Part shown: positions 1-64,000 of the stretch, in pieces | Position numbering within the stretch: position 1 is the stretch's first letter | Layout: every line of letters begins with the position of its first letter | From: Methylobacterium sp. J-088 | GTDB lineage: Bacteria > Pseudomonadota > Alphaproteobacteria > Rhizobiales > Beijerinckiaceae | DNA length: 64,000 nucleotides | NCBI RefSeq assembly: GCF_022829295.1 | Contig: NZ_JAKSYH010000136.1 | Coordinates: 62,001-126,000 of the forward strand | Direction of reading: 5' to 3' | Notes under the pieces: model-generated | The model's input: only the letters and a program-made list of their open reading frames with translations | Databases searched by the model: none | Told to the model about the DNA's origin: nothing | Made by a program: the position numbers and the translations under genes

Positions 1-907
1 CTTCCACGGTCTGGCCGTCGGGCGTCATCAGCACCGAGGTCATCAAGCCAAGCGAACCAAAGCCCTGCGCGGCCGTGTCGGACTGCACGTCGCCGTCGTA
101 ATTCTTGCAGGCCCAGACGTAGCCGCCCGACCACTTCAAGCAGGAGGCGACCATGTCGTCGATCAGGCGGTGCTCGTAGGTGATGCCGAGGGGCTTGAAC
201 TTCGCCTCGAATTCCTCCTCGTAGACCTTCTGGAACAGATCCTTGAACCGGCCGTCATAGGCCTTGAGGATGGTGTTCTTGGTCGAGAGATAGACCGGGT
301 ACTTGCGCGCCAATCCGTAGTTGAGCGAGGCCCGGGCGAAGTCGATGATCGACTGGTCGAGGTTATACATCGACATGGCGACGCCGGCGTCGGGGAACTT
401 GAAGACCTCCTTCTCGATCACCGTGCCATCATCGCCCTCGAACTTGATCGTCAGGCGGCCCTTGCCGGGCACCTTGAAGTCCGTGGCGCGGTACTGGTCG
501 CCGTAGGCATGGCGGCCGATCACGAAAGGCTGGGTCCAGCCGGGGACGAGGCGCGGCACGTTCTTGCAGATGATCGGCTCGCGGAAAATCACGCCGCCCA
601 GGATGTTGCGGATCGTGCCGTTGGGCGAGCGCCACATCTCCTTCAGGTTGAATTCCTGCACCCGCTGCTCGTCGGGGGTGATGGTGGCGCACTTCACGCC
701 GACGCCGTGGCGCTTGATCGCCTCGGCGGCATCGACGGTCACCTTGTCGCCCGTGGCGTCGCGGTGCTCGACGCCGAGATCGTAATATTCGAGATCGACG
801 TCGAGATAGGGATGGATCAGCTTGTTCTTGATCTCGGCCCAGATGATCCGGGTCATCTCGTCGCCGTCGAGCTCGACAACGGGGTTCGCTACCTTGATCT
901 TCGCCAT
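1..907 (-). CDS. icd: NADP-dependent isocitrate dehydrogenase, C-terminus cut by window edge
   Basis: This TCA-cycle enzyme oxidatively decarboxylates isocitrate to 2-oxoglutarate with reduction of NADP in the cytoplasm. About 302 N-terminal residues are visible and the frame stays open to position 1. The ATG at 907 opens [20 protein letters not shown], the conserved start of the eukaryote-like dimeric IDH class (about 400 aa). Family segments include the substrate-loop region [19 protein letters not shown], followed by [13 protein letters not shown] and [20 protein letters not shown] near the edge. It is transcribed away from the methyltransferase gene on its right. The family call is firm from the sequence; cofactor specificity is inferred from the family. 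Confidence 0.95.
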
Positions 908-1101
908 GGACAGATGCCTTCCGCGTTGTGCCCGCCCACGGCATGCAAAGGCCGTGCGGTCGTGCGCCCGGGCGGCCCGGGCTGGAATTCGCTCCGCGAC
1001 ATAGCGCGGCCCTTCCGGCGACGGAAGGCGCGCGCTGTCATCCGGGCCGCTTCGTCACCCGGGCCTCGACGGGCGAGGGCCGGCTATGTCAGATCGCCCG
1101 C

Positions 1102-1875
1102 ATGACGAGCCGAGACGCACAGGGCGACGCCCCAGGAAAGGTCACCGAACTTCCGCCGGGGCTCGCCCCTGCGGTGATCCTGGTCGAGCCGCAACTCGCC
1201 GAGAATATCGGCATGACCGCCCGCGCCATGGCAAATTTCGGCCTGTCGGAGCTGCGCCTGGTCAATCCGAAGAACGGCTGGCCCAAGAAGGGCGTGCGCG
1301 AGGCGGCCTCGGGCGCGACGCATGTCCTCGACCGCGCGACGCTCTTCGGCAGCGTCGCCGAGGCGATTGCCGATTGCCACTACGTGCTGGCCACCACGGC
1401 GCGCGAGCGCGGGCAGATGAAGCGCGTCTTCGCGCCCGAAGAGGCGATGGGCGAGATCGTCGGCCGGGTCGGGCAGCGCACTGCGGTGATGTTCGGCCGC
1501 GAGCGGGCCGGGCTCACCAACGACGAGGTGTCGCTCGCCGACGCCATCGTGACCTTCCCGGTCTCGCCGGATTTCCCCTCGCTCAACCTCGCGCAGGCGG
1601 TACTGCTCGTCGGCTATGCGTGGCGTCAGGCGAGCGGCCGGGCGCGGCTGCCGTTTTCGGGCGAACTGCTCACCCCGCCGGCGACCCGCGAGGCCTTGCT
1701 CGCGCTGTTCGGCAGCCTGGAGGCCGCCCTCGACATGGCCGGCTTCTATCCGCCGGAAAAGCGCGACATCATCGCCCGCAACATGCGCGACATGCTCCAC
1801 CGCATGGCGCTCACCGAGCAGGACGTGCGCACCTTTCGCGGCGCCCTGCGGGCGCTGACCCGCAAGGGCGCCTGA
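1102..1875 (+). CDS. trmJ: TrmJ-type tRNA (cytidine/uridine-2'-O-)-methyltransferase
   Basis: A SPOUT-family RNA ribose methyltransferase of 257 aa, the usual length for TrmJ/TrmH relatives, which 2'-O-methylate position 32 of tRNAs. Visible family motifs are VEPQLAENIGMTARAMANFG (motif 1), the AdoMet-binding segment VMFGRERAGLTNDEVSLAD, and FPSLNLAQAVLLVGYAWR at the trefoil knot. I chose the ATG at 1102 because the homology starts just after it; the open frame runs further upstream but looks non-coding. The gene is divergent from icd across about 195 bp. Substrate position is inferred from the family. Confidence 0.9.
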   Translation: MTSRDAQGDAPGKVTELPPGLAPAVILVEPQLAENIGMTARAMANFGLSELRLVNPKNGWPKKGVREAASGATHVLDRATLFGSVAEAIADCHYVLATTARERGQMKRVFAPEEAMGEIVGRVGQRTAVMFGRERAGLTNDEVSLADAIVTFPVSPDFPSLNLAQAVLLVGYAWRQASGRARLPFSGELLTPPATREALLALFGSLEAALDMAGFYPPEKRDIIARNMRDMLHRMALTEQDVRTFRGALRALTRKGA

Positions 1876-2061
1876 CTACTCGGTGGCCAGCTTCATCTCC
1901 GGCGGTTTGCCCCCGCCGAAGCAGCGCCCAACCGCCTCCCAGAAGGCCGCCTGCTCCTCCTGCGTACAGGCGGCCAGGCGCGCCTCGACCTTGGCGCGGC
2001 CGGCCACCGCATCGGGTGTCGTGGCGACGTCCGTCTCGCTCGGGTTTCTCGCCTCGGTCAT
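1876..2061 (-). CDS. small conserved-looking protein of unknown function, 61 aa
   Basis: A short acidic, soluble protein with a C-terminal helix-like part AAFWEAVGRCFGGGKPPEMK. The ATG at 2061 is preceded by a clear GGAGG ribosome site about 8 bases upstream, which supports real translation. It converges on trmJ, with its stop immediately after the trmJ stop, and is divergent from ccmA. No signal peptide or membrane segment is visible. I do not recognise the family and assign no function. Confidence 0.65.
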   Translation of the reverse strand: MTEARNPSETDVATTPDAVAGRAKVEARLAACTQEEQAAFWEAVGRCFGGGKPPEMKLATE

Positions 2062-2164
2062 AGGCAATCCTCCGTTTCGGAACGAAAGCTCAGCTGGGCG
2101 GTGCGGTTCCGTTACGCGGCGCAATCGGGCATGGAGGGCGGTACGGGACGGGGTGGGGTATCGG

Positions 2165-2803
2165 GTGCGGCTCAGCGTGGACAATCTGGCCTGCCGCCGC
2201 TCCGGCCGCCGCATCTTTGCCAACCTGTCCTTCGCCCTCGGGCCCGGCGATGCGCTCGCGGTGACCGGGCGGAACGGGGCCGGGAAGTCGAGCCTGCTGG
2301 CCATCCTGACCGGCCGGCTGCGGCCGGACGCCGGGCAGATCGCGATCGCCGATGTCGGCGAGGCGAGCCTGCCGGAATGCCTGCACGCGGTCGGCCATCG
2401 CGATGGGCTGAAGAGTTCGCTGACCGCGGGGGAGAACCTGCTGTTCGCCCAACGTCTTCTCGGGGCACCGCGCCTCTCGGCCGGCGATGCCCTGGAGCGT
2501 CTCGGCCTCGGCCATGCGCATGATTTGCCGGTCGCCTATCTGTCGGCGGGCCAGAGGCGGAGGGTGGCGCTCGCGCGGCTTCTCGTCTGCGCCCGCCCGC
2601 TCTGGCTGCTCGATGAACCGACGGCGGCCCTCGATACGGCCTCGCAGGCGGTGCTCGCCGCGCTGATGGCGGCACACCGCGCCGAAGGCGGCCTCGTGAT
2701 CGCGGCGACACACCAAGCGCTCGGGCTCGCGGGCGCCGCCGAACTGCGCATCGAGACCGCCGCTGCGGCCCCTATGGCCGACGTGATGGAGGAATGGGCG
2801 TGA
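2165..2803 (+). CDS. ccmA: heme exporter ATP-binding protein CcmA
   Basis: ATPase of the CcmAB(CD) complex, which releases heme-loaded CcmE for cytochrome c maturation at the inner membrane. The protein is 212 aa if the GTG at 2165 is the start. It has Walker A GRNGAGKSS (residues 35-43), the signature LSAGQ (126-130) and Walker B LWLLDEP (146-152). No ATG is available in frame near the 5' end. GTG codons at 2153 and 2165 are both possible, so the start is uncertain by a few residues. It overlaps ccmB by 10 bases, indicating coupled translation. Confidence 0.9.
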   Translation: MRLSVDNLACRRSGRRIFANLSFALGPGDALAVTGRNGAGKSSLLAILTGRLRPDAGQIAIADVGEASLPECLHAVGHRDGLKSSLTAGENLLFAQRLLGAPRLSAGDALERLGLGHAHDLPVAYLSAGQRRRVALARLLVCARPLWLLDEPTAALDTASQAVLAALMAAHRAEGGLVIAATHQALGLAGAAELRIETAAAAPMADVMEEWA

Positions 2804-3468
2804 TCCGCGCGGTCCTCGCCCTCATCGCCCGCGACCTGCGCCTGTCCGGCCGCGTCGGCGGGTCCGGTGCGCTGTCGCTGGTCTTCTTCCTGATGATCGT
2901 CGCCCTGGTGCCGTTCGCCCTCGGGCCCGATCTAAACCTGCTGTCGCGGATCGGCCCGGCGATCCTGTGGCTCGCCGCGGTGCTGGCGACGCTGATCGGC
3001 CTCGACCGCCTGTTCCAGGCCGACGAGGAGGACGGCTCCCTCGATCTGATGACCGCCGCGCCGGTGCCGCTCGAGCTGGTGGTGCTCGGCAAGGTGATGG
3101 CGCACTGGCTGACCACCGGCCTGCCGCTCGCGCTGGCCGCGCCGCTCTTCGGTCTGCTGGTCGCCCTCGACGGCACCGCCATGAGCGCCACCGCCCTGAC
3201 CCTGCTCGCCGGGACGCCGGCGCTCAGCTTCATCGGCGCGGTCGGCGCGGCGCTGACGGCCTCGATCCGGCGGGGCGGGCTGATCCTGGCCGTGCTGGTG
3301 CTGCCGCTGATGATCCCGACGCTGATCTTCGGCGTCTCGGCCGCCCAGGCGGCGAGCGGGGGGACGGTGCCGTTCCTCGTGCCGCTGGCCGTGTTGGCCG
3401 CGCTGACACTGATCGCCGCCGTGGTCGGAACGCTGGCCGCGGCGGCGGCTTTGCGGTGGCCGGAGTGA
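2794..3468 (+). CDS. ccmB: heme exporter permease CcmB
   Basis: Membrane component of the Ccm system I cytochrome c maturation transporter. At 224 aa it matches the family, with about six hydrophobic segments. It also carries the typical cytoplasmic segment LDRLFQADEEDGSLDLM (around residues 70-86) and LGKVMAHWLTTGLPL. It overlaps ccmA. A ccmC gene would often follow directly, but here the sequence passes within 70 bases into a lower-GC island with genes on the other strand, so ccmC and its partners must lie elsewhere if present. Confidence 0.93.
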   Translation: MGVIRAVLALIARDLRLSGRVGGSGALSLVFFLMIVALVPFALGPDLNLLSRIGPAILWLAAVLATLIGLDRLFQADEEDGSLDLMTAAPVPLELVVLGKVMAHWLTTGLPLALAAPLFGLLVALDGTAMSATALTLLAGTPALSFIGAVGAALTASIRRGGLILAVLVLPLMIPTLIFGVSAAQAASGGTVPFLVPLAVLAALTLIAAVVGTLAAAAALRWPE

Positions 3469-3535
3469 GGCTTAATGCTTGAGCGCTATGCGCTGCCGAT
3501 GGTGTGCCGAAGACCGCGATGGCGCATGGCCGGGT

Positions 3536-3775
3536 CTAATCCATCGGGTTCTCGGCCAGTAATTTCAACAGATGGCCGTAATCGCCATCGATGTCTTCCG
3601 TCCCTCGGAAGGTCGATACCTCGACATGGTTGTCGTCAAAGCACTCGATTTCGAGGCGCAATCCACAAAGCGTTGCGTCGACCCTGACCGTATCTGGCCG
3701 ATCCCGCGCGAGCCGGAAGGAAATTTTAGCTTCCTCCAGCATCTTCAGGACATCAAAAATCGTGACGTTTTCCAT
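3536..3775 (-). CDS. hypothetical protein, 79 aa, in accessory island
   Basis: A small soluble acidic protein. It has an N-terminal helix (MENVTIFDVLKMLEEAKISF) followed by strand-rich segments, including TLCGLRLEIECFDDNHVEVS, and ends in a short helix. The layout resembles small immunity-like or DUF proteins, but I do not recognise a named family. It is the last gene of a minus-strand set (broken toxin-like gene, 234 aa gene, this gene), separated from the second by 134 bases of AT-rich DNA. Base composition is clearly below the window average. Confidence 0.55.
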   Translation of the reverse strand: MENVTIFDVLKMLEEAKISFRLARDRPDTVRVDATLCGLRLEIECFDDNHVEVSTFRGTEDIDGDYGHLLKLLAENPMD

Positions 3776-3879
3776 ATCTCAAGCTTATCGCTAAAAATTT
3801 TGATTACATATAGCCCAATCGATGTCTCATTCTTGTGTCTCAGAATCACAAAAACCGTCTGGGCAACTTGATCTAGGGC

Positions 3880-3909
3880 GGTATAGTCGCCGATTCAACC
3901 GACTATACC
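3880..3909 (-). terminator. perfect 10-bp inverted repeat just after the 234 aa gene
   Basis: Arms GGTATAGTCG (3880-3889) and CGACTATACC (3900-3909) are exact reverse complements around a 10-base loop. The repeat abuts the stop codon of the 234 aa gene (3910-3912) on the minus strand. No T-tract follows, so it may be a 3' stabilising hairpin, a weak terminator or a protein-binding palindrome. Confidence 0.5.
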
Positions 3910-4614
3910 TCAAGCGGTGCGTTCCAGCGGAAACGGCGTTGAACGCCAATAAGGCTCAAGTTTCGTGCCGCTGATGTTGGTGGCCTCCCAGTCGTGCAGC
4001 AACCGCGCCAGCGCCGCGCGGTCGCCAGCCATCAGCGGTTCGGTTAACAGACACCACTGGTCGTAGACGTAATCGCCCGAAGCATCTGAAACGGCCGTGC
4101 GCGGCACATACTTGTGCATGACGGATTGCCATTCGGCCTGCGCGGCCGGAATTTCGCCGAGGGCGACATGCATCAGGGTCTTCCAGGGCGGATACTCGGC
4201 GAAGGAATTGTTTTGATGTGAGCGAAGATGGGTTATCGTTTTCTCCAACGTGTCGAGGGAGGAGAACACAGGCAGGATCCTGGCTTCGACTTGATTGATG
4301 AAGTCGCCCGGCATGGTGGGATCATCCCATTCGAACAGCCCGGTTTGCCCCTTGGGCTTGTATTGAAGTGATCGACCTATCAGCGCATACGCTCCGCTCC
4401 GACTGATGAATGCATAGTGTCCCGGTTCGAACCGAGTATCTATCCACCAGTCGACTGTGAAATACCCTCTTTTTGGTCTGTTGTGAATGCGAATATAACG
4501 GCACCAATGATTGACGGGGAGATAAACCGTAATATTGCCGGTGACCATGATAAGGTTGTCGTGGTTTTGGAGCAGAGGTTTGGCCAGCCTCTTGATTTGT
4601 GGAGCTGAGCTCAT
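3910..4614 (-). CDS. unknown protein in immunity-gene position, 234 aa
   Basis: The protein is intact, soluble and unusually rich in tryptophan and tyrosine (NHWCRYIRIHN, FTVDWWIDTRF, YVYDQWCLL). It has no signal peptide or membrane segment. Its ATG at 4614 overlaps the TGA of the upstream toxin-like frame (ATGA), so translation would be coupled. That layout is typical of a toxin followed by its cognate immunity gene; the function is inferred from position only. GC content and codon use are lower than in the flanking housekeeping genes, suggesting transfer. It could instead be an unrelated island gene. Confidence 0.6.
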   Translation of the reverse strand: MSSAPQIKRLAKPLLQNHDNLIMVTGNITVYLPVNHWCRYIRIHNRPKRGYFTVDWWIDTRFEPGHYAFISRSGAYALIGRSLQYKPKGQTGLFEWDDPTMPGDFINQVEARILPVFSSLDTLEKTITHLRSHQNNSFAEYPPWKTLMHVALGEIPAAQAEWQSVMHKYVPRTAVSDASGDYVYDQWCLLTEPLMAGDRAALARLLHDWEATNISGTKLEPYWRSTPFPLERTA

Positions 4615-5705
4615 GTTTGTGGCTTCACTTGGATGATGATGATTCGCTTAAGGTAAGGGTAATTTCTTGTGGCGCTAGCGGCGAGTTGCATTGCCCGCGC
4701 CATCGAGATTTCCGCAATCCCGGTTTTATGATCATAGACACAAACAGTCTGCGTCGCCCTCACATTTTCCAAAAGATCCAGCCGGACGTTGCCTGGCTTG
4801 TAGGGGTTTGCCTTTCCTCCCATCGGATCGAGCAGAATTTCTGCCTTAAAATCAGGATCTTCCTGAGAATTTACGCGTCTTGCGACTCCAATATGTACCC
4901 TGTTGCCAAAATCCGTCGCGTCTCGATAATTCCCTGACGCGCGGACTGACTTCGTAACATCGTTGACGATGGCTAAGACTTCTCCGTTGCGCGGGCATGC
5001 ACCGTTGAGAGCCTGCTGATTGAGTTTTCCGACCCAGGGTGTCAGGGCCGGTTGTGCGCCAGTGGCGGGATCGAATTCGTGTGCGGTCAGGCCTAAAACC
5101 GTTCCAAACCCGTCGTCCTGAGCGGACAGGACCGCCAGCAGCGACAGCGCGAGTTCAAGCGTCCGCACGGCCTCAACAGCGGCGAGCGCACCTTCGCGAT
5201 CGCCAGCGGAACAGCCGGCAGGAAGGCTGGCTGTACGAGGGGCTCCGAAACGAGGTCTGTCGCGGTGAAGGTACTGCGCGACAGCACATCACCCGTCTGA
5301 CCGTCCAGGATCGTCTGCGTTGCCTCAGATGTCTCGAAGATCCGGCTCTCGCCATCCGGCGCCGTGACGGTGTGCTGTTCGTCGAAGGGGTGTCGCCCTG
5401 CATGGATCCGGACCGACAGGACGCGCGTCCCATCCTGCAGCGTCGTGCTCTCCGTGAGCGGGGGCGGGTCCTGGGGGGACGTCCCCTCGGGCCGATCCTC
5501 GTGGAGCGAGGCCCATTTGTCCGCCGCTGGGGCCTTGCACCCATTCGCCGCCGTTCGGTTGTCCCGATGGTGCGCGCGGCTGCGTCTCCCAACCTCGGAA
5601 TTGGAGCTCCCGCTGGAGGCGGATCAGCTTGGTCTCCAGTGCGAGGCCGGCAAGAATGTTGCGCAGAACGATCGACTCGCTGTGCGCTTGAGACTCTTCA
5701 CGCAT
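4611..5705 (-). pseudogene. toxin-like gene with rhizobial linker motif, broken by two frameshifts
   Basis: Three reading frames join into one plausible protein of about 365 aa. Frame 1 starts at ATG 5705 (MREESQAHSESIV) and carries TQPRAPSGQPNGGEWVQ (residues 41-57), which resembles the 'PAGNPDGGQW' linker seen ahead of toxin domains in Hyphomicrobiales proteins. Near 5465-5545 coding character moves +1 into a frame reading ADKWASLHEDRPEG, then RIHAGRHPFDEQHTV and DGQTGDVLSRSTFTATD. Near 5180 it shifts again (-1) into ALAAVEAVRTLELALSLL and a C-terminal domain with NVRLDLLENV and TVCVYDHKTG. The D/E...DxKTG pattern hints at a PD-(D/E)xK-like nuclease, which is an inference. One shift lies near a run of five Cs. 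Recent decay, sequencing error or programmed shifting are all possible; decay seems likeliest. Confidence 0.6.
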
Positions 5706-5822
5706 GATCGTCGTGCCCCGCCACACCGCCCTGCCGCGGCGGCATGAGAACAAAACAGCAACATAGGAAAAATGTCAAGATTTAGGGCGTGTCGCCATCG
5801 AGCAGTGTCCAACTGTTCCGCG

Positions 5823-5851
5823 TTGACGCCGGGCGACCCTCTCACTATAGA
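5823..5851 (+). promoter_or_regulatory. sigma70-type promoter of rpsT
   Basis: TTGACG (5823-5828) and TATAGA (5846-5851) are separated by exactly 17 bases, giving a near-consensus housekeeping promoter. It lies about 130 bases upstream of the rpsT start and points at it. The intervening leader would leave room for the autogenous control known for S20. Confidence 0.65.
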
Positions 5852-5982
5852 GACCGCTTCGCCGAGGGGCCGCGCTTTCGCGCGCGCTGCGTCTCGGCTA
5901 TCGCCAGACAACCTGACGCGACGACCGATTTCCGGCAGGGCCGGCCCGTCGGCATCGCCCGACGAAGAGAACGAGGACTTAG

Positions 5983-6249
5983 ATGGCCAATACCGCTTCG
6001 GCCAAGAAGATGACCCGCAAGATCGCCAAGCGCACGGCGATCAACCGCTCGCGCCGCTCGCGCATGCGCACCTTCGTCCGCAAGGTCGAGGAGGCGATCG
6101 CCACCGGCAACCAGCAGGACGCGCTCACCGCCCTCCGCGAGGCCGAGCCGGAGATGATGCGCGCTGCCCAGCACGGCATTGTCCATAAGAACAACGCCTC
6201 GCGGAAGGTCTCGCGCCTGGCCGCCCGGGTGAAGGCGCTGGCCGCCTGA
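5983..6249 (+). CDS. rpsT: 30S ribosomal protein S20
   Basis: Primary 16S rRNA-binding protein of the small subunit, 88 aa, the expected length. The lysine/arginine-rich N-terminus [20 protein letters not shown] and the segment [20 protein letters not shown] near the C-terminus are typical of S20. It has its own promoter and a strong terminator, so it is probably monocistronic. rpsT just upstream of dnaA is a common arrangement in Alphaproteobacteria. Confidence 0.97.
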
Positions 6250-6274
6250 ACCACCCGCATCTTCAGACGGTTTG

Positions 6275-6304
6275 AAGCCCGGCTCCACGAGCCGGGCTTT
6301 TTTC
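6275..6304 (+). terminator. Rho-independent terminator of rpsT
   Basis: AAGCCCGGCTC and GAGCCGGGCTT pair perfectly (11 bp) around a CAC loop, and the distal arm runs into a T-tract. It sits 25 bases after the rpsT stop codon. Confidence 0.9.
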
Positions 6305-6732
6305 ATGCCTGCATCACGGCCGGCGGTCTGAAACCGATGTCGGCTGCTTGGAAAGCATTAACCCTGTTCAAGACTCGGTGACATTGCAGAGTCTCGGCGC
6401 CACGTGTAGCTTAACAAAGACTGACACCGATCAAGCAAAACGTCGCCGATTCGGGATTTCGGCGAATCAGTCCAATTTGCCAAGACTCTAGCCGGCTCGT
6501 TCCGCGTCGGGCGGAAGACTTCGAAGTGGGAATCTGCGCCATCCCCACAAGTCCCACTGTTAAAGGAACCGTAGGTAATTGTTGATAGGCTCTCTCAATC
6601 GGCAAAAGTTCCTCGCAATGGGCTTGACTCCGTTCGAGGGACTCTGTCCCGCCCGTCCTGGCGGGACTCGAAGAGCGTAAATCGTGCGTAGGCGCGGCCC
6701 GCGGGAGACCGGGGGCGGCGTCGGGAGAGCCA
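6305..6732 (+). other. rpsT-dnaA intergenic region, 428 bases
   Basis: No convincing coding frame. The GC content is visibly lower than the surroundings. A weak promoter-like pair TTGCAG (6384-6389) and TAGCTT (6407-6412), 17 bases apart, could drive dnaA with a long leader. I found no clear match to the DnaA box TTATCCACA, so I do not call an origin here. Confidence 0.45.
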
Positions 6733-8229
6733 ATGATGCGTGTCGACGGAACAGTGGCGAGCGACGACGAGGGTGGCCGCAACAGCGGCGGTACGATGGA
6801 TTACGGATCCGCCTGGGCGCGCGTGAAGCGCCGGCTGCGCGCCGAGCTCGGCGAGGATGTCTTCGCGAGCTGGTTCGCTCGTCTCGAACTGGAGGCGGTC
6901 GCCGGCGGTACGGCCCGCCTCACGGTGCCGACCCGCTTTCTCAAGAGCTGGATCGAGTCGCACTACCTCGACCGCGTGCTCGGCACCTTCAAGGCCGAGG
7001 TCGAGGAGATCGCGCGGATCGAGGTTGGCGTGCGCGGCACCGGCGCGCCGGTCCGGACGGTCACCACGGGGGCGCCCAAGGCGAATCCCGCCAGCGGCCC
7101 GCTCGCCCGGCTGCATGCGGCCGGCGCTTCGGTTCCGGTCGCCGCAGTAGCGCCGGAGCCCCGCCAAGCCGCGGAGTCCGGTGGTGACCTGAGCGGCACG
7201 CCGCTCGACGCGCGGCTGACCTTCGCGAGCTTCGTGATCGGCCGCTCCAACGCTCTGGCGCATGCCGCTGCCGAGCGGGTTGCCAACCATCAGGGGGAGG
7301 GGGCGCTCTACAACCCGCTCTACCTCCATGCCGGCGTGGGCCTCGGCAAGACGCACCTGCTGCACGGGATCGGCCATGCCGCCCGGGAGGCTGGGCGCCG
7401 GGTGATCTACCTGACCGCCGACCGGTTCATGTACGGCTTCGTCAACGCCCTGAAGACGCAGTCGGCGCTCGTCTACAAGGAGCGGCTGCGCGGCATCGAC
7501 CTGCTGATCCTCGACGATGTCCAGTTCATCCAGGGCAAGTCGATCCAGGCCGAGTTCGGCCACACGATCAACGCTCTGATCGATGCCGGCCGGCAGGTCG
7601 TGGTGGCTTCCGACCGGCCGCCGACCGAGCTGGAGGCGCTCGACGAGCGGGTCCGCTCGCGCCTCGGCGGCGGCCTCGTGGTCGAGATCACCGCCCTCGA
7701 CGAAGCCCTGCGGGTCTCGATCCTGTCGGCCCGGCTCGCCGCCGTGCGGGCCTCGCATCCGGGCTTCGATGTCTCGCCGCAGGTGGCGTCCTACGTGGCC
7801 CGGGCGATCACCGCCAACGGCCGCGACCTTGAGGGCGCGGTGAACCGCCTGCTGGCGCATGCCACGCTGACCGGCACAGCGGTGACGATGGAGACCGCCG
7901 AGAGCGCGATCCGCGATCTCGTGAAGAACCGCGAGCCGAAGCGGATCAAGATCGAGGACATCCAGAAGCTGGTGGCCTCGCGCTACAACGTCTCGCGCTC
8001 GGACATCCTGTCGGAGCGCCGTACCGCCGCCGTGGTCAAGCCGCGCCAGATCGCCATGTACCTCTCGAAGGTGCTGACCCTGCGCTCGCTGCCGGAGATC
8101 GGCCGGCGCTTCGGCGGACGCGATCACACCACGGTGCTGCACGCCGTCCGCAAGATCGAGAAGCTGATCGGCGAAGACACGGTGCTCGGCGATGAAGTCG
8201 AGCTGCTGAAGCGGATGCTGCAGGACTAG
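6733..8229 (+). CDS. dnaA: chromosomal replication initiator DnaA
   Basis: AAA+ initiator that binds DnaA boxes and melts oriC. The product is 498 aa. Domain I spans about residues 23-100, followed by a variable alanine/proline-rich linker (about 100-160). The AAA+ core has Walker A GVGLGKTH (201-208) and Walker B LLILDDVQ (257-264). The C-terminal helix-turn-helix carries the DnaA signature [15 protein letters not shown]. The ATG at 6733 has a GGGAGAG ribosome site 5-6 bases upstream. A second ATG directly follows and another lies at residue 22, so the exact start could be later. Confidence 0.95.
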
Positions 8230-8237
8230 CTGCTCTT

Positions 8238-8272
8238 CGCTCCCCGGCCGGGTCTGTACTGGCCGGGGAGCG
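8238..8272 (+). terminator. 12-bp stem hairpin after dnaA
   Basis: CGCTCCCCGGCC (8238-8249) and GGCCGGGGAGCG (8261-8272) are perfectly complementary with an 11-base loop, 8 bases after the dnaA stop. No T-run follows, so it is a terminator or 3' end hairpin of uncertain strength. Confidence 0.55.
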
Positions 8273-8498
8273 CGACAGACGAATCCGTAGGCTCCAAGTG
8301 CGCGGCCCGCTATCGTCAAATCGGCGCGGTGCCTCGAAAAGAACCAAAACATTCCCTGCCCTGTCACGCGTCCTCCGCCGGCTCCCAACGATTGGGGCTG
8401 GCCGAGGGCGCGCCCGCCGTGGCACACTGGTGCGAACCGAGACGGCCCTGTAAGGCCGCGTCGCCGCGAGGCGAGGACCGACACCCCGGGGAGTGCTG

Positions 8499-9707
8499 AT
8501 GACGGACGCCTTCATCTACGACCATGTGCGCACGCCCCGCGGGCGCGGCAAGGCGGATGGCTCCCTGCACGAAGTCACCGCGTTGCGCCTCGCCGAGACG
8601 GCCCTGCGTGCCCTCAAGGATCGCACCGGGCTCGATACCCACCTCGTGGACGACGTGATTCTGGGCTGCGTCGATCCGGTGGGCGAGGCGGGCGGCGACA
8701 TCGCCCGGGCGGCGGCCCTCGTGGCCGATTACGGCGCCCATGTGCCCGGTGTACAGATCAACCGGTTCTGCGCCTCCGGCCTCGACGCCGTGAACTTCGC
8801 GGCCGCGCAGGTCATGAGCGGCCAGCACGCGATGGCGGTGGGCGGCGGTGTCGAATCGATGAGCCGCATCGGCATCGGCGCGTCGGGCGGTGCCTGGCCG
8901 GTGGATCCGGCGATCGCGATCAAATCCTACTTCATGCCCCAGGGTGTCTCGGCCGACCTGATCGCCACCAAGTACGGCTTCACCCGGGACGATTGCGACG
9001 CCTACGCGGTCCGCTCCCAGGAGCGGGCGGCGAAGTCCTGGGGGGAGGGGCTGTTCGACGGCTCCGTGGTCCCGGTGCGCGACGTGAACGGCATCACCCT
9101 GCTGGACCGCGACGAGCACATGCGCCCCGGCACCGACATGCAGTCGCTCGCCGCGCTGAAGGCCTCCTTCGTGCAGATGGGCCAGATGGGCGGGTTCGAC
9201 GCCGTGGCGACCGACGCGCATCCCGATGTCGAGGTGGTCGACCACGTCCACCACGCCGGCAATTCCTCCGGCATCGTGGACGGCGCGGCGGCCGTGCTGG
9301 TGGGCTCGAAAGCGGCCGGCGAGGCGGCGGGCCTGCGTCCGCGCGCACGCATCCGGGCGTTTGCCAATATCGGCTCCGACCCCGCCCTGATGCTCACCGG
9401 CCCGGTCGACGTCACCCGGAAGGTCCTCTCCAGGGCCGGGATGAGCGTGTCGGACATCGACCTGTTCGAGGTGAACGAGGCTTTCGCGGCGGTGGTCCTG
9501 CGCTTCTGCCAGGCCTTCGACCTCGATCCGGAGGCCGTGAACGTCAACGGCGGCGCGATCGCGCTCGGTCATCCGCTCGGCGCGACCGGCGCGATGATCC
9601 TCGGCACGGCCCTCGACGAGCTGGAGCGCACCGGCAAGGAGCGGGCGCTGATCACGCTGTGCATCGGCGCCGGCATGGGCACCGCGACGATCATCGAGCG
9701 GGTTTGA
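8499..9707 (+). CDS. acetyl-CoA C-acyltransferase (thiolase)
   Basis: Thiolase-superfamily enzyme of 402 aa that catalyses thiolytic cleavage of 3-ketoacyl-CoA or the reverse condensation. The nucleophilic cysteine lies in [13 protein letters not shown], the C-terminal His motif in [18 protein letters not shown], and the second active cysteine in [10 protein letters not shown]. The ATG at 8499 follows GGGGAG by 5 bases. A fused hydratase/dehydrogenase lies 1.5 kb downstream on the same strand, so a beta-oxidation role (FadA-like) is likely. A biosynthetic acetoacetyl-CoA thiolase cannot be excluded from sequence alone. Confidence 0.9.
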
Positions 9708-9811
9708 CGGGTCCATGTCCGGACGCGGTGTTGCGCCGCTCCCCAAAGATCGGGAACGCTGCTAGAGGCGCGGGCGACGTTCAGCCCGCATCCGGGCTGG
9801 ACGATAAGACC

Positions 9812-10342
9812 ATGGGAGACAAGCCCTTGAACCGCCTGATCGCGACGCTGTGCCTTGGCGTCACTCTTAGCCTGCCGCTCGCTGCCCACGCCGATGAGGC
9901 AGCGGACCGCGTCGCCACGGCCACGACCCTGGTGAACAAAACCCTGATCAAGAACCTGCAGACCGGCTTCAACGTCGCGCTGGAAAAGACCGTCGCGCCG
10001 ATGCCGGAGGCTCGGGCGGAATCCGTGCGCAAGGAACTCAACGACGAGTTCGAGAAGCAGCGCAAGATCATGGTTGAGGGACTGTCGAAGGAATACGCGG
10101 AGAAGTTCAGCCTCGCCGAGCTGAAGCATCTCGACGAGATCTATTCCGATCCGACCTACCTCAAGTTCCAGACCATGAACGCCGATCCGAATTCCGCTGC
10201 GACGGCGATCTCGCAGAATTCGGTCACCAAGCTGTTGAACATGCTGGCGGTGGCCTCGGCCACAGACAACGCACCGAAGGCCGGCGCGCCGCCAATGCCG
10301 CCGATGCCGCCCGCTGCGGCGCCCGTCCCGGCTCCGAAGTAA
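9812..10342 (+). CDS. exported DUF2059-like protein
   Basis: A 176 aa protein with an N-terminal signal peptide ([22 protein letters not shown], cleavage expected after AHA). A helical domain around residues 45-130 has the pattern of DUF2059 ([21 protein letters not shown]). The last 25 residues are proline/alanine-rich ([17 protein letters not shown]). The ATG at 9812 precedes the signal peptide directly. It is likely periplasmic. The function of DUF2059 is unknown; neighbouring fatty-acid genes do not settle it. Confidence 0.75.
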
Positions 10343-10372
10343 GCGATGCCTGCCGCGCGCCCCCGGCTGGCC

Positions 10373-11152
10373 CTAGGCCGCGCGCGCGGCAGTCATGGGC
10401 GCGAAGCCGGTGACCGGGGGCAAGGCCTCCAGCATCGGCTTGGCGAAGTGGTAGCCCTGCATCAGGTCGATCCCGAGGGCGCGCAGGGCCTCGCGTTCCG
10501 CCGCGGTCTCGATGCCTTCTGCAAGAACCGTCACGTCGAGCGCCCGGGCGATCGCGACGACGCCGGACACGATGGCGTGGCGCCCGGCATCGGTGTCGAT
10601 GCCGCGGACCAGATCCATGTCGATCTTGATCAGGTCGGGCCGAAAATTCGCCAGCAGGCTCAACCCCGCGAAACCGGCGCCGAAATCGTCGAGCGCGGTC
10701 AGGAAGCCCTGCTTGCGATAGGCGGCAACGATGCGCTGCAGATGGGCGATATCGCGGAACCGCTCCTGCTCGGTAAACTCGAACATGAGGCGCTGATGCG
10801 CGAAGTCGACGCGCCGCGCCGCCTCCAGGGATGCGCGGATGCACGCGACCGGCTCGTAGACGGCGTTCGGCATGAAGTTGATCGAGAGCCGCGTGTCGCT
10901 CTCCCGCGGGAAGAGCCGGCCGGCGAGTTCGATCGCCCGGACTCGGGCGGCTTGGTCGAACTGGTAGCGGTTCTCGTCGGTGACGCGGCTGAGGATTGTC
11001 GGCGCCGGCTCCCCGTTCGGGCCCCGCACCAGGGCCTCGTAGGCCCAGACCGATCCCGTGCTGATGTCGACGATCGGCTGGAAGGCCATCGTGAAATCGA
11101 AATCGAGGGTGGTGCCGGCGCGGCAGGCGCGGCACCCGGTTTCCTTCGTCAT
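10373..11152 (-). CDS. EAL-domain cyclic-di-GMP phosphodiesterase
   Basis: A 259 aa stand-alone EAL protein expected to hydrolyse c-di-GMP to pGpG. Catalytic residues appear intact: E39 in EALVRG, N92 in INFMPN, E125 in FEFTE, the DDFGAG metal motif (155-160) with D155/D156, the following lysine in IKIDMD, and EGIET. There is no GGDEF, PAS or membrane segment. A short N-terminus with CRAC (residues 7-10) precedes the domain; the paired cysteines could be a redox or metal site, which is speculation. It is transcribed against the beta-oxidation genes on both sides. Confidence 0.88.
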   Translation of the reverse strand: MTKETGCRACRAGTTLDFDFTMAFQPIVDISTGSVWAYEALVRGPNGEPAPTILSRVTDENRYQFDQAARVRAIELAGRLFPRESDTRLSINFMPNAVYEPVACIRASLEAARRVDFAHQRLMFEFTEQERFRDIAHLQRIVAAYRKQGFLTALDDFGAGFAGLSLLANFRPDLIKIDMDLVRGIDTDAGRHAIVSGVVAIARALDVTVLAEGIETAAEREALRALGIDLMQGYHFAKPMLEALPPVTGFAPMTAARAA

Positions 11153-11265
11153 GACTGGCTTCCGTCGGTGCCCCCCGACCGGCGGACCGTGCCCGTTCGT
11201 ACTCTATACAACCTTAACGTAATTGCCTCGGTATCTTTCCGACATTGTCCTGGGAGGACGGCACC

Positions 11266-13467
11266 ATGACGCTGACCGATTTCCGGTTCGAGACCGATGC
11301 CGACGGCATCGCCCTGGCGACCTGGGACATGCCTGGCCGGTCGATGAACGTCATCACCGAGGGCGTGATGGATCAGCTTGAGCAGATCATCGAGCAGGTC
11401 GTCTCCGATGCCGCCATCAAAGGCTGCGTCATTGCCACCGGCAAGGACAACTTCTCTGGCGGCGCCGACCTGACCATGCTCCAGGGCCTGGGCCTCGCCT
11501 ATGAGAAGCTCAAAGCCGAGCAGGGCGAGGAGGTGGCGATGCGCCATTTCTTCGAGGCGTCCCGGCGCCTGTCGCTGCTGTTCCGGAGGCTGGAGACCTG
11601 CGGCAAGCCCTTCGCGGCCGCGATCCACGGTCTGTGCCTCGGCGGCGCCTTCGAGTTGGCCCTGTCATGCCACCACCGGGTCGCATCGGACGACGCGAAG
11701 ACGCGGGTCGGCCTGCCGGAGATCAAGGTCGGTCTGTTCCCGGGCGGCGGCGGCACGCAGCGCGTGGCGCGTCTGATGCAGACGGGCGACGCCCTCCAGA
11801 TGCTGTTCAAGGGTGAGCAGATCCGCGCGCCGATGGCCAAGGGCATGGGGCTGGTCCACGCGGTGGCGCCGCAGGCCGAGATCGTGGAGCGCGCGAAGGC
11901 CTGGATCCGCGAGGGTGGATCGGCGGTGGCGCCCTGGGACGTGCCGAAGTTCAAGGCGCCGTCCGGCAAGGTCTACTCGCCCGCCGGCATGATGATCTGG
12001 CCGCCGGCCAACGCGATCTACCGGCGCGAGACCCACGACAACTACCCCGCCGCCAAGGCGATCCTGGCCTCGGTGTACGAGGGTCTGCAACTGCCGATGG
12101 ATCTCGCCCTGCGGGTGGAGAGCCGGTACTTCGCGCATATCCTGCGCAGCAAGGAAGCGGCGGCGATGATCCGCACGCTGTTCATCTCCATGGGCGAGCT
12201 GAACAAGGGCGCGCGCCGTCCGAAGGACGTGCCGGCCAGCACCCTGAGCAAGGTCGGCGTGATCGGCGCCGGCTTCATGGGCGCGGGCGTCGCCTATGTC
12301 ACCGCCCAGGCTGGAATCGACGTGGTTCTGGTCGACCAGTCGGTCGAAGCCGCCGAGAAGGGCAAGGCCTACGCCCACACGCTGATCACCGGCCAGATCA
12401 ACAAGGGCCGCGCCAAGACCGCCGATCGCGATGCGCTGCTCGGCCGCATCCAGGCCACCTCCGATTATGCCGAACTGGCGGATTGCGACCTCGTGATCGA
12501 GGCGGTGTTCGAGGATCCGAAGGTGAAGGCCGAGGTGATCCGGAAGGTCGAGGCGGTGATCCGCCCGGACGCCATCTTCGCCTCCAACACATCGACGCTG
12601 CCGATCACCGGGCTCGCCATGAGCGCACAGCGGCCCGACCAGTTCGTGGGCATCCACTTCTTCTCGCCGGTCGAGAAAATGATGCTGGTCGAGATCATCA
12701 AGGGCGAGGCGACCGGCGACCGGGCGCTTGCTACGGCCCTCGACTACGTGCGGCTGATCAAGAAGACCCCGATCGTCGTCAACGACGCCCGCGGCTTCTT
12801 CGCCAACCGCTGCGTCGGTGCCTACATCCTCGAAGGCCACAAGATGCTGGCCGAGGGCGTACCGCCGGCCATGATCGAGAGCGCCGGCCGCCAGGCGGGC
12901 ATGCCGGTCGGACCCCTCTCGCTCAACGACGAGGTCGCCCTCGATCTCGTGCTCAAGATCGCCAAGGCCACCGAGGCGCAGGTCGGAGCCGGCGCCGTCG
13001 ATCCGGCGCAGAAGGCGATTCTGTCGGAGCTGGTGGAGAAGCAGGGCCGCCTTGGCCGGAAAAACAGCAAGGGCTTCTACGATTATCCCGAGGGTGGGCC
13101 GAAGCGCCTCTGGCCCGGTCTGAAGAACCTGCAGCCGAACCGGCTTGATCCCGAAGCGGTCGATTTCAACGAGTTGAAGCAGCGGCTTCTCGTGGTCCAG
13201 GCCCTGGAGGCTGCCCGCACCGTCGGTGAGGGCGTCGTCACGGACCCGCGCGAGGCGGATGTCGGGTCGATCCTGGGCTTCGGCTTCGCACCGTTCACCG
13301 GGGGCGCGCTGTCCTACATCGACTTCATGGGTGCGGCGACCTTTGTCGATCTGGCCCGGTCGCTGGAGGCCGAGCATGGCCCACGCTTTGCCGTGCCCGA
13401 CACCCTCGCCGCGATGGCCGAGCGCGGCGGCACCTTCTACGGGGAGGCCCAGAAGCGCGCAGCCTGA
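11266..13467 (+). CDS. fadJ: 3-hydroxyacyl-CoA dehydrogenase/enoyl-CoA hydratase fusion
   Basis: Bifunctional beta-oxidation enzyme of 733 aa. The N-terminal crotonase domain (about 1-200) has FSGGADLTML and HGLCLGGAFELALSCHHRVA for oxyanion-hole binding. The NAD-binding 3-hydroxyacyl-CoA dehydrogenase domain begins near 328 with VGVIGAGFMGAG and contains FASNTSTLPIT and GIHFFSPVEKMMLVEI. Two C-terminal dehydrogenase repeats follow. The start at 11266 has a GGGAGG site 8 bases upstream. It probably works with the thiolase at 8499. FadJ rather than FadB is chosen by size and resemblance; the distinction is tentative. Confidence 0.9.
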   Translation: MTLTDFRFETDADGIALATWDMPGRSMNVITEGVMDQLEQIIEQVVSDAAIKGCVIATGKDNFSGGADLTMLQGLGLAYEKLKAEQGEEVAMRHFFEASRRLSLLFRRLETCGKPFAAAIHGLCLGGAFELALSCHHRVASDDAKTRVGLPEIKVGLFPGGGGTQRVARLMQTGDALQMLFKGEQIRAPMAKGMGLVHAVAPQAEIVERAKAWIREGGSAVAPWDVPKFKAPSGKVYSPAGMMIWPPANAIYRRETHDNYPAAKAILASVYEGLQLPMDLALRVESRYFAHILRSKEAAAMIRTLFISMGELNKGARRPKDVPASTLSKVGVIGAGFMGAGVAYVTAQAGIDVVLVDQSVEAAEKGKAYAHTLITGQINKGRAKTADRDALLGRIQATSDYAELADCDLVIEAVFEDPKVKAEVIRKVEAVIRPDAIFASNTSTLPITGLAMSAQRPDQFVGIHFFSPVEKMMLVEIIKGEATGDRALATALDYVRLIKKTPIVVNDARGFFANRCVGAYILEGHKMLAEGVPPAMIESAGRQAGMPVGPLSLNDEVALDLVLKIAKATEAQVGAGAVDPAQKAILSELVEKQGRLGRKNSKGFYDYPEGGPKRLWPGLKNLQPNRLDPEAVDFNELKQRLLVVQALEAARTVGEGVVTDPREADVGSILGFGFAPFTGGALSYIDFMGAATFVDLARSLEAEHGPRFAVPDTLAAMAERGGTFYGEAQKRAA

Positions 13468-13469
13468 GA

Positions 13470-14414
13470 TCAGCTAGCCGGACGCCGAGGAACGGCGTCC
13501 GGCAGCACGGCGAGTTCCTCCAGCAGGACCGCCCGGGCGCAGGCGCCGAAGGCCCGCATCAAGCGTCCCCGCGCGTGATCGGGCGGGAACAGCAGCGCGA
13601 AATGCACCGGCAGCGCGGGGGTGAAGGGCCGGATCGCGATCGGTGAGACCTTCGCCTCCTCGTGGGCGGCCAGCGGATTCATCACGCTGACGCCCAGCCC
13701 AGCCGAGACGAGGGTGCAGATCGAGGCGCCGAGACCGGCCTCGGCGGTGATGGTCAGCGGAATGCCCGCCGCGTCGAAGACCGCCTCGGTCCGAACGCGC
13801 AGGGCGCTGCCGAGTGAGGTGGCGACGAAGGGCACGCCGCGAAAATCCTCCGGTCCGAGCGCGGCGCGGTCCGCAAGCGGGTGGTCCTGGGGTAGCACCG
13901 CCACGCAGGCCCGGGTCTCGACATGATCGAGTCTGCCCTCCGGAACGTCGCCGTAGAGCATCGTGAGTGCGGCGTCGCAGAAGCCGGTGGCGATCCAGTG
14001 GTCCACGGTCTCGTCGTCGCCGGAATGGATCGCCACGATCACGTCCGGATGCGCAACCCGGAAGCGCACCACGGCCCGCGCCAGGAGGCCCCCGGCCAGC
14101 CGGGGCATCGCGGCGACGCGCAACCGTTCGGCACCGAAGGCGCGGATCCGCGTGGCCGCCGCCTCCAGGCTGGTGAGGCCCACGAAGGCCCGCTCCACCT
14201 CGGCGTGGAAGCGCGTGCCGTCCAGGGAGGGTATGACGCGGCTGCCGCTGCGGTCGAACAGCGGCAGACCGGTGATCGCCTCGAGCTGCGCGATCAAGCG
14301 GCTCACCTGCGGTTGCGACGTGTGGAGCCGCCGGCTCGCCTCGGTCATGGACCCCGTGACCATCACCGCCCGGAACGCCTCGATGTGCCGGAAGGTCATG
14401 CGCCGTGCGGCCAT
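13470..14414 (-). CDS. LysR-family transcriptional regulator
   Basis: A 314 aa LTTR. The N-terminal winged helix-turn-helix (residues 5-65) contains FRHIEAFRAVMVTGSMTEAS and SQPQVSRLIAQLE. The C-terminal effector domain covers about 95-300. The protein resembles regulators of amino-acid or opine uptake and catabolism. It is divergent from the binding-protein gene at 14531, and the 116 bp between them probably holds its operator, so it likely controls the binding protein and perhaps the aldolase. The ligand is not evident. Confidence 0.9.
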   Translation of the reverse strand: MAARRMTFRHIEAFRAVMVTGSMTEASRRLHTSQPQVSRLIAQLEAITGLPLFDRSGSRVIPSLDGTRFHAEVERAFVGLTSLEAAATRIRAFGAERLRVAAMPRLAGGLLARAVVRFRVAHPDVIVAIHSGDDETVDHWIATGFCDAALTMLYGDVPEGRLDHVETRACVAVLPQDHPLADRAALGPEDFRGVPFVATSLGSALRVRTEAVFDAAGIPLTITAEAGLGASICTLVSAGLGVSVMNPLAAHEEAKVSPIAIRPFTPALPVHFALLFPPDHARGRLMRAFGACARAVLLEELAVLPDAVPRRPAS

Positions 14415-14530
14415 ATCAGATCCGTATGCTGGGGCTGGAAATCGACATTGGACGCCGGCGCGCCGCCGCCCCTAGGATCAGCCGGCAAAGTTTGAGACGC
14501 AGAGTCTGGCATAATCAGGGGGATTGGATC

Positions 14531-15439
14531 GTGTCGAGGACGCTTTCGCTCATTGGGGCCGCATTGTGCTGGGCCGGGCTCGCCGCGCCGTCGATTGCGG
14601 AGGGGCGCCTCGACAAGCTCCGCGCCACCGGCCAGATCAGCCTCGGCTTCCCGGACGCGTCGCCGCCCTTCGGCTTCCTCGACAAGGATGCCAAGCCGGT
14701 CGGCTATTCGCTGGAGATATGCGAGCACGTCGCGCAGAAGCTCAAGGCGGCGCTGGACCTGCCCAAGCTCGACATCCGCCACGTGCCGGTGATGTCGGCG
14801 ACGCGGATCCCGCTGATCAACAACGGCACGATCGATCTCGAATGCGGCACCGCCAGCAACCTGCCGGAGCGGCACAAGCTGATCGCGTTCGCGCCGACCA
14901 CCTTCGTGGCGCAGGTGGTGCTGACGGCCAGGAAGGACTCGCCGGTCGACGTGAACGACATCGCCTCGTTCCGTGGCAAGGCGATCTCGGCCCAGGCGGG
15001 CGGTGAGACCCAGCGCGTCGCGACGCGGATCAACGTCCGCGACAAGCTCGACATTCAGGTGATGCCCGCCAAGGACACCGCGGAAGTCTTTCTGCTGTTG
15101 GAGACCGGCCGCGCCGTGGGGACGATCAACGACGATGCCCTGGCACATGCCACGGTGGCGGGCGCCAAGCGGCCGGGCGATTACAAGATCGGCACCCAGG
15201 GGCTGGAATTCGCGCCCTACGGCATTCTGGAGCCGAAGGACGATCCGGCCTTCAAGGCGGCCGTCGACAAGGCCGTGGTCGAGCTGATCCAGGACGGCAC
15301 CGTGGCGCGTCTCTACAGCCGCTATTTCGAGCAGCCGATCCCGCCGAGGGGCATCAACCTTGAGCTGCCGATGAGCGACGTGCTGAAGCGCGCCCTGGCC
15401 AACCCGACCGATTCCGGTGACGAGGCCGCCTATCGATAG
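14531..15439 (+). CDS. amino-acid ABC transporter substrate-binding protein, GltI-like
   Basis: Periplasmic binding protein of family 3, 302 aa, with an N-terminal signal peptide (TLSLIGAALCWAGLAAPSIAEG). GQISLGFPDASPPFGFLD and KPVGYSLEICEHVAQKL are the lobe-1 signature, and TIDLECGTASNLPERHKL resembles glutamate/aspartate binders. The start is taken as GTG 14531, which places the signal peptide at the N-terminus; no ATG fits. No permease or ATPase genes follow, so it must pair with components elsewhere or act as an orphan receptor. It is divergent from the LysR gene. Confidence 0.85.
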   Translation: MSRTLSLIGAALCWAGLAAPSIAEGRLDKLRATGQISLGFPDASPPFGFLDKDAKPVGYSLEICEHVAQKLKAALDLPKLDIRHVPVMSATRIPLINNGTIDLECGTASNLPERHKLIAFAPTTFVAQVVLTARKDSPVDVNDIASFRGKAISAQAGGETQRVATRINVRDKLDIQVMPAKDTAEVFLLLETGRAVGTINDDALAHATVAGAKRPGDYKIGTQGLEFAPYGILEPKDDPAFKAAVDKAVVELIQDGTVARLYSRYFEQPIPPRGINLELPMSDVLKRALANPTDSGDEAAYR

Positions 15440-15459
15440 GCCGCCCGGAAGGTATTCAG

Positions 15460-16521
15460 ATGCACACCGACATGAACGCGGCAGCCGAAGCGTCCGACAC
15501 TGTGGACCTGCGCAGCGATACGGTCACCCGGCCGACCGAAGCCATGTACGCGCGTATGCGCTCGGCGCCGCTGGGCGATGACGGGCTCGACGCCGACCCG
15601 ACCGCGCGGGCGCTGGAGGAGACAGCGGCTGCGATGCTGGGCAAGGCCGCCGGCCTGTTCGTGCCGAGCTGCACGATGGGCAACCTCCTGGCGATCCTGG
15701 CGCAGGTTCAGCGCAGCGAGCAGGTGCTGCTCGAAGCGCAGGCCCACATGCTCAACACCGAGCGCGGGGCCGCGACCCTCACGGGGACCTTCCTGCTCGG
15801 GATCCAGGGCTCAGATGGCGCCATGGATCTCGACCGTCTGGAGGCGGCGCTGCACCCTTCGGCGAGTCCGCTCCGCACCGCGATGATCGCGGTCGAGACC
15901 TCGCACAACGCGGCCGGCGGAACGGTGCTGCCGCCCGCCCACATGGCGGCATTGGCCGACATCGCCCGCAAGCGCGGCATCCCGGTCCATCTCGACGGAG
16001 CGCGCCTGTTCAACGCCGCGATCCATCTCGGTGTCCCGCCGGCTGATCTCACCGCGCATGTCGATACGGTCTCGCTCTGCCTGTCGAAGGGTTTGAGCGC
16101 GCCGATGGGTGCGGTGCTGGCCGGCGACGCCCCGGTCATCGCGACGGCCCGGCGCCTCCGCAAGATGATCGGCGGAACCCAGCGACAGGTGGGAATCGTG
16201 GCGGCGGCGGGTCTTGAGGCGATCACCGCCATGGGTGCGCAGCTGGACGAGGATCACGCGCGGGCCCGGCAGCTCAGCGACGGGCTGAACGCGCTGGGGC
16301 CACGCCTGTCTGCGAGTGTGCCGCAAACCAACATCGTACAGGTCGATTTGGCGCGAACCGGCCGCGACAGCGCCCACTGGGTCGAGGCGCTCGATGCGGC
16401 GGGAACCCGCACCCGGCCCCTGGGCTCGACGCGGCTGCGCCTCGTCACGCACCGGCACATCACGGTCGCCGATATCGAGCGCGCCGTCGCGGCCTTCCGG
16501 GTCTGCCTCGACGCAGCGTGA
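15460..16521 (+). CDS. ltaE: low-specificity L-threonine aldolase
   Basis: PLP enzyme (fold type I, beta-eliminating lyase family), 353 aa, cleaving L-threonine or L-allo-threonine to glycine and acetaldehyde. Family marks are VDLRSDTVTRPT at the N-terminus and PVHLDGARLFNAA for PLP contact. SLCLSKGLSAPMGAVLAG contains the Schiff-base lysine (K210). It starts 20 bases after the binding-protein gene and probably shares its transcript, suggesting uptake and use of a hydroxy-amino acid. The exact substrate range cannot be read from sequence. Confidence 0.9.
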   Translation: MHTDMNAAAEASDTVDLRSDTVTRPTEAMYARMRSAPLGDDGLDADPTARALEETAAAMLGKAAGLFVPSCTMGNLLAILAQVQRSEQVLLEAQAHMLNTERGAATLTGTFLLGIQGSDGAMDLDRLEAALHPSASPLRTAMIAVETSHNAAGGTVLPPAHMAALADIARKRGIPVHLDGARLFNAAIHLGVPPADLTAHVDTVSLCLSKGLSAPMGAVLAGDAPVIATARRLRKMIGGTQRQVGIVAAAGLEAITAMGAQLDEDHARARQLSDGLNALGPRLSASVPQTNIVQVDLARTGRDSAHWVEALDAAGTRTRPLGSTRLRLVTHRHITVADIERAVAAFRVCLDAA

Positions 16522-16527
16522 TTCGCC

Positions 16528-17409
16528 TCAGGCCGCGCCCGCGATTCGCGCCTTCGCGCCGAGCATGCGGGCGAGCAGCACGACATCGGCGGCGTTGTCG
16601 GAGAGCAGGTCGGTGATGTCGCCGACCTCGAGCGCCTTCACGTGGCGGCAGCGCACCCCGAAGCGGCCGGCCGAGCAGGTGCAGCGCAGCAGCGGGCCGC
16701 CGGGCCGCTCCTCAAGACGCACGTCGTACCGGTTGCCGGTGGATCCCCGCATCGCGAAGCGGAGGGCTGTCGGCGCCTGCGGGAAGGCCGCCATCGCGCG
16801 CCCGCTGATCGCCCCAGGGGGCGCCCCGAGGGGCCGTCGGGGCACGGCAGGTCCGCCGACCGCCCGCGCGATCGGCAGGCCGAGCAAAGCGGCCAGCGCG
16901 TGAACGTCGGCGGCGTTCCGCTCGCGCATCGCCGCCAGCGCGATCTCCGCGCAGGCATAGGCGTCCTCGCCGGCATCGTGATGCTCGAAACGGATGCCCA
17001 GACGCCGCGCCACCTTGCCGAGCCCGCAGCCCTCCGGCCCTGGGAATACGCGGCGCGCCACCTGAACGGTACAGAGATAGGACAGATCCGGCACCGGCAG
17101 GCCGGCGCGCACCAGCCCGGCCCGCAGGACGCCGATATCGAAGCTCGCGTTATGCGCCAGGATGAGCCCGCGCCGCAGGTCGTCCAGATACGGTGCCATC
17201 GCGGTGGCGAAATCCGGCGCGTCGGCGACGTTGGACGGCAGGATACCGTGAACCCGGATGTTGCCGGGCGAGAAGCGCATCTCGGGCGGGCGGATCAGGT
17301 GGCTTTCCCGGCGCACGACCCGGCCGTCCGCGATCCAGGCGAGACCCACCGCGCAGGCGCTGTCGCGCCGCTCGTTGGCCGTCTCGAAGTCGAGGGCCAG
17401 GACCGTCAT
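16528..17409 (-). CDS. DEDDh 3'-5' exonuclease with C-terminal SWIM-type zinc motif
   Basis: The N-terminal part (1-165) is a DnaQ/epsilon-like exonuclease. LALDFETAN gives D7 and E9, AHNASFD gives D91, and HDAGEDA gives H144 and D149, so all catalytic positions are present. After a proline/arginine-rich linker the C-terminal part has LRCTCSAGRFGVRCRHVKAL, a CxC-x8-CxH pattern (C243, C245, C254, H256) matching the SWIM zinc motif. DnaQ relatives usually stop near 200 aa; here the protein is 293 aa. SWIM modules bind nucleic acid or protein, so a targeted repair or RNA-processing nuclease is inferred. It is downstream of ligA on the same strand. Confidence 0.82.
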   Translation of the reverse strand: MTVLALDFETANERRDSACAVGLAWIADGRVVRRESHLIRPPEMRFSPGNIRVHGILPSNVADAPDFATAMAPYLDDLRRGLILAHNASFDIGVLRAGLVRAGLPVPDLSYLCTVQVARRVFPGPEGCGLGKVARRLGIRFEHHDAGEDAYACAEIALAAMRERNAADVHALAALLGLPIARAVGGPAVPRRPLGAPPGAISGRAMAAFPQAPTALRFAMRGSTGNRYDVRLEERPGGPLLRCTCSAGRFGVRCRHVKALEVGDITDLLSDNAADVVLLARMLGAKARIAGAA

Positions 17410-17481
17410 CGGGGGGCAACCATGCCGGGCGGGAGTTCTCGGGCTGTTCCCCAGGAGGTCTAGGCCGCCCGGACTCCGGCA

Positions 17482-19923
<2,442 letters not shown>

Positions 19924-19962
19924 CTAGCGCATCGGCGGCGCGTCGGGAGTCGCCGTTTTCCC

Positions 19963-21258
19963 TCACCGGTGGGCGACGAGCAGATCGGCACGGCCTGCGA
20001 CCCGGAATGCTCCAAGAAAGACCACGGCGACGAACACAGCCACCGCAGCCAGCGGCAGAACCGGCGCGAACCACCCGGCCAGCGCGGTTCCGGCGACGGA
20101 ACCGAGATTCATCGCCGCCATGTAGACCTCGAGTTGCGTCGCCGCTCCCGGGCGTCCCTGGCTGGCCTGGAGCAGGGCCGGCATCAGCGCCACGATCAGC
20201 AGGCCGGGCAGCATGTTGGTCAGCGCGAGGATCACCGGCCCGGCCGCGCCGACGAGGTCCGACGTGATCAGGGCGCCGGCCAGCAGGAACGTGCCGGCGC
20301 TGGCGAGCAGGAGGATGCGCAGCGGCCGGACCGGGCCGGACCTGTCAGACCAGAAGCCGACCGCCAGCGCGCCGGCTGTTCCGCTCGCCAGCGCCAGACC
20401 GGCCTGGAGGCGGGACAGGACGGCTGGATCCCACGCCTGACGCTGGAGCAGGTCCACCGAAAAGGGCAGTTCGAACAGCCCGAGCGCGCCGTCGAGACCG
20501 AAGCACAGGGCGAGAAGCCGCAGGGCCCGCGGGCGCTGCAGGCTCACGATCAGGCGACGCAGGAATCGGCGGAACGGCACCCGTCGCGGCGCCAATCCGC
20601 GCCGCCCTGGGGTGGCGAGCGCATCCGTGGGCCCCTCGCGGACAAGCAGGATCGGCAGGCTCGCCACGATGGCGGCCACGAGGAGCCAGCGTGCGCTGAT
20701 GGCCAAACCGTCGGTCGTCAGCATCCACCCGAAGACGGCCGCGCTGAGGCTGCTTCCGGCCACGAAGCCCGCGCGGGTGCAGCCGCTCACCCGGCCGAGT
20801 TCGGCGGACGGCACGTGGTCCATGATCATCCGATCACAGGCGGTGTCGAGGAGCGAGGCGCACAGGCTGTGGGCCAGGAAGATCAGGCCGAGTCCGCCGA
20901 CCCGATCCTCGGCGCCCCACAGCAGCAGCGCGAGGGCGGCGTGGCAGCCAAGGACCGCCGCAACCGCGAAGACCCGGCGCCGGCCCATCCGGGAATCGCC
21001 GGTGCGGTCGACCACCGGGCCCCACAGGATGGGTTGAAGGGTCCAGGGCAGGCCCGCGAGGGCGAAGTGGAAGCCGATCTCCGCCGCCGAAACGCCCTTG
21101 GCGGTGAGATGATTGGCCAACGCCGTGAGCGAGAACCCCGCGATCAGCCCCTGATAGAGGTAGGTGGCGAAGAATACGCCGTAGCGGGTGCGGCGGCCGC
21201 TGAGGTTCAGCGGCTCATGCAGGGACGGGCGGACGGGAAACGCGGCCGGGTCGCTCAA
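19963..21258 (-). CDS. major facilitator superfamily transporter
   Basis: A 431 aa membrane protein with about 12 hydrophobic helices and a central cytoplasmic loop (TDALATPGRRGLAPRRVPFR). The segment RTGDSRMGRRRVFAVAA between helices 2 and 3 is the MFS loop motif. The overall look is of the PAT/AmpG-like branch. The substrate is unknown. It is divergent from a phosphopantetheinyl transferase gene across 127 bp, so a role in exporting or importing a non-ribosomal product such as a siderophore is possible but only inferred from this neighbour. Confidence 0.82.
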   Translation of the reverse strand: MSDPAAFPVRPSLHEPLNLSGRRTRYGVFFATYLYQGLIAGFSLTALANHLTAKGVSAAEIGFHFALAGLPWTLQPILWGPVVDRTGDSRMGRRRVFAVAAVLGCHAALALLLWGAEDRVGGLGLIFLAHSLCASLLDTACDRMIMDHVPSAELGRVSGCTRAGFVAGSSLSAAVFGWMLTTDGLAISARWLLVAAIVASLPILLVREGPTDALATPGRRGLAPRRVPFRRFLRRLIVSLQRPRALRLLALCFGLDGALGLFELPFSVDLLQRQAWDPAVLSRLQAGLALASGTAGALAVGFWSDRSGPVRPLRILLLASAGTFLLAGALITSDLVGAAGPVILALTNMLPGLLIVALMPALLQASQGRPGAATQLEVYMAAMNLGSVAGTALAGWFAPVLPLAAVAVFVAVVFLGAFRVAGRADLLVAHR

Positions 21259-21385
21259 GCGCGCGGCACCTTGCCCACAGCGCGCTGGGGCGCGAAGCTC
21301 CTCATGCCGTCGTCACCGGATGCGCCCCCGTGCCCTCACCATCGCGCGACCTTAACTTCTGCGTCCGGCGGCCGCGAGGCGTCGC

Positions 21386-22078
21386 TTGAGCGCGGTGGAT
21401 GTGTGGCTGGTCGATCTCGCCGTATCGCCGGACCGGCTCGAACGATGCGCGCAGGTGCTCGACCGCTCAGAGCGCGACCGCGGCGACCGGTTCCTGCGGC
21501 CGGAGGATCGCGCGCGTTTCACTGTAAGCCACGCGGCCCTCAGGCTCATCCTGGCGGACGCGCGCGGCTGTGCCCCGTCCGAGATCCGCCTCGCCGCGAA
21601 GGCGGCTGGCAAGCCGCACCTCGCGGAGCCGGCCGGAAGCCCGTTGGAGTTCAACCTGTCGCATTCGGGGGCCCGCGCCTTGATCGGTCTCGCGGGCCCG
21701 GCCGACATCGGCGTCGATCTCGAACTGATGCGAGCGATTCCGGACGCGGTGCGGATCGCCCGGACGCATTTCGCGCCCGACGAGGCGGCGTCCCTCGCGA
21801 GCTTGCCGGCTGAGGCTATCGAGGCGGCCTTCTTCGGCCTGTGGACCCGCAAGGAAGCGGTGGTGAAGGCGCTGGGGACCGGTCTGTCCCTACCCCTCGA
21901 CCGTTTCAGCGTGACCCTGCCGCCGGCTGCTCCGCGCCTGCTGCGGGACCCGGCAGGGTGGACCCTCGCGGCGATCGATGCCGGTGCCGGCTATGCCGCC
22001 ACCGTCGCGGTGCGGGCCGTTGACGCGACGATCCAGCCCCGGAGGCTCCCGACAGATTGGCCCGACCGGCTCTGTTGA
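21386..22078 (+). CDS. 4'-phosphopantetheinyl transferase, Sfp type
   Basis: Transfers phosphopantetheine from CoA to carrier-protein serines. The 230 aa length fits the Sfp (two-domain) class. It has FNLSHSG (motif 1), IGVDLE (motif 2, Mg ligands) and FFGLWTRKEAVVKALG (motif 3, WxxKEA). The TTG at 21386 follows GAGG by 6 bases; a GTG at 21395 is the alternative start. No polyketide or non-ribosomal peptide genes lie in the window, so its partner carrier protein is elsewhere. Confidence 0.88.
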   Translation: MSAVDVWLVDLAVSPDRLERCAQVLDRSERDRGDRFLRPEDRARFTVSHAALRLILADARGCAPSEIRLAAKAAGKPHLAEPAGSPLEFNLSHSGARALIGLAGPADIGVDLELMRAIPDAVRIARTHFAPDEAASLASLPAEAIEAAFFGLWTRKEAVVKALGTGLSLPLDRFSVTLPPAAPRLLRDPAGWTLAAIDAGAGYAATVAVRAVDATIQPRRLPTDWPDRLC

Positions 22079-22095
22079 AACAGCACAAACCCGGC

Positions 22096-22124
22096 TTGCG
22101 GCCCAGCCAAGGCACGGCTATACA
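22096..22124 (+). promoter_or_regulatory. promoter of tRNA-Pro
   Basis: TTGCGG (22096-22101) and TATACA (22119-22124) with a 17-base spacer lie 40 bases upstream of the mature tRNA 5' end on the same strand, inside the tail of the PPTase intergenic region. Confidence 0.55.
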
Positions 22125-22164
22125 CCCGCTCGTCGGCCCGGTCAGCGATGCGCGGGACGGCCTT

Positions 22165-22241
22165 CGGAGTGTAGCGCAGTCTGGTAGCGCACCACGTTCG
22201 GGACGTGGGGGTCGCAGGTTCAAATCCTGCCACTCCGACCA
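22165..22241 (+). tRNA. tRNA-Pro (anticodon CGG)
   Basis: The 77-base cloverleaf ends with an encoded CCA. The acceptor stem CGGAGTG pairs with CACTCCG, the anticodon stem CCACG/CGTGG encloses the loop TTCGGGA (anticodon CGG), and the T-arm contains GGTTCAAATCC. It reads CCG codons, which should be abundant in this GC-rich genome. Confidence 0.95.
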
Positions 22242-22346
22242 AGAATTCCCGAGACTCAGCTTCTTTTCGGCACAGCCGCCTCGCGCACGATATCATAAGT
22301 CGTGGCGCTTGACCTTCCGGCCGGTGTTAGAGCGAGAACGCCGGAC

Positions 22347-23402
22347 ATGGCATCGCGATTGCCGGAACGGCCCCCTCACGGAGTGTTCGCCGCTGAAGCT
22401 TGGTTTGGCTTCGCACGCAGCCTGATCGCCGCCACGGCCTTCATCGGCATCGCAGTCGTGGCATTCGTGGCCCTGATGGATCCCTACGGCCTGCGCGCCG
22501 CACCGGGGCATCCGCCGGGTCCGATCATGGACGCCAACCAGCGGCTCTCATACCCGCAGATCGCCCGCGGCGGCCGGTTCGACGCCGCGGTCTTCGGCAC
22601 CTCGACGGCCCGCCTGCTCGATCCGAACGCCCTCGACGAGGCCTTCGGCGCCCGGTTCGCGAACCTCGCCGTGAACGCCGCGACGCCGGACGAGCAGATC
22701 CGCCTCGCCGAACTTTTCATCGCGCATCATGCCGTGCGTGCGGTCCTGTTCGGGCTCGATGGGACGTGGTGTTCGGCCGATCCCCCCGCCCGCACGGCCA
22801 ACGCCTTCCCGGACTGGCTCTATGCGGACGGCGCGCCGTGGGGCGTGCTGCGACAGGTGAACCTGCGCGCGGTCGCCGTGGCGGCACAGGCCGGGCTCGC
22901 GTGGGCCGGTCTGGCCCGACCTCGGATTCGTCGGGACGGCTACGCGGTCTTCACGCCGCCGGAGGACCGCTACGACCCGGAGCGCGCGCGTGCCCATATC
23001 CGCGCGGGTGCTGCCGACCCGGCGGCCGCTATCGATCCGGTCGATGCGCCCATACCGGCGCTCGGCCGCCTCGATCATCTCCTGGACCGCGTGCCGTCCG
23101 ATGCGGTGAAGCTCCTCGTCTTCATGCCGGTCCACGCCGCCGCGCAGGGAGCCCCCGGGACGGCGGCGGGTCGGCGCGAGGCGGCCTGCAAGAGCCGGGT
23201 CGCCGCGATCGGCGCCGGCCACGGCGCCACGGTGGTGGATTTCCGTTTTCCGTCGCCGCTCACCAACCGGGACGCGAATTATTGGGACGCGCTGCATTAC
23301 CGCCTGCCGGTCGCGGAGCGGATCGTCGCGGACCTGAAGGCAGCGGTGGCGACCGGCGCCGACGATCCGGGCGGCACCTACCGGGTGCTGGCCCACCCCT
23401 GA
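22347..23402 (+). CDS. membrane-anchored SGNH-like protein of unknown substrate
   Basis: A 351 aa protein with one N-terminal membrane segment (SLIAATAFIGIAVVAFVALM), then a periplasmic domain. AAVFGTSTARLLDP looks like a GDSL block I with Ser in a G-T-S context. NYWDALHYRLPVAERIVADL near the end resembles the Asp-x-x-His block V of SGNH/AlgX-like O-acetyl or ester hydrolases. Central blocks are less clear. The ATG at 22347 is chosen over a GTG at 22302 because the membrane segment follows it. The neighbours (tRNA-Pro, tgt) are unrelated. Function unassigned. Confidence 0.65.
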   Translation: MASRLPERPPHGVFAAEAWFGFARSLIAATAFIGIAVVAFVALMDPYGLRAAPGHPPGPIMDANQRLSYPQIARGGRFDAAVFGTSTARLLDPNALDEAFGARFANLAVNAATPDEQIRLAELFIAHHAVRAVLFGLDGTWCSADPPARTANAFPDWLYADGAPWGVLRQVNLRAVAVAAQAGLAWAGLARPRIRRDGYAVFTPPEDRYDPERARAHIRAGAADPAAAIDPVDAPIPALGRLDHLLDRVPSDAVKLLVFMPVHAAAQGAPGTAAGRREAACKSRVAAIGAGHGATVVDFRFPSPLTNRDANYWDALHYRLPVAERIVADLKAAVATGADDPGGTYRVLAHP

Positions 23403-23409
23403 TCCGGCC

Positions 23410-24546
23410 TCACGCGGCGGCGCGCTCGGACCGCGCCCAGCCCGCGCGGGTTTCGCTGCAATACTCGGCGTATCGACCGTCCCGGATCGCCGCCCGGGCG
23501 CCTGCCATCAAATCCTGATAGTAGGCGAGATTGTTCCAGGTCAGCAGCATCATCCCCAGGATCTCGTTCGACCGGACCAGATGATGCAGATAGGCGCGCG
23601 AATAATCCCGCGTCGCCGGGCAGATCGAGGCCTCGTCCAGGGGGGCCGTGTCCTCGGCGTGGCGGGCGTTGCGCAGGTTGACCCGGCCATGGCGCGTATA
23701 GGCGAGGCCGTGGCGGCCGGCGCGGGTCGGCATCACGCAGTCGAACATGTCGATGCCGCGGGCCACCGCGCCGAGGATGTCGTCGGGCGTGCCGACACCC
23801 ATCAGGTAGCGCGGTTTCGCGGCGGGCAGGTGCGGCTCCACGGTCTCGATCATCGCGAACATCACCGCCTGCGGCTCGCCGACCGCGAGGCCGCCGACCG
23901 CGTAGCCCTTCAGGTCGAGGTCCGCCAAGGCGCGGGCGCTCTCGATCCGAAGGGCCGGGATGTCGCCCCCCTGCACGATGCCGAACAGGGCCCGCTCGGT
24001 CTGCTCGCCGAAGGCGATTCGGCAGCGCTCGGCCCAGCGCAGGGACAGCTGCATCGCCTTCTCGATCGCCGCATGGTCGGCCGGCAGGCGCACGCATTCG
24101 TCGAGCTGCATCTGGATGTCGGAGCCGAGCAGTCCCTGGATCTCGATCGAGCGCTCCGGGCTCATGTGGTGCGCCGTGCCGTCGATATGCGAGCGGAAGG
24201 TCACGCCCTGCTCGTCGATCTTCCGCAAGGCGGAGAGCGACATCACCTGGAAGCCGCCGGAATCGGTCAGGATCGGCCGGTCCCAGTTCATGAAGCGATG
24301 CAGTCCGCCGATCCGCGCCATCCGTTCGGGACCGGGGCGCAGCATCAGGTGATAGGTGTTGCCGAGCACCACGTCCGCGCCGAGGTCGCGGACCTGGCCG
24401 GGATACATCGCCTTGACGGTGGCGGCTGTGCCGACCGGCATGAAGGCCGGCGTCCGGATCGCGCCGCGATGCGTCGTGATCGCGCCTGTGCGGGCGGTGC
24501 CGTCCTGCGCCTGCAGGCTGAAGCCGAAGGGGAGTGGATCGGTCAT
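23410..24546 (-). CDS. tgt: queuine/preQ1 tRNA-ribosyltransferase with altered zinc site
   Basis: Exchanges guanine-34 for preQ1 in GUN-anticodon tRNAs, the first tRNA step of queuosine synthesis. It is 378 aa. [11 protein letters not shown] and DECVRLPAD are active-site segments, and [23 protein letters not shown] leads to the second aspartate. The zinc site is unusual. Where E. coli has CxCxxC before the SRAYL segment, this protein reads SICPAT (Ser, Cys, Thr). The later histidine in the 'HN' position is Asn in [11 protein letters not shown]. Three of four usual ligands are therefore replaced. Its start is 7 bases from the queA stop, forming a queA-tgt operon. Confidence 0.95.
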
Positions 24547-24553
24547 CGCTGGC

Positions 24554-25618
24554 TCATGGCAGGTCCGCGCCCGTGCCCGGGAAGAGCAGGCTGGCGTCGC
24601 CGTAGGAATAGAACCGGTAGCTGGCCTCGATCGCGTGCGCGTAGGCGGCGCGCATCGTGTCGAGGCCCGAGAAGGCCGAGACCAGCATGAACAGGGTCGA
24701 GCGCGGCAGATGGAAGTTCGTCACGAGCGCGTCCACCGCCCGGAAGCGGTAGCCCGGCGTGATGAAGATATCGGTCGGGCCCGAGAAGGCTGCGAGCGTT
24801 CCGTCCGGGCGCGCGGCGCTCTCCAGCAGGCGCAGGGCGGTGGTCCCGATCGCGACGATCCGGCCGCCCGCGGCGCGGGTCGCGTTGAGCGCGGTGGCGG
24901 TATCCGCGTCGAGGATGCCGATTTCCGCGTGCATCCGATGGCCTTCCGTATCCTCGGCCTTCACCGGAAGGAACGTGCCCGCTCCGACATGCAGCGTGAC
25001 GTGGTGGCGCCGCAGCCCGGCCGCGTCGAGATCCGCGAGCAGGCCTTCCGAGAAATGCAGGCCCGCCGTTGGCGCCGCGACGGCGCCGGGGTTCCGGGCG
25101 TAGATCGTCTGGTAGTCGGTGGCGTCCCGCGCGTCGGCGGCGCGCTTGCCGGCGATGTAGGGGGGCAGCGGCAGGGCGCCCTCGGCCACGATGGCGGCGT
25201 CGAGCTCAGGCCCCGCCCGGTCGAAATCGAGCACGATCTCGCCGGCCTCGCCCTTCTCGGCCACGGTGGCGGTTAATGCGCCGAATCGCAGCGTGTCGCC
25301 GGGGGCGACCCGCTTGGCCGGACGGCCGAAGGCGCGCCAGCGCGCGGGTCCCTCGCGCAGATGCAGCATCGCCTCCGTACGCTGACCGGGCGCGCCCGGC
25401 CGCGTGCGTACGCCGTGGAGGCGGGCCGGGATCACCCGCGTGTCGTTGAACACCAAAGCATCGCCGGTCCGCAGGGTGCCGGGCAGATCGCGTACGGTCC
25501 GGTCGGCCAAAGCCATCCCCGGCTGCACGACAAGCAGCCGCCCGGCATCCCGCGGCTCGGCCGGGCGCAGGGCGATGCTGGTCTCCGGCAGGTCGAAATC
25601 GAACAGGTCCACGCGCAT
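24554..25618 (-). CDS. queA: S-adenosylmethionine:tRNA ribosyltransferase-isomerase
   Basis: Converts preQ1 in tRNA to epoxyqueuosine using the ribosyl group of AdoMet. The 354 aa protein begins [19 protein letters not shown] and has [24 protein letters not shown] and [16 protein letters not shown], all strongly conserved in QueA. I chose the ATG at 25618 because the family starts there; an in-frame extension to 25654 is open. It lies directly upstream of tgt on the same strand, the classic queuosine operon. Confidence 0.96.
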
Positions 25619-25715
25619 TCCGGGCTGCGTGCACCGAACCGCAGGCGGTTTCAACCGCGGAACCCTCGGGGATCGTGCCCGTTTTCCGCGTCACCGAGAC
25701 GCGAGATGACCATCG

Positions 25716-25964
25716 ATGCCCTGGTACGCCGTTCGCCCCCGTGACGAAGCCGACCCGCGATGGCCGCTGCCGGGAAAGCCCGAGATCGTGCTGAAGGCCC
25801 AGAGCCCCGACGAGGCCCGGTCGAAATTCGAGGATGCGTATCCGAGCCAGCCCTTCGGCAGCCCGACGGTGCCCGTCTCGGATTCCGGCCTGGGCAGCTT
25901 CCGCGGGGAACCCGATGCGCTGGTCGTAACCGAGACGGGCGAGCCGCCCGCCAAGCGGGAATAG
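25716..25964 (+). CDS. small hypothetical protein, 82 aa
   Basis: A soluble protein beginning MPWYAVRPRDEADPRW, with a helical middle (SPDEARSKFEDAYPSQPF) and a polar tail. The start is ATG 25716 by default. It is divergent from queA and sits 5 bases upstream of another small frame. I do not recognise the family. Codon bias (G/C third positions) looks like real coding DNA. Confidence 0.55.
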   Translation: MPWYAVRPRDEADPRWPLPGKPEIVLKAQSPDEARSKFEDAYPSQPFGSPTVPVSDSGLGSFRGEPDALVVTETGEPPAKRE

Positions 25965-25969
25965 GCGCC

Positions 25970-26191
25970 GTGGCTCTGCCCGGCCGGAACCGGCGCGTGA
26001 CCCTGGACGGTCAGCTGCTCGGCTATTGGGAGCGTGAGGCGGCGCGCCTGGAATCCCTGGCCGCTGCCGCACGCTTCGCATGGCAACGCCGCCGGTTGCT
26101 GCGGAAGGCGGACACTGCCCGCGCCAAGGCAGCGACGAGCCGCCGGCGCGAGGCCGCACGCGGGAACGCACCTGAACCGATCGAGACTTAG
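25970..26191 (+). CDS. small basic hypothetical protein, 73 aa
   Basis: The reading frame from GTG 25970 encodes a strongly basic helical protein (REAARLESLAAAARFAWQRR, then RKADTARAKAATSRRREAAR). It could bind nucleic acid or form a coiled coil. It follows the 82 aa gene by 5 bases, so the two may be co-transcribed. The start codon is not certain and no family is recognised. Confidence 0.42.
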   Translation: MALPGRNRRVTLDGQLLGYWEREAARLESLAAAARFAWQRRRLLRKADTARAKAATSRRREAARGNAPEPIET

Positions 26192-26289
26192 CCAAAGCTA
26201 AGACCTTTTCGGAAGCGTCGAACCTTTGCCGTGGCCTGGGACAAGGGTGATGCCGTATAGGCGCGGCCACCCCAACTCGGCGCCGACTC

Positions 26290-27177
26290 ATGGACCGTAC
26301 CCAGAAAGCTGCCCTCCTCAGCGCGGGCATCGGCCTCGCCGTCACGGCCCTGAAGTTCTACGCCGCTTGGCTCACCGGCAGCCTCGCGCTGTATTCGGAC
26401 GCCCTCGAGAGCATCATCAACGTGGTCGCCGCCATCGGCGCCTTCGTGGCGCTGCGCGTCGCGGCGCGTCCGGCCGACGAGGATCATCCCTACGGCCACC
26501 ACAAGGCCGAGTTCTTCTCCGCGGTGATCGAGGGCGCCCTGATCATCGTGGCGGCGCTCATGATCCTGCGCGAATCGTTTTACGGCGTGCTGGCGCCCAA
26601 GCCCCTCGATGCCCCTGCCATCGGCGTGGCGATCAATTTCGGGGCCGGCATCATCAACGCGGCCTGGGCCATGGCGCTGATGCGCTGGGGTCAGCGGTGG
26701 CGCTCGCCGGCCCTGATCGCCGATGCGCGCCACATCTTTGCTGACGTCGTCACCTCCTGCGGCGTCCTGATCGGTGTCGGAGCTGTTCTAGTGACCGGTT
26801 ATCCCATCCTCGATCCGATGGTGGCCGGGCTGGTGGCGCTGAACATCCTCTGGTCCGGCTTCCGCATGGTGCGGGAATCGGTCGACGGCCTGATGGATCG
26901 CGCGGCCCCGCATGAGATGGTGACTCAGATCCGGACGCTGATCTCGGAGCACGGCGAAGGGGCGCTGGAGGCGCACGACGTTCGCACGCGCGCGGCCGGG
27001 CAGGCCACGTTCATCGATTTCCACCTCGTGGTCCCCGGCGCCATGAGCGTCGAGGCTTCGCACGTGATCTGCGACCGGCTGGAGAACGCCTTGGAGACGA
27101 CCATCCCCGGAGCGGTGGTGACGATCCATGTCGAGCCCGGCGAGCTGGCCAAGGCCCGCGGCGTGCCGGTGCTCTGA
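26290..27177 (+). CDS. cation diffusion facilitator metal exporter, FieF-like
   Basis: Proton-driven divalent cation exporter of the inner membrane, 295 aa. Six membrane helices span about residues 8-190. Metal-site segments are SDALESIINV (the usual DxxxD motif of helix 2, here D then E) and DARHIFADVVTS (HxxxD of helix 5). DHPYGHHKAEFFSA is the histidine-containing loop. The C-terminal cytoplasmic metallochaperone-like domain (about 205-290) has HDVRTRAAGQATFIDFHL. The ion (Zn, Fe, Co, Mn) cannot be fixed by sequence; Asp/Glu usage in helix 2 differs from YiiP and may affect selectivity. Confidence 0.88.
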   Translation: MDRTQKAALLSAGIGLAVTALKFYAAWLTGSLALYSDALESIINVVAAIGAFVALRVAARPADEDHPYGHHKAEFFSAVIEGALIIVAALMILRESFYGVLAPKPLDAPAIGVAINFGAGIINAAWAMALMRWGQRWRSPALIADARHIFADVVTSCGVLIGVGAVLVTGYPILDPMVAGLVALNILWSGFRMVRESVDGLMDRAAPHEMVTQIRTLISEHGEGALEAHDVRTRAAGQATFIDFHLVVPGAMSVEASHVICDRLENALETTIPGAVVTIHVEPGELAKARGVPVL

Positions 27178-27185
27178 TCCGGCGC

Positions 27186-28441
27186 TCAGCTCCAGGCGTG
27201 GAGCGGCGGGGCGACGCCGTTCAGCGCGTGGTTGCCGATGATGGCGTACTTCCACCGTACGGGGTCATGGAGCGTGTGGGTCCGCGCGTTCCGCCAGTGT
27301 CGGTCGAGATTCTCCGCCGCCAGGGTCGAGCGGGTGCCCGACAACTCGAACAGCTTGTTGGAGGCCGCCAGGGCGACCTCGGTGGTCAGCACCTTCGCCT
27401 CGGCGACCGCGAGTTGCGCCGCCGCCACGCGCTGCGCATCCGGCTTGGCCACGGCCTCGTCGAGGATGAGCCCCGCCCGATCGAGCAGCGCCTCCGCGGC
27501 GTGTTGGCGGAGGGTCAGGTCGCCGATCGCCTGGATCGTGTAGGGATCGTCACTTGCGCGCTCCAGACCGCTGTCGATCCAAGGCCTGGCCTTCTCGCGG
27601 ACGAACCGGATCGTGTCGTCCAGCGCCTCCCGGCCTATGCCGGCATCGATTGCCGCCTGGATGATCTGGAATACGGCGCCGTCCGCGGTGGGTGCGTCGT
27701 AACCCTTCCAAGCCGGGACCAGATGCGTTTTTGGTACCCGGACATCCTCGATCAGCACGGTGCCGCTCGCGGTGCCGCGCTGGCCGAAGCTCGACCAATC
27801 GTCGATGATCGTCAGGCCCGGCGCGTCGCGCTCGGCGATGGCGTACCAAGCCCGGCCCTGCCCATCGAGGGCGACGATCGGAACGAGATGCGCGAGCAGC
27901 GCGCCGGTCGCGTAGAACTTCTGGCCGCGCACCACGACGTGGTCGCCGTCGTCGGTGAAGCGCGTGTCGAACTCGGCCGCCCGCTTGGTGCCACGCTCCG
28001 AGAAGGCGTTGCCGAACCGAGTACCACGCAGCACCTCCCCGAACAGCAGCCGTTTCTGCGCGTCGTCCGACACGGTCCGGATCGCCGCGATGATGCCGAG
28101 ATGGTTCTGCGCGATCTGCGCGATGGCGGGGTCCGCCGCCGCGATGATGGCGATGACCTGCGCCAGGGTCCGGTAGGACATTTCAGGCCCGCCATAGGCC
28201 CGCGGCACGTTGATCGACCACAGGCCGCTCTGCGAGAAGGCGTCGAGCTCGGCGAGCGGCCGCACGGCGGCGCGATCCCGCTCCGAGGCGCCGACACGGA
28301 ACGCGGCTGCCAGCCGGTGGGCGATGTCGAGCGCCTCCGGGTCGCCGCCGATGACGTGAGCCTGGGTCGGGGGGCGTTCCGGACCGGGCGCGCCCCGCGC
28401 GCCCTGCGGTTCGAGGTTCGTGCATCGACGGCGATGGTCAT
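27186..28441 (-). pseudogene. sfnB: SfnB-type acyl-CoA-dehydrogenase-like oxidoreductase with apparent 5' frameshift
   Basis: The body of the gene is a flavoprotein of the acyl-CoA dehydrogenase/DszC group (SfnB, sulfur acquisition), for example LDAFSQSGLWSINVPRAYGG and SFGQRGTASGTV. The best start is ATG 28441 (MTIAVDARTSN), with AGGAG 8 bases upstream. That frame loses sense after about 11 codons, and the homologous sequence (GARGAPGPERPPTQAHVIGG) continues in the -1 frame from about 28408. The remaining frame has no start codon until GTG 28265, internal to the fold. A single missing base would explain this. It may be a true mutation or a sequencing/assembly error. sfnG lies directly upstream on the same strand. 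Confidence 0.65.
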
Positions 28442-28481
28442 GGCACGCTCCTGATGGATCGGGGAGGAGGACGCTGGACGG

Positions 28482-29597
28482 TCAGGCCGCTTCGGCGCGC
28501 TGGGCGCGGGCGGCCTCCAGGGCGCGCACCCGCGGGATCACGTGCGTACCGAAATACGCGACCTCCTCCTGGAAATGCAGGAAGGCCAGGAGCGCGAGAT
28601 CCGCACCGGCATCCTTGAGAGCGAGGATCCGCTCGGCGATCTGATCGGGTGTACCGATCAGGTTGGTCCGAAAACCGTCGTTGTACTGGACCAGATCCTC
28701 GAAGCTCGATTTCGCCCAATTGCCCTCGCCCTCCGGTGAGGCCTTGCCGGCATTCTTCGCCTCGTGGCCGAAGGCCTTCACGGCATCGGCGTCGGCGTGG
28801 TCGATGATCTCCTGAAGAACGGCGCGGGCCTCTTCCTCGGTCTCGCGGGCGATCACGAAGGCGTTGACGCCGATGCGCGGATCGTTGCCGCTCTGCGCCG
28901 CCTTCGCGCGGATATCGTCGACCTGCGCGCGGATGTTGTCGGGCGTGTTGCCGTTGGTGAAGTACCAGTCGGACACCCGGGCCGCCATGTCGCGCGCTGC
29001 CCGCGACGAGCCGCCCTGGAAGATCTCCGGCAGCGGCTGACCCGGCTTCGGCTTCAGCGTGTAGTCGCTGTACCGATAGAAATCCCCGCGGAAGGTGAAG
29101 TTGTCCTGGGTCCAGATCCCGCGCAGGCTGCGGATGAATTCCTCGGAGCGGCGGTAACGCTCGTCATGGTCCAGCCAAGGCTCGCCGATCGCCCGGAACT
29201 CGCCCGAGAACCAGCCCGACACGATGTTCACCGCAACGCGATTGTCGGTGAGTTGTGCGATCGTGGCGATCTGCTTCGCGGCGAGCGTCGGGTTCCAAGG
29301 GCCGGGCAGGATCGCGGCGATCACCTTGAGCTTGGTGGTGGCCGCCAGCAGCGCATGGCTGAACGCCACCGACTCGTGCTGGTATTCGGCGCCATAGCCG
29401 GCGGTGAACCGGATCTGCGTCAGCGCGTAGTCGAAGCCGGCTTCCTCAGCGATCTGTGCCAGCGTCCGGTTGTAGTCAGCGTCCCAGCTCGTCCGTTGCG
29501 GGATCGTGCTGATCACGAGGCCACCCGAGACGTTGGGCACCCAGTAGGCGAAACGGATCGGCGCAGGCTCCGCTTCCGCGATGTGATGGCTGGTCAT
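28482..29597 (-). CDS. sfnG: FMNH2-dependent dimethylsulfone monooxygenase
   Basis: Flavin-dependent monooxygenase of the bacterial luciferase/SsuD family, 371 aa, converting dimethylsulfone to methanesulfinate for sulfur scavenging. FAYWVPNVSGGLVISTIPQR near the N-terminus is characteristic of SfnG. LPGPWNPTLAAKQIATIAQL, NIVSGWFSGEF and FQGGSSRAARDMAAR are family segments for flavin and substrate. The ATG at 29597 with GGGAGC 6 bases before it is preferred over an upstream in-frame ATG at 29657. It is followed by the sfnB-like gene, with which it probably forms a sulfate-starvation operon. Confidence 0.92.
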   Translation of the reverse strand: MTSHHIAEAEPAPIRFAYWVPNVSGGLVISTIPQRTSWDADYNRTLAQIAEEAGFDYALTQIRFTAGYGAEYQHESVAFSHALLAATTKLKVIAAILPGPWNPTLAAKQIATIAQLTDNRVAVNIVSGWFSGEFRAIGEPWLDHDERYRRSEEFIRSLRGIWTQDNFTFRGDFYRYSDYTLKPKPGQPLPEIFQGGSSRAARDMAARVSDWYFTNGNTPDNIRAQVDDIRAKAAQSGNDPRIGVNAFVIARETEEEARAVLQEIIDHADADAVKAFGHEAKNAGKASPEGEGNWAKSSFEDLVQYNDGFRTNLIGTPDQIAERILALKDAGADLALLAFLHFQEEVAYFGTHVIPRVRALEAARAQRAEAA

Positions 29598-29808
29598 TCG
29601 GCGCTCCCTGGACCGCGCGGCGCCCTGCGCCGTGTCCATTTCGAGGGATCGCCGCAAACTGAATACAAGATCCAGAGAGCGGCCGATCGATCAAGTCGAG
29701 CGCAAGTATTCCGGTGAAACGGCCGCAGGTCAAAGGAACGGGTTACCGTTTTGAACGCTTCCTCGATGAGGCTTTTCTTCGAATGAGCCTCAGCGGAGCG
29801 GGTTTATG

Positions 29809-30570
29809 CTAGGCCTCTTGCCGCATGTCCGGTTCGTGAAGGCGGCGCCAAGCGAACACGGAATAGACCGCGATCAGGCAGGCCGCGAGGCTGAACCACG
29901 TGAAGGCGTATTGCAGGTGGTTGTTGGGCAGATCCACTCGAAGCTGACCACCGCGGGGCCATGTGGTCTGGCCGGGGGCCGCATCGGCCTCAATCAGATA
30001 GGGCGCGACGTCCGAGAGACCGCGTGCGGCCGCGATTCCGCCGATGTCCCGGTTGAACCATTCACCCCGCGCCGGGTCCGGCTCCGGCACGAACAGGCCG
30101 CGCGGCTCGCTGGCGCGTAGGATACCGGTCACTGTGGTGGGCCCGTCGATCAGACCGTCCCGCCGATCCGATTGGGCCTTGAGCTCCGTGGGGACGAAGC
30201 CGCGATTGATCAGCACCATGCCGCCGCCGTCGCGCACGAACGGCGTCAGCACATAATAGCCTTGCAGAGCCCGGCCCGGCGTCTCGCCGGCGGCGAGCCC
30301 GTGCACCAGCGTCTCCTTGTCGTTGAGGAAGCGGCCGGTAACGAGCACGTGGCGGAATTCGTCCCGGGCAGGATCCCACTCCGCGGCCGCCGACGGTGCC
30401 ACCGGCGCCGCCTGGGTTTGCCGCACGATGCGGGTGATCAGATCCTCTTTCCAGGTCTTGCGCTCGATCTGCCACGTTCCGAGGCCGATGAGGATCGCCA
30501 GCGCAATCAAAGCGGCAATGCCGGGCGCGACGAGATCGCGCCAGGCGCCTCTGGCAACAACGGCTTTCAC
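29809..30570 (-). CDS. SURF1-family cytochrome oxidase assembly protein
   Basis: A 253 aa inner-membrane protein with two terminal membrane helices (IAALIALAILIGLGTWQIER near the N-terminus; FTWFSLAACLIAVYSVFAWR near the C-terminus) and a periplasmic loop between. ALQGYYVLTPF, VLINRGFVP and NNHLQYAFTWF are the SURF1 signatures. The family helps heme a insertion into subunit I of aa3 oxidases. It overlaps the DUF983 gene by 4 bases and closes the cox cluster. Confidence 0.93.
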   Translation of the reverse strand: MKAVVARGAWRDLVAPGIAALIALAILIGLGTWQIERKTWKEDLITRIVRQTQAAPVAPSAAAEWDPARDEFRHVLVTGRFLNDKETLVHGLAAGETPGRALQGYYVLTPFVRDGGGMVLINRGFVPTELKAQSDRRDGLIDGPTTVTGILRASEPRGLFVPEPDPARGEWFNRDIGGIAAARGLSDVAPYLIEADAAPGQTTWPRGGQLRVDLPNNHLQYAFTWFSLAACLIAVYSVFAWRRLHEPDMRQEA

Positions 30571-30941
30571 GGTTCGAAGCGCCCCTGCTCGGCCTTGTTG
30601 CTGTACTGGAGGGCGATCAGCATGCCCTTGAGCGGCCGGACGAGGATCAGGCTGAGGCCGACCGACATCGTGACGGCGACCAACGCGTGGACCCAGATCG
30701 GCGGCTCGTAGGTGATCTCAAGCCACAGGGCGAGGCCGACCACGACCACGCCGACGATCGACATGACGAAGAAGGCCGGGCCGTCGGCCGAGTCGAAATG
30801 CGAGTAATCGAGCCCGCAAGACTCGCAGGAGGGCCGCAGGGTCAAGTAACCCTTGAACAGATGACCCTCGCCGCAGCGCGGGCACCGGCCGCGTAAACCC
30901 GTGGGAACCGGCGGCAGCGGCGCGTAAATTCGGTGATCCAC
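30567..30941 (-). CDS. DUF983 zinc-ribbon membrane protein
   Basis: A 124 aa protein. The N-terminal zinc ribbon has two CxxC pairs (CPRCGEGHLFKGYLTLRP, then CESCG). Two membrane helices follow (FFVMSIVGVVVVGLALWL and VHALVAVTMSVGLSLILV). DUF983 genes recur in alphaproteobacterial cox clusters between coxC and surf1, as here, implying a part in oxidase biogenesis, though the mechanism is not known. ATGA overlap with the SURF1 gene indicates coupled translation. Confidence 0.88.
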   Translation of the reverse strand: MDHRIYAPLPPVPTGLRGRCPRCGEGHLFKGYLTLRPSCESCGLDYSHFDSADGPAFFVMSIVGVVVVGLALWLEITYEPPIWVHALVAVTMSVGLSLILVRPLKGMLIALQYSNKAEQGRFEP

Positions 30942-31030
30942 AGGCAGACTCCAGACTCACCCGTATGCCGGCGACCATGCCGCATCGGAGGTGTCCGCAA
31001 CGATATGGGGATTCGCGGTGTCCGCACATG

Positions 31031-31053
31031 AAAAAGGGCGGCCGGAGCCGCCC
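31031..31053 (-). terminator. Rho-independent terminator after coxC
   Basis: Read on the minus strand, GGGCGGC and GCCGCCC (31047-31053 and 31036-31042) pair perfectly around a 4-base loop and are followed by five Ts (31031-31035). It lies 35 bases after the coxC stop, so DUF983-surf1 may need read-through or a separate promoter. Confidence 0.8.
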
Positions 31054-31087
31054 TTCGCAGGTCCGCCATGCGGTGGCGGGATAGATC

Positions 31088-31948
31088 TCAGTGAGCGGCG
31101 CCGTGGAAGACGCCCGAGCCCCACACGTAGATCGCAGCGAAGAGGAACAGCCACACCACGTCGACGAAGTGCCAGTACCAGGCGGCGAACTCGAAACCGA
31201 GATGTTGGCGCGTCGTGAACTGGCCCGCATAGGCGCGGAACAGGCAGACGGCGAGGAAGATCGTGCCGATGATCACGTGGGCGCCGTGGAAGCCCGTCGC
31301 CATGAAGAAGGTCGACGAGTAGATGCTGCCCGCGAAGCCGAACTCGGCGTGGCTGTACTCGTACGCCTGGCAGGCGGTGAACAGCACGCCGAGGATGATG
31401 GTCAACCACAGGCCGTACTTCAGGCCCTTGCGATCACCCTCGAGGAGCGCGTGGTGCGCCCAGGTCACGGTGGTGCCCGAAGTCAACAGGATCAGGGTGT
31501 TGAGCAGCGGCAGGTGCCAGGGGTCGAACGCCTCTATCCCCTTGGGCGGCCAGACGCCGCCGGTGAATTCCACGCGCGACACCTGGATCGGGTCTGCGGT
31601 GTAGAGCGCCGCCTCGAAGTAGGCCCAGAACCACGCGACGAAGAACATCACCTCGGAGGCGATGAACATCATCATGCCGTAGCGGTGGTGAAGCTGGACG
31701 ACCCGGGTGTGGTCACCGGAATTCGCCTCGTGGGCCACGTCCTTCCACCACGAGTACATGGTGTAGAGAACGCCGATCGCGCCGGCACCGAAGATGTAGG
31801 GGCCCGGCGTCAGCGTGCCGATCTGCAGGCTCTTCATCCAGAAGACGGCGCCGAACGCCATCAGGAAACCCGAGAAGGCACCGATCAGCGGCCACGGACT
31901 CGGGCTCAGGATGTGAAAGTCGTGATTCTTGGCGTGCGCCTCGGCCAT
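31088..31948 (-). CDS. coxC: cytochrome c oxidase subunit III
   Basis: Seven-helix subunit III of the aa3 oxidase, 286 aa. [20 protein letters not shown] at the N-terminus and [18 protein letters not shown] (conserved Glu in helix III) are typical. [19 protein letters not shown] and the final [18 protein letters not shown] are also typical. The ATG at 31948 gives the family N-terminus MAEAHAKNH; the open frame extends upstream without similarity. It follows ctaG on the minus strand. Confidence 0.96.
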
Positions 31949-32117
31949 TATCCCGTCGCTCCTCACCCGCCGCCCTGCGCCGTTTCCGGCATCCGGCCTG
32001 ACGCTGCTTGCTGTTTGCTCTTGTCGCGGTCTGCTTTTGGCCGGACACGGCACAAACCACACCCAAGCTTGTCTGCACGTTTAGTCGGTGCGGGCCCGTG
32101 TTGTCACGCGTCCGCGA

Positions 32118-32729
32118 TCAGAATTCCCGCTTCGTCCCGGGTGGCGCCGGTATCGCCGCCGCAGCGGTCACCGGTTCACCATTCTTGCTGGCGAAGTAGG
32201 TGTAGGACAGCGTCATCTCGCTGAGATGCGCGGTGTTCGAATCGTCGCGCACCGCCGGATCGACGTAGAAGACCACCGGCACGTCGAGGGTCTCGCCCGG
32301 CTGCAGCGTCTGGGCATTGAAGCAGAAGCAGGCGATCTTCACGAAGTAGCCGCCCATCAGGCCGGGCTGGACGTTGAAGGTCGCAACCCCGGTCGCGGGT
32401 TTCGTCCCGGTGTTCTGCACGCGAAAGAACACCGTTTTGGTTTCGCCGAGCTTGGCCTCGACGCTGTTCGTCTCGGCAGCGAACTTCCAGGGCAGGCCCG
32501 GCGCGACGTTGGTGTCGAAATGGACCACCATACTGTCGTCGGCCCGGGCCGCGGTGGCAGCGAGCGCCGGCCCCTGACGAGGCGTGCCGTCATAGCCGGT
32601 AGCCTTGCAGAATGCGTCGTAGAGCGGGACCGACGCGAAGGCGAGGCCGACCATGCCGACCGCGAGGCCCGCGCAGGCCAGCGCCGTGCGGTTGGCACCG
32701 CGGCTCGGGTTCTGATGAGGTGCGGCCAT
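32118..32729 (-). CDS. ctaG: cytochrome c oxidase assembly protein CtaG/Cox11
   Basis: Delivers copper to the CuB site of subunit I. The 203 aa protein has one N-terminal membrane anchor (ALACAGLAVGMVGLAFASVP) and a periplasmic immunoglobulin-like domain. The copper-binding CFCF motif is in FVKIACFCFNAQTLQPGE, and DVPVVFYVDPAVRDD is also conserved. It starts 11 bases downstream of the 54 aa membrane protein and 170 bases upstream of coxC. Confidence 0.95.
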   Translation of the reverse strand: MAAPHQNPSRGANRTALACAGLAVGMVGLAFASVPLYDAFCKATGYDGTPRQGPALAATAARADDSMVVHFDTNVAPGLPWKFAAETNSVEAKLGETKTVFFRVQNTGTKPATGVATFNVQPGLMGGYFVKIACFCFNAQTLQPGETLDVPVVFYVDPAVRDDSNTAHLSEMTLSYTYFASKNGEPVTAAAAIPAPPGTKREF

Positions 32730-32740
32730 GGCGGGTCTCC

Positions 32741-32905
32741 TCAGAGCGGCCGGCTGAGGATCTGCGGACCGAGCTTGACGATCGTCAGGACGAAGAACAG
32801 CAGGACCCAGGCTCCCAGCGCCAGGGCGATCGCCACCGAGCGCTTCCGGCGGCGGGCTTCCTCCTCAGGGGTGAGCGGACGGTACTGGCGCTCCGGTTCC
32901 GGCAT
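32741..32905 (-). CDS. 54 aa single-span membrane protein in cox operon (CoxF-like)
   Basis: A short gene between ctaB and ctaG. It begins MPEPERQYRPLTPEEEARRR with a charged cytoplasmic N-terminus, then one membrane helix (VAIALALGAWVLLFFVLTIV), and ends KLGPQILSRPL. Start 32905 lies 5 bases after the ctaB stop and its stop is 11 bases before the ctaG start, so it is tightly embedded in the operon. Small proteins of this layout occur at the same place in rhizobial cox clusters (coxF). Role unknown, presumably oxidase assembly. Confidence 0.78.
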   Translation of the reverse strand: MPEPERQYRPLTPEEEARRRKRSVAIALALGAWVLLFFVLTIVKLGPQILSRPL

Positions 32906-32910
32906 GGCGC

Positions 32911-33861
32911 TCAGCCCAGGACCGGCCGGAACAGGCCGAAGCTCTGCTCGGCCAGCAACGCGGAGAACAACGCGAAGAGATAGAGGATCGAGAACCCGAA
33001 CATGCCGAGGGCCGCACGCCGCTCGGCTTCACCCTCGCGATTGCGCAGCACACGGATGCTGAAGGCAACCATGCCGAGACCGCCCACGAGACCGATCACG
33101 GCGTAGAGCAGGCCGCCGAACCCGAAGGCGACCGGTGCGAGACTGAGGGGGGCCAGAAGCAGGGAATACCCGACGATTTGGCGGCGGGTGGACGCGGGAC
33201 CCGCAACGTTCGGCATCATCGGAATGCCGGCCCGGGCGTACTCGTCCGCCTTGATCAGGGCCAGCGCCCAGAAGTGCGGCGGCGTCCAGATGAAGATGAT
33301 CGCAAACAGGACCAGCGATTCGATCCCGACCGAACCGGATACCACGGCTTGGCCGATGACCGGGGGGAGGGCGCCCGCTGCGCCGCCGATCACGATGTTC
33401 TGCGCGGTCGCCCGCTTCAGCCACATCGAATAAACCACCGCGTAGAACACGATCGTAAAGGCAAGCAGGGCCGCCGCCAGAAGGTTGGCGGCGAGGCCCA
33501 GCACCAGCACCGAAGCGACGGAGAGAAACAGCCCGAAGCCGAGGGCCTCTTCGGACGAGATCCGACCGGCCGGGATCGGCCGCGTGGCGGTGCGGGTCAT
33601 CACGGCGTCGATGTCCGCATCCCACCACATGTTGAGACAGCCGGAGGCGCCCGCACCCACCGCAATGGCGAGCAGCGAGATCGCGCCGATCGCCGGCTGC
33701 ACATGACCCTGCGACACGACCATGCCGACAAGGGCGGTGAAGATCACGAGGACCATCACCCGCGGCTTCAGAAGCGCAAAGTAGTCCGGGACATCTCCGC
33801 CAGCCGTCGACAGGGCTGGGGCCGGGCCGTCCCGTCCGATGGTGTTCGTCAAGCTCGTCAT
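32911..33861 (-). CDS. ctaB: protoheme IX farnesyltransferase (heme O synthase)
   Basis: UbiA-family membrane prenyltransferase, 316 aa, attaching a farnesyl group to heme b to make heme o for aa3 oxidase. [20 protein letters not shown] starts helix 1. The polyprenyl-PP-binding motif is [20 protein letters not shown]. The second Asp-rich region is [20 protein letters not shown]. Nine helices are predicted by eye. It lies between coxA and the 54 aa gene on the minus strand. Confidence 0.96.
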
Positions 33862-34010
33862 CGCGTCTGCCGCTGCTGTGCCGGCGCCCGGCCACGCGCG
33901 TCACGGCCGAGTCGAGTTTCGAATTCGACGTATTCCAAGGGGTTACGTGAGCGGGGCCCGGGATTAGTCCCACGGCCCGTGCGGATCGCCCTCGACGCTC
34001 GCCCTTGCCG

Positions 34011-34064
34011 GGAGGCCGGTGAACCGGCCTCCGGGGAAGGGCGAGGGCCGCATACGCGGCCCTC
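34011..34064 (-). repeat. two adjacent hairpins between coxA and ctaB
   Basis: GGAGGCCGG/CCGGCCTCC (34011-34032, 4-base loop) and GAGGGCCGC/GCGGCCCTC (34043-34064, 4-base loop) are perfect 9-bp stems. CTCGCCCTT/AAGGGCGAG flanks the first one. They lie within 65 bases after the coxA stop. No T-run follows; a 3' stabilising or attenuating element is likely, giving more coxBA than downstream message. Confidence 0.5.
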
Positions 34065-34075
34065 GCGGGTGTCTA

Positions 34076-35743
<1,668 letters not shown>

Positions 35744-35754
35744 TCAGCCGGGGC

Positions 35755-36594
35755 TCAGCGCGCCTCGGCGAAGCTCGTGCCGTTGTCGATTTGGGCGTAC
35801 TTGGTCTTCGCCTCCTTCAGCCAGTCGGCGTAAGCCTGCTCGCTGACCACACGGACGACGATCGGCATGTAGGCGTGCCGCTGGCCGCACAACTCGGAGC
35901 ATTGGCCGTGGAAGGTGCCTTCCTTGTCGGCCTTGAACCACATCTGGTTCAGGCGGCCGGGCACGGCGTCGATCTTGAAGCCGAAGGACGGCATCGCCCA
36001 GGAATGCAGCACGTCCGCGGCGGTGACCTGGATCTTCACGATCTTGCCGACCGGGACCACCATCTCGTTGTCAGTCTGCAGCAGGCGGGGCTGCTTGTCC
36101 TCGTCGATGTTGGCATCGAAGGTGAAGCCGCCGCCGGCCTCGGTCTGCGGGTACTCGTAGGACCAGTACCACGCATGGCCGATGACCTTCACGATCATGT
36201 CGGCCTTCGGATCGGAGAGCTGCGTGCGCAGCAAGCGGAAAGACGGAATCGCCACCGCGACCAGGATCAGCACCGGAACGATCGTCCAGGCGACCTCGAT
36301 GGCGGTGTTGTGGGTCGTGCGCGAGGGTGTCGGGTTGCGCTTCTCGCCGAAGCGGAACACGCACCACAGGATCAAGCCCAGAACGAAGACCGAAATGGCC
36401 ACCGAAAGCCAGTGCAGGCCGATCTCGAAGTTCAGGATGTCCCGGGCGTTCTCGGTGACCGGGATCTGCCGGCTCATCTCCCACGGGATCGGCTGGCCGA
36501 AGCCACCAGCCTGAGCATGCGCTGTCGGGAAGAGCAGGGCGCCGAGCGTGGCGAGGCTCCAGAGTGACCGGTTGATCGTCCGCACCGTCCGCAT
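35755..36594 (-). CDS. coxB: cytochrome c oxidase subunit II
   Basis: Accepts electrons from cytochrome c at the CuA centre. The 279 aa protein has a signal peptide (SLWSLATLGALLFPTAHAQA), two membrane helices (about 55-75 and 100-120) and a periplasmic cupredoxin domain. CuA ligands are in ADVLHSWAMPSFGFKID and GQCSELCGQRHAYMPIVV. There is no C-terminal heme c domain. The ATG at 36594 places the signal peptide correctly. It is the first gene of the cox cluster, with its promoter expected before 36600. Confidence 0.96.
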   Translation of the reverse strand: MRTVRTINRSLWSLATLGALLFPTAHAQAGGFGQPIPWEMSRQIPVTENARDILNFEIGLHWLSVAISVFVLGLILWCVFRFGEKRNPTPSRTTHNTAIEVAWTIVPVLILVAVAIPSFRLLRTQLSDPKADMIVKVIGHAWYWSYEYPQTEAGGGFTFDANIDEDKQPRLLQTDNEMVVPVGKIVKIQVTAADVLHSWAMPSFGFKIDAVPGRLNQMWFKADKEGTFHGQCSELCGQRHAYMPIVVRVVSEQAYADWLKEAKTKYAQIDNGTSFAEAR

Positions 36595-36873
36595 CTGCCT
36601 CTCGTGGCTCCCCTGGCTGCCTGGGTCCCGTCGGCCCCACCCAACTGCGAGTGGGATTGTGCCAACGTGACGGAGCGCCGGTTGTGTCACCCGGCATTAT
36701 CCGACCGGGGCTTCAGACCACAAGGGCCGCCATGGCGCAACCGCACAAGCGTCGCATCGCGCGCTTTCCAGCTGTTTGCGAGGGGCCCGCCGCGATCGCG
36801 CGCCGGTTTGCCGCCGCACCATTGCGTCGCGAACGGTGATCGATACGTAGGGGCGACGCCATCGGAGCGCTGC

Positions 36874-37731
36874 ATGTCGACCGAGACCGGGACTCACCCC
36901 ACTGGCCTGCCGCCCTGCTCGGTGAAGGTTCCGATGCAGGTTGTTGCCTACACGGGCGATGCGACGCAGTCCGGCGACCGGACGTTGCCCGGCAACCGGG
37001 CGCTCGCGGTCGAGACACCGATCAACCTGGTGTACGGCAGTGTGCCGCATGCGGTGATGATGGCGACGCCGTCCGATCTTGAGGATTTCGCCTACGGCTT
37101 CAGCTTCACCGAAGGGATCGTGGAGGGTGTCGAAGAGATCCGCGGAACGCGGGCCGAGGCCGGGCCGGACGGCGTGCGGCTCCACATCGATCTGGCCCCG
37201 GGGCGGCTGCGCGAGCATCTCGCCCGCAAGCGCGCGATCAGCGGACGCACCGGATGTGGCGTCTGTGGCATCGAGGATCTAGCGGAGTTGCCCCGGGCGG
37301 AGATGCATGCCGTCCCGTCTCTCCAGATCCGGCTTCCGGCGATCGCCCGGGCACTCGCGGGCCTCGACGCCGCACAGCGTCTCGGGGCCGAGACTCGGGC
37401 GGTCCATGCGGCCGCCTGGGCGAGTCTCGACGGTGAGCTTCTGGCCGTGCGGGAGGATGTCGGACGTCACAACGCGCTGGACAAACTGATCGGCGCCCTG
37501 ATGCGGGCCGGAACCCAGGCGGACCAGGGATTTCTCGTGATCACGAGCCGCTGCTCGTTCGAGATGGTCGAAAAGGCCGCGCGTCTCGGTGCGGCCGTGA
37601 TCGTGGCGATCTCGGCACCGACGTCCCTGGCGCTCGATCGGGCCCGAGCGCACGGAATCACGCTCTGCGCCATCGCACGCGCCGACACGGTGACGGTCTT
37701 CACAGGGGCGGAGCGGCTCGTAACGGCATAA
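36874..37731 (+). CDS. fdhD: formate dehydrogenase accessory sulfurtransferase FdhD
   Basis: Transfers sulfur from a cysteine desulfurase to the Mo/W-bis-MGD cofactor of formate dehydrogenase. The 285 aa protein has the CGVC motif in SGRTGCGVCGIEDL (C128 and C131), YGFSFTEGI near residue 72, REDVGRHNALDKLIGA, and ITSRCSFEMVEKAA. The start at ATG 36874 was chosen where family similarity begins. No formate dehydrogenase structural genes are in the window. Formate oxidation is central to methylotrophy, which fits the inferred genus. Confidence 0.93.
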   Translation: MSTETGTHPTGLPPCSVKVPMQVVAYTGDATQSGDRTLPGNRALAVETPINLVYGSVPHAVMMATPSDLEDFAYGFSFTEGIVEGVEEIRGTRAEAGPDGVRLHIDLAPGRLREHLARKRAISGRTGCGVCGIEDLAELPRAEMHAVPSLQIRLPAIARALAGLDAAQRLGAETRAVHAAAWASLDGELLAVREDVGRHNALDKLIGALMRAGTQADQGFLVITSRCSFEMVEKAARLGAAVIVAISAPTSLALDRARAHGITLCAIARADTVTVFTGAERLVTA

Positions 37732-37735
37732 GACG

Positions 37736-38599
37736 TTATTGAGCCGCCGCCGGCTCCTTCTCGGATGGGCCCGGAACGATGGTGGCGCCGCCGATCACCC
37801 GGACGGGCTTCTTCTCGGTCGGCGGATCCTTCCAGTCCTTGACGGCCGGTTTGGTCGCATCCGCCACGGCGGGGGCGGCGGGTTTGGCCGCGTCGTCGGG
37901 CCGCGGTACAGGACTGGCGGACGGTGCCTTGTCGATCGCCGCGGCCCTGGTCTCGGGTACCTGTTCGGTCTTCGGTTCGACCTTGGTCGCCTCGGCCGGG
38001 GCGATCTTCGGGGCCGGCGCTTCGGGCGAGGTCCGATTCGTTGCACGAAGCTCGGGGTTCCGTGCCGGTGCGGCGCGCGCAAGCCTGCGCGGCGGCGGGC
38101 TTCGCCCGGCGCTGTCGCGATTGATGCCGTCGGGGTTGCCCTCAGGCCGCGCGGTCGTGCGTCGATCGAGACGCAGGGTTGGGGCGTCCGCTTCCGGTAC
38201 GGCGCGAAGCGCGCGCCGGGGTCCGGCATCCTCCTCGGTCCAGCCGAAACCCGGGGCAGGCCGCTCCAGCCGCGCATACGCGTAAGGCGCGCCGAGGCGC
38301 TGGCGCCCGACGATCCCGCCCGATCCCGGATCCACGAACAGCCGCATCGGCATGCCCGCCGGGTTCACGGCTTCGACGACGTAGACGCGCCCGTTGAAGC
38401 GCGGACGGCTCAGACCGGTGAAACCCTGGTCGGCGAGGCGCCACGCCACCACCCGCGGGGGCACGATCTCCTCCTCGAAGGCGAACTGGGCGCTGGCCCC
38501 GCGGCAGAGGCCCAGCAGCGCGCCGCCGCACAGGAGTGAGGCGCAGAGCGCCCGGCTCATCGTGGTCCGAAGGCGCGCGGACGTCCTGCTCGTCATCAT
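37736..38599 (-). CDS. exported proline/alanine-rich hypothetical protein
   Basis: A 287 aa protein with a signal peptide (ALCASLLCGGALLGLCRGASAQ). A short globular part follows (residues about 40-120) with VAWRLADQGFTGLSRPRFNG and VYVVEAVNPAGMPMRLFVDP. The low-complexity tail is rich in P, A, K and T. The globular part recurs in Methylobacterium-type secreted proteins, in my recollection, but has no assigned role. ATG codons at 38599, 38596 and 38560 are all possible starts. It converges on fdhD, with its stop 5 bases after the fdhD stop. Confidence 0.62.
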   Translation of the reverse strand: MMTSRTSARLRTTMSRALCASLLCGGALLGLCRGASAQFAFEEEIVPPRVVAWRLADQGFTGLSRPRFNGRVYVVEAVNPAGMPMRLFVDPGSGGIVGRQRLGAPYAYARLERPAPGFGWTEEDAGPRRALRAVPEADAPTLRLDRRTTARPEGNPDGINRDSAGRSPPPRRLARAAPARNPELRATNRTSPEAPAPKIAPAEATKVEPKTEQVPETRAAAIDKAPSASPVPRPDDAAKPAAPAVADATKPAVKDWKDPPTEKKPVRVIGGATIVPGPSEKEPAAAQ

Positions 38600-39146
38600 C
38601 ACTCTGGTGCGTTCCCGTGCTGGAGACCCGGCAGAGTATCCGGTTCCGGCATGGTCCGGGCCGGTAGGACCCGGACCTCGACCATGCCGGCAGGGTCGTT
38701 GCCCCGCATGCCGCTTGTGCTCGGCACCGCGGGTAGACAACCCGATTCGGGCGAGATTGCGGAAGCGGGACGCGACTCTTCGACAGGCGACCGAATGCCT
38801 GTTGGAGGGCTGGGCGGCGGTCACTTGCTGAAAGCATTTCAATCTGGCAATTTCGCGACATAGGACAGCACAACTGTCCCATTGGCCGTGCACCGGCCGT
38901 CGCCGTCTCGCGTGCGGGCGAGGCATTTCGGCAGACGGATACGGGCGCGCCAGCGCACCGCTCCCCGAGCGGTCCGGGTCCTCGATGAACGCGAGCCGAA
39001 GGACGTGTCCCTGCGGACCGGCCGGACGGCCTGCGGCATGTGGTCGGAATGGCTGGCGCCGACGGCTTGCGGGCACGAAACATGCTCGCAGGTTCATGAG
39101 CGGGCGCTCATGAGCGGACGGTGTCGAGGGAAGGACGAATCGAAGC
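38600..39146 (+). other. intergenic region upstream of gltB, 547 bases
   Basis: No convincing coding frame on either strand. It separates the divergent secreted-protein gene and gltB and must hold both promoters. The only clear structure is the palindrome at 39094-39113. I saw no good sigma54 (GG-N10-GC) promoter. Confidence 0.5.
39094..39113. promoter_or_regulatory. 9-bp palindrome 33 bases upstream of gltB
   Basis: TCATGAGCG (39094-39102) and CGCTCATGA (39105-39113) are exact reverse complements separated by two bases. The size and symmetry suit a dimeric regulator's operator overlapping the gltB promoter or 5' leader. As RNA it would be a hairpin close to the ribosome site. No regulator is identified. 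Confidence 0.5.
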
Positions 39147-42100
39147 ATGTCACAGCGCAGGCCCGTCGACGCGTTTGCCGCTTCCGCGCTCCAGGCTGCC
39201 GCCCCGCGCGGTGGCACGATGCCGCTCATCGTGCGCGATCCCGCGCTGCCGAAAGCCCAGGGCGCCTACGATCCGGCCAACGAGCGCGACGCCTGCGGCG
39301 TCGGCTTCATCGCCGACATGCACGATCGCCGGACCCACGCGATCGTCCAGCAGGGTCTGAACATCCTCGAGAACCTCGATCACCGGGGTGCTGTCGGTGC
39401 CGATCCGAAGATGGGCGACGGTTGCGGCATCCTCACGCAGATCCCGCACGGCTTCTTTTCCGAGGAATGCTCGCGCCTCGGCTTCGAGCTGCCGCCGGCC
39501 GGCGCCTACGCGATCGGCCAGTTCTTCATGCCCAAGGCCGAGGAGCCGCGGGCGATCATTCAGGAGATCGTCGAATCGGTCCTCGCGTCCGAAGGCCTGC
39601 CGCTGCTCGGCTGGCGCGACGTGCCGGTCGATTCGGAGGATCTCGGCGTCGCCGTGAAGGCCACCGAGCCCCACCACCGTCAGGCCTTCATCGGCCGGCC
39701 CGCATCGGTGACCGATCAGGACGCGTTCGAGCGCAGGGTCTACGTCGCGCGTAAGGGGATCTCCAACAGGGTCTACGCCCTCGACGATCCGCGGGTGAAG
39801 GAGTTCTACCCGGTCTCGGTCTCGACCCGGACCATCGTCTACAAGGGCATGGTGCTAGTCACGCAGCTCGGCGGCTACTTCCTTGACCTGAAGGACGAGC
39901 GCTTCGTCTCGGCGATCGCGCTCGTGCACCAGCGCTTCGCCACCAACACCTTCCCGACCTGGCGGCTGTCGCACCCCTACCGGATGGTTGCCCATAACGG
40001 CGAGATCAACACCCTGCGCGGCAACGTCAACTGGATGGCGGCCCGTCAGGCGAGCGTCGATTCCGACCTGTTCGGCAACGACATCTCGAAGCTCTGGCCG
40101 ATCTCGTACGAGGGTCAGTCCGACACCGCCTGCTTCGACAATGCCCTCGAGTTCCTCGTGCAGGGCGGCTACCCGCTCGCCCACGCGATGATGATGCTGA
40201 TCCCGGAGGCGTGGGCCGGCAATCCTCTGATGAGCGAGGAGCGGCGCGCCTTCTACGAATACCACGCCGCCCTGATGGAGCCGTGGGACGGCCCGGCCGC
40301 CGTGGCGTTCACCGACGGGCGTCAGATCGGCGCGACGCTGGACCGCAACGGCCTGCGCCCGGCTCGCTACATCGTCACCGACGACGGGCTGGTGGTGCTC
40401 GCATCCGAAATGGGCACCCTGCCGATACCGGACGAGAGGATCGTGCAGTCCTGGCGCCTTCAGCCGGGCCGGATGCTGCTGATCGACCTCCAGAAGGGCC
40501 GCATCGTCTCCGACGAAGAGATCAAGGGCGAGCTCGCCGCCGCACACCCCTATGCCGAATGGGTGAAGAACACCCAGATCGTTCTGGAGGATTTGCGCCC
40601 GGTGCAGCCCCGCGAGTCGCGCGGCGACGTGAACCTGCTCGATCGCCAGCAGGCCTTCGGCTACACCCAGGAAGACCTCAAGCTGCTGATGCAGCCCATG
40701 GCCGTCACAGGCCAGGAGGCGGTCGGTTCCATGGGCACGGATACGCCGCTCTCGGCGCTCTCCGAGAAGTCCAAGCTGCTCTACACCTATTTCAAGCAGA
40801 ACTTCGCGCAGGTGACGAACCCGCCGATCGATCCGATCCGCGAGGAGGCCGTGATGAGCCTCGTCTCGTTCATCGGGCCGCGGCCGAACCTGCTCGACAT
40901 GGAGGGCGCGTCCCGGCGCAAGCGCCTGGAGGTCCGCCAGCCGATCCTGACCAACGGCGACCTGGAGAAGATCCGCTCGATCGGTCATTTCGAGGACCGG
41001 TTCGACACCAAGACCCTGGACGTGACCTACCCGGCCGAAATGGGCGCGCAGGCCATGGACGGTGCCCTCGACCGGCTCTGCGACCGGGCCGAGGCGGCGG
41101 TACGCGGCGGCTACAACATCATCGTGCTCACCGACCGGGCGGTCGGACCGGACCGGATTCCGATACCGGCGCTGCTGGCTACCGCGTCCGTGCACAACTA
41201 CCTGATCCGCAAGGGCCTGCGGACCTCGGTCGGCCTCGTGGTCGAATCGGGCGAGCCGCGCGAAGTGCATCACTTCGCGTGCCTGGCGGGCTACGGTGCC
41301 GAGGCGATCAACCCGTACCTCGCCTTCGAGACGCTGCTCGACATGAAGGACGAGTTCCCCCCGGATCTCTCCGACGACGAGATCATCTATCGCTACATCA
41401 AGGCGATCGATAAGGGCCTTTTGAAAGTGATGTCCAAGATGGGCATCTCGACCTATCAATCCTATTGCGGCGCGCAGATCTTCGACGCGATCGGCCTGAA
41501 CTCGACTTTCGTGGGCCGGGACTTCTTCGGCACGGCGACGACCATCGAGGGCGTCGGCATGGCCGAGGTGGCCGAGGAAACGGTCCGCCGTCACCGCGAT
41601 GCCTTCGGTGACGCGCCCGTCTACCGCAACGCTCTGGATGTCGGTGGCGAGTACGCTTACCGCCTGCGCGGCGAGGCCCACACCTGGACGCCCGACACGG
41701 TGGCCACGCTGCAGCACGCGGTGCGCCTCAACGTGCCGGAGCGCTACCGGGAATACGCGCAACTGGTGAACCGGCAGGAGAACCAGCTCAAGACTCTGCG
41801 TGGGCTGTTCCGCCTCAAGTCGGCCTCCGAGATCGGTCGCGAGCCGGTCCCGCTCGAATCAGTCGAACCGGCCTCCGAGATCGTGAAGCGCTTCGCCACC
41901 GGCGCCATGTCGTACGGCTCTATATCCAAGGAGGCGCACGAGACGCTGGCTATCGCGCTGAACTCCTTCGGCGGTCGCTCGAATTCGGGTGAGGGCGGCG
42001 AGGAGGTCGAGCGGTTCAAGCCGCTGCCCGACGGGCGCTCGCGCCGGTCGGCGATCAAGCAGGTGGCCTCCGGCCGGTTCGGCGTCACGACGGAATACCT

Positions 42101-43862
42101 CGTTAATTCCGACATGATGCAGATCAAGGTCGCGCAGGGGGCAAAGCCCGGCGAGGGCGGTCAGCTGCCCGGCCACAAGGTCGACGCCAAGATCGCCAAG
42201 GTCCGCTACGCCACCCCGGGCGTCGGCCTGATCTCGCCGCCGCCGCACCACGACATCTACTCGATCGAAGATCTGGCTCAGCTGATCTTCGACCTGAAGA
42301 ACGTGAATCCGTCGGCGGACGTGTCGGTGAAGCTCGTCTCCGAGGTCGGCGTCGGCACCGTCGCGGCCGGCGTCGCCAAGGCGCGGGCCGACCACATCAC
42401 GATCTCAGGGTACGACGGCGGCACCGGCGCGGCACCGCTGACCTCGCTCAAGCACGCCGGCGGTCCGTGGGAGACTGGGCTCGCGGAGACCCAGCAGACG
42501 CTGGTGCTCAACGGTCTGCGCGGGCGCGTCGCCCTCCAGGCCGATGGCGGTATCCGTACCGGGCGGGATGTGATCATCGCGGCGCTGCTCGGCGCCGACC
42601 AGATGGGCTTCTCGACTGCGCCGCTGATCGCGGCCGGCTGCATCATGATGCGCAAGTGCCACCTGAACACCTGCCCGGTCGGCGTCGCGACCCAGGATCC
42701 GGTGCTGCGCAAGCGCTTCAAGGGCACGCCCGAGCACGTGGTCAACTACTTCTTCTTCGTGGCGGAGGAGGTGCGGGAGATCCTGGCGTCGCTCGGCTTT
42801 ACGAAGCTGGAGGAGGCGGTCGGCCGCTCCGACCTGCTCGACAAGGTCGAGGCCATCGCCCACTGGAAAGCGCGCGGGCTGAACTTCACCAAGCTGTTCC
42901 ACCGGCCGAAGGTCGCCGAGGGCACGGCGATCCGCCACGTCGAGCGGCAGTATCACCCGGTCGACACCGTCCTTGACCGGCGCCTGATCGAAGGGGCCCA
43001 GCACGCCATCGAGACCGGCGAGCCGGTGGTCGTCACCGACACGATCCGCAACTCGGACCGGGCCGCGGGGGCGATGCTGTCCGGCATGGTGGCCAAGGCG
43101 CACGGCCACGAGGGCCTGCCGGACGACACCATCGTGGTGAAGCTCACCGGCACCGCCGGCCAGAGCTTCGGCGCCTGGGTGGCTGCCGGCGTGACCATCG
43201 AGCTGACCGGCCACGGCAACGATTATGTCGGCAAGGGTCTGTCGGGCGGCAAGCTGATCATCCGACCGAGCGACGCGCTTCGCTCGCCTGCTGACCGGAC
43301 CATCATGGTCGGTAACACCGTGCTGTACGGGGCTGTCGCGGGCGAGTGCTACATCCGTGGCTCGGCGGGCGAGCGCTTCGCAGTGCGCAACTCCGGCGCG
43401 ATCACGGTGGTCGAGGGCATGGGCGACCATGGCTGCGAATACATGACCGGCGGCGTGGTCGTGTCGATCGGTGAGACCGGGCGCAACTTCGCGGCCGGCA
43501 TGTCGGGCGGCATCGCCTACGTGCTCGACGAGGACGGCTCGTTCTCGGCGCGCTGCAACCTGTCCATGGTCGATCTGGAACCCGTCGAGGAGGAGGACGA
43601 CCTGATGCGCCGCTTCCACCAGGACGGCGACCTGGAGACCAAGGGGCGGGTCGATATCCTGGCTGACATGTCGGGCCATGACGAGGAGCGGCTGACGCAG
43701 CTCATCAAGAACCACCTTAAATACACGGGCAGCCCGCGCGCCAAGGCGATCCTGGACGACTGGTCGAGCTATCGCACCAGGTTCGTGAAGGTGATGCCTG
43801 TGGAGTATCGCCGGGCCCTGCGCGAAATGGAGATGGCGCGGATGCCGGTGGCGGCGGAGTAG
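39147..43862 (+). CDS. gltB: glutamate synthase (NADPH) large subunit
   Basis: Converts glutamine plus 2-oxoglutarate to two glutamates. It is 1571 aa, with a propeptide of about 49 residues before the N-terminal nucleophile C50 ([15 protein letters not shown]). The type-II glutaminase domain is followed by the central domain, the FMN-binding synthase domain and the beta-helical C-terminal domain. The 3Fe-4S cluster cysteines lie in [18 protein letters not shown] (CX5CX4C). [19 protein letters not shown] and [11 protein letters not shown] line the FMN domain. gltD follows 630 bases later, but a toxin-antitoxin pair lies between. Confidence 0.97.
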
Positions 43863-43885
43863 GGGGCGCGAACTTTCGGGCTTTC

Positions 43886-44125
43886 GTGCGCATCACGTAC
43901 AATACCGAGAAGCGCGCTCGCACACTTCGCGAGCGCGGTCTTGATTTCGAGCGGTGCGCCGAGATCTTCGATGGAACGGAGGTGACCGGCCAAGATACGC
44001 GGGGCGACTATGGTGAGACCCGTTGGATAACAGTCGGTTATCTCGATGACCGCCTCGTCGTGACGGTTTGGACGGAGCGGGCCGGCGATCGGCGGATCAT
44101 CAGCTTGAGGAAAGCCAATGAGTGA
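43886..44125 (+). CDS. brnT: BrnT-family ribonuclease toxin
   Basis: A 79 aa protein with the BrnT fold (RelE-like toxin that cuts mRNA). KRARTLRERGLDFERCAEIF corresponds to the 'K...NLxKHGVSFEEA...F' motif, ETRWITVGYLDDRLVVTVWT to the central strands, and RRIISLRKAN to the C-terminal 'RIISARxA' catalytic segment. It starts 23 bases after the gltB stop and overlaps brnA by 8 bases. The C-terminus is short but appears complete. Confidence 0.85.
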   Translation: MRITYNTEKRARTLRERGLDFERCAEIFDGTEVTGQDTRGDYGETRWITVGYLDDRLVVTVWTERAGDRRIISLRKANE

Positions 44126-44408
44126 GAGCAAGCGCGATACGGCGCACGATTCGGGTCGGCCCAGCTCCCCCGATGAGATCGGCTGGGATCCGGACGACGC
44201 TCCCGAGTTGGACGAGCGCTGGTTCTCCGAAGCGGATGTCCGTTCCGGTGGAACGCTCATCCATCGCGGGCGACGGGCGGGTGAAACCGAAACCGTTGTT
44301 CTTCCGACTGCACTGGTCGAGTCGTTTCGCGTTCAGGGGGCCGATTGGCAGATCCGGATCGAAGCAGCTCTGCAGCAATGGCTAACCGAACATCCGGAAC
44401 GGATGTGA
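44118..44408 (+). CDS. brnA: BrnA-family antitoxin
   Basis: A 96 aa antitoxin. The N-terminal part is acidic (SSPDEIGWDPDDAPELDERW). The C-terminal ribbon-helix-helix part reads ETVVLPTALVESFRVQGADW then QIRIEAALQQWL, matching the BrnA pattern 'VxLRLDxDVLxWFKxxGxGYQTRINxVLR'. BrnA normally neutralises BrnT and represses its own operon. It is coupled to brnT by an 8-base overlap, and gltD begins 82 bases downstream. Confidence 0.85.
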   Translation: MSESKRDTAHDSGRPSSPDEIGWDPDDAPELDERWFSEADVRSGGTLIHRGRRAGETETVVLPTALVESFRVQGADWQIRIEAALQQWLTEHPERM

Positions 44409-44490
44409 GTGGTCTCTAGGCGAGCGGATGTCCCACTCGTCTTGATGGTGACTGGTCCCGTCGCGACAGGGGCATAAAGAGACGAGCACG

Positions 44491-45924
44491 ATGGGCAAGA
44501 TCACAGGCTTCCTCGAATTCGACCGGCAGGAGCAGAAGTATCAGCTCGCCGCCGACCGGGTCCGGCATTTCCGTGAGTTCACGCTGCCGCTCGACGAGCA
44601 CGACCTGACCAAGCAGGCCGCGCGCTGCATGGATTGCGGCATCCCGTTCTGCCACGGGCCGACCGGCTGCCCGGTCCACAACCAGATTCCGGACTGGAAC
44701 GACCTCGTGTTCCAGTCGGATTGGGAGGAGGCCTCGCGCAACCTGCACTCCACCAACAATTTCCCGGAATTCACCGGCCGCGTCTGCCCCGCGCCCTGCG
44801 AGGAGGCCTGCACGCTGAACCTCGAGAACCAGCCGGTCGCCATCAAGACGATCGAGCAGGCGATCGCCGACCGGGCCTGGAACATGGGCTGGGTGAAGCC
44901 CGAGCCGGCGCAGATCCGCAGCGGCAAGCGCGTGGCGGTGGTGGGCTCGGGCCCGGCCGGCATGGCGGCGGCGCAGCAGCTCGCCCGGGTCGGGCACGAC
45001 GTCCACGTGTTCGAGCGCGAGCCGAAGGCCGGCGGCTTGCTCCGCTACGGGATCCCGGACTTCAAGATGGAGAAGCGCCACATCGACCGGCGCGTGCGCC
45101 AGATGGAGGCCGAAGGCGTCGTCTTCCACTACAACCAGAACATCGGCGTGACGAAGCCGGTGGACGAGTTGAAGGCCGAGTTCGATGCCGTGATGTTCTG
45201 CGGTGGTGCCGAGGATCCGCGCAATCCGCAGCTGCCCGGCCAGGAGCTGGAGGGCGTGCACTACGCGATGCCCTTCCTCGTCCAGTCCAATCGGCGGGTG
45301 AACAACGAGCCGATGCGCGGCAACGGCGAGCAGCCGATCTTGGCCAGCGGCAAGAACGTGGTGGTGATCGGCGGCGGCGACACGGCCTCCGACTGCGTCG
45401 GCACGGCGTTCCGCCAGGGCGCCCTCTCGGTCACCCAGCTCGACATCCGCCCGCGGCCACCCGAGCGCGAGGACAAGCTGACCGTGTGGCCCTACTGGCC
45501 GACCAAGATGCGCACCTCCTCCAGCCAGGCCGAGGGCGCGGAGCGCGAGTTCCAGGCGGCGACGCTCCGGCTCGAAGGCAACAAGAAGGGCCGGCTCACG
45601 GGCGTCGTGTGCGCACGGGTCGATGCCAAGCGCCAGCCGATCGAAGGCTCGGAATTCGTTCTGCCGGCCGACCTCGTCTTCATGGCGATCGGCTTTGCGG
45701 GCTCGGTCCAGAAGGGACTGCTGGAGCAGTCCGGCATCGGTGTCGACAAGCGCGGCAACGTCGAGGCGAACGAGGAGGATTATCGTACCTCCGACGCGAA
45801 GATCTGGGCGGCCGGCGACATGCGCCGGGGTCAGTCGCTCGTGGTCTGGGCGATCCGTGAGGGTCGACAGGCGGCCCGCGCCATTGACGAGATGCTGATG
45901 GGCTCGAGCGTTCTGCCACGATAG
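44491..45924 (+). CDS. gltD: glutamate synthase (NADPH) small subunit
   Basis: FAD protein that passes electrons from NADPH to GltB. It is 477 aa. The N-terminal Fe-S domain has [18 protein letters not shown] and [16 protein letters not shown] binding uses [20 protein letters not shown] and the NADPH site [18 protein letters not shown]. The end ([19 protein letters not shown]) is typical. The ATG at 44491 follows a purine-rich site. Normally adjacent to gltB, it is here separated by brnTA, so it may depend on read-through or on the brn promoter. Confidence 0.97.
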
Positions 45925-45932
45925 AACCGCGC

Positions 45933-45964
45933 CGCTCCTCCCCCTTTCCGACAGGGGAGGAGCG
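45933..45964 (+). terminator. 11-bp stem hairpin after gltD
   Basis: CGCTCCTCCCC (45933-45943) and GGGGAGGAGCG (45954-45964) pair perfectly around a 10-base loop, starting 8 bases after the gltD stop. There is no long T-run, only TGTTC, so it is a likely but unproven terminator. Confidence 0.6.
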
Positions 45965-46018
45965 CTGTTCGTCGAGGCCGCTGGTGTGAGTGCGAAGTAT
46001 CTTAGGCCGGTGACGGCT

Positions 46019-47449
46019 TCAGCCTGGGGGCCAGCGAAAATCGTCGGCCCGACCGGGCTGCGGCATCGGGGCGTTCCCGCGCAGCAGCGTCCGCTCGACG
46101 GTCCCGAGATTGTCCGTATCCCGCGGGCGCCCGCTCAGCAGCGAGCCGCCGGGCGACACTTCCGTCCGGCTTAGCGGGATGACGGGCCCGGCCGTGGGCT
46201 TCACCGGCAGCGCCGGGACACCGGGGGGTTCCGGTAGGCTCGGCAGCATCGCGGTGATCTGCCGATCGATCGCCGCTGTGTCGGTCGACGGCCCGGTCCC
46301 GTCGAGGCTCGGAGCGGCGACCGCCGGTGCGCCGCTCGGGGCCACGGATGCGGACGGTTGATCGGCCGGCGCGGGCGTCGTTCCCATCAGGCGCTTGAGT
46401 TCGACATCGGCGAAATGCGCGAGCTTGCGGCCGCCGGCCTTCGTGAAATGAACGCCGTCGGCGGTGCGGAGCTTGGCGATCTGCCCTTCGGGGTCGGGCC
46501 CGGAGGCGGCGTAACGGTCCCGGTCGTCCACGAAGCCCGGCCAGATATCGACATAGGTCGCGCCGGCCTTGGTCACGCTGTCGCGCACGATGTCGTTGAT
46601 CGCGGCCAAATCGCGGCTCAGCGACTCGCTCTGCACGGGCGGCAGCCCGACCCAGACCAGCGGCAGCTTCCGGTCGGTGAACACCTTGATGAGCGCGTCG
46701 ACCCGCGCCCGATACAGGGTACGCCAGCGGTCGGTCAGGGGATCGACGGTCTCTTCGCCGTCTCGGATCGGCTGCCTGTCGTTGGCGCCCAGCATCACCA
46801 GGGCGTAGCGGACCTTCGGGTTCGTCTGAAGGTAGTCCTGGGCCACCTTCGGCCAGTCGACCACGTCCTGGCGCACGAGCCCGCTGTCGCCCTTGGCGCG
46901 GTCGATCACCGCGACATCGGCGTTGTCCTCGAAGACGTCGTCGAGGCCTTTCGCGAGATGATCCGCCAGGGAATCACCGAACACGGCGATCTGCACATGA
47001 GGCTCGGTCTTGGCGATGGCGGGCTTCGGTGGCGTCGGAGCCCGGGCGGGGCGTACCCGGCGTTTGATCGCGGGCATTGGCCGCTGGGCCTCGGCGGGAC
47101 TGTAGCTGTTCCGGGGACGCGGGGCCCGGTAGGTCCGCTCGGGCGGGGGCGCGACGGGTTGCGGCCGGTCCTCCCAGGGCCAGTAGAACTGGCGCGGCGC
47201 CTCCTGCGGCGGCGCGGCGCGGGGCTGGCGCCCATAGCCTCCGTCATCCCGGTAATAGGCGTCCCGGGGGCGACGGCGTGGGGGCGCCTCATAGTAGGTG
47301 TCATTGCCGGGCTGCTGATAGCCATCGCCCCATTGCGCGAAGGCGGCCGCCCCGCCGAGCAGCGGAAGGGCACCGAGCCAGAGCGCTGTAGCCAGACCCA
47401 GATGCACCGGCCGTCTTGAGCCGCAGCGACCAGCGACGTTCATGCGCAT
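46019..47449 (-). CDS. exported SGNH-hydrolase-like protein (DUF459 type)
   Basis: A 476 aa protein with a signal peptide (LGLATALWLGALPLLGGAAA). A long proline/arginine/tyrosine-rich segment follows (about 40-150). The SGNH domain (about 155-330) has VQIAVFGDSLADHLAKGLDD (GDSL block with Ser), MLGANDRQPI (block III Asn) and TADGVHFTKAGGRKLAHFAD (Asp/His block). The tail is proline-rich. It is likely periplasmic, acting on an ester in envelope polysaccharide or peptidoglycan; the substrate is not known. The start is ATG 47449, with ATG 47443 as an alternative. Confidence 0.75.
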   Translation of the reverse strand: MRMNVAGRCGSRRPVHLGLATALWLGALPLLGGAAAFAQWGDGYQQPGNDTYYEAPPRRRPRDAYYRDDGGYGRQPRAAPPQEAPRQFYWPWEDRPQPVAPPPERTYRAPRPRNSYSPAEAQRPMPAIKRRVRPARAPTPPKPAIAKTEPHVQIAVFGDSLADHLAKGLDDVFEDNADVAVIDRAKGDSGLVRQDVVDWPKVAQDYLQTNPKVRYALVMLGANDRQPIRDGEETVDPLTDRWRTLYRARVDALIKVFTDRKLPLVWVGLPPVQSESLSRDLAAINDIVRDSVTKAGATYVDIWPGFVDDRDRYAASGPDPEGQIAKLRTADGVHFTKAGGRKLAHFADVELKRLMGTTPAPADQPSASVAPSGAPAVAAPSLDGTGPSTDTAAIDRQITAMLPSLPEPPGVPALPVKPTAGPVIPLSRTEVSPGGSLLSGRPRDTDNLGTVERTLLRGNAPMPQPGRADDFRWPPG

Positions 47450-47549
47450 CCCGCACTCTTCACAACGAACGGAGCCGTCCGAAACAGGCGCACTATAGGG
47501 CGAAGTGCTTGCCGGGTCTAAATGTGCTCCGCGAGCGGAGCCGGCGTGT

Positions 47550-48737
47550 TCATCGACCGGCGACGCGGGCGAGAAGGGCACCGGTCGCGTAGCCGTCCGC
47601 GGGCAGGCCCACGCTGATCTGATAGCGCCGCACCGCCTCGCGGAGCTTGGGCCCGGCACGGCCATCGGCCGGACCATCATAGAAGCCCGCTGAGGCGAGG
47701 CCGGCCTGAAGCGCGCGCAATCCCGACCCGTCGAGGCCCGGCGCCGCAGGCCAGGACACGGCCAGCGGCGGACCGCCCCCGAGGCGATCAGCGAGATGGC
47801 CCACCGCCAGCGCGTAGGAATCAGAGGTGTTGTAGCCCCGGATCACCTCGAAATTGTCGGTGATCAGAAAAACCGGCGCTCCCAGCCCGCCCGGCAGGAA
47901 CAGGCTGGCACGCCCCCGTGCCGGCAGCGGACTGCCATCCGTGCGTCGGACGCCCCGCTCCGCGAAGACCGAGAGGTCGTCGGTGTAGCGCGTCAGATCG
48001 AAGCCCTCCGGCAGGCGCACCTCGTATCCCCAGGACAGGGCCGGATCCCAGCCGAGATCCTTGAGATAGGCCGCGATGGAGGCGAGCGCGTCGGGCGCGC
48101 TGGTCCAGATGTCGCGATGGCCGTCGCCATCGAAATCGACCGCGTGCGCCAGATAGGTGGAGGGCAGGAACTGGACCTGACCCATGGCCCCCGCCCAGCT
48201 TCCGCTCATCCCCGCCGGGGTGATGTCTCCTCGCTGCAGGATGGTGAGTGCCGCCAGCAGCTCATCGCGGAACAATGTGCCCCGGTGGCCCGCCTGCGCC
48301 AGGGTCGCGAGGGCACGGATGGTCGGGACATCCCCCGCACTGGCGCCGAAATCCGATTCAATGCCCCAGATCGACAGCACCGCCGGGCCCGGCACGCCGT
48401 ACCGCGCTTCGATTCCTCGGAGGGTCGAAGCCAGCGCGGCGGCCCGCGCACGGCCCTGGGCGATCCGTCCGGCCGAGGCCGCACCGACCAGATAGTCCCA
48501 GACCGGCCGGACGAACTCGCTTTGGCGACGCGTCCGCGCCAGGATCGCGGCATCCGGAGCCGCGATTCCGCGAAAGGCCGCGTCGAAGGTCTGGGCTGTC
48601 ACGCCCCTCGCGGCCGCGTCGGGGCGCAGGGCGTCGACGAAGGAATGGAACGCACTGTCGGCGCCCGCCTTGTCCTTCGCCCGCGCTACTCCGGGAACGC
48701 ACAGGCCGGCCGCGAGTAACGCCCTCCGCGACAGCAT
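47550..48737 (-). CDS. MltB-type lytic murein transglycosylase with peptidoglycan-binding domain
   Basis: Cleaves glycan strands to 1,6-anhydro-muropeptides in the periplasm. It is 395 aa. The N-terminus has a Tat-like or Sec signal (MLSRRALLAAGLCVPGVARA). The catalytic glutamate is in VLSIWGIESDFGASAG. SWAGAMGQVQFLPSTYLAHA and DFDGDGHRDIWTSAPDALAS are MltB-family hallmarks. The C-terminal peptidoglycan-binding repeat (about 335-395) is LRALQAGLASAGFYDGPADG. It begins 5 bases after the galE stop on the same strand and may be co-transcribed. Confidence 0.9.
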   Translation of the reverse strand: MLSRRALLAAGLCVPGVARAKDKAGADSAFHSFVDALRPDAAARGVTAQTFDAAFRGIAAPDAAILARTRRQSEFVRPVWDYLVGAASAGRIAQGRARAAALASTLRGIEARYGVPGPAVLSIWGIESDFGASAGDVPTIRALATLAQAGHRGTLFRDELLAALTILQRGDITPAGMSGSWAGAMGQVQFLPSTYLAHAVDFDGDGHRDIWTSAPDALASIAAYLKDLGWDPALSWGYEVRLPEGFDLTRYTDDLSVFAERGVRRTDGSPLPARGRASLFLPGGLGAPVFLITDNFEVIRGYNTSDSYALAVGHLADRLGGGPPLAVSWPAAPGLDGSGLRALQAGLASAGFYDGPADGRAGPKLREAVRRYQISVGLPADGYATGALLARVAGR

Positions 48738-48742
48738 CCCGG

Positions 48743-49735
48743 TCAGATCCGGTTGCGCTTGGCGAGGCGATCCTCCCAGGCGAGCGCCTGACCCACGATG
48801 GCGTCGAGATCGTCGTGCTGCGGACGCCAGCCCAGCCGGTCCCGGATCAGCCCCGCCTCGGCCACGATCTGGGCCGGATCGCCGGGCCGCCGGGGACACA
48901 GCCGCACCGTGAAGTCGCGACCGGAAATCCGCTTCACCACCTCGATGACGTCGAGCACGGAGTAGCCACGCCCGTAACCGCAATTCAGCGTCAGGCTATC
49001 GCCGCCCGAGCGCAGATGATCGAGCGCAACCCGGTGCGCCTCGGCGAGGTCCGAGACCTGGATGTAGTCGCGCAGGCACGAGCCGTCCGGCGTCGGGTAG
49101 TCGGTGCCGTAGACGTCGAGCCGCTCGCGCTGACCGAGCGCCGCCTGCGTGGCGACTTTAATCAGATGGGTGGCGTTCGGCGTCGACTGCCCGGACCGGC
49201 CCTGGGGGTCGGCGCCCGCGACGTTGAAGTAGCGCAGGATCACGTAGGTGAAGTCGTGGGCCGCCGCCGCGTCAGCGATCATCCACTCGCTCATCAGCTT
49301 CGAGCGGCCATAGGGGTTGATCGGCTTCAGCGGCAGATCCTCGGGGACCGGCACGACCTCCGGTTCGCCGTAGACTGCCGCCGTCGAGGAGAAGATCACG
49401 TGGCGTACGCCGGCGCGGACCGCGGCCTCGATCAGCGAACGGGTCTTCACGGTGTTGGCGAGGTAGTAGCCGAGCGGGTCCGACACGGATTCCGGGACCA
49501 CGATCTTGGCCGCGAAATGGGCCAGCGCGTCGATCCGATGCTGCAGGATGGTCTGCGTGACGAGAGCTTGGTCCGCCACGTCGCCCACCACGAGCTTGAC
49601 GCCTTCCGGCACGGCCCAGTCGAAGCCGGTCGAGAGATCGTCGAGAACCACGACCTCCTCGTGGCCGGCGTCGAGCAGCGCCAAAACCATGTGGCTGCCG
49701 ATATATCCGGCACCGCCCGTTACTAGGACCGCCAT
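48743..49735 (-). CDS. galE: UDP-glucose 4-epimerase
   Basis: Short-chain dehydrogenase-type epimerase, 330 aa, interconverting UDP-glucose and UDP-galactose for envelope sugars. It has the NAD motif VTGGAGYIGSHMV at the N-terminus, FSSTAAVYGEPE with the catalytic Ser/Thr, YGRSKLMSEW with the YxxxK pair, and ILRYFNVAGADPQGR. DYIQVSDLAEAH near residue 230 is typical. galU lies divergently 331 bases away. Confidence 0.93.
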   Translation of the reverse strand: MAVLVTGGAGYIGSHMVLALLDAGHEEVVVLDDLSTGFDWAVPEGVKLVVGDVADQALVTQTILQHRIDALAHFAAKIVVPESVSDPLGYYLANTVKTRSLIEAAVRAGVRHVIFSSTAAVYGEPEVVPVPEDLPLKPINPYGRSKLMSEWMIADAAAAHDFTYVILRYFNVAGADPQGRSGQSTPNATHLIKVATQAALGQRERLDVYGTDYPTPDGSCLRDYIQVSDLAEAHRVALDHLRSGGDSLTLNCGYGRGYSVLDVIEVVKRISGRDFTVRLCPRRPGDPAQIVAEAGLIRDRLGWRPQHDDLDAIVGQALAWEDRLAKRNRI

Positions 49736-50066
49736 GTCACCCCCTCGATGCCGCCGCCATTAGGGCCGTGCCCGATCGCATTGCAATCACGAGCGGCTCT
49801 AAACCTCTATTTTGACGCGCTCTTGCGCCGAACCGGCGTCCTCTTTGGCGGAGAGCCCTTTAAGCCTGCTTACGTGGTTGCAGACGCTATATTTACGGCA
49901 CACTGCCCCATACTATCCACATTGGGGTCTTGCGACGCGCCGCATTAGCCTGTCTCACTGCGGCGCCCGCCGGAACCGTGGGCCCGCTCCGGCCTGGGGC
50001 GCGTCCAGCCAGACGTTCTTTATCGTTGTTCACGTCGTTTCATTCAGTCCTTGGGGTTACCGATCG
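49736..50066 (+). other. galE-galU divergent intergenic region, 331 bases
   Basis: No supported gene. It should contain the promoters of both galE and galU. I saw no perfect -35/-10 pair and no strong hairpin. An AT-richer patch at about 49795-49920 is the most promoter-like part. Confidence 0.4.
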
Positions 50067-50936
50067 ATGAAACCGATCCGCAAGGCCGTCCTGCCCGTCG
50101 CAGGCCTGGGCACGCGCTTCCTGCCAGCGACCAAGGCGGTCCCGAAGGAAATGCTTACGGTCGTCGACCGGCCGGTCGTTCAGCACGTCGTCGATGAGGC
50201 CCGGGAAGCCGGCATCGAACATTTCGTCTTCGTGACCGGACGCGGCAAGGCGGTCATCGAAGACCATTTCGATATTGCCTACGAACTCGATCGCACCCTT
50301 CAGGAGCGCGGCAAGACGGCCGCCTACGAGGATCTCAAGAAGGATCTGCCGAAGGCGGGGCAAACGAGCTTCACCCGCCAGCAGGCGCCCCTCGGGTTGG
50401 GCCACGCGGTGTGGTGCGCCCGCGAGATCATTGGCGACGAACCCTTCGCGGTGCTGCTGCCGGACATGCTGAGCCGGGGCTGCATGCAACAGATGCTGGC
50501 GACCTACGAGCGCCACGGCGGCAACGTCATCGCGGTCGAGGAAGTCCCCCCTGAGGAGACGCATCAGTACGGGATCGTCAGCGTCGGCGAGACTTTCGGC
50601 CAGTCCTTCCGGATCACCGGCATGGTCGAGAAGCCCAAGCAGGGCACCGCGCCATCGAATTACATCATCTCCGGGCGCTATATCCTGCAGCCTGAGATCT
50701 TCGGCATTCTTGAGCACGGCAAGAAGGGCGCGGGCGGCGAGATCCAGCTCACGGATGCCATGATCGACCTGATGGGGACGCAGGATTTCTTCGGCATGCG
50801 TTACGAGGGCCGGACCTACGACACCGGATCCAAGCTCGGCTTCTTGGTTGCGAACCTCGCCTATGCCCTGGAGCGTAAGGACTTGGCGGATCCGCTCAAG
50901 GCCGAGATCGCCAAGCTCCTCAAGGAACACGGCTGA
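50067..50936 (+). CDS. galU: UTP-glucose-1-phosphate uridylyltransferase
   Basis: Makes UDP-glucose from glucose-1-phosphate and UTP. It is 289 aa. The nucleotide-binding loop is [20 protein letters not shown] with KEML following. [20 protein letters not shown] and [17 protein letters not shown] are conserved GalU segments. The ATG at 50067 gives the canonical N-terminus [13 protein letters not shown]-glucose feeds GalE, encoded divergently. Confidence 0.95.
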
Positions 50937-51051
50937 CCGAGCCCGGTACCAGCTCTCCCGCGATCCGGTTCCTGGTCCATCGCGGGAGGCAGGTATGCGC
51001 CGGATGCGGCCCACTCCGCGATTTAATCCTTGCGTCTTGTGCGCCGCACTT

Positions 51052-51156
51052 TATTTTGTGCGTTGCGAGATCGCGATGGCGTCGCGGTCTCGCAGCCCTT
51101 CTTGGGCGTTTCCTCCCTAGACTTCGGGCCGCTCCTTCGGGAGTGGCCTTTTTTGT
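51052..51156 (+). ncRNA. candidate alpha-r8 (MmgR/suhB-type) small RNA
   Basis: The 5' hairpin pairs TGCGAGA (51064-51070) with TCTCGCA (51088-51094), with an inner GCGA/TCGC stem. A single-stranded stretch containing TTTCCTCCCT (51109-51118) follows. A perfect Rho-independent hairpin with a T-run ends it. That order and the UUUCCUCCCU motif match, from memory, the Hfq-linked alpha-r8 sRNAs of Alphaproteobacteria. The CCUCC core would suit base-pairing with ribosome sites. The 5' end is estimated. It could instead be the 3' UTR of galU. Confidence 0.6.
51127..51154 (+). terminator. Rho-independent terminator of the candidate sRNA
   Basis: GGCCGCTCC and GGAGTGGCC pair over 9 bp (one G-T pair) around a TTCG tetraloop and run into six Ts. 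It would also stop any galU read-through before the oppositely oriented gene at 51207. Confidence 0.9.
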
Positions 51157-51206
51157 TTACCGCTGGCCGTCGTGCTGATGGATCCTCGCACTGCCGAGGG
51201 AGCGCG

Positions 51207-52109
51207 TTATTCGGCTGCCATCCGGCGGGGCGTCAGATCACCGAGATCGGACGCGACAACCGTGATGATGGCCCGCAGTGAATCCGACAGCCCTTGAAAC
51301 CCTGCATGCGTCGCGAGGCTGTTCTCGTTCATGTAGAGCGCGCGATTGAGCTCGATCTGCAGTGCATGACGCCCGAGGTTCGGCTCGCCGTAATGCTCGG
51401 TGATGAAGCCGCCCGCGTAGGGCTTGTTGCGCACCACGCGAAAGCCCCGGGCGCGGAAGGCAGCTTCGAACCGGTCGATGAGCGCGGGCGCGCAGGCCGT
51501 GCCGAAGCGGTCTCCGAGCACGACGTCGGCCTTCATCTCCGCGTCGCGCCCCAGGCTCGATGACGGCATGGAATGGCAGTCGATCAGCACGCAATGACCG
51601 TGGTGCTTGGCGGTGCGCTGGAGCAGGCTGCGCAGCAGCCGGTGATACGGCTTGTACAGCCCCTCGATCCGCGCCGTCGCCTCCTCGACCGGGAGCCGCC
51701 GGGCGTAGATCTCCTGACCGTCGGCGACGACGCGCGGAACCGTCCCCAGCCCGCCCGCAACGCGCATCGAGCGGGTGTTGGCGAAGGGCGGCAGCCGCCC
51801 GTCGAACATCCGCGGGTCGAGCTCGAACGGCTCGCGATTCACATCCAGGAAGGCGCGCGGAAAATTGGCCCGCAGCAGCGGCGCACCGAGTTCGACCACG
51901 GGCGCGAACAGGCGCTCGACATGTGCGTCCTCCGACCGGCGCAGGGCCAGGGCGTCGAGGCGCGACGCTGCGATGAAATGCGGGGGGTAGACGGCCCCGG
52001 AATGACCGGTATTGAAGACGAAGGGCAGGGTATGCGCCGCGGGTTCGTCCACTGCATAGGGCGGCGCAAATCCGAAGGCGTCTGGCTTGACCGATTCGGA
52101 AGCGCTCAT
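51207..52109 (-). CDS. N-formylglutamate amidohydrolase family protein
   Basis: A 300 aa zinc-dependent hydrolase-like protein. LPFVFNTGHSGAVYPPHFI (HSG near the N-terminus), DVNREPFELDP, HCVLIDCHSMPSSS and HALQIELNRALYM match the FGase/HutG2 family. That family releases formate from N-formylglutamate in histidine breakdown, or cleaves related N-acyl amino acids. No other hut genes are in the window. The ATG at 52109 (MSASESVKPD) is preferred; the frame is open to 52184. It converges on the sRNA terminator. Confidence 0.85.
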   Translation of the reverse strand: MSASESVKPDAFGFAPPYAVDEPAAHTLPFVFNTGHSGAVYPPHFIAASRLDALALRRSEDAHVERLFAPVVELGAPLLRANFPRAFLDVNREPFELDPRMFDGRLPPFANTRSMRVAGGLGTVPRVVADGQEIYARRLPVEEATARIEGLYKPYHRLLRSLLQRTAKHHGHCVLIDCHSMPSSSLGRDAEMKADVVLGDRFGTACAPALIDRFEAAFRARGFRVVRNKPYAGGFITEHYGEPNLGRHALQIELNRALYMNENSLATHAGFQGLSDSLRAIITVVASDLGDLTPRRMAAE

Positions 52110-52315
52110 CGATGCGTGGACAACCCGGCGGTGGAAGGAGCACGGCAGATCCGCACTGTGGTGCGCGTTCGCTCGCCTGTCCACTCCGCGCCGTCGGTCG
52201 CACTTGCAATCGGCGACACGGGCGGCGTGTCGTTCGCCGACAATCCTAACACCTTGTTTACCATCCCGTCCCTTTATGGGATCAACACCACGATACGAAG
52301 GCTCGGATCCGGCCG

Positions 52316-52672
52316 ATGAAAATCCTGCTGGCGGAAGACGACAACGACATGCGCCGGTTTCTGGCCAAGGCGTTGCAGAATGCGGGCTACGACGTCCTGT
52401 CCTTCGACAACGGGCTCTCGGCCTACAACCGACTGCGCGAGGAGCCGTTCGAGCTGCTGCTGACCGATATCGTGATGCCCGAGATGGACGGCATCGAGCT
52501 GGCGCGGCGCGCCACCGAACTCGATCCCGACATCAAGGTCATGTTCATCACCGGCTTCGCGGCCGTGGCGCTGAACCCCGATTCCAAGGCGCCGAAGGAT
52601 GCGAAGGTCCTGTCGAAGCCATTCCATCTGCGCGACCTCGTCAACGAGGTCGAGAAGCTTCTGGCGGCCTGA
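52316..52672 (+). CDS. cpdR: CpdR-type single-domain response regulator
   Basis: A 118 aa receiver domain without an output domain. Acidic pocket LAEDDND (D8, D9), phospho-acceptor D51 in LLTDIVMPEMDG, Thr/Ser in MFITGF and Lys in VLSKPFHLRDLV are all present. CpdR in Caulobacter and rhizobia, in its unphosphorylated form, directs ClpXP to cell-cycle substrates and is controlled by the CckA-ChpT relay. The similarity (MKILLAEDDNDMRRFLAKAL) is strong. It is likely a single gene. Confidence 0.92.
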   Translation: MKILLAEDDNDMRRFLAKALQNAGYDVLSFDNGLSAYNRLREEPFELLLTDIVMPEMDGIELARRATELDPDIKVMFITGFAAVALNPDSKAPKDAKVLSKPFHLRDLVNEVEKLLAA

Positions 52673-52794
52673 CGGATACCCGGATCGGCCGGATGTCCGG
52701 TCGAGACGGATTAAGCCTGTGACCGAGCGGACATAGGCAATTCGGCCCGCGCTCACCTATATGTCGGGTGGTCACGCGCGGGACTTCGAACGCC

Positions 52795-53064
52795 ATGCAG
52801 CCGGTCACCATCTACACCACGGCGTGGTGTCCCTATTGTTCGGCGGCCAAGAGCCTGCTGAAGCAGAAAGGCGTCTCCTTTCAGGAGATCGATGTCGAGC
52901 GCATTCAGGGCGCCCGCGCCACCATGGTCGGCAAGGCCGGCGGCCGGACCAGCGTGCCCCAGATCTTCGTGGGCGCCACGCATGTCGGCGGTTGCGATGA
53001 CCTCTATGCCCTCGACCGGGCCGGCAAGCTCGATCCGCTCCTGAAAGACACCGCCGATGCGTGA
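52795..53064 (+). CDS. grxC: glutaredoxin 3
   Basis: Glutathione-dependent dithiol oxidoreductase of 89 aa with the CPYC active site (C12, C15), TSVPQIFVG (cis-Pro) and GGCDDLYALD for glutathione binding. The ATG at 52795 is the family start (MQPVTIYTT). The stop overlaps the next gene by 8 bases, so it is coupled to the nitrilase-like gene. Confidence 0.95.
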   Translation: MQPVTIYTTAWCPYCSAAKSLLKQKGVSFQEIDVERIQGARATMVGKAGGRTSVPQIFVGATHVGGCDDLYALDRAGKLDPLLKDTADA

Positions 53065-53914
53065 GGCCCGATTCACGGTGGCCTGCGTCCAGATGCGCTC
53101 GGGCCGCGACCCGGGCACGAACCGCGACGCGGCTGTCGCGGGCGTGCGCGATGCAGCCGCCCGGGGCGCGGCCTACGTGCAGACGCCGGAGATGACGTCC
53201 CTGGTGGAGCGGAGCCGCGAGCGCCTGTTCGCGAACGTCACCACCGAGGATCGGGATCCGACGCTGGCAGCCTTGCGTCAGGCCGCGCGGGAGACCGGTA
53301 CGGTGGTGCAGGTCGGCTCTATCGCGGTGCGGTCCGGCGACAGGATCGCCAACCGCGCCTACCTGATCGACGCGGAGGGCGCGATCGTCGCAGCCTACGA
53401 CAAGCTGCATCTGTTCGATGTCGATCTGCCCAGCGGTGAGCGCTGGCGCGAATCAGCGACGTATACGGGCGGCGCCTGTGCGGTGGTCGCCGAAACGTCG
53501 CTGGCCACGATCGGCCTGACGATCTGCTACGACATCCGCTTCCCTGGCCTGTACCGTGCCCTCGCGGAGGCGGGGGCCGAGGTGCTGACCGCGCCGGCCT
53601 GTTTCACCCGTCAGACGGGTGCGGCGCACTGGCACGTCTTGCAGCGGGCGCGGGCGATCGAGACCGGTGCCTTCGTGATCTCGGCGGCGCAGGGCGGCGT
53701 CCACGAGGATGGGCGCGAGACCTTCGGCCATTCGCTCATCGTCGATCCCTGGGGACGCATCCTCGCCGACGCGGGCGGGGACGAGCCCGGCCTTATCCTG
53801 GCGGAGATCGACCTTGCGCAGGTCTCCGATGCCCGGGCGCGAATCCCGTCGCTGAAGCACGGGCGCGCGTTCACCGTCGAACGGGTCGGCCGGCCGGTCG
53901 AAGCGGTACAATAG
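53057..53914 (+). CDS. carbon-nitrogen hydrolase (nitrilase superfamily, Nit2-like)
   Basis: A 285 aa amidase with the Glu-Lys-Cys triad: Glu in VQTPEMTSL, Lys in AAYDKLHLFDVDLPSGE, Cys in IGLTICYDIRFPGLYRALA. The DKLHLFDVDLP segment resembles Nit1/Nit2 (deaminated glutathione or omega-amidase), which would fit its coupling to glutaredoxin. The exact substrate is inferred. The gene overlaps grxC and is followed 17 bases later by the DUF1178 gene. Confidence 0.9.
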   Translation: MREARFTVACVQMRSGRDPGTNRDAAVAGVRDAAARGAAYVQTPEMTSLVERSRERLFANVTTEDRDPTLAALRQAARETGTVVQVGSIAVRSGDRIANRAYLIDAEGAIVAAYDKLHLFDVDLPSGERWRESATYTGGACAVVAETSLATIGLTICYDIRFPGLYRALAEAGAEVLTAPACFTRQTGAAHWHVLQRARAIETGAFVISAAQGGVHEDGRETFGHSLIVDPWGRILADAGGDEPGLILAEIDLAQVSDARARIPSLKHGRAFTVERVGRPVEAVQ

Positions 53915-53931
53915 ACACCCAAAGAAAAAGA

Positions 53932-54381
53932 ATGATCCGGTACAGTCTCGTCTGCGAGGCCGGACACGGCTTCGAGAGCTGGTTCCCGTCCTCCGATTCC
54001 TTCGACACCCAAGTGGCGCGCGGCCTCGTGGCCTGCCCGGTCTGCGACAGCAGCGCGGTCGGCAAGGCCCTGATGGTGCCGAGTATCGCGCGTACCGACC
54101 GGGGACCGGTCGTGCGTCCGGCGCAGGCCGAGGCTCCCGTGGCCCTGATCGCCGAGCCTGAGCGGCAGGTCCGGGCGATGTTGAAGGCCCTGCGCGAACA
54201 CGTCGTGTCGAATTCCGAGCATGTCGGCCCTCGCTTCCCCGAGGAGGCGCGCAAGATCCATTACGGCGAGGCGGAGGGCCGCTCGATCTACGGTGAGGCC
54301 AGTCCCGCCGAGGCGCGTGCCCTGATCGATGAGGGGATCGAAGTCGCCGCGATTCCGATCCTGCCGGACGATCGCAACTAG
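53932..54381 (+). CDS. DUF1178 protein
   Basis: A 149 aa protein with an N-terminal zinc-ribbon-like region: MIRYSLVCEAGHGFESWF, then VACPVCDSSAVGKALMVPSI (Cys at 8, 35 and 38). The helical C-terminus has VGPRFPEEARKIHYGEAEGR and RSIYGEAS, hallmarks of DUF1178. It often follows grxC/nitrilase genes in Alphaproteobacteria, as here, probably as one operon. Function unknown. Confidence 0.88.
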   Translation: MIRYSLVCEAGHGFESWFPSSDSFDTQVARGLVACPVCDSSAVGKALMVPSIARTDRGPVVRPAQAEAPVALIAEPERQVRAMLKALREHVVSNSEHVGPRFPEEARKIHYGEAEGRSIYGEASPAEARALIDEGIEVAAIPILPDDRN

Positions 54382-54433
54382 GACATCGGCCCGACGGACA
54401 AGACCCGGATCGACGACCGCGACTTCGATCCGT

Positions 54434-54922
54434 TCAGCGCCGCACCGCGGCGGTTCCCGCCAGGGAGGCCAGCAGGAACGCCACAAGAGCATTCCAGCCC
54501 GCCAGCGAAACCCCGAGCACCCGCAAAGCCGCCACCGAGCAATCCACCACCTTGGTGGTCTGCAGGGCGTTCAGGAAGTCGCCGACCTGGCCCGGGTTGG
54601 CACCCGTTCCCCCGCCGCAATCGGTCGGCCCCGGCCAGAAGCCCCATTCGGCGCCCGCGTGGTAGACGCCGATGCCGGCACTGTAGAGCAGGCCGAGGGC
54701 GGCGAGCCCGAGGGCGATCCGCGCGAGGCGTTCCGGGGCGAACAGCGCGATGAGACCGAGCGGCAAGGCCGCGTAATACGGCAGGCGCTCGGTCAGGCAC
54801 AGCTTGCAGGGCGCATAACCGTATCCGTACTGCATCACCAGCACGGCCGCGAGGGTCGCGGCGGATAGGATCGCCAGCCACAGGCCGGCGGTTTTGAGAC
54901 GAAGCGCGGCCGCCGTATTCAT
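54434..54922 (-). CDS. dsbB: disulfide bond formation protein DsbB
   Basis: A four-helix inner-membrane protein, 162 aa, that reoxidises DsbA and passes electrons to quinone. It has the N-terminal CxxC pair (C39, C42) in YAPCKLCLTERLPYY and the second periplasmic pair (C102, C128) in DCGGGTG and VVDCSV. The ATG at 54922 precedes helix 1. It starts 3 bases from the YqaA-like gene stop and is likely co-transcribed. Confidence 0.9.
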   Translation of the reverse strand: MNTAAALRLKTAGLWLAILSAATLAAVLVMQYGYGYAPCKLCLTERLPYYAALPLGLIALFAPERLARIALGLAALGLLYSAGIGVYHAGAEWGFWPGPTDCGGGTGANPGQVGDFLNALQTTKVVDCSVAALRVLGVSLAGWNALVAFLLASLAGTAAVRR

Positions 54923-54924
54923 GG

Positions 54925-55506
54925 CTACAGGATCACCTTGAACAGCAGGAACCCGAGGACGATCAGCGCGACCGAGATCGCCACGACCGCGTTGAGATGC
55001 CGATCGAGGACGCCGCGGATCTGGACACCGTAGCGACCGAGCAGCCCGGCCAGGATGAAGAACCGGGCGCCACGGGTGATGACCGACAGGACGAAGAACC
55101 AGAACAAAGAGTAATGGGCGAAGCCCGACGTGATCGTGACGAGCTTGTAGGGGATCGGCGTCAGTCCCTTCAGCAGGATCACCCAATGCCCGTACCGGGC
55201 GTAGGAATCCTGGAAGGTCGCGGCCGAATTCTGCAGGCCGTAGAGGCGGATCAGCCATTCCCCGACAGAATCGAACAGCAGGGCGCCGATCGCGTAGCCG
55301 ACGAGGCCGCCCAGGACCGACGCGACGGTCGCGATGGTGGCGTAGAGCCAGACCCGGTCAGGTCGGCTGACCGCCATCGGTACCAGCATCGCGTCCGGCG
55401 GCACGGGGAAGAACGAACTTTCGGCGAAAGCCACGGCGCCGAGCGCGTAGGGCGCGGAGGGCCTGACGCTGAGGGCCAGGATCCACGCATAGAGCCGGCG
55501 GAGCAT
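54925..55506 (-). CDS. YqaA/DedA-family membrane protein
   Basis: A 193 aa membrane protein of the SNARE-associated/DedA-like group. AFAESSFFPVPPDAMLVPMA and LGGLVGYAIGALLFDSVGEW (glycine-rich) carry the family patterns. LLKGLTPIPYKLVTITSGF is the conserved cytoplasmic re-entrant segment. DedA proteins are linked to lipid flipping and envelope stress. The ATG at 55506 has GGGAGA 5 bases before it. It lies upstream of dsbB. Confidence 0.88.
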   Translation of the reverse strand: MLRRLYAWILALSVRPSAPYALGAVAFAESSFFPVPPDAMLVPMAVSRPDRVWLYATIATVASVLGGLVGYAIGALLFDSVGEWLIRLYGLQNSAATFQDSYARYGHWVILLKGLTPIPYKLVTITSGFAHYSLFWFFVLSVITRGARFFILAGLLGRYGVQIRGVLDRHLNAVVAISVALIVLGFLLFKVIL

Positions 55507-55632
55507 TCGATCTCCCGAACTGAGTAAACGGCTGCCCTTTGAGCATAGGTGCCACGCCTTGGCCAGATCGCCGGCGCGCGCGAAAAATACGCTTGGCCGG
55601 CACAGGGGACCTGTGCGAAGAGCGCCGTGCAC

Positions 55633-55717
55633 GCGGGTATGGCGGAATTGGTAGACGCGGGCGACTCAAAATCGCCAGCCGCAAGGCGTGGGGGTTCGAT
55701 TCCCTCTACCCGCACCA
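55633..55717 (+). tRNA. tRNA-Leu (anticodon CAA)
   Basis: An 85-base class II tRNA with encoded CCA. Acceptor GCGGGTA pairs with TACCCGC. The anticodon stem GGCGA/TCGCC encloses CTCAAAA (anticodon CAA). A long variable arm follows, and the T-arm has GGTTCGATTCC. It reads TTG codons, rare in such GC-rich genomes. Confidence 0.95.
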
Positions 55718-55902
55718 GTCGGCCGAGCGTCCGCTCCTCTTCGCGCATTCTGTCGCTGGGACGCCCCAACTGGCAGGTGCGATGGATCGGGTCCGGCCCG
55801 GTCAGTCTGTCAGGGACGCCGCGTCGCGCTGTCCCCGATCGGGGCTGCCCTATCTGGATTGAGACGCGGCCAGCCAAGCCGCTCCGCAGACAGGGCAGGG
55901 CC

Positions 55903-56844
55903 GTGAGCGACCGTCGAAGCGTGGCGATCCTGGGGGCCGGCATGGCCGGAGCCGCGGCGGCATGCAGGCTGGCGGAGGCCGGACTGAGCGTGCAAGTGTT
56001 CGACAAGGGACGCGCCATCGGCGGACGAATGGCGACCCGTCGGCACGGGTCGTTGCAATTCGACCACGGTGCTCAGTTCATGCGGGCGCACGGGCCCGCC
56101 TTCGAAGCACAACTCGAAGATTGGGAGCGACGTGGCATCGCGGCGCCCTGGGCGGGTGGCGGCCGTCACGTGGGCGTGCCCGATATGACCGCGCCGGTGA
56201 GGGATCTCCTGGCCGGGATTCCCGTCGCGAGCGAGACGACGGTCGCGCGGATCCGCCGGAGCGGAACGACATGGCAGGTCGAGGCCGCCGCGGACGCGAT
56301 CCATGGTCCGTTCGACGCTGTGGCGATCACCTTCCCAGCACCGCAGGTGAAAGGCCTGCTGGACGCATCCGGATACGCCCTTCCGGGCGTCGAGCGCGCG
56401 GCCTACGCCCCGTGCTGGTCGCTGATGGTCGCCGCAGAGGGTGCGATGATCGAGGCTCTGATCGAACCGCGGGCGGATCCGATCGGGTTGATCGCGGCGG
56501 ACGGGTCGAAGCCTAACCGCGCCATCGGCGACCGGCTGACGATCCACGCGACGGCGGATTGGTCGCGCGATCATCTCGAGGAGCCGAAGGAGGCGATCAT
56601 CGCCACGCTGCTCCAGGCGGCCGAGCGTCATCTCGGCACGGCCTTGCGTCCGACTTATGTTGAGGCCCACCGCTGGCGCTACGCCCAGGTCGAGCGCCGG
56701 CTGGGAATGCGCAACCTTTACGATCCGGTCCTGCGGCTCGGCGCGGCCGGCGACTGGTGCCTCGGGGCGCGGATCGAGGCGGCCTATGACAGCGGATCGG
56801 CGCTGGCCGGGGCCATCCTGGCCGATCTCGGCGCCGGGGCATGA
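55903..56844 (+). CDS. renalase-like FAD-dependent oxidoreductase
   Basis: A 313 aa flavoprotein. The N-terminal dinucleotide motif is VAILGAGMAGAAAACRLAEA, followed by DKGRAIGGRMATRR and QFDHGAQFMRA, typical of renalase/amine-oxidase-like bacterial proteins. The C-terminal FAD segment is GDWCLGARIEAAYDSGSALA. The GTG start at 55903 fits the family N-terminus. Bacterial renalases oxidise aberrant dihydro-NAD(P) isomers; this role is inferred. It overlaps the next gene (ATGA). Confidence 0.85.
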   Translation: MSDRRSVAILGAGMAGAAAACRLAEAGLSVQVFDKGRAIGGRMATRRHGSLQFDHGAQFMRAHGPAFEAQLEDWERRGIAAPWAGGGRHVGVPDMTAPVRDLLAGIPVASETTVARIRRSGTTWQVEAAADAIHGPFDAVAITFPAPQVKGLLDASGYALPGVERAAYAPCWSLMVAAEGAMIEALIEPRADPIGLIAADGSKPNRAIGDRLTIHATADWSRDHLEEPKEAIIATLLQAAERHLGTALRPTYVEAHRWRYAQVERRLGMRNLYDPVLRLGAAGDWCLGARIEAAYDSGSALAGAILADLGAGA

Positions 56845-57761
56845 TTCCGCCGATTGCCTTCCATCCTGCCTACGAGGCCAGCCTGCCCGCCGGTCACCGC
56901 TTCCCGATGCGGAAATACGGATTGCTGGCCGAGACGCTGATCGCCAGGGGGCTCGCGCCGTTGGGCTTCGTGACGCCCGAGCCGGCCAGCGCGGAGATCC
57001 TGCTCCGGGCCCACGATCCGGCTTACGTGGAGGCGGTCCTTACCTGCTCCGTGTCCCGGAACATCGAGAAGGCGATCGGGCTTCCGGTTGATGCCGCAAT
57101 CGTCCGGCGCTCGCGCAGCTCCGTGGGCGGGACCTTGCTGGCCGCACGGCTGGCGCTTGCGGAGGGGCTCGCGGGCAGCGCCGCGGGCGGTAGCCACCAC
57201 GCCCGCCGGCAGCAGGGGGCCGGCTTCTGCGTGCTCAACGACGTGGCGGTGGCGGCCCGGACGCTTCAGGCCGAGGGGCAGGTGCGGCGCGCCCTGGTGG
57301 TCGACCTCGACGTCCATCAGGGGGACGGCACGGCCGATTGCCTAGCCCTGTGCCCCGACCTGTTCACGCTCTCCATTCACTGTGAGAACAACTACCCGTC
57401 CCAGAAGATCGCCGGCGACCTGGATATCGGCCTGCCGGACCGGCTCGGTGACGAAGCGTACCTCGCCGTGCTGAGCGCCCGCCTGCCGCAATTGCTCGAT
57501 GCGTTCCAGCCGGATCTCGTCTTCTACAATGCCGGCGTCGACCCGCATGAGGATGACCGGCTGGGCCGGCTCTGCCTGACCGACGATGGCCTGCTGGCCC
57601 GGGACCGGTTTGTCGTGGCTCAGGCCCGAGCCCGGAGAATTCCCATCGTCGCGGTGATCGGTGGCGGCTACGCGACGGATGTCGAGGCCCTGGCCAAGCG
57701 CCACGCCCTCGTCTTCGAAGCCCTGGCCGCCGAGGCCTCAGGCGCGTCGCACGGCCGATGA
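56841..57761 (+). CDS. histone-deacetylase-family (acetoin utilization AcuC-like) deacetylase
   Basis: A zinc deacetylase of the arginase/deacetylase fold, 306 aa. GGSHHARRQQGAGFCVLND has the paired active-site histidines. LVVDLDVHQGDGTADC has the zinc-binding Asp and His. VFYNAGVDPHEDDRLGRLCL has the second zinc Asp, and AVIGGGYATDVE follows. Bacterial members deacetylate polyamines, acetyl-lysine or small amides. Translation is coupled to the renalase-like gene. Confidence 0.9.
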   Translation: MIPPIAFHPAYEASLPAGHRFPMRKYGLLAETLIARGLAPLGFVTPEPASAEILLRAHDPAYVEAVLTCSVSRNIEKAIGLPVDAAIVRRSRSSVGGTLLAARLALAEGLAGSAAGGSHHARRQQGAGFCVLNDVAVAARTLQAEGQVRRALVVDLDVHQGDGTADCLALCPDLFTLSIHCENNYPSQKIAGDLDIGLPDRLGDEAYLAVLSARLPQLLDAFQPDLVFYNAGVDPHEDDRLGRLCLTDDGLLARDRFVVAQARARRIPIVAVIGGGYATDVEALAKRHALVFEALAAEASGASHGR

Positions 57762-57909
57762 TGCACTGCCGCATCAGTGTTGGACGAAGCGCGCTGATCC
57801 GGTGACGTGGTAAGGTTTGCGCAAGCCTCGCAGCACAAGTTGCCAGAACTGCGGATGGGCTGCGCCACACATCCGCACTCCGCAATCGGTCGCCGTTGAG
57901 GTTGGGTCC

Positions 57910-58083
57910 ATGCTCGCGCGGGTCTGGGACGTGCTGAAGGCGACGCTGGCGGTGGCAGCCCTGATCGCTGCCGCCCTCGTATCGGCCGACAAGCTCGACC
58001 GGCAACGGGCGCAACCGGCGATCGCCGTCGTGGCCGGCGAACCGGTGATTACCGGCGCCATCGCCCCCGGCGCGCGTCCCTGA
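57910..58083 (+). CDS. 57 aa single-span membrane protein
   Basis: The frame from ATG 57910 begins MLARVWDVLKATLAVAALIA with one membrane helix (about 8-27) and a short polar tail ending AITGAIAPGARP-like (VITGAIAPGARP). It is about 150 bases after the deacetylase gene and convergent with the next. No family is recognised and no ribosome site is strong, so it is only a plausible gene. Confidence 0.4.
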   Translation: MLARVWDVLKATLAVAALIAAALVSADKLDRQRAQPAIAVVAGEPVITGAIAPGARP

Positions 58084-58120
58084 ACAAGAGTCGTCGCGCG
58101 GATTTGCGGGTCGTTCAGCC

Positions 58121-59287
58121 CTACCAGCCGTTGATCCGCGGCCAAATCGCGCCGGTGAGACGGCCACCCGCCATGGCGTGATAGCGGTCATGCTGCGCCC
58201 CCGTGGCGCAGGCGTGATTGGGCAGGATGCGCAGGCGCGCACCGACCGGAAGATCGGGCAGGACGGCCGTCGAGCCTTTCCGCAGGGCCACGATTCCGTG
58301 CTCCTGATTGGCGTCGGCGACGATCAGGTCTGGATAGGGCTGGCCGGTGCGATCGCATGCAAGGCCATAGCCCTGGTCGACCGCCTGCCGGGCCGTACCC
58401 CGATCGCGTGACAACGCCATCCAGCCGGCATCGGTGATGATCCAGCCCTTCTCCCGCTGGTGGCCGATCACCGTAGCCAGGACGGTGAGCGCGATGTCCG
58501 ACACCGTGCAGGAGCCGACGCCGGCCTGGAACAAGTCTCCGATCATGAAGACGCCGGCGCGAACCTCGGTGATGCCCTCCAGGGTCTCGGCGTACCGCGC
58601 TGTCGGGGTGGAGCCGACGCTGACCACCGGGCAGGGCAGGCCTGCGTCCCGGAGCGATGCCGCCGCCATCACCGCGGCTACGCGCTCGGCCTCGGCGGCG
58701 GCCCGGAGCGCGTCCGGCTCGCTCAGCCCATAGCTGTCGCCGGCGTGCAGCAGAACGCCGCGCAGGCTGGCCTCCCCGGCGAGGACGCGACCGATCGCGA
58801 CGAGCGTTTCCGAATCCTGCGGTTTCACACCGGAGCGGTGACCATCCGCGTCGACCTCGATCAGCACCGGGAGGCGGTCGCCGGTGCGACGGCTCCAGGC
58901 CGCCACGGCCTCCGCCTGATCGCGCGAGTCGAGGATGATCGCGAGATCGGTCTGCCAATGCCGCCGGATCCAGCCGACACGTTCGAGCTTCTGCGGCGCG
59001 ATCCCGACCGCGTAGATCATGTCCCGGACGCCGCCCTCGGCGAAGTACTCGGCCTCGCGAAGTGTGGAGACGGTCGCAGGACCGGCCTCACTCGCCATGG
59101 CGATCCGGGCGACGTCGCGGGACTTGGTGGTCTTGAGATGCGGGCGCAGGGCCACGCCGAGCCCATCGAGCCGCGCACGCAGGGTGGCGACGTTGGCTTT
59201 CAGCCGATCGGCGTCGAGGAGGAGGCAGGGCGTCTCGATGAGGTCGAGCCCGTCATCCTCGACCGATACCGCGATCTCATCCGCCAT
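58121..59287 (-). CDS. DSD1-family PLP enzyme (D-threonine aldolase/D-serine dehydratase-like)
   Basis: Alanine-racemase-fold (type III) PLP enzyme, 388 aa. The PLP lysine is in GVALRPHLKTTKSRDVAR (the second K). TPCLLLDADRLKANVATLRA is the N-terminal signature. The C-terminal metal site of the family is suggested by PNHACATGAQHDRYH. It probably cleaves or dehydrates a D-3-hydroxy amino acid. It lies downstream of dgoK-dgoA on the same strand, 99 bases apart; a shared role is not evident. Confidence 0.85.
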   Translation of the reverse strand: MADEIAVSVEDDGLDLIETPCLLLDADRLKANVATLRARLDGLGVALRPHLKTTKSRDVARIAMASEAGPATVSTLREAEYFAEGGVRDMIYAVGIAPQKLERVGWIRRHWQTDLAIILDSRDQAEAVAAWSRRTGDRLPVLIEVDADGHRSGVKPQDSETLVAIGRVLAGEASLRGVLLHAGDSYGLSEPDALRAAAEAERVAAVMAAASLRDAGLPCPVVSVGSTPTARYAETLEGITEVRAGVFMIGDLFQAGVGSCTVSDIALTVLATVIGHQREKGWIITDAGWMALSRDRGTARQAVDQGYGLACDRTGQPYPDLIVADANQEHGIVALRKGSTAVLPDLPVGARLRILPNHACATGAQHDRYHAMAGGRLTGAIWPRINGW

Positions 59288-59386
59288 CACGCCGCTCCCA
59301 ATTGCCCAGGGACGGCTGTCTGATAGGCGTTTGCCGGCGCGGGTCCAAGATGGACTGGCCGCGGACCTCGCTCCGGGCAGAACGCG

Positions 59387-60022
59387 TCAGGCGGATGTCC
59401 GCACCGCCGCCACGAAGGCCGCCGCATCGCGCGCGACATCGGCCGCCGCCTTGCCGGGACGGTAGAGGTACGAGCCAAGGCCGAAGCCATCGGCGCTCGC
59501 CGCGCGCCATGCGGCGATGCCCTCGGGCGTCACGCCGCCGACGGCGAGGACACGTGTCCCCGGGGGAAGCACGGCCCGGTGGGCCCGCAAAGCCGCCGAC
59601 GAGGCGACATCCGCCGGAAACAGCTTCAGCGCGGTCGCGCCGGCCGCGAGCGCCGTGAAGGCTTCGCTCGGCGTCAGGTATCCGGGCAGGGAGACGAGGC
59701 CGAGAGCACGAGTCGCGCGGATCACCGCCGCATCCACGTTGGGCGAGACGATCAGGCTGCCGCCCGCCGCCCGGACCGCCTCGACCTGCGCGGGTTCGAG
59801 GACGGTGCCGGCGCCGACAAGGGCGCGCCCGGCCAAGCGCTCCGCCAGAATCGCGATGCTGCGCAGCGGATCGGGCGAGTTGAGCGGCACCTCGATCAGC
59901 GTGAAGCCCGCATCCACGAGGGCATCGCCCACCGCGGGCGCCTCCTCCGGCGTCAAACCTCGCAGGATCGCGACCAGCGGGCAGGCGGCGAAGGCCGCTT
60001 CGAATCGTTCGGGGACCGTCAT
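59387..60022 (-). CDS. dgoA: 2-dehydro-3-deoxy-6-phosphogalactonate aldolase
   Basis: KDPG/KDPGal-type class I aldolase, 211 aa, splitting the phosphorylated keto-acid to pyruvate and glyceraldehyde-3-phosphate. PLVAILRGLTPEEA at the N-terminus, the catalytic Glu in LIEVPLNSPDPL and the Schiff-base Lys in TALKLFPADV are present. FGLGSYLYRPG near the end is typical of the DgoA branch. Its start overlaps the dgoK stop (ATGA), and the kinase next door supports the galactonate assignment. Confidence 0.9.
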   Translation of the reverse strand: MTVPERFEAAFAACPLVAILRGLTPEEAPAVGDALVDAGFTLIEVPLNSPDPLRSIAILAERLAGRALVGAGTVLEPAQVEAVRAAGGSLIVSPNVDAAVIRATRALGLVSLPGYLTPSEAFTALAAGATALKLFPADVASSAALRAHRAVLPPGTRVLAVGGVTPEGIAAWRAASADGFGLGSYLYRPGKAAADVARDAAAFVAAVRTSA

Positions 60023-60897
60023 GCGTTCAGGCTCCAGAGGGCGTGGATACCGGCCGTGGTCGATCCGTCCGGCACGATGACGGACGTCCCGCCGAACTCC
60101 GCGATGGCGACACGATAGAGTTCGGTCAGGGCTCCACCGCCCAGCAGATGGACCGGTCGGCGGCTCAGGTCGTCCCGGGTCGCGACATCTGCGCCGATCA
60201 GCACGCCGCTGGCATAGGCCGCCGCCTCGGACGGCTCGAGCCGGTCGAGTAGCAGCCCAGCCCGGACCTCGAACAGGGTCGCAGCGAGATTGCCGGACGC
60301 GATCCCCCGGCGAAGGCCGCGCCGGAACGGGGCCCCGTCCGAGACGACCCCATCGAGCATGCCGGCGAGGATCCCGTGGGTTCGCAGCAGGGCGAAGAGT
60401 TCGCCGGTCATCACCGTGGTGAAATTCGTGATGGCGCCGTCGATCGTCTCGATCCATTTGTTGTGTGTGCCGGGCTGGCAGAACAGGGCGGTCGCCGGTG
60501 CGGCGCCTGCGTGGATCGCGCCCAGCACCTGGATCTCTTCGCCCCGCATCACGTCGGGTCGCCGGCCGTCGCGCAGGGCGACGCCGGGAACGATGCGCAC
60601 GCCCGGCGCGGCCTCCCGACAGGATTCGGCCAGCCGGTCCAGCGTGGCGGGCGCATCGACGTAAGACGCCTCGCACCAACCGCGGCTGGATCCCACCATG
60701 CCGACCGCGATGACCGGTTCCGCGCCCAGGCGCGCGCGCAACGCCGCGATCTCGGCCGGGTACGCGTCCCGCGCGAGGCTCAGCACGCCGCGATCGTCCC
60801 GGAGGGAATCGAGCACCGTACCATCCGGCGCCACCGCGTAGGCGCGCCGGTTGGTGGTGCCCCAATCGACCGCGATGTAGGCCGCGTGACGGGCCAT
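60019..60897 (-). CDS. dgoK: 2-dehydro-3-deoxygalactonokinase
   Basis: Phosphorylates 2-keto-3-deoxygalactonate. The 292 aa ASKHA-fold kinase has YIAVDWGTTNRRAYAV (phosphate 1), VGMVGSSRGWCEA, PGTHNKWIETIDGAITNFTT and LLGGGALTELYRVAIAEFGG. It is the first gene of a dgoK-dgoA operon. The galactonate dehydratase (dgoD) that would supply the substrate is not in the window. The divergent Liv-type transporter 215 bases away has no proven link. Confidence 0.92.
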   Translation of the reverse strand: MARHAAYIAVDWGTTNRRAYAVAPDGTVLDSLRDDRGVLSLARDAYPAEIAALRARLGAEPVIAVGMVGSSRGWCEASYVDAPATLDRLAESCREAAPGVRIVPGVALRDGRRPDVMRGEEIQVLGAIHAGAAPATALFCQPGTHNKWIETIDGAITNFTTVMTGELFALLRTHGILAGMLDGVVSDGAPFRRGLRRGIASGNLAATLFEVRAGLLLDRLEPSEAAAYASGVLIGADVATRDDLSRRPVHLLGGGALTELYRVAIAEFGGTSVIVPDGSTTAGIHALWSLNA

Positions 60898-61112
60898 GCG
60901 TTCTCCTCACGCTGCAGCAGCAGATTTGTCTGAGTTATTAGCGCTCTTCGGCTTGGTCAAGCTTCGGCCGGTCCGGCCGCCGACACGAGACACCGATATA
61001 CCAGCCGGGGATTGTCGCGTTGCGCCGCGCGTTTGCGATGGACGGACCCGCTGCGCTTCGGCGATATGGCGGCAAGATTCAAAACAAGAATCAAAACTTG
61101 GGAGGAACGTGC

Positions 61113-61863
61113 TTGGCACGGGACGTGATCCTGGCGACCGACGGCCTGACGATGGAATTCCGCGGCTTCCGCGCCGTGAACGGCGTGGCGCTGCAGGTGG
61201 AGCGCGGGACGATCCACGCGCTCATCGGGCCGAACGGGGCCGGCAAGACCACCTGCTTCAACCTGCTGACCAAGTTCCTGATCCCAACCGCCGGCACGAT
61301 CCGCTACAAGGATCGCGACATCACCGGCCTGAAGGCCGCCGACGTGGCCCGGCTGGGCCTCGTGCGCTCGTTTCAGATCTCGGCCGTCTTTCCCCACCTG
61401 ACCGTGATGGAAAACGTCCGCATCGCCCTGCAACGGCGGCGGCGCGGCGATTCCTTCGATTTCTGGCGGGCCGAGCGGGTGTTGCGCGCGCTGAACGGTG
61501 AGGCGCTCGCTCTGGTCGAGGCCGTGGGCCTGTCGGACTTCGCGGATGTGCAGGCCGTCGAGCTGTCCTACGGCCGCAAACGCGCGCTGGAGATCGCCAC
61601 CACGCTCGCCCTCGATCCCGAGATGCTGCTCCTCGACGAGCCGATGGCCGGCATGGGCCATGAGGACGTGGAGCGCACGGCGCAGCTCATCCGTCGGGTC
61701 TCGAAGGACCGGACCATTCTGATGGTGGAGCACAACCTGTCGGTGGTCGCGTCCCTGTCGGATCGCATCACCGTGCTGGCCCGCGGGCAGGTTCTTGCCG
61801 AGGGCGATTACGCCACCGTCTCCGAGGATTCCCGCGTGATCGAGGCTTATATCGGGGCCGGAC

Positions 61864-61871
<8 letters not shown>
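61113..61871 (+). CDS. livG: Liv-type ABC transporter ATP-binding protein (LivG-like)
   Basis: ATPase of a branched-chain amino acid/amide-type (HAAT) importer, 252 aa. It has Walker A LIGPNGAGKTTCFNLLT, signature AVELSYGRKRALEIATT (LSYGxKR typical of LivG), Walker B MLLLDEPMAGM and H-loop MVEHNLSVV. I choose the TTG at 61113, which follows GGAGG by 7 bases; the frame is open further upstream from 61020 without similarity. It overlaps livF by 8 bases. Confidence 0.9.
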
Positions 61872-62607
<736 letters not shown>

Positions 62608-62699
62608 GCCTGTCCAAGAATACTGTCGAAGCGCCAGAACCGGTGCCCCGAGTTCCGGCCGGCGGAATAGAGCCGCGCCGAAAGAGGATGGAAACGCGT

Positions 62700-63917
62700 A
62701 TGTTCGGACGTATCGCCCGGCCCGTCACCCTCGCCGCCCTCGCGGGCGCCCTGATGATGGGCACCGCAACGGCGCAGACCAACGTGAAGATCGGCATCCT
62801 CGGTGACCGCTCGGGCGCCTATTCGGACATCAGCGGCGAGGGCTCGGTCGTGGCCGCCAAGCTCGCGGTCGAGGATTTCAAGCCGGATCAGCACGGGCTG
62901 AAGGTCGAGATCGTCTCGGCCGACCACCAGAACAAGCCGGATGTCGGCGCCGCCATCGCCCGGCAATGGTACGACCGTGACAGTGTCGACATGATCACCG
63001 ACGGGGTGACCTCCTCGGTGGCGCTCGCTATCAGCCAGGTCACCAGGGAGAAGAACAAGGTCTTCATCGACACCGGCGCCGGCACTGCCGACCTCACCGG
63101 CCCGCAATGCACGCCGAACACGATCCACTGGGTCTACGACACCGTAGCGCTCGCCAACGGCACCGGCGGCGCCATGGTGAAGCGCGGCGGCACCACGTGG
63201 TACTTCCTCACCGCCGATTACGTATTCGGCCAGACGCTCCAGCGCGACACCAGCGCGGTGATCACCAAGAGCGGCGGCAAGGTCCTGGGCTCGGTGAAGA
63301 CGCCGTTCCCGACCTCGGACTTCTCATCCTTCCTGCTGCAGGCGCAAGGGTCGGGCGCCAAGGTGATCGGGCTGGCCAATGCCGGCACCGACACGATCAA
63401 TTCGATCAAGCAGGCGGGCGAGTTCGGCATCACCGAGGGCGGGCAGGCTTTGGCCGGCTTGCTGGTCTTCTCATCGGACGTGCACTCGCTCGGCACCAAG
63501 GTCGCCCAGGGATTGGTGCTGACCGAGCCGTTCTACTGGGACCTGAACGACAAGACCCGCGCCTTCTCGGACCGCTTCGCCAAGCAGATGAAGGGCGGCT
63601 CGAAGCCCACCGCCAATCATGCCGGCGTCTACTCAGACGTGCTGCACTACCTGAAGGCGGTGGCGGAGACGAAATCGACTGCCGACGGTGCGGCCACGGT
63701 CGCCAAGATGAAGGCGATGCCGACAGACGATCCGCTGTTCGGCAAGGGCGTGATCCGCGCCGACGGGCGCAAGATCCACGACATGTACCTGTTCGAGGTC
63801 AAGAAGCCCGCCGAGTCGAAAGGCGAGTGGGACCTCTACAAGACGCTCGAGACCATCCCGGGCGATCAGGTTTTCCGCCCGCTGAACGAGGGCAATTGCC
63901 CCCTCGTGAAGGGCTGA
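62700..63917 (+). CDS. livK: Liv-type ABC transporter substrate-binding protein
   Basis: Periplasmic binding protein of the Peripla_BP_6 type, 405 aa, with a signal peptide (TLAALAGALMMGTATAQ). VKIGILGDRSGAYSDISGEG begins the mature fold, and FLTADYVFGQTLQRDTSAVI and GLVLTEPFYWDLNDKTRAFS are typical. The ATG at 62700 has a better spaced GAGG than the ATG at 62688. It lies between the ATPases and the permease. The ligand could be branched-chain amino acids, amides, urea or an aromatic acid. Confidence 0.88.
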   Translation: MFGRIARPVTLAALAGALMMGTATAQTNVKIGILGDRSGAYSDISGEGSVVAAKLAVEDFKPDQHGLKVEIVSADHQNKPDVGAAIARQWYDRDSVDMITDGVTSSVALAISQVTREKNKVFIDTGAGTADLTGPQCTPNTIHWVYDTVALANGTGGAMVKRGGTTWYFLTADYVFGQTLQRDTSAVITKSGGKVLGSVKTPFPTSDFSSFLLQAQGSGAKVIGLANAGTDTINSIKQAGEFGITEGGQALAGLLVFSSDVHSLGTKVAQGLVLTEPFYWDLNDKTRAFSDRFAKQMKGGSKPTANHAGVYSDVLHYLKAVAETKSTADGAATVAKMKAMPTDDPLFGKGVIRADGRKIHDMYLFEVKKPAESKGEWDLYKTLETIPGDQVFRPLNEGNCPLVKG

Positions 63918-63945
63918 GCATGGTAGCGGGGCGCGGAGACCGGCC

Positions 63946-64000
63946 ATGACCACGATCTTCGGTGTGCCGATGCAGGCCCTGTTCGGGCAATTGCTGCTCG
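63946..64000 (+). CDS. Liv-type ABC permease (LivH-like), 5' end only
   Basis: Only the first 18 codons are in the window: MTTIFGVPMQALFGQLLL, the amphipathic start of a branched-chain-type permease. It follows the binding-protein gene by 28 bases in the same operon. The call rests on position and this short stretch. Confidence 0.6.
   Translation, partial: MTTIFGVPMQALFGQLLL

Follow-up and report, generated by a model that had tools for sequence, protein, structure and literature searches.

The gap between gltB and gltD, the genes for the large and small subunits of glutamate synthase, is a polymorphic cassette slot in the genus Methylobacterium, and in Methylobacterium sp. J-088 (source genome G000, a 6.4-Mb draft) it holds a BrnTA toxin-antitoxin (TA) pair. 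The explanation that we favour, with somewhat better than even confidence, is that the pair is an old brnTA allele of this slot, captured by the operon, transcribed with gltB, free of self-repression, exchanged as part of a block, and now carrying a weakened toxin. Under this explanation, brnTA would be transcribed by read-through from gltB, and base pairing between the leader and brnT would partly hide the brnT start, leaving brnT to be translated mainly in company with gltB. BrnA would still neutralise the toxin, its DNA-binding self-repression having been lost, and each allele, whether BrnTA, VapBC, GST or empty, would be replaced or lost together with its entire intergenic block, most simply through recombination in the conserved parts of gltB and gltD on either side. 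The features concerned, all on the same strand of the window (the whole stretch of 64,000 nucleotides that was analysed), are as follows.

39147-43862, + strand: gltB, glutamate synthase large subunit, the slot's upstream border (Pfam GATase_2, Glu_syn_central, Glu_synthase, GXGXG)
43863-43885, + strand: leader of 23 nt from the gltB stop to the brnT start, predicted to pair with the first brnT codons and without a promoter consensus
43886-44125, + strand: brnT toxin ORF, 79 aa, GTG start (PF04365, E 5e-21; orthologue comparison)
44118-44408, + strand: brnA antitoxin ORF, 96 aa (PF14384; strand comparison; structure model)
44409-44490, + strand: tail of 82 nt before gltD, peculiar to BrnTA-alone alleles (sequence matches of the 85-nt tail)
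44491-45924, + strand: gltD, glutamate synthase small subunit, the slot's downstream border (Pfam Fer4_20, Pyr_redox_2)

The ORF coordinates bear out what a prior reading of this DNA, made from the sequence only, had described: brnT and brnA lie between gltB and gltD on one strand, with 23 nt from the gltB stop to the brnT start and 82 nt from the brnA end to gltD, and they overlap by 8 nt. The BrnT match stood well above its Pfam cut-off (75.2 bits vs 34.5), the BrnA match was marginal (26.8 bits vs 26.1), and NCBIfam at E 0.01 gave no name for either protein. Both families were matched, in the expected gene order, and orthologues lie in the same gap of nine other genomes, so the identification is not a matter of chance. 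The source genome has seven BrnT matches above the cut-off, the window's included. Elsewhere in the window, at 51088-51163, an mmgR/suhB-type small RNA was matched with 70.6 bits.

The C-terminal part of gltB was found in 111 of 111 genomes of the genus and gltD in 110 of 111 (E 1e-120), and the gap was measured in 109 of them (108 and the window), G014 and G015 being left out as their genes were not joinable on one contig. BrnTA occupied ten of these gaps, VapBC 21 and a glutathione S-transferase-type (GST) gene alone 20; five held other genes or remnants (G045, G059, G116, G036, G117), and 53 were short. BrnTA was the sole occupant in G000, G096, G032, G016 and G098, was accompanied by GST in G023, G012, G097 and G120, and by a VapB remnant in G089. 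An intact GST gene was present in 24 of the 109 gaps, four of them with BrnTA, and G014, outside this count, also has a GST gene behind gltB. None of the 21 VapBC alleles had BrnTA or an intact GST gene alongside. Pfam identified a PIN domain in one slot VapC and GST domains in one slot GST; neither of the two slot VapBs tested had a Pfam match, and one of them had weak NCBIfam VapB matches far below cut-off. The sequence-only reading had stated that gltB and gltD usually sit together and had proposed a comparison of their spacing in relatives. As gene order the statement holds; as spacing it does so less well, with a gap of at least 400 nt in 53 of 109 genomes, and the BrnTA arrangement is shared by only ten of the 109.

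The propensity to take up genes is not confined to this gap. Among the 30 genomes whose ctaB is closest, no ctaD-ctaB or ctaB-ctaG gap came to 400 nt, the longest being 315 nt. The queA-tgt gap was at least 400 nt in 5 of the 29 measurable among the 30 genomes with the closest queA, its occupants being an AadA-like nucleotidyltransferase gene in four (L353, L354, L355 and L363; one Pfam-tested) and another protein in L360. With five gaps filled there, none by a TA pair, the glt gap is clearly not the sole gene-taking gap of the genus. The glt gap itself was at least 400 nt in 9 of the 30 genomes nearest by gltD. A TA pair was present in 31 of 109 glt gaps and none was seen in 89 control gaps (queA-tgt contents being read only where the gap exceeded 200 nt); the Fisher value of 2e-9 is a guide only, the genomes being related. 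Two stand-alone VapBC pairs, L368 (G032) and L371 (G023), lie 53 and 88 nt behind a gene whose product has a seemingly MetH-like C-terminus, so other core genes of the genus may likewise carry TA pairs directly behind them.

Beyond the genus, 13 gaps of at least 400 nt, from 150 genomes of the order and measured between aligned ends, were read by eye. Four held GST (G187, of the same family and another genus, G219, G147 and G103), one VapBC (G108), one a GIY-YIG protein (G157) and five other genes (G254, G170, G178, G130 and G150), while the G198 gap had no sense ORF of 100 aa. GST is a recurrent occupant of the gap, seen in several families of the order as well as in 24 Methylobacterium genomes. 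In G154 (L295), of another family, the gap holds DUF433 with DUF5615 (PIN-like), a predicted TA pair and perhaps a third kind in the slot.

How old are these residents? One branch of the BrnT tree (86/81, a little short of the tree program's star) parts the BrnTs of the glt site from 23 others of the genus, which makes one origin of BrnTA at this site likely. Slot states were dispersed on a gltB tree, whose 61 rows were the window and 60 of the 108 genomes, a choice that represents every class and includes 35 rows with an intact cassette; BrnTA needed nine changes for ten carriers, VapBC 15 for 16 and GST seven for 13. Despite this scatter, cassette divergence followed gltB divergence, with a Mantel r of 0.80 for VapC and 0.72 for VapB (15 rows each), 0.90 for GST (13 rows) and 0.74 for both BrnT and BrnA (10 rows each), which argues that the modules are old residents, often lost or swapped. 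Between G000 and G096, third-position identity was 0.81 in gltB, 0.82 in brnT and 0.77 in brnA. A clear case of discordance is G032, whose BrnT groups with those of G000 and G096 (100/98) and whose gltB groups elsewhere.

The gap's downstream end is also allele-specific. At E 1e-3, the 85 nt that lead up to gltD in the window have matches in G096 and G032 alone, both BrnTA-alone alleles, and in none of the 53 short-gap alleles. The sister genome G037 came closest to G000 among 60 genomes in 16 of 19 gltB and gltD comparison windows (G021, G068 and G013 did so in the other three), yet it has a different short gap with a tail that matches 16 short-gap alleles; the G089 tail has its matches in six VapBC alleles and a single short-gap allele. 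With the window's tail common to BrnTA alleles only and a sister that carries another gap, these matches argue that whole intergenic blocks are kept or swapped and that the window brnTA is no fresh insertion. Most simply, the entire gap would have been exchanged or retained through recombination in the gltB and gltD flanks, though step-wise loss or direct import of cassettes may have been at work instead. A recent mobile insertion was rejected as the main story: flanking direct repeats of the BrnTA alleles do not exceed those of shuffles (6.3 vs 6.4 nt; those of VapBC, at 7.0 vs 6.4, are slightly above), and divergence is greater in the cassettes than in gltB (for brnT, a mean nucleotide distance of 0.32 vs 0.125), the VapBC pair of G044 and G021 being the only one noted as closer in cassette than in gltB. 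Import with long flanks into G000 was also set aside, as in no 100-codon comparison window of gltB or gltD did a BrnTA carrier come closest to G000 among the 60 genomes; short tracts would escape this analysis. The pair can be called inserted, as it had been, in the evolutionary sense of an old allele of a polymorphic slot, and not in that of a new arrival in an empty gap.

The pair had also been described as complete, and for the toxin this is not so. BrnT of the window ends at 79 aa, vs 89-96 aa in its nine same-site orthologues (10-17 codons shorter), its stop falling inside the brnA overlap. Missing with these codons are a nearly invariant Glu (alignment column 81) and a predicted C-terminal helix. 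The helix spans residues 79-91 in an AlphaFold2 model of the G096 orthologue, which is full-length and 96% identical to the window BrnT. By the alignment, then, it is a truncated member of its family, and its toxin has probably lost the C-terminal tail recently and been weakened by it; the early stop may also be a sequencing error. Foldseek against the PDB gave no match at E<=0.001 for the G096 model, and VIA-align then ranked 7vd7 and 3u97 first, with Z 11.2 to 7vd7_A and 9.4 to 3u97. Residues 1-76 of the 3u97 chain align with model residues 1-79, a stretch that the window still encodes; with the match stopping there, the fold core of the 79-aa BrnT may survive.

The strongest competitor to a weakened toxin in an otherwise maintained pair, and one to which we give a substantial minority share, is that the window copy is a decaying remnant, with a dead toxin, a leftover antitoxin and no function. 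The early stop and the vanished Glu speak for it, and we presume that this Glu shares its column with E86 of the Acidovorax toxin Aave_1720. In that toxin, according to one report (PMC10714953), E86A abolished RNase activity in vitro but lowered toxicity only slightly. Toxins do appear to decay at the slot, as the best same-frame VapC ORF is shorter than 120 aa in 4 of 21 VapBC alleles (G086, G029, G052 and G074). Set against a remnant are the intact brnA, its mostly synonymous divergence from G096, the retention of the part aligned to Brucella abortus 3u97, and the full span of nine of the ten slot toxins. Between G000 and G096, dN/dS was 0.023/0.294 for brnT and 0.052/0.427 for brnA, values that point to purifying selection on both genes. 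The differences between near neighbours (G000-G096 and G012-G120) are mostly synonymous in both, and for this reason the full-length slot copies are probably active. The sequence-only reading had named as its own undoing an arrangement shared by most relatives as ancient order with inactive toxin; the arrangement is indeed old and the window toxin truncated, but 99 of the 109 genomes lack it and the other nine toxins are of family length. As a separate observation, the close relatives G016 (L141) and G098 (L132) have similar brnA genes (dN 0.085) and very different brnT genes (dN 0.30), with the middle part most diverged, which looks like a partial toxin swap.

It is on BrnA that the reading of the locus rests most. 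In the strand that precedes its two helices, all 26 of the non-slot BrnAs compared from the genus have a basic or amide residue (R, H or Q). None of the ten slot BrnAs has one (V, I, S or E stands there), and these ten count as one lineage and not as ten independent cases. The window BrnA has VVLP at the strand, where other BrnAs are xRLD-like. One row, G082, was dropped from this comparison (its extracted frame did not contain the region), and 3 of the 26 others have no scored BrnT beside them. The model of the window BrnA has a two-residue strand followed by two C-terminal helices, at moderate confidence (mean pLDDT 67.6). By analogy with ribbon-helix-helix structures, the strand residue would be a DNA contact. 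The suggestion that BrnA repression could affect gltD consequently finds no support, the strand residue being absent from all ten slot BrnAs and no promoter being visible on which BrnA could act.

A consensus promoter scan of 43500-44800 found none, though such scans may miss other promoter types, and the best promoter match in the leader before brnT was 6/12. In all ten slot copies brnT starts 22-34 nt after the gltB stop. TTGAC occurred at -60 to -10 of brnT in none of the ten, vs 8 of 19 other copies of the genus (Fisher 0.027), and a two-box promoter score better than shuffles at 0.05 was reached by 2 of 19 stand-alone copies and by no slot copy. The contrast is weak, because 11 of the 19 stand-alone copies themselves have no TTGAC and only two have two boxes above shuffles. 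Terminators were at the number expected in shuffles (1 found vs 0.9), and a terminator-like hairpin inside brnT, at 43913-43937, was rejected as chance level. The tie to gltB transcription, put forward in the sequence-only reading, stands as something we infer from the little room and absent consensus for a promoter, the absence of a terminator beyond chance, and the tight overlap. The opposing possibility, an autonomous and self-repressed BrnTA that merely sits in the gap with its promoter inside the gltB 3' end, we regard as improbable, though it deserves some weight. BrnTA is common elsewhere in the genus, where eight copies do have TTGAC just upstream, and BrnA and BrnTA of B. abortus bind their own promoter, as related second-hand in PMC10714953; the slot copies differ in having neither TTGAC nor the BrnA strand residue, and in a brnT start that in every case follows closely on gltB.

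The leader may contribute to the proposed dependence on gltB translation. When the 32 nt before brnT (in the window, these include the last gltB bases) were paired with the first 45 nt of brnT, the window gave an energy of -31.5 (p 0.015 vs shuffled leaders). Eight of the ten slot copies paired significantly at p<=0.05, vs 3 of 19 others, and the slot pairings amount to about four independent ones. Pairing fell short in G023 and G032; it was strongest in G016, G098 and G089, whose perfect arms of 11-17 bp lie at different places. The fold of the first 80 nt after gltB had a mean z in the 109 genomes of -2.82 for BrnTA, -2.05 for short gaps, -1.29 for GST and -0.46 for VapBC. Short gaps fold well too, so a hairpin behind gltB is not special to BrnTA, which weakens the idea of a masked start, and the hairpin may be an older feature that was reused.

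A parallel is offered by the second TA family of the slot. The full motif (R/N)SQA(V/I)R, whose residues we take to be DNA contacts, is present in 7 of 9 stand-alone VapBs (two are without it) and in none of the 21 slot VapBs, a difference that may reflect one or a few events. Its second half is kept as QTIRLP in five of the 21 (G113, G008, G034, G085 and G074), and the slot VapB of G108, in another family, keeps the whole motif. Eleven loci were drawn on for the stand-alone set; no VapB was obtained from L369 or L375, and the one at L371 was read directly off the DNA. Operator palindromes upstream of vapB were set aside as evidence, the picture being mixed: they are strong in two of eight stand-alone copies, and a 13-bp hairpin occurs in G113 and G008 of the slot alleles. 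Most likely, to judge by these signatures, BrnTA and VapBC at the slot both ride gltB transcription without self-repression.

Were that so, the slot TA pairs might act as a dead-man's switch, made only while gltB is transcribed and translated, such that loss or silencing of the operon would let the antitoxin decay and free the toxin; the pairs would then guard or parasitise the operon, and the two families would have converged on it. This is a speculation that we rate as distinctly unlikely. Less likely still is a selected regulatory link under nitrogen control, near to what the sequence-only reading had in mind, in which a drop in glutamate synthase expression would let the toxin slow growth, for although two unrelated TA families lie beside a nitrogen-assimilation gene and both seemingly depend on its transcription, the frequency of loss (53 of 109 gaps short, 20 with GST alone) argues against an important role.

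Returning to the old, operon-captured allele as the preferred explanation, the slot provides some hundred natural alleles of a single site within one genus. Two TA families, a non-TA occupant and empty gaps are all represented, so that the stages of capture, of the loss of operator binding and of toxin decay can be traced one after another. Two unrelated antitoxins there are without all or part of their DNA-binding signature, and this, if confirmed, would be a convergent loss of autoregulation. The series bears on the way in which chromosomal TA modules become established in core operons, and on the fate of their self-regulation. None of the titles and abstract openings listed by the literature searches, one of which used narrow phrases, described a TA pair between gltB and gltD, a genus-wide allele series or a parallel loss of antitoxin signatures at one site. 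TA loci between core genes are already known; new, as far as those titles and abstract openings show, are the glt site, the genus-wide series and the parallel signature loss.

Of the characterised relatives, BrnTA of B. abortus (3u97) resembles the window pair in having the toxin first and in its BrnT fold (Z 9.4, with the full-length orthologue model). The window pair differs from it in showing no stand-alone promoter, in a BrnA strand without a basic residue and in its truncated toxin, and the slot BrnTs form a lineage separate from the other BrnTs of the genus. The Salmonella toxin 7vd7 is the best match in both fold and sequence (Z 11.2, 32% identity, profile E 1.6e-16); its C-terminal ERNRY segment is absent from the window BrnT, and its location and regulation differ. 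As to the site, the nearest precedents are the plastic TA loci of Escherichia coli and Salmonella, relA-mazEF-mazG (with parDE in Salmonella), dinB-yafNO-yafP and folA-ccd-apaH, as presented in PMC7167474 and PMC7232551. There too a TA pair lies between two core genes, and the same gap is empty or otherwise filled in relatives, which is what defines a plastic intercistronic TA locus and what the Methylobacterium census found. How such chromosomal modules move and integrate is described as unelucidated in a review (PMC7167474), and this the glt slot shares with them. Unlike those loci, the glt slot recurs across many species, its cassettes co-diverge with the flanking gene, its two TA families have wholly or partly lost the DNA-binding signatures of their antitoxins, and it has in GST a third occupant.
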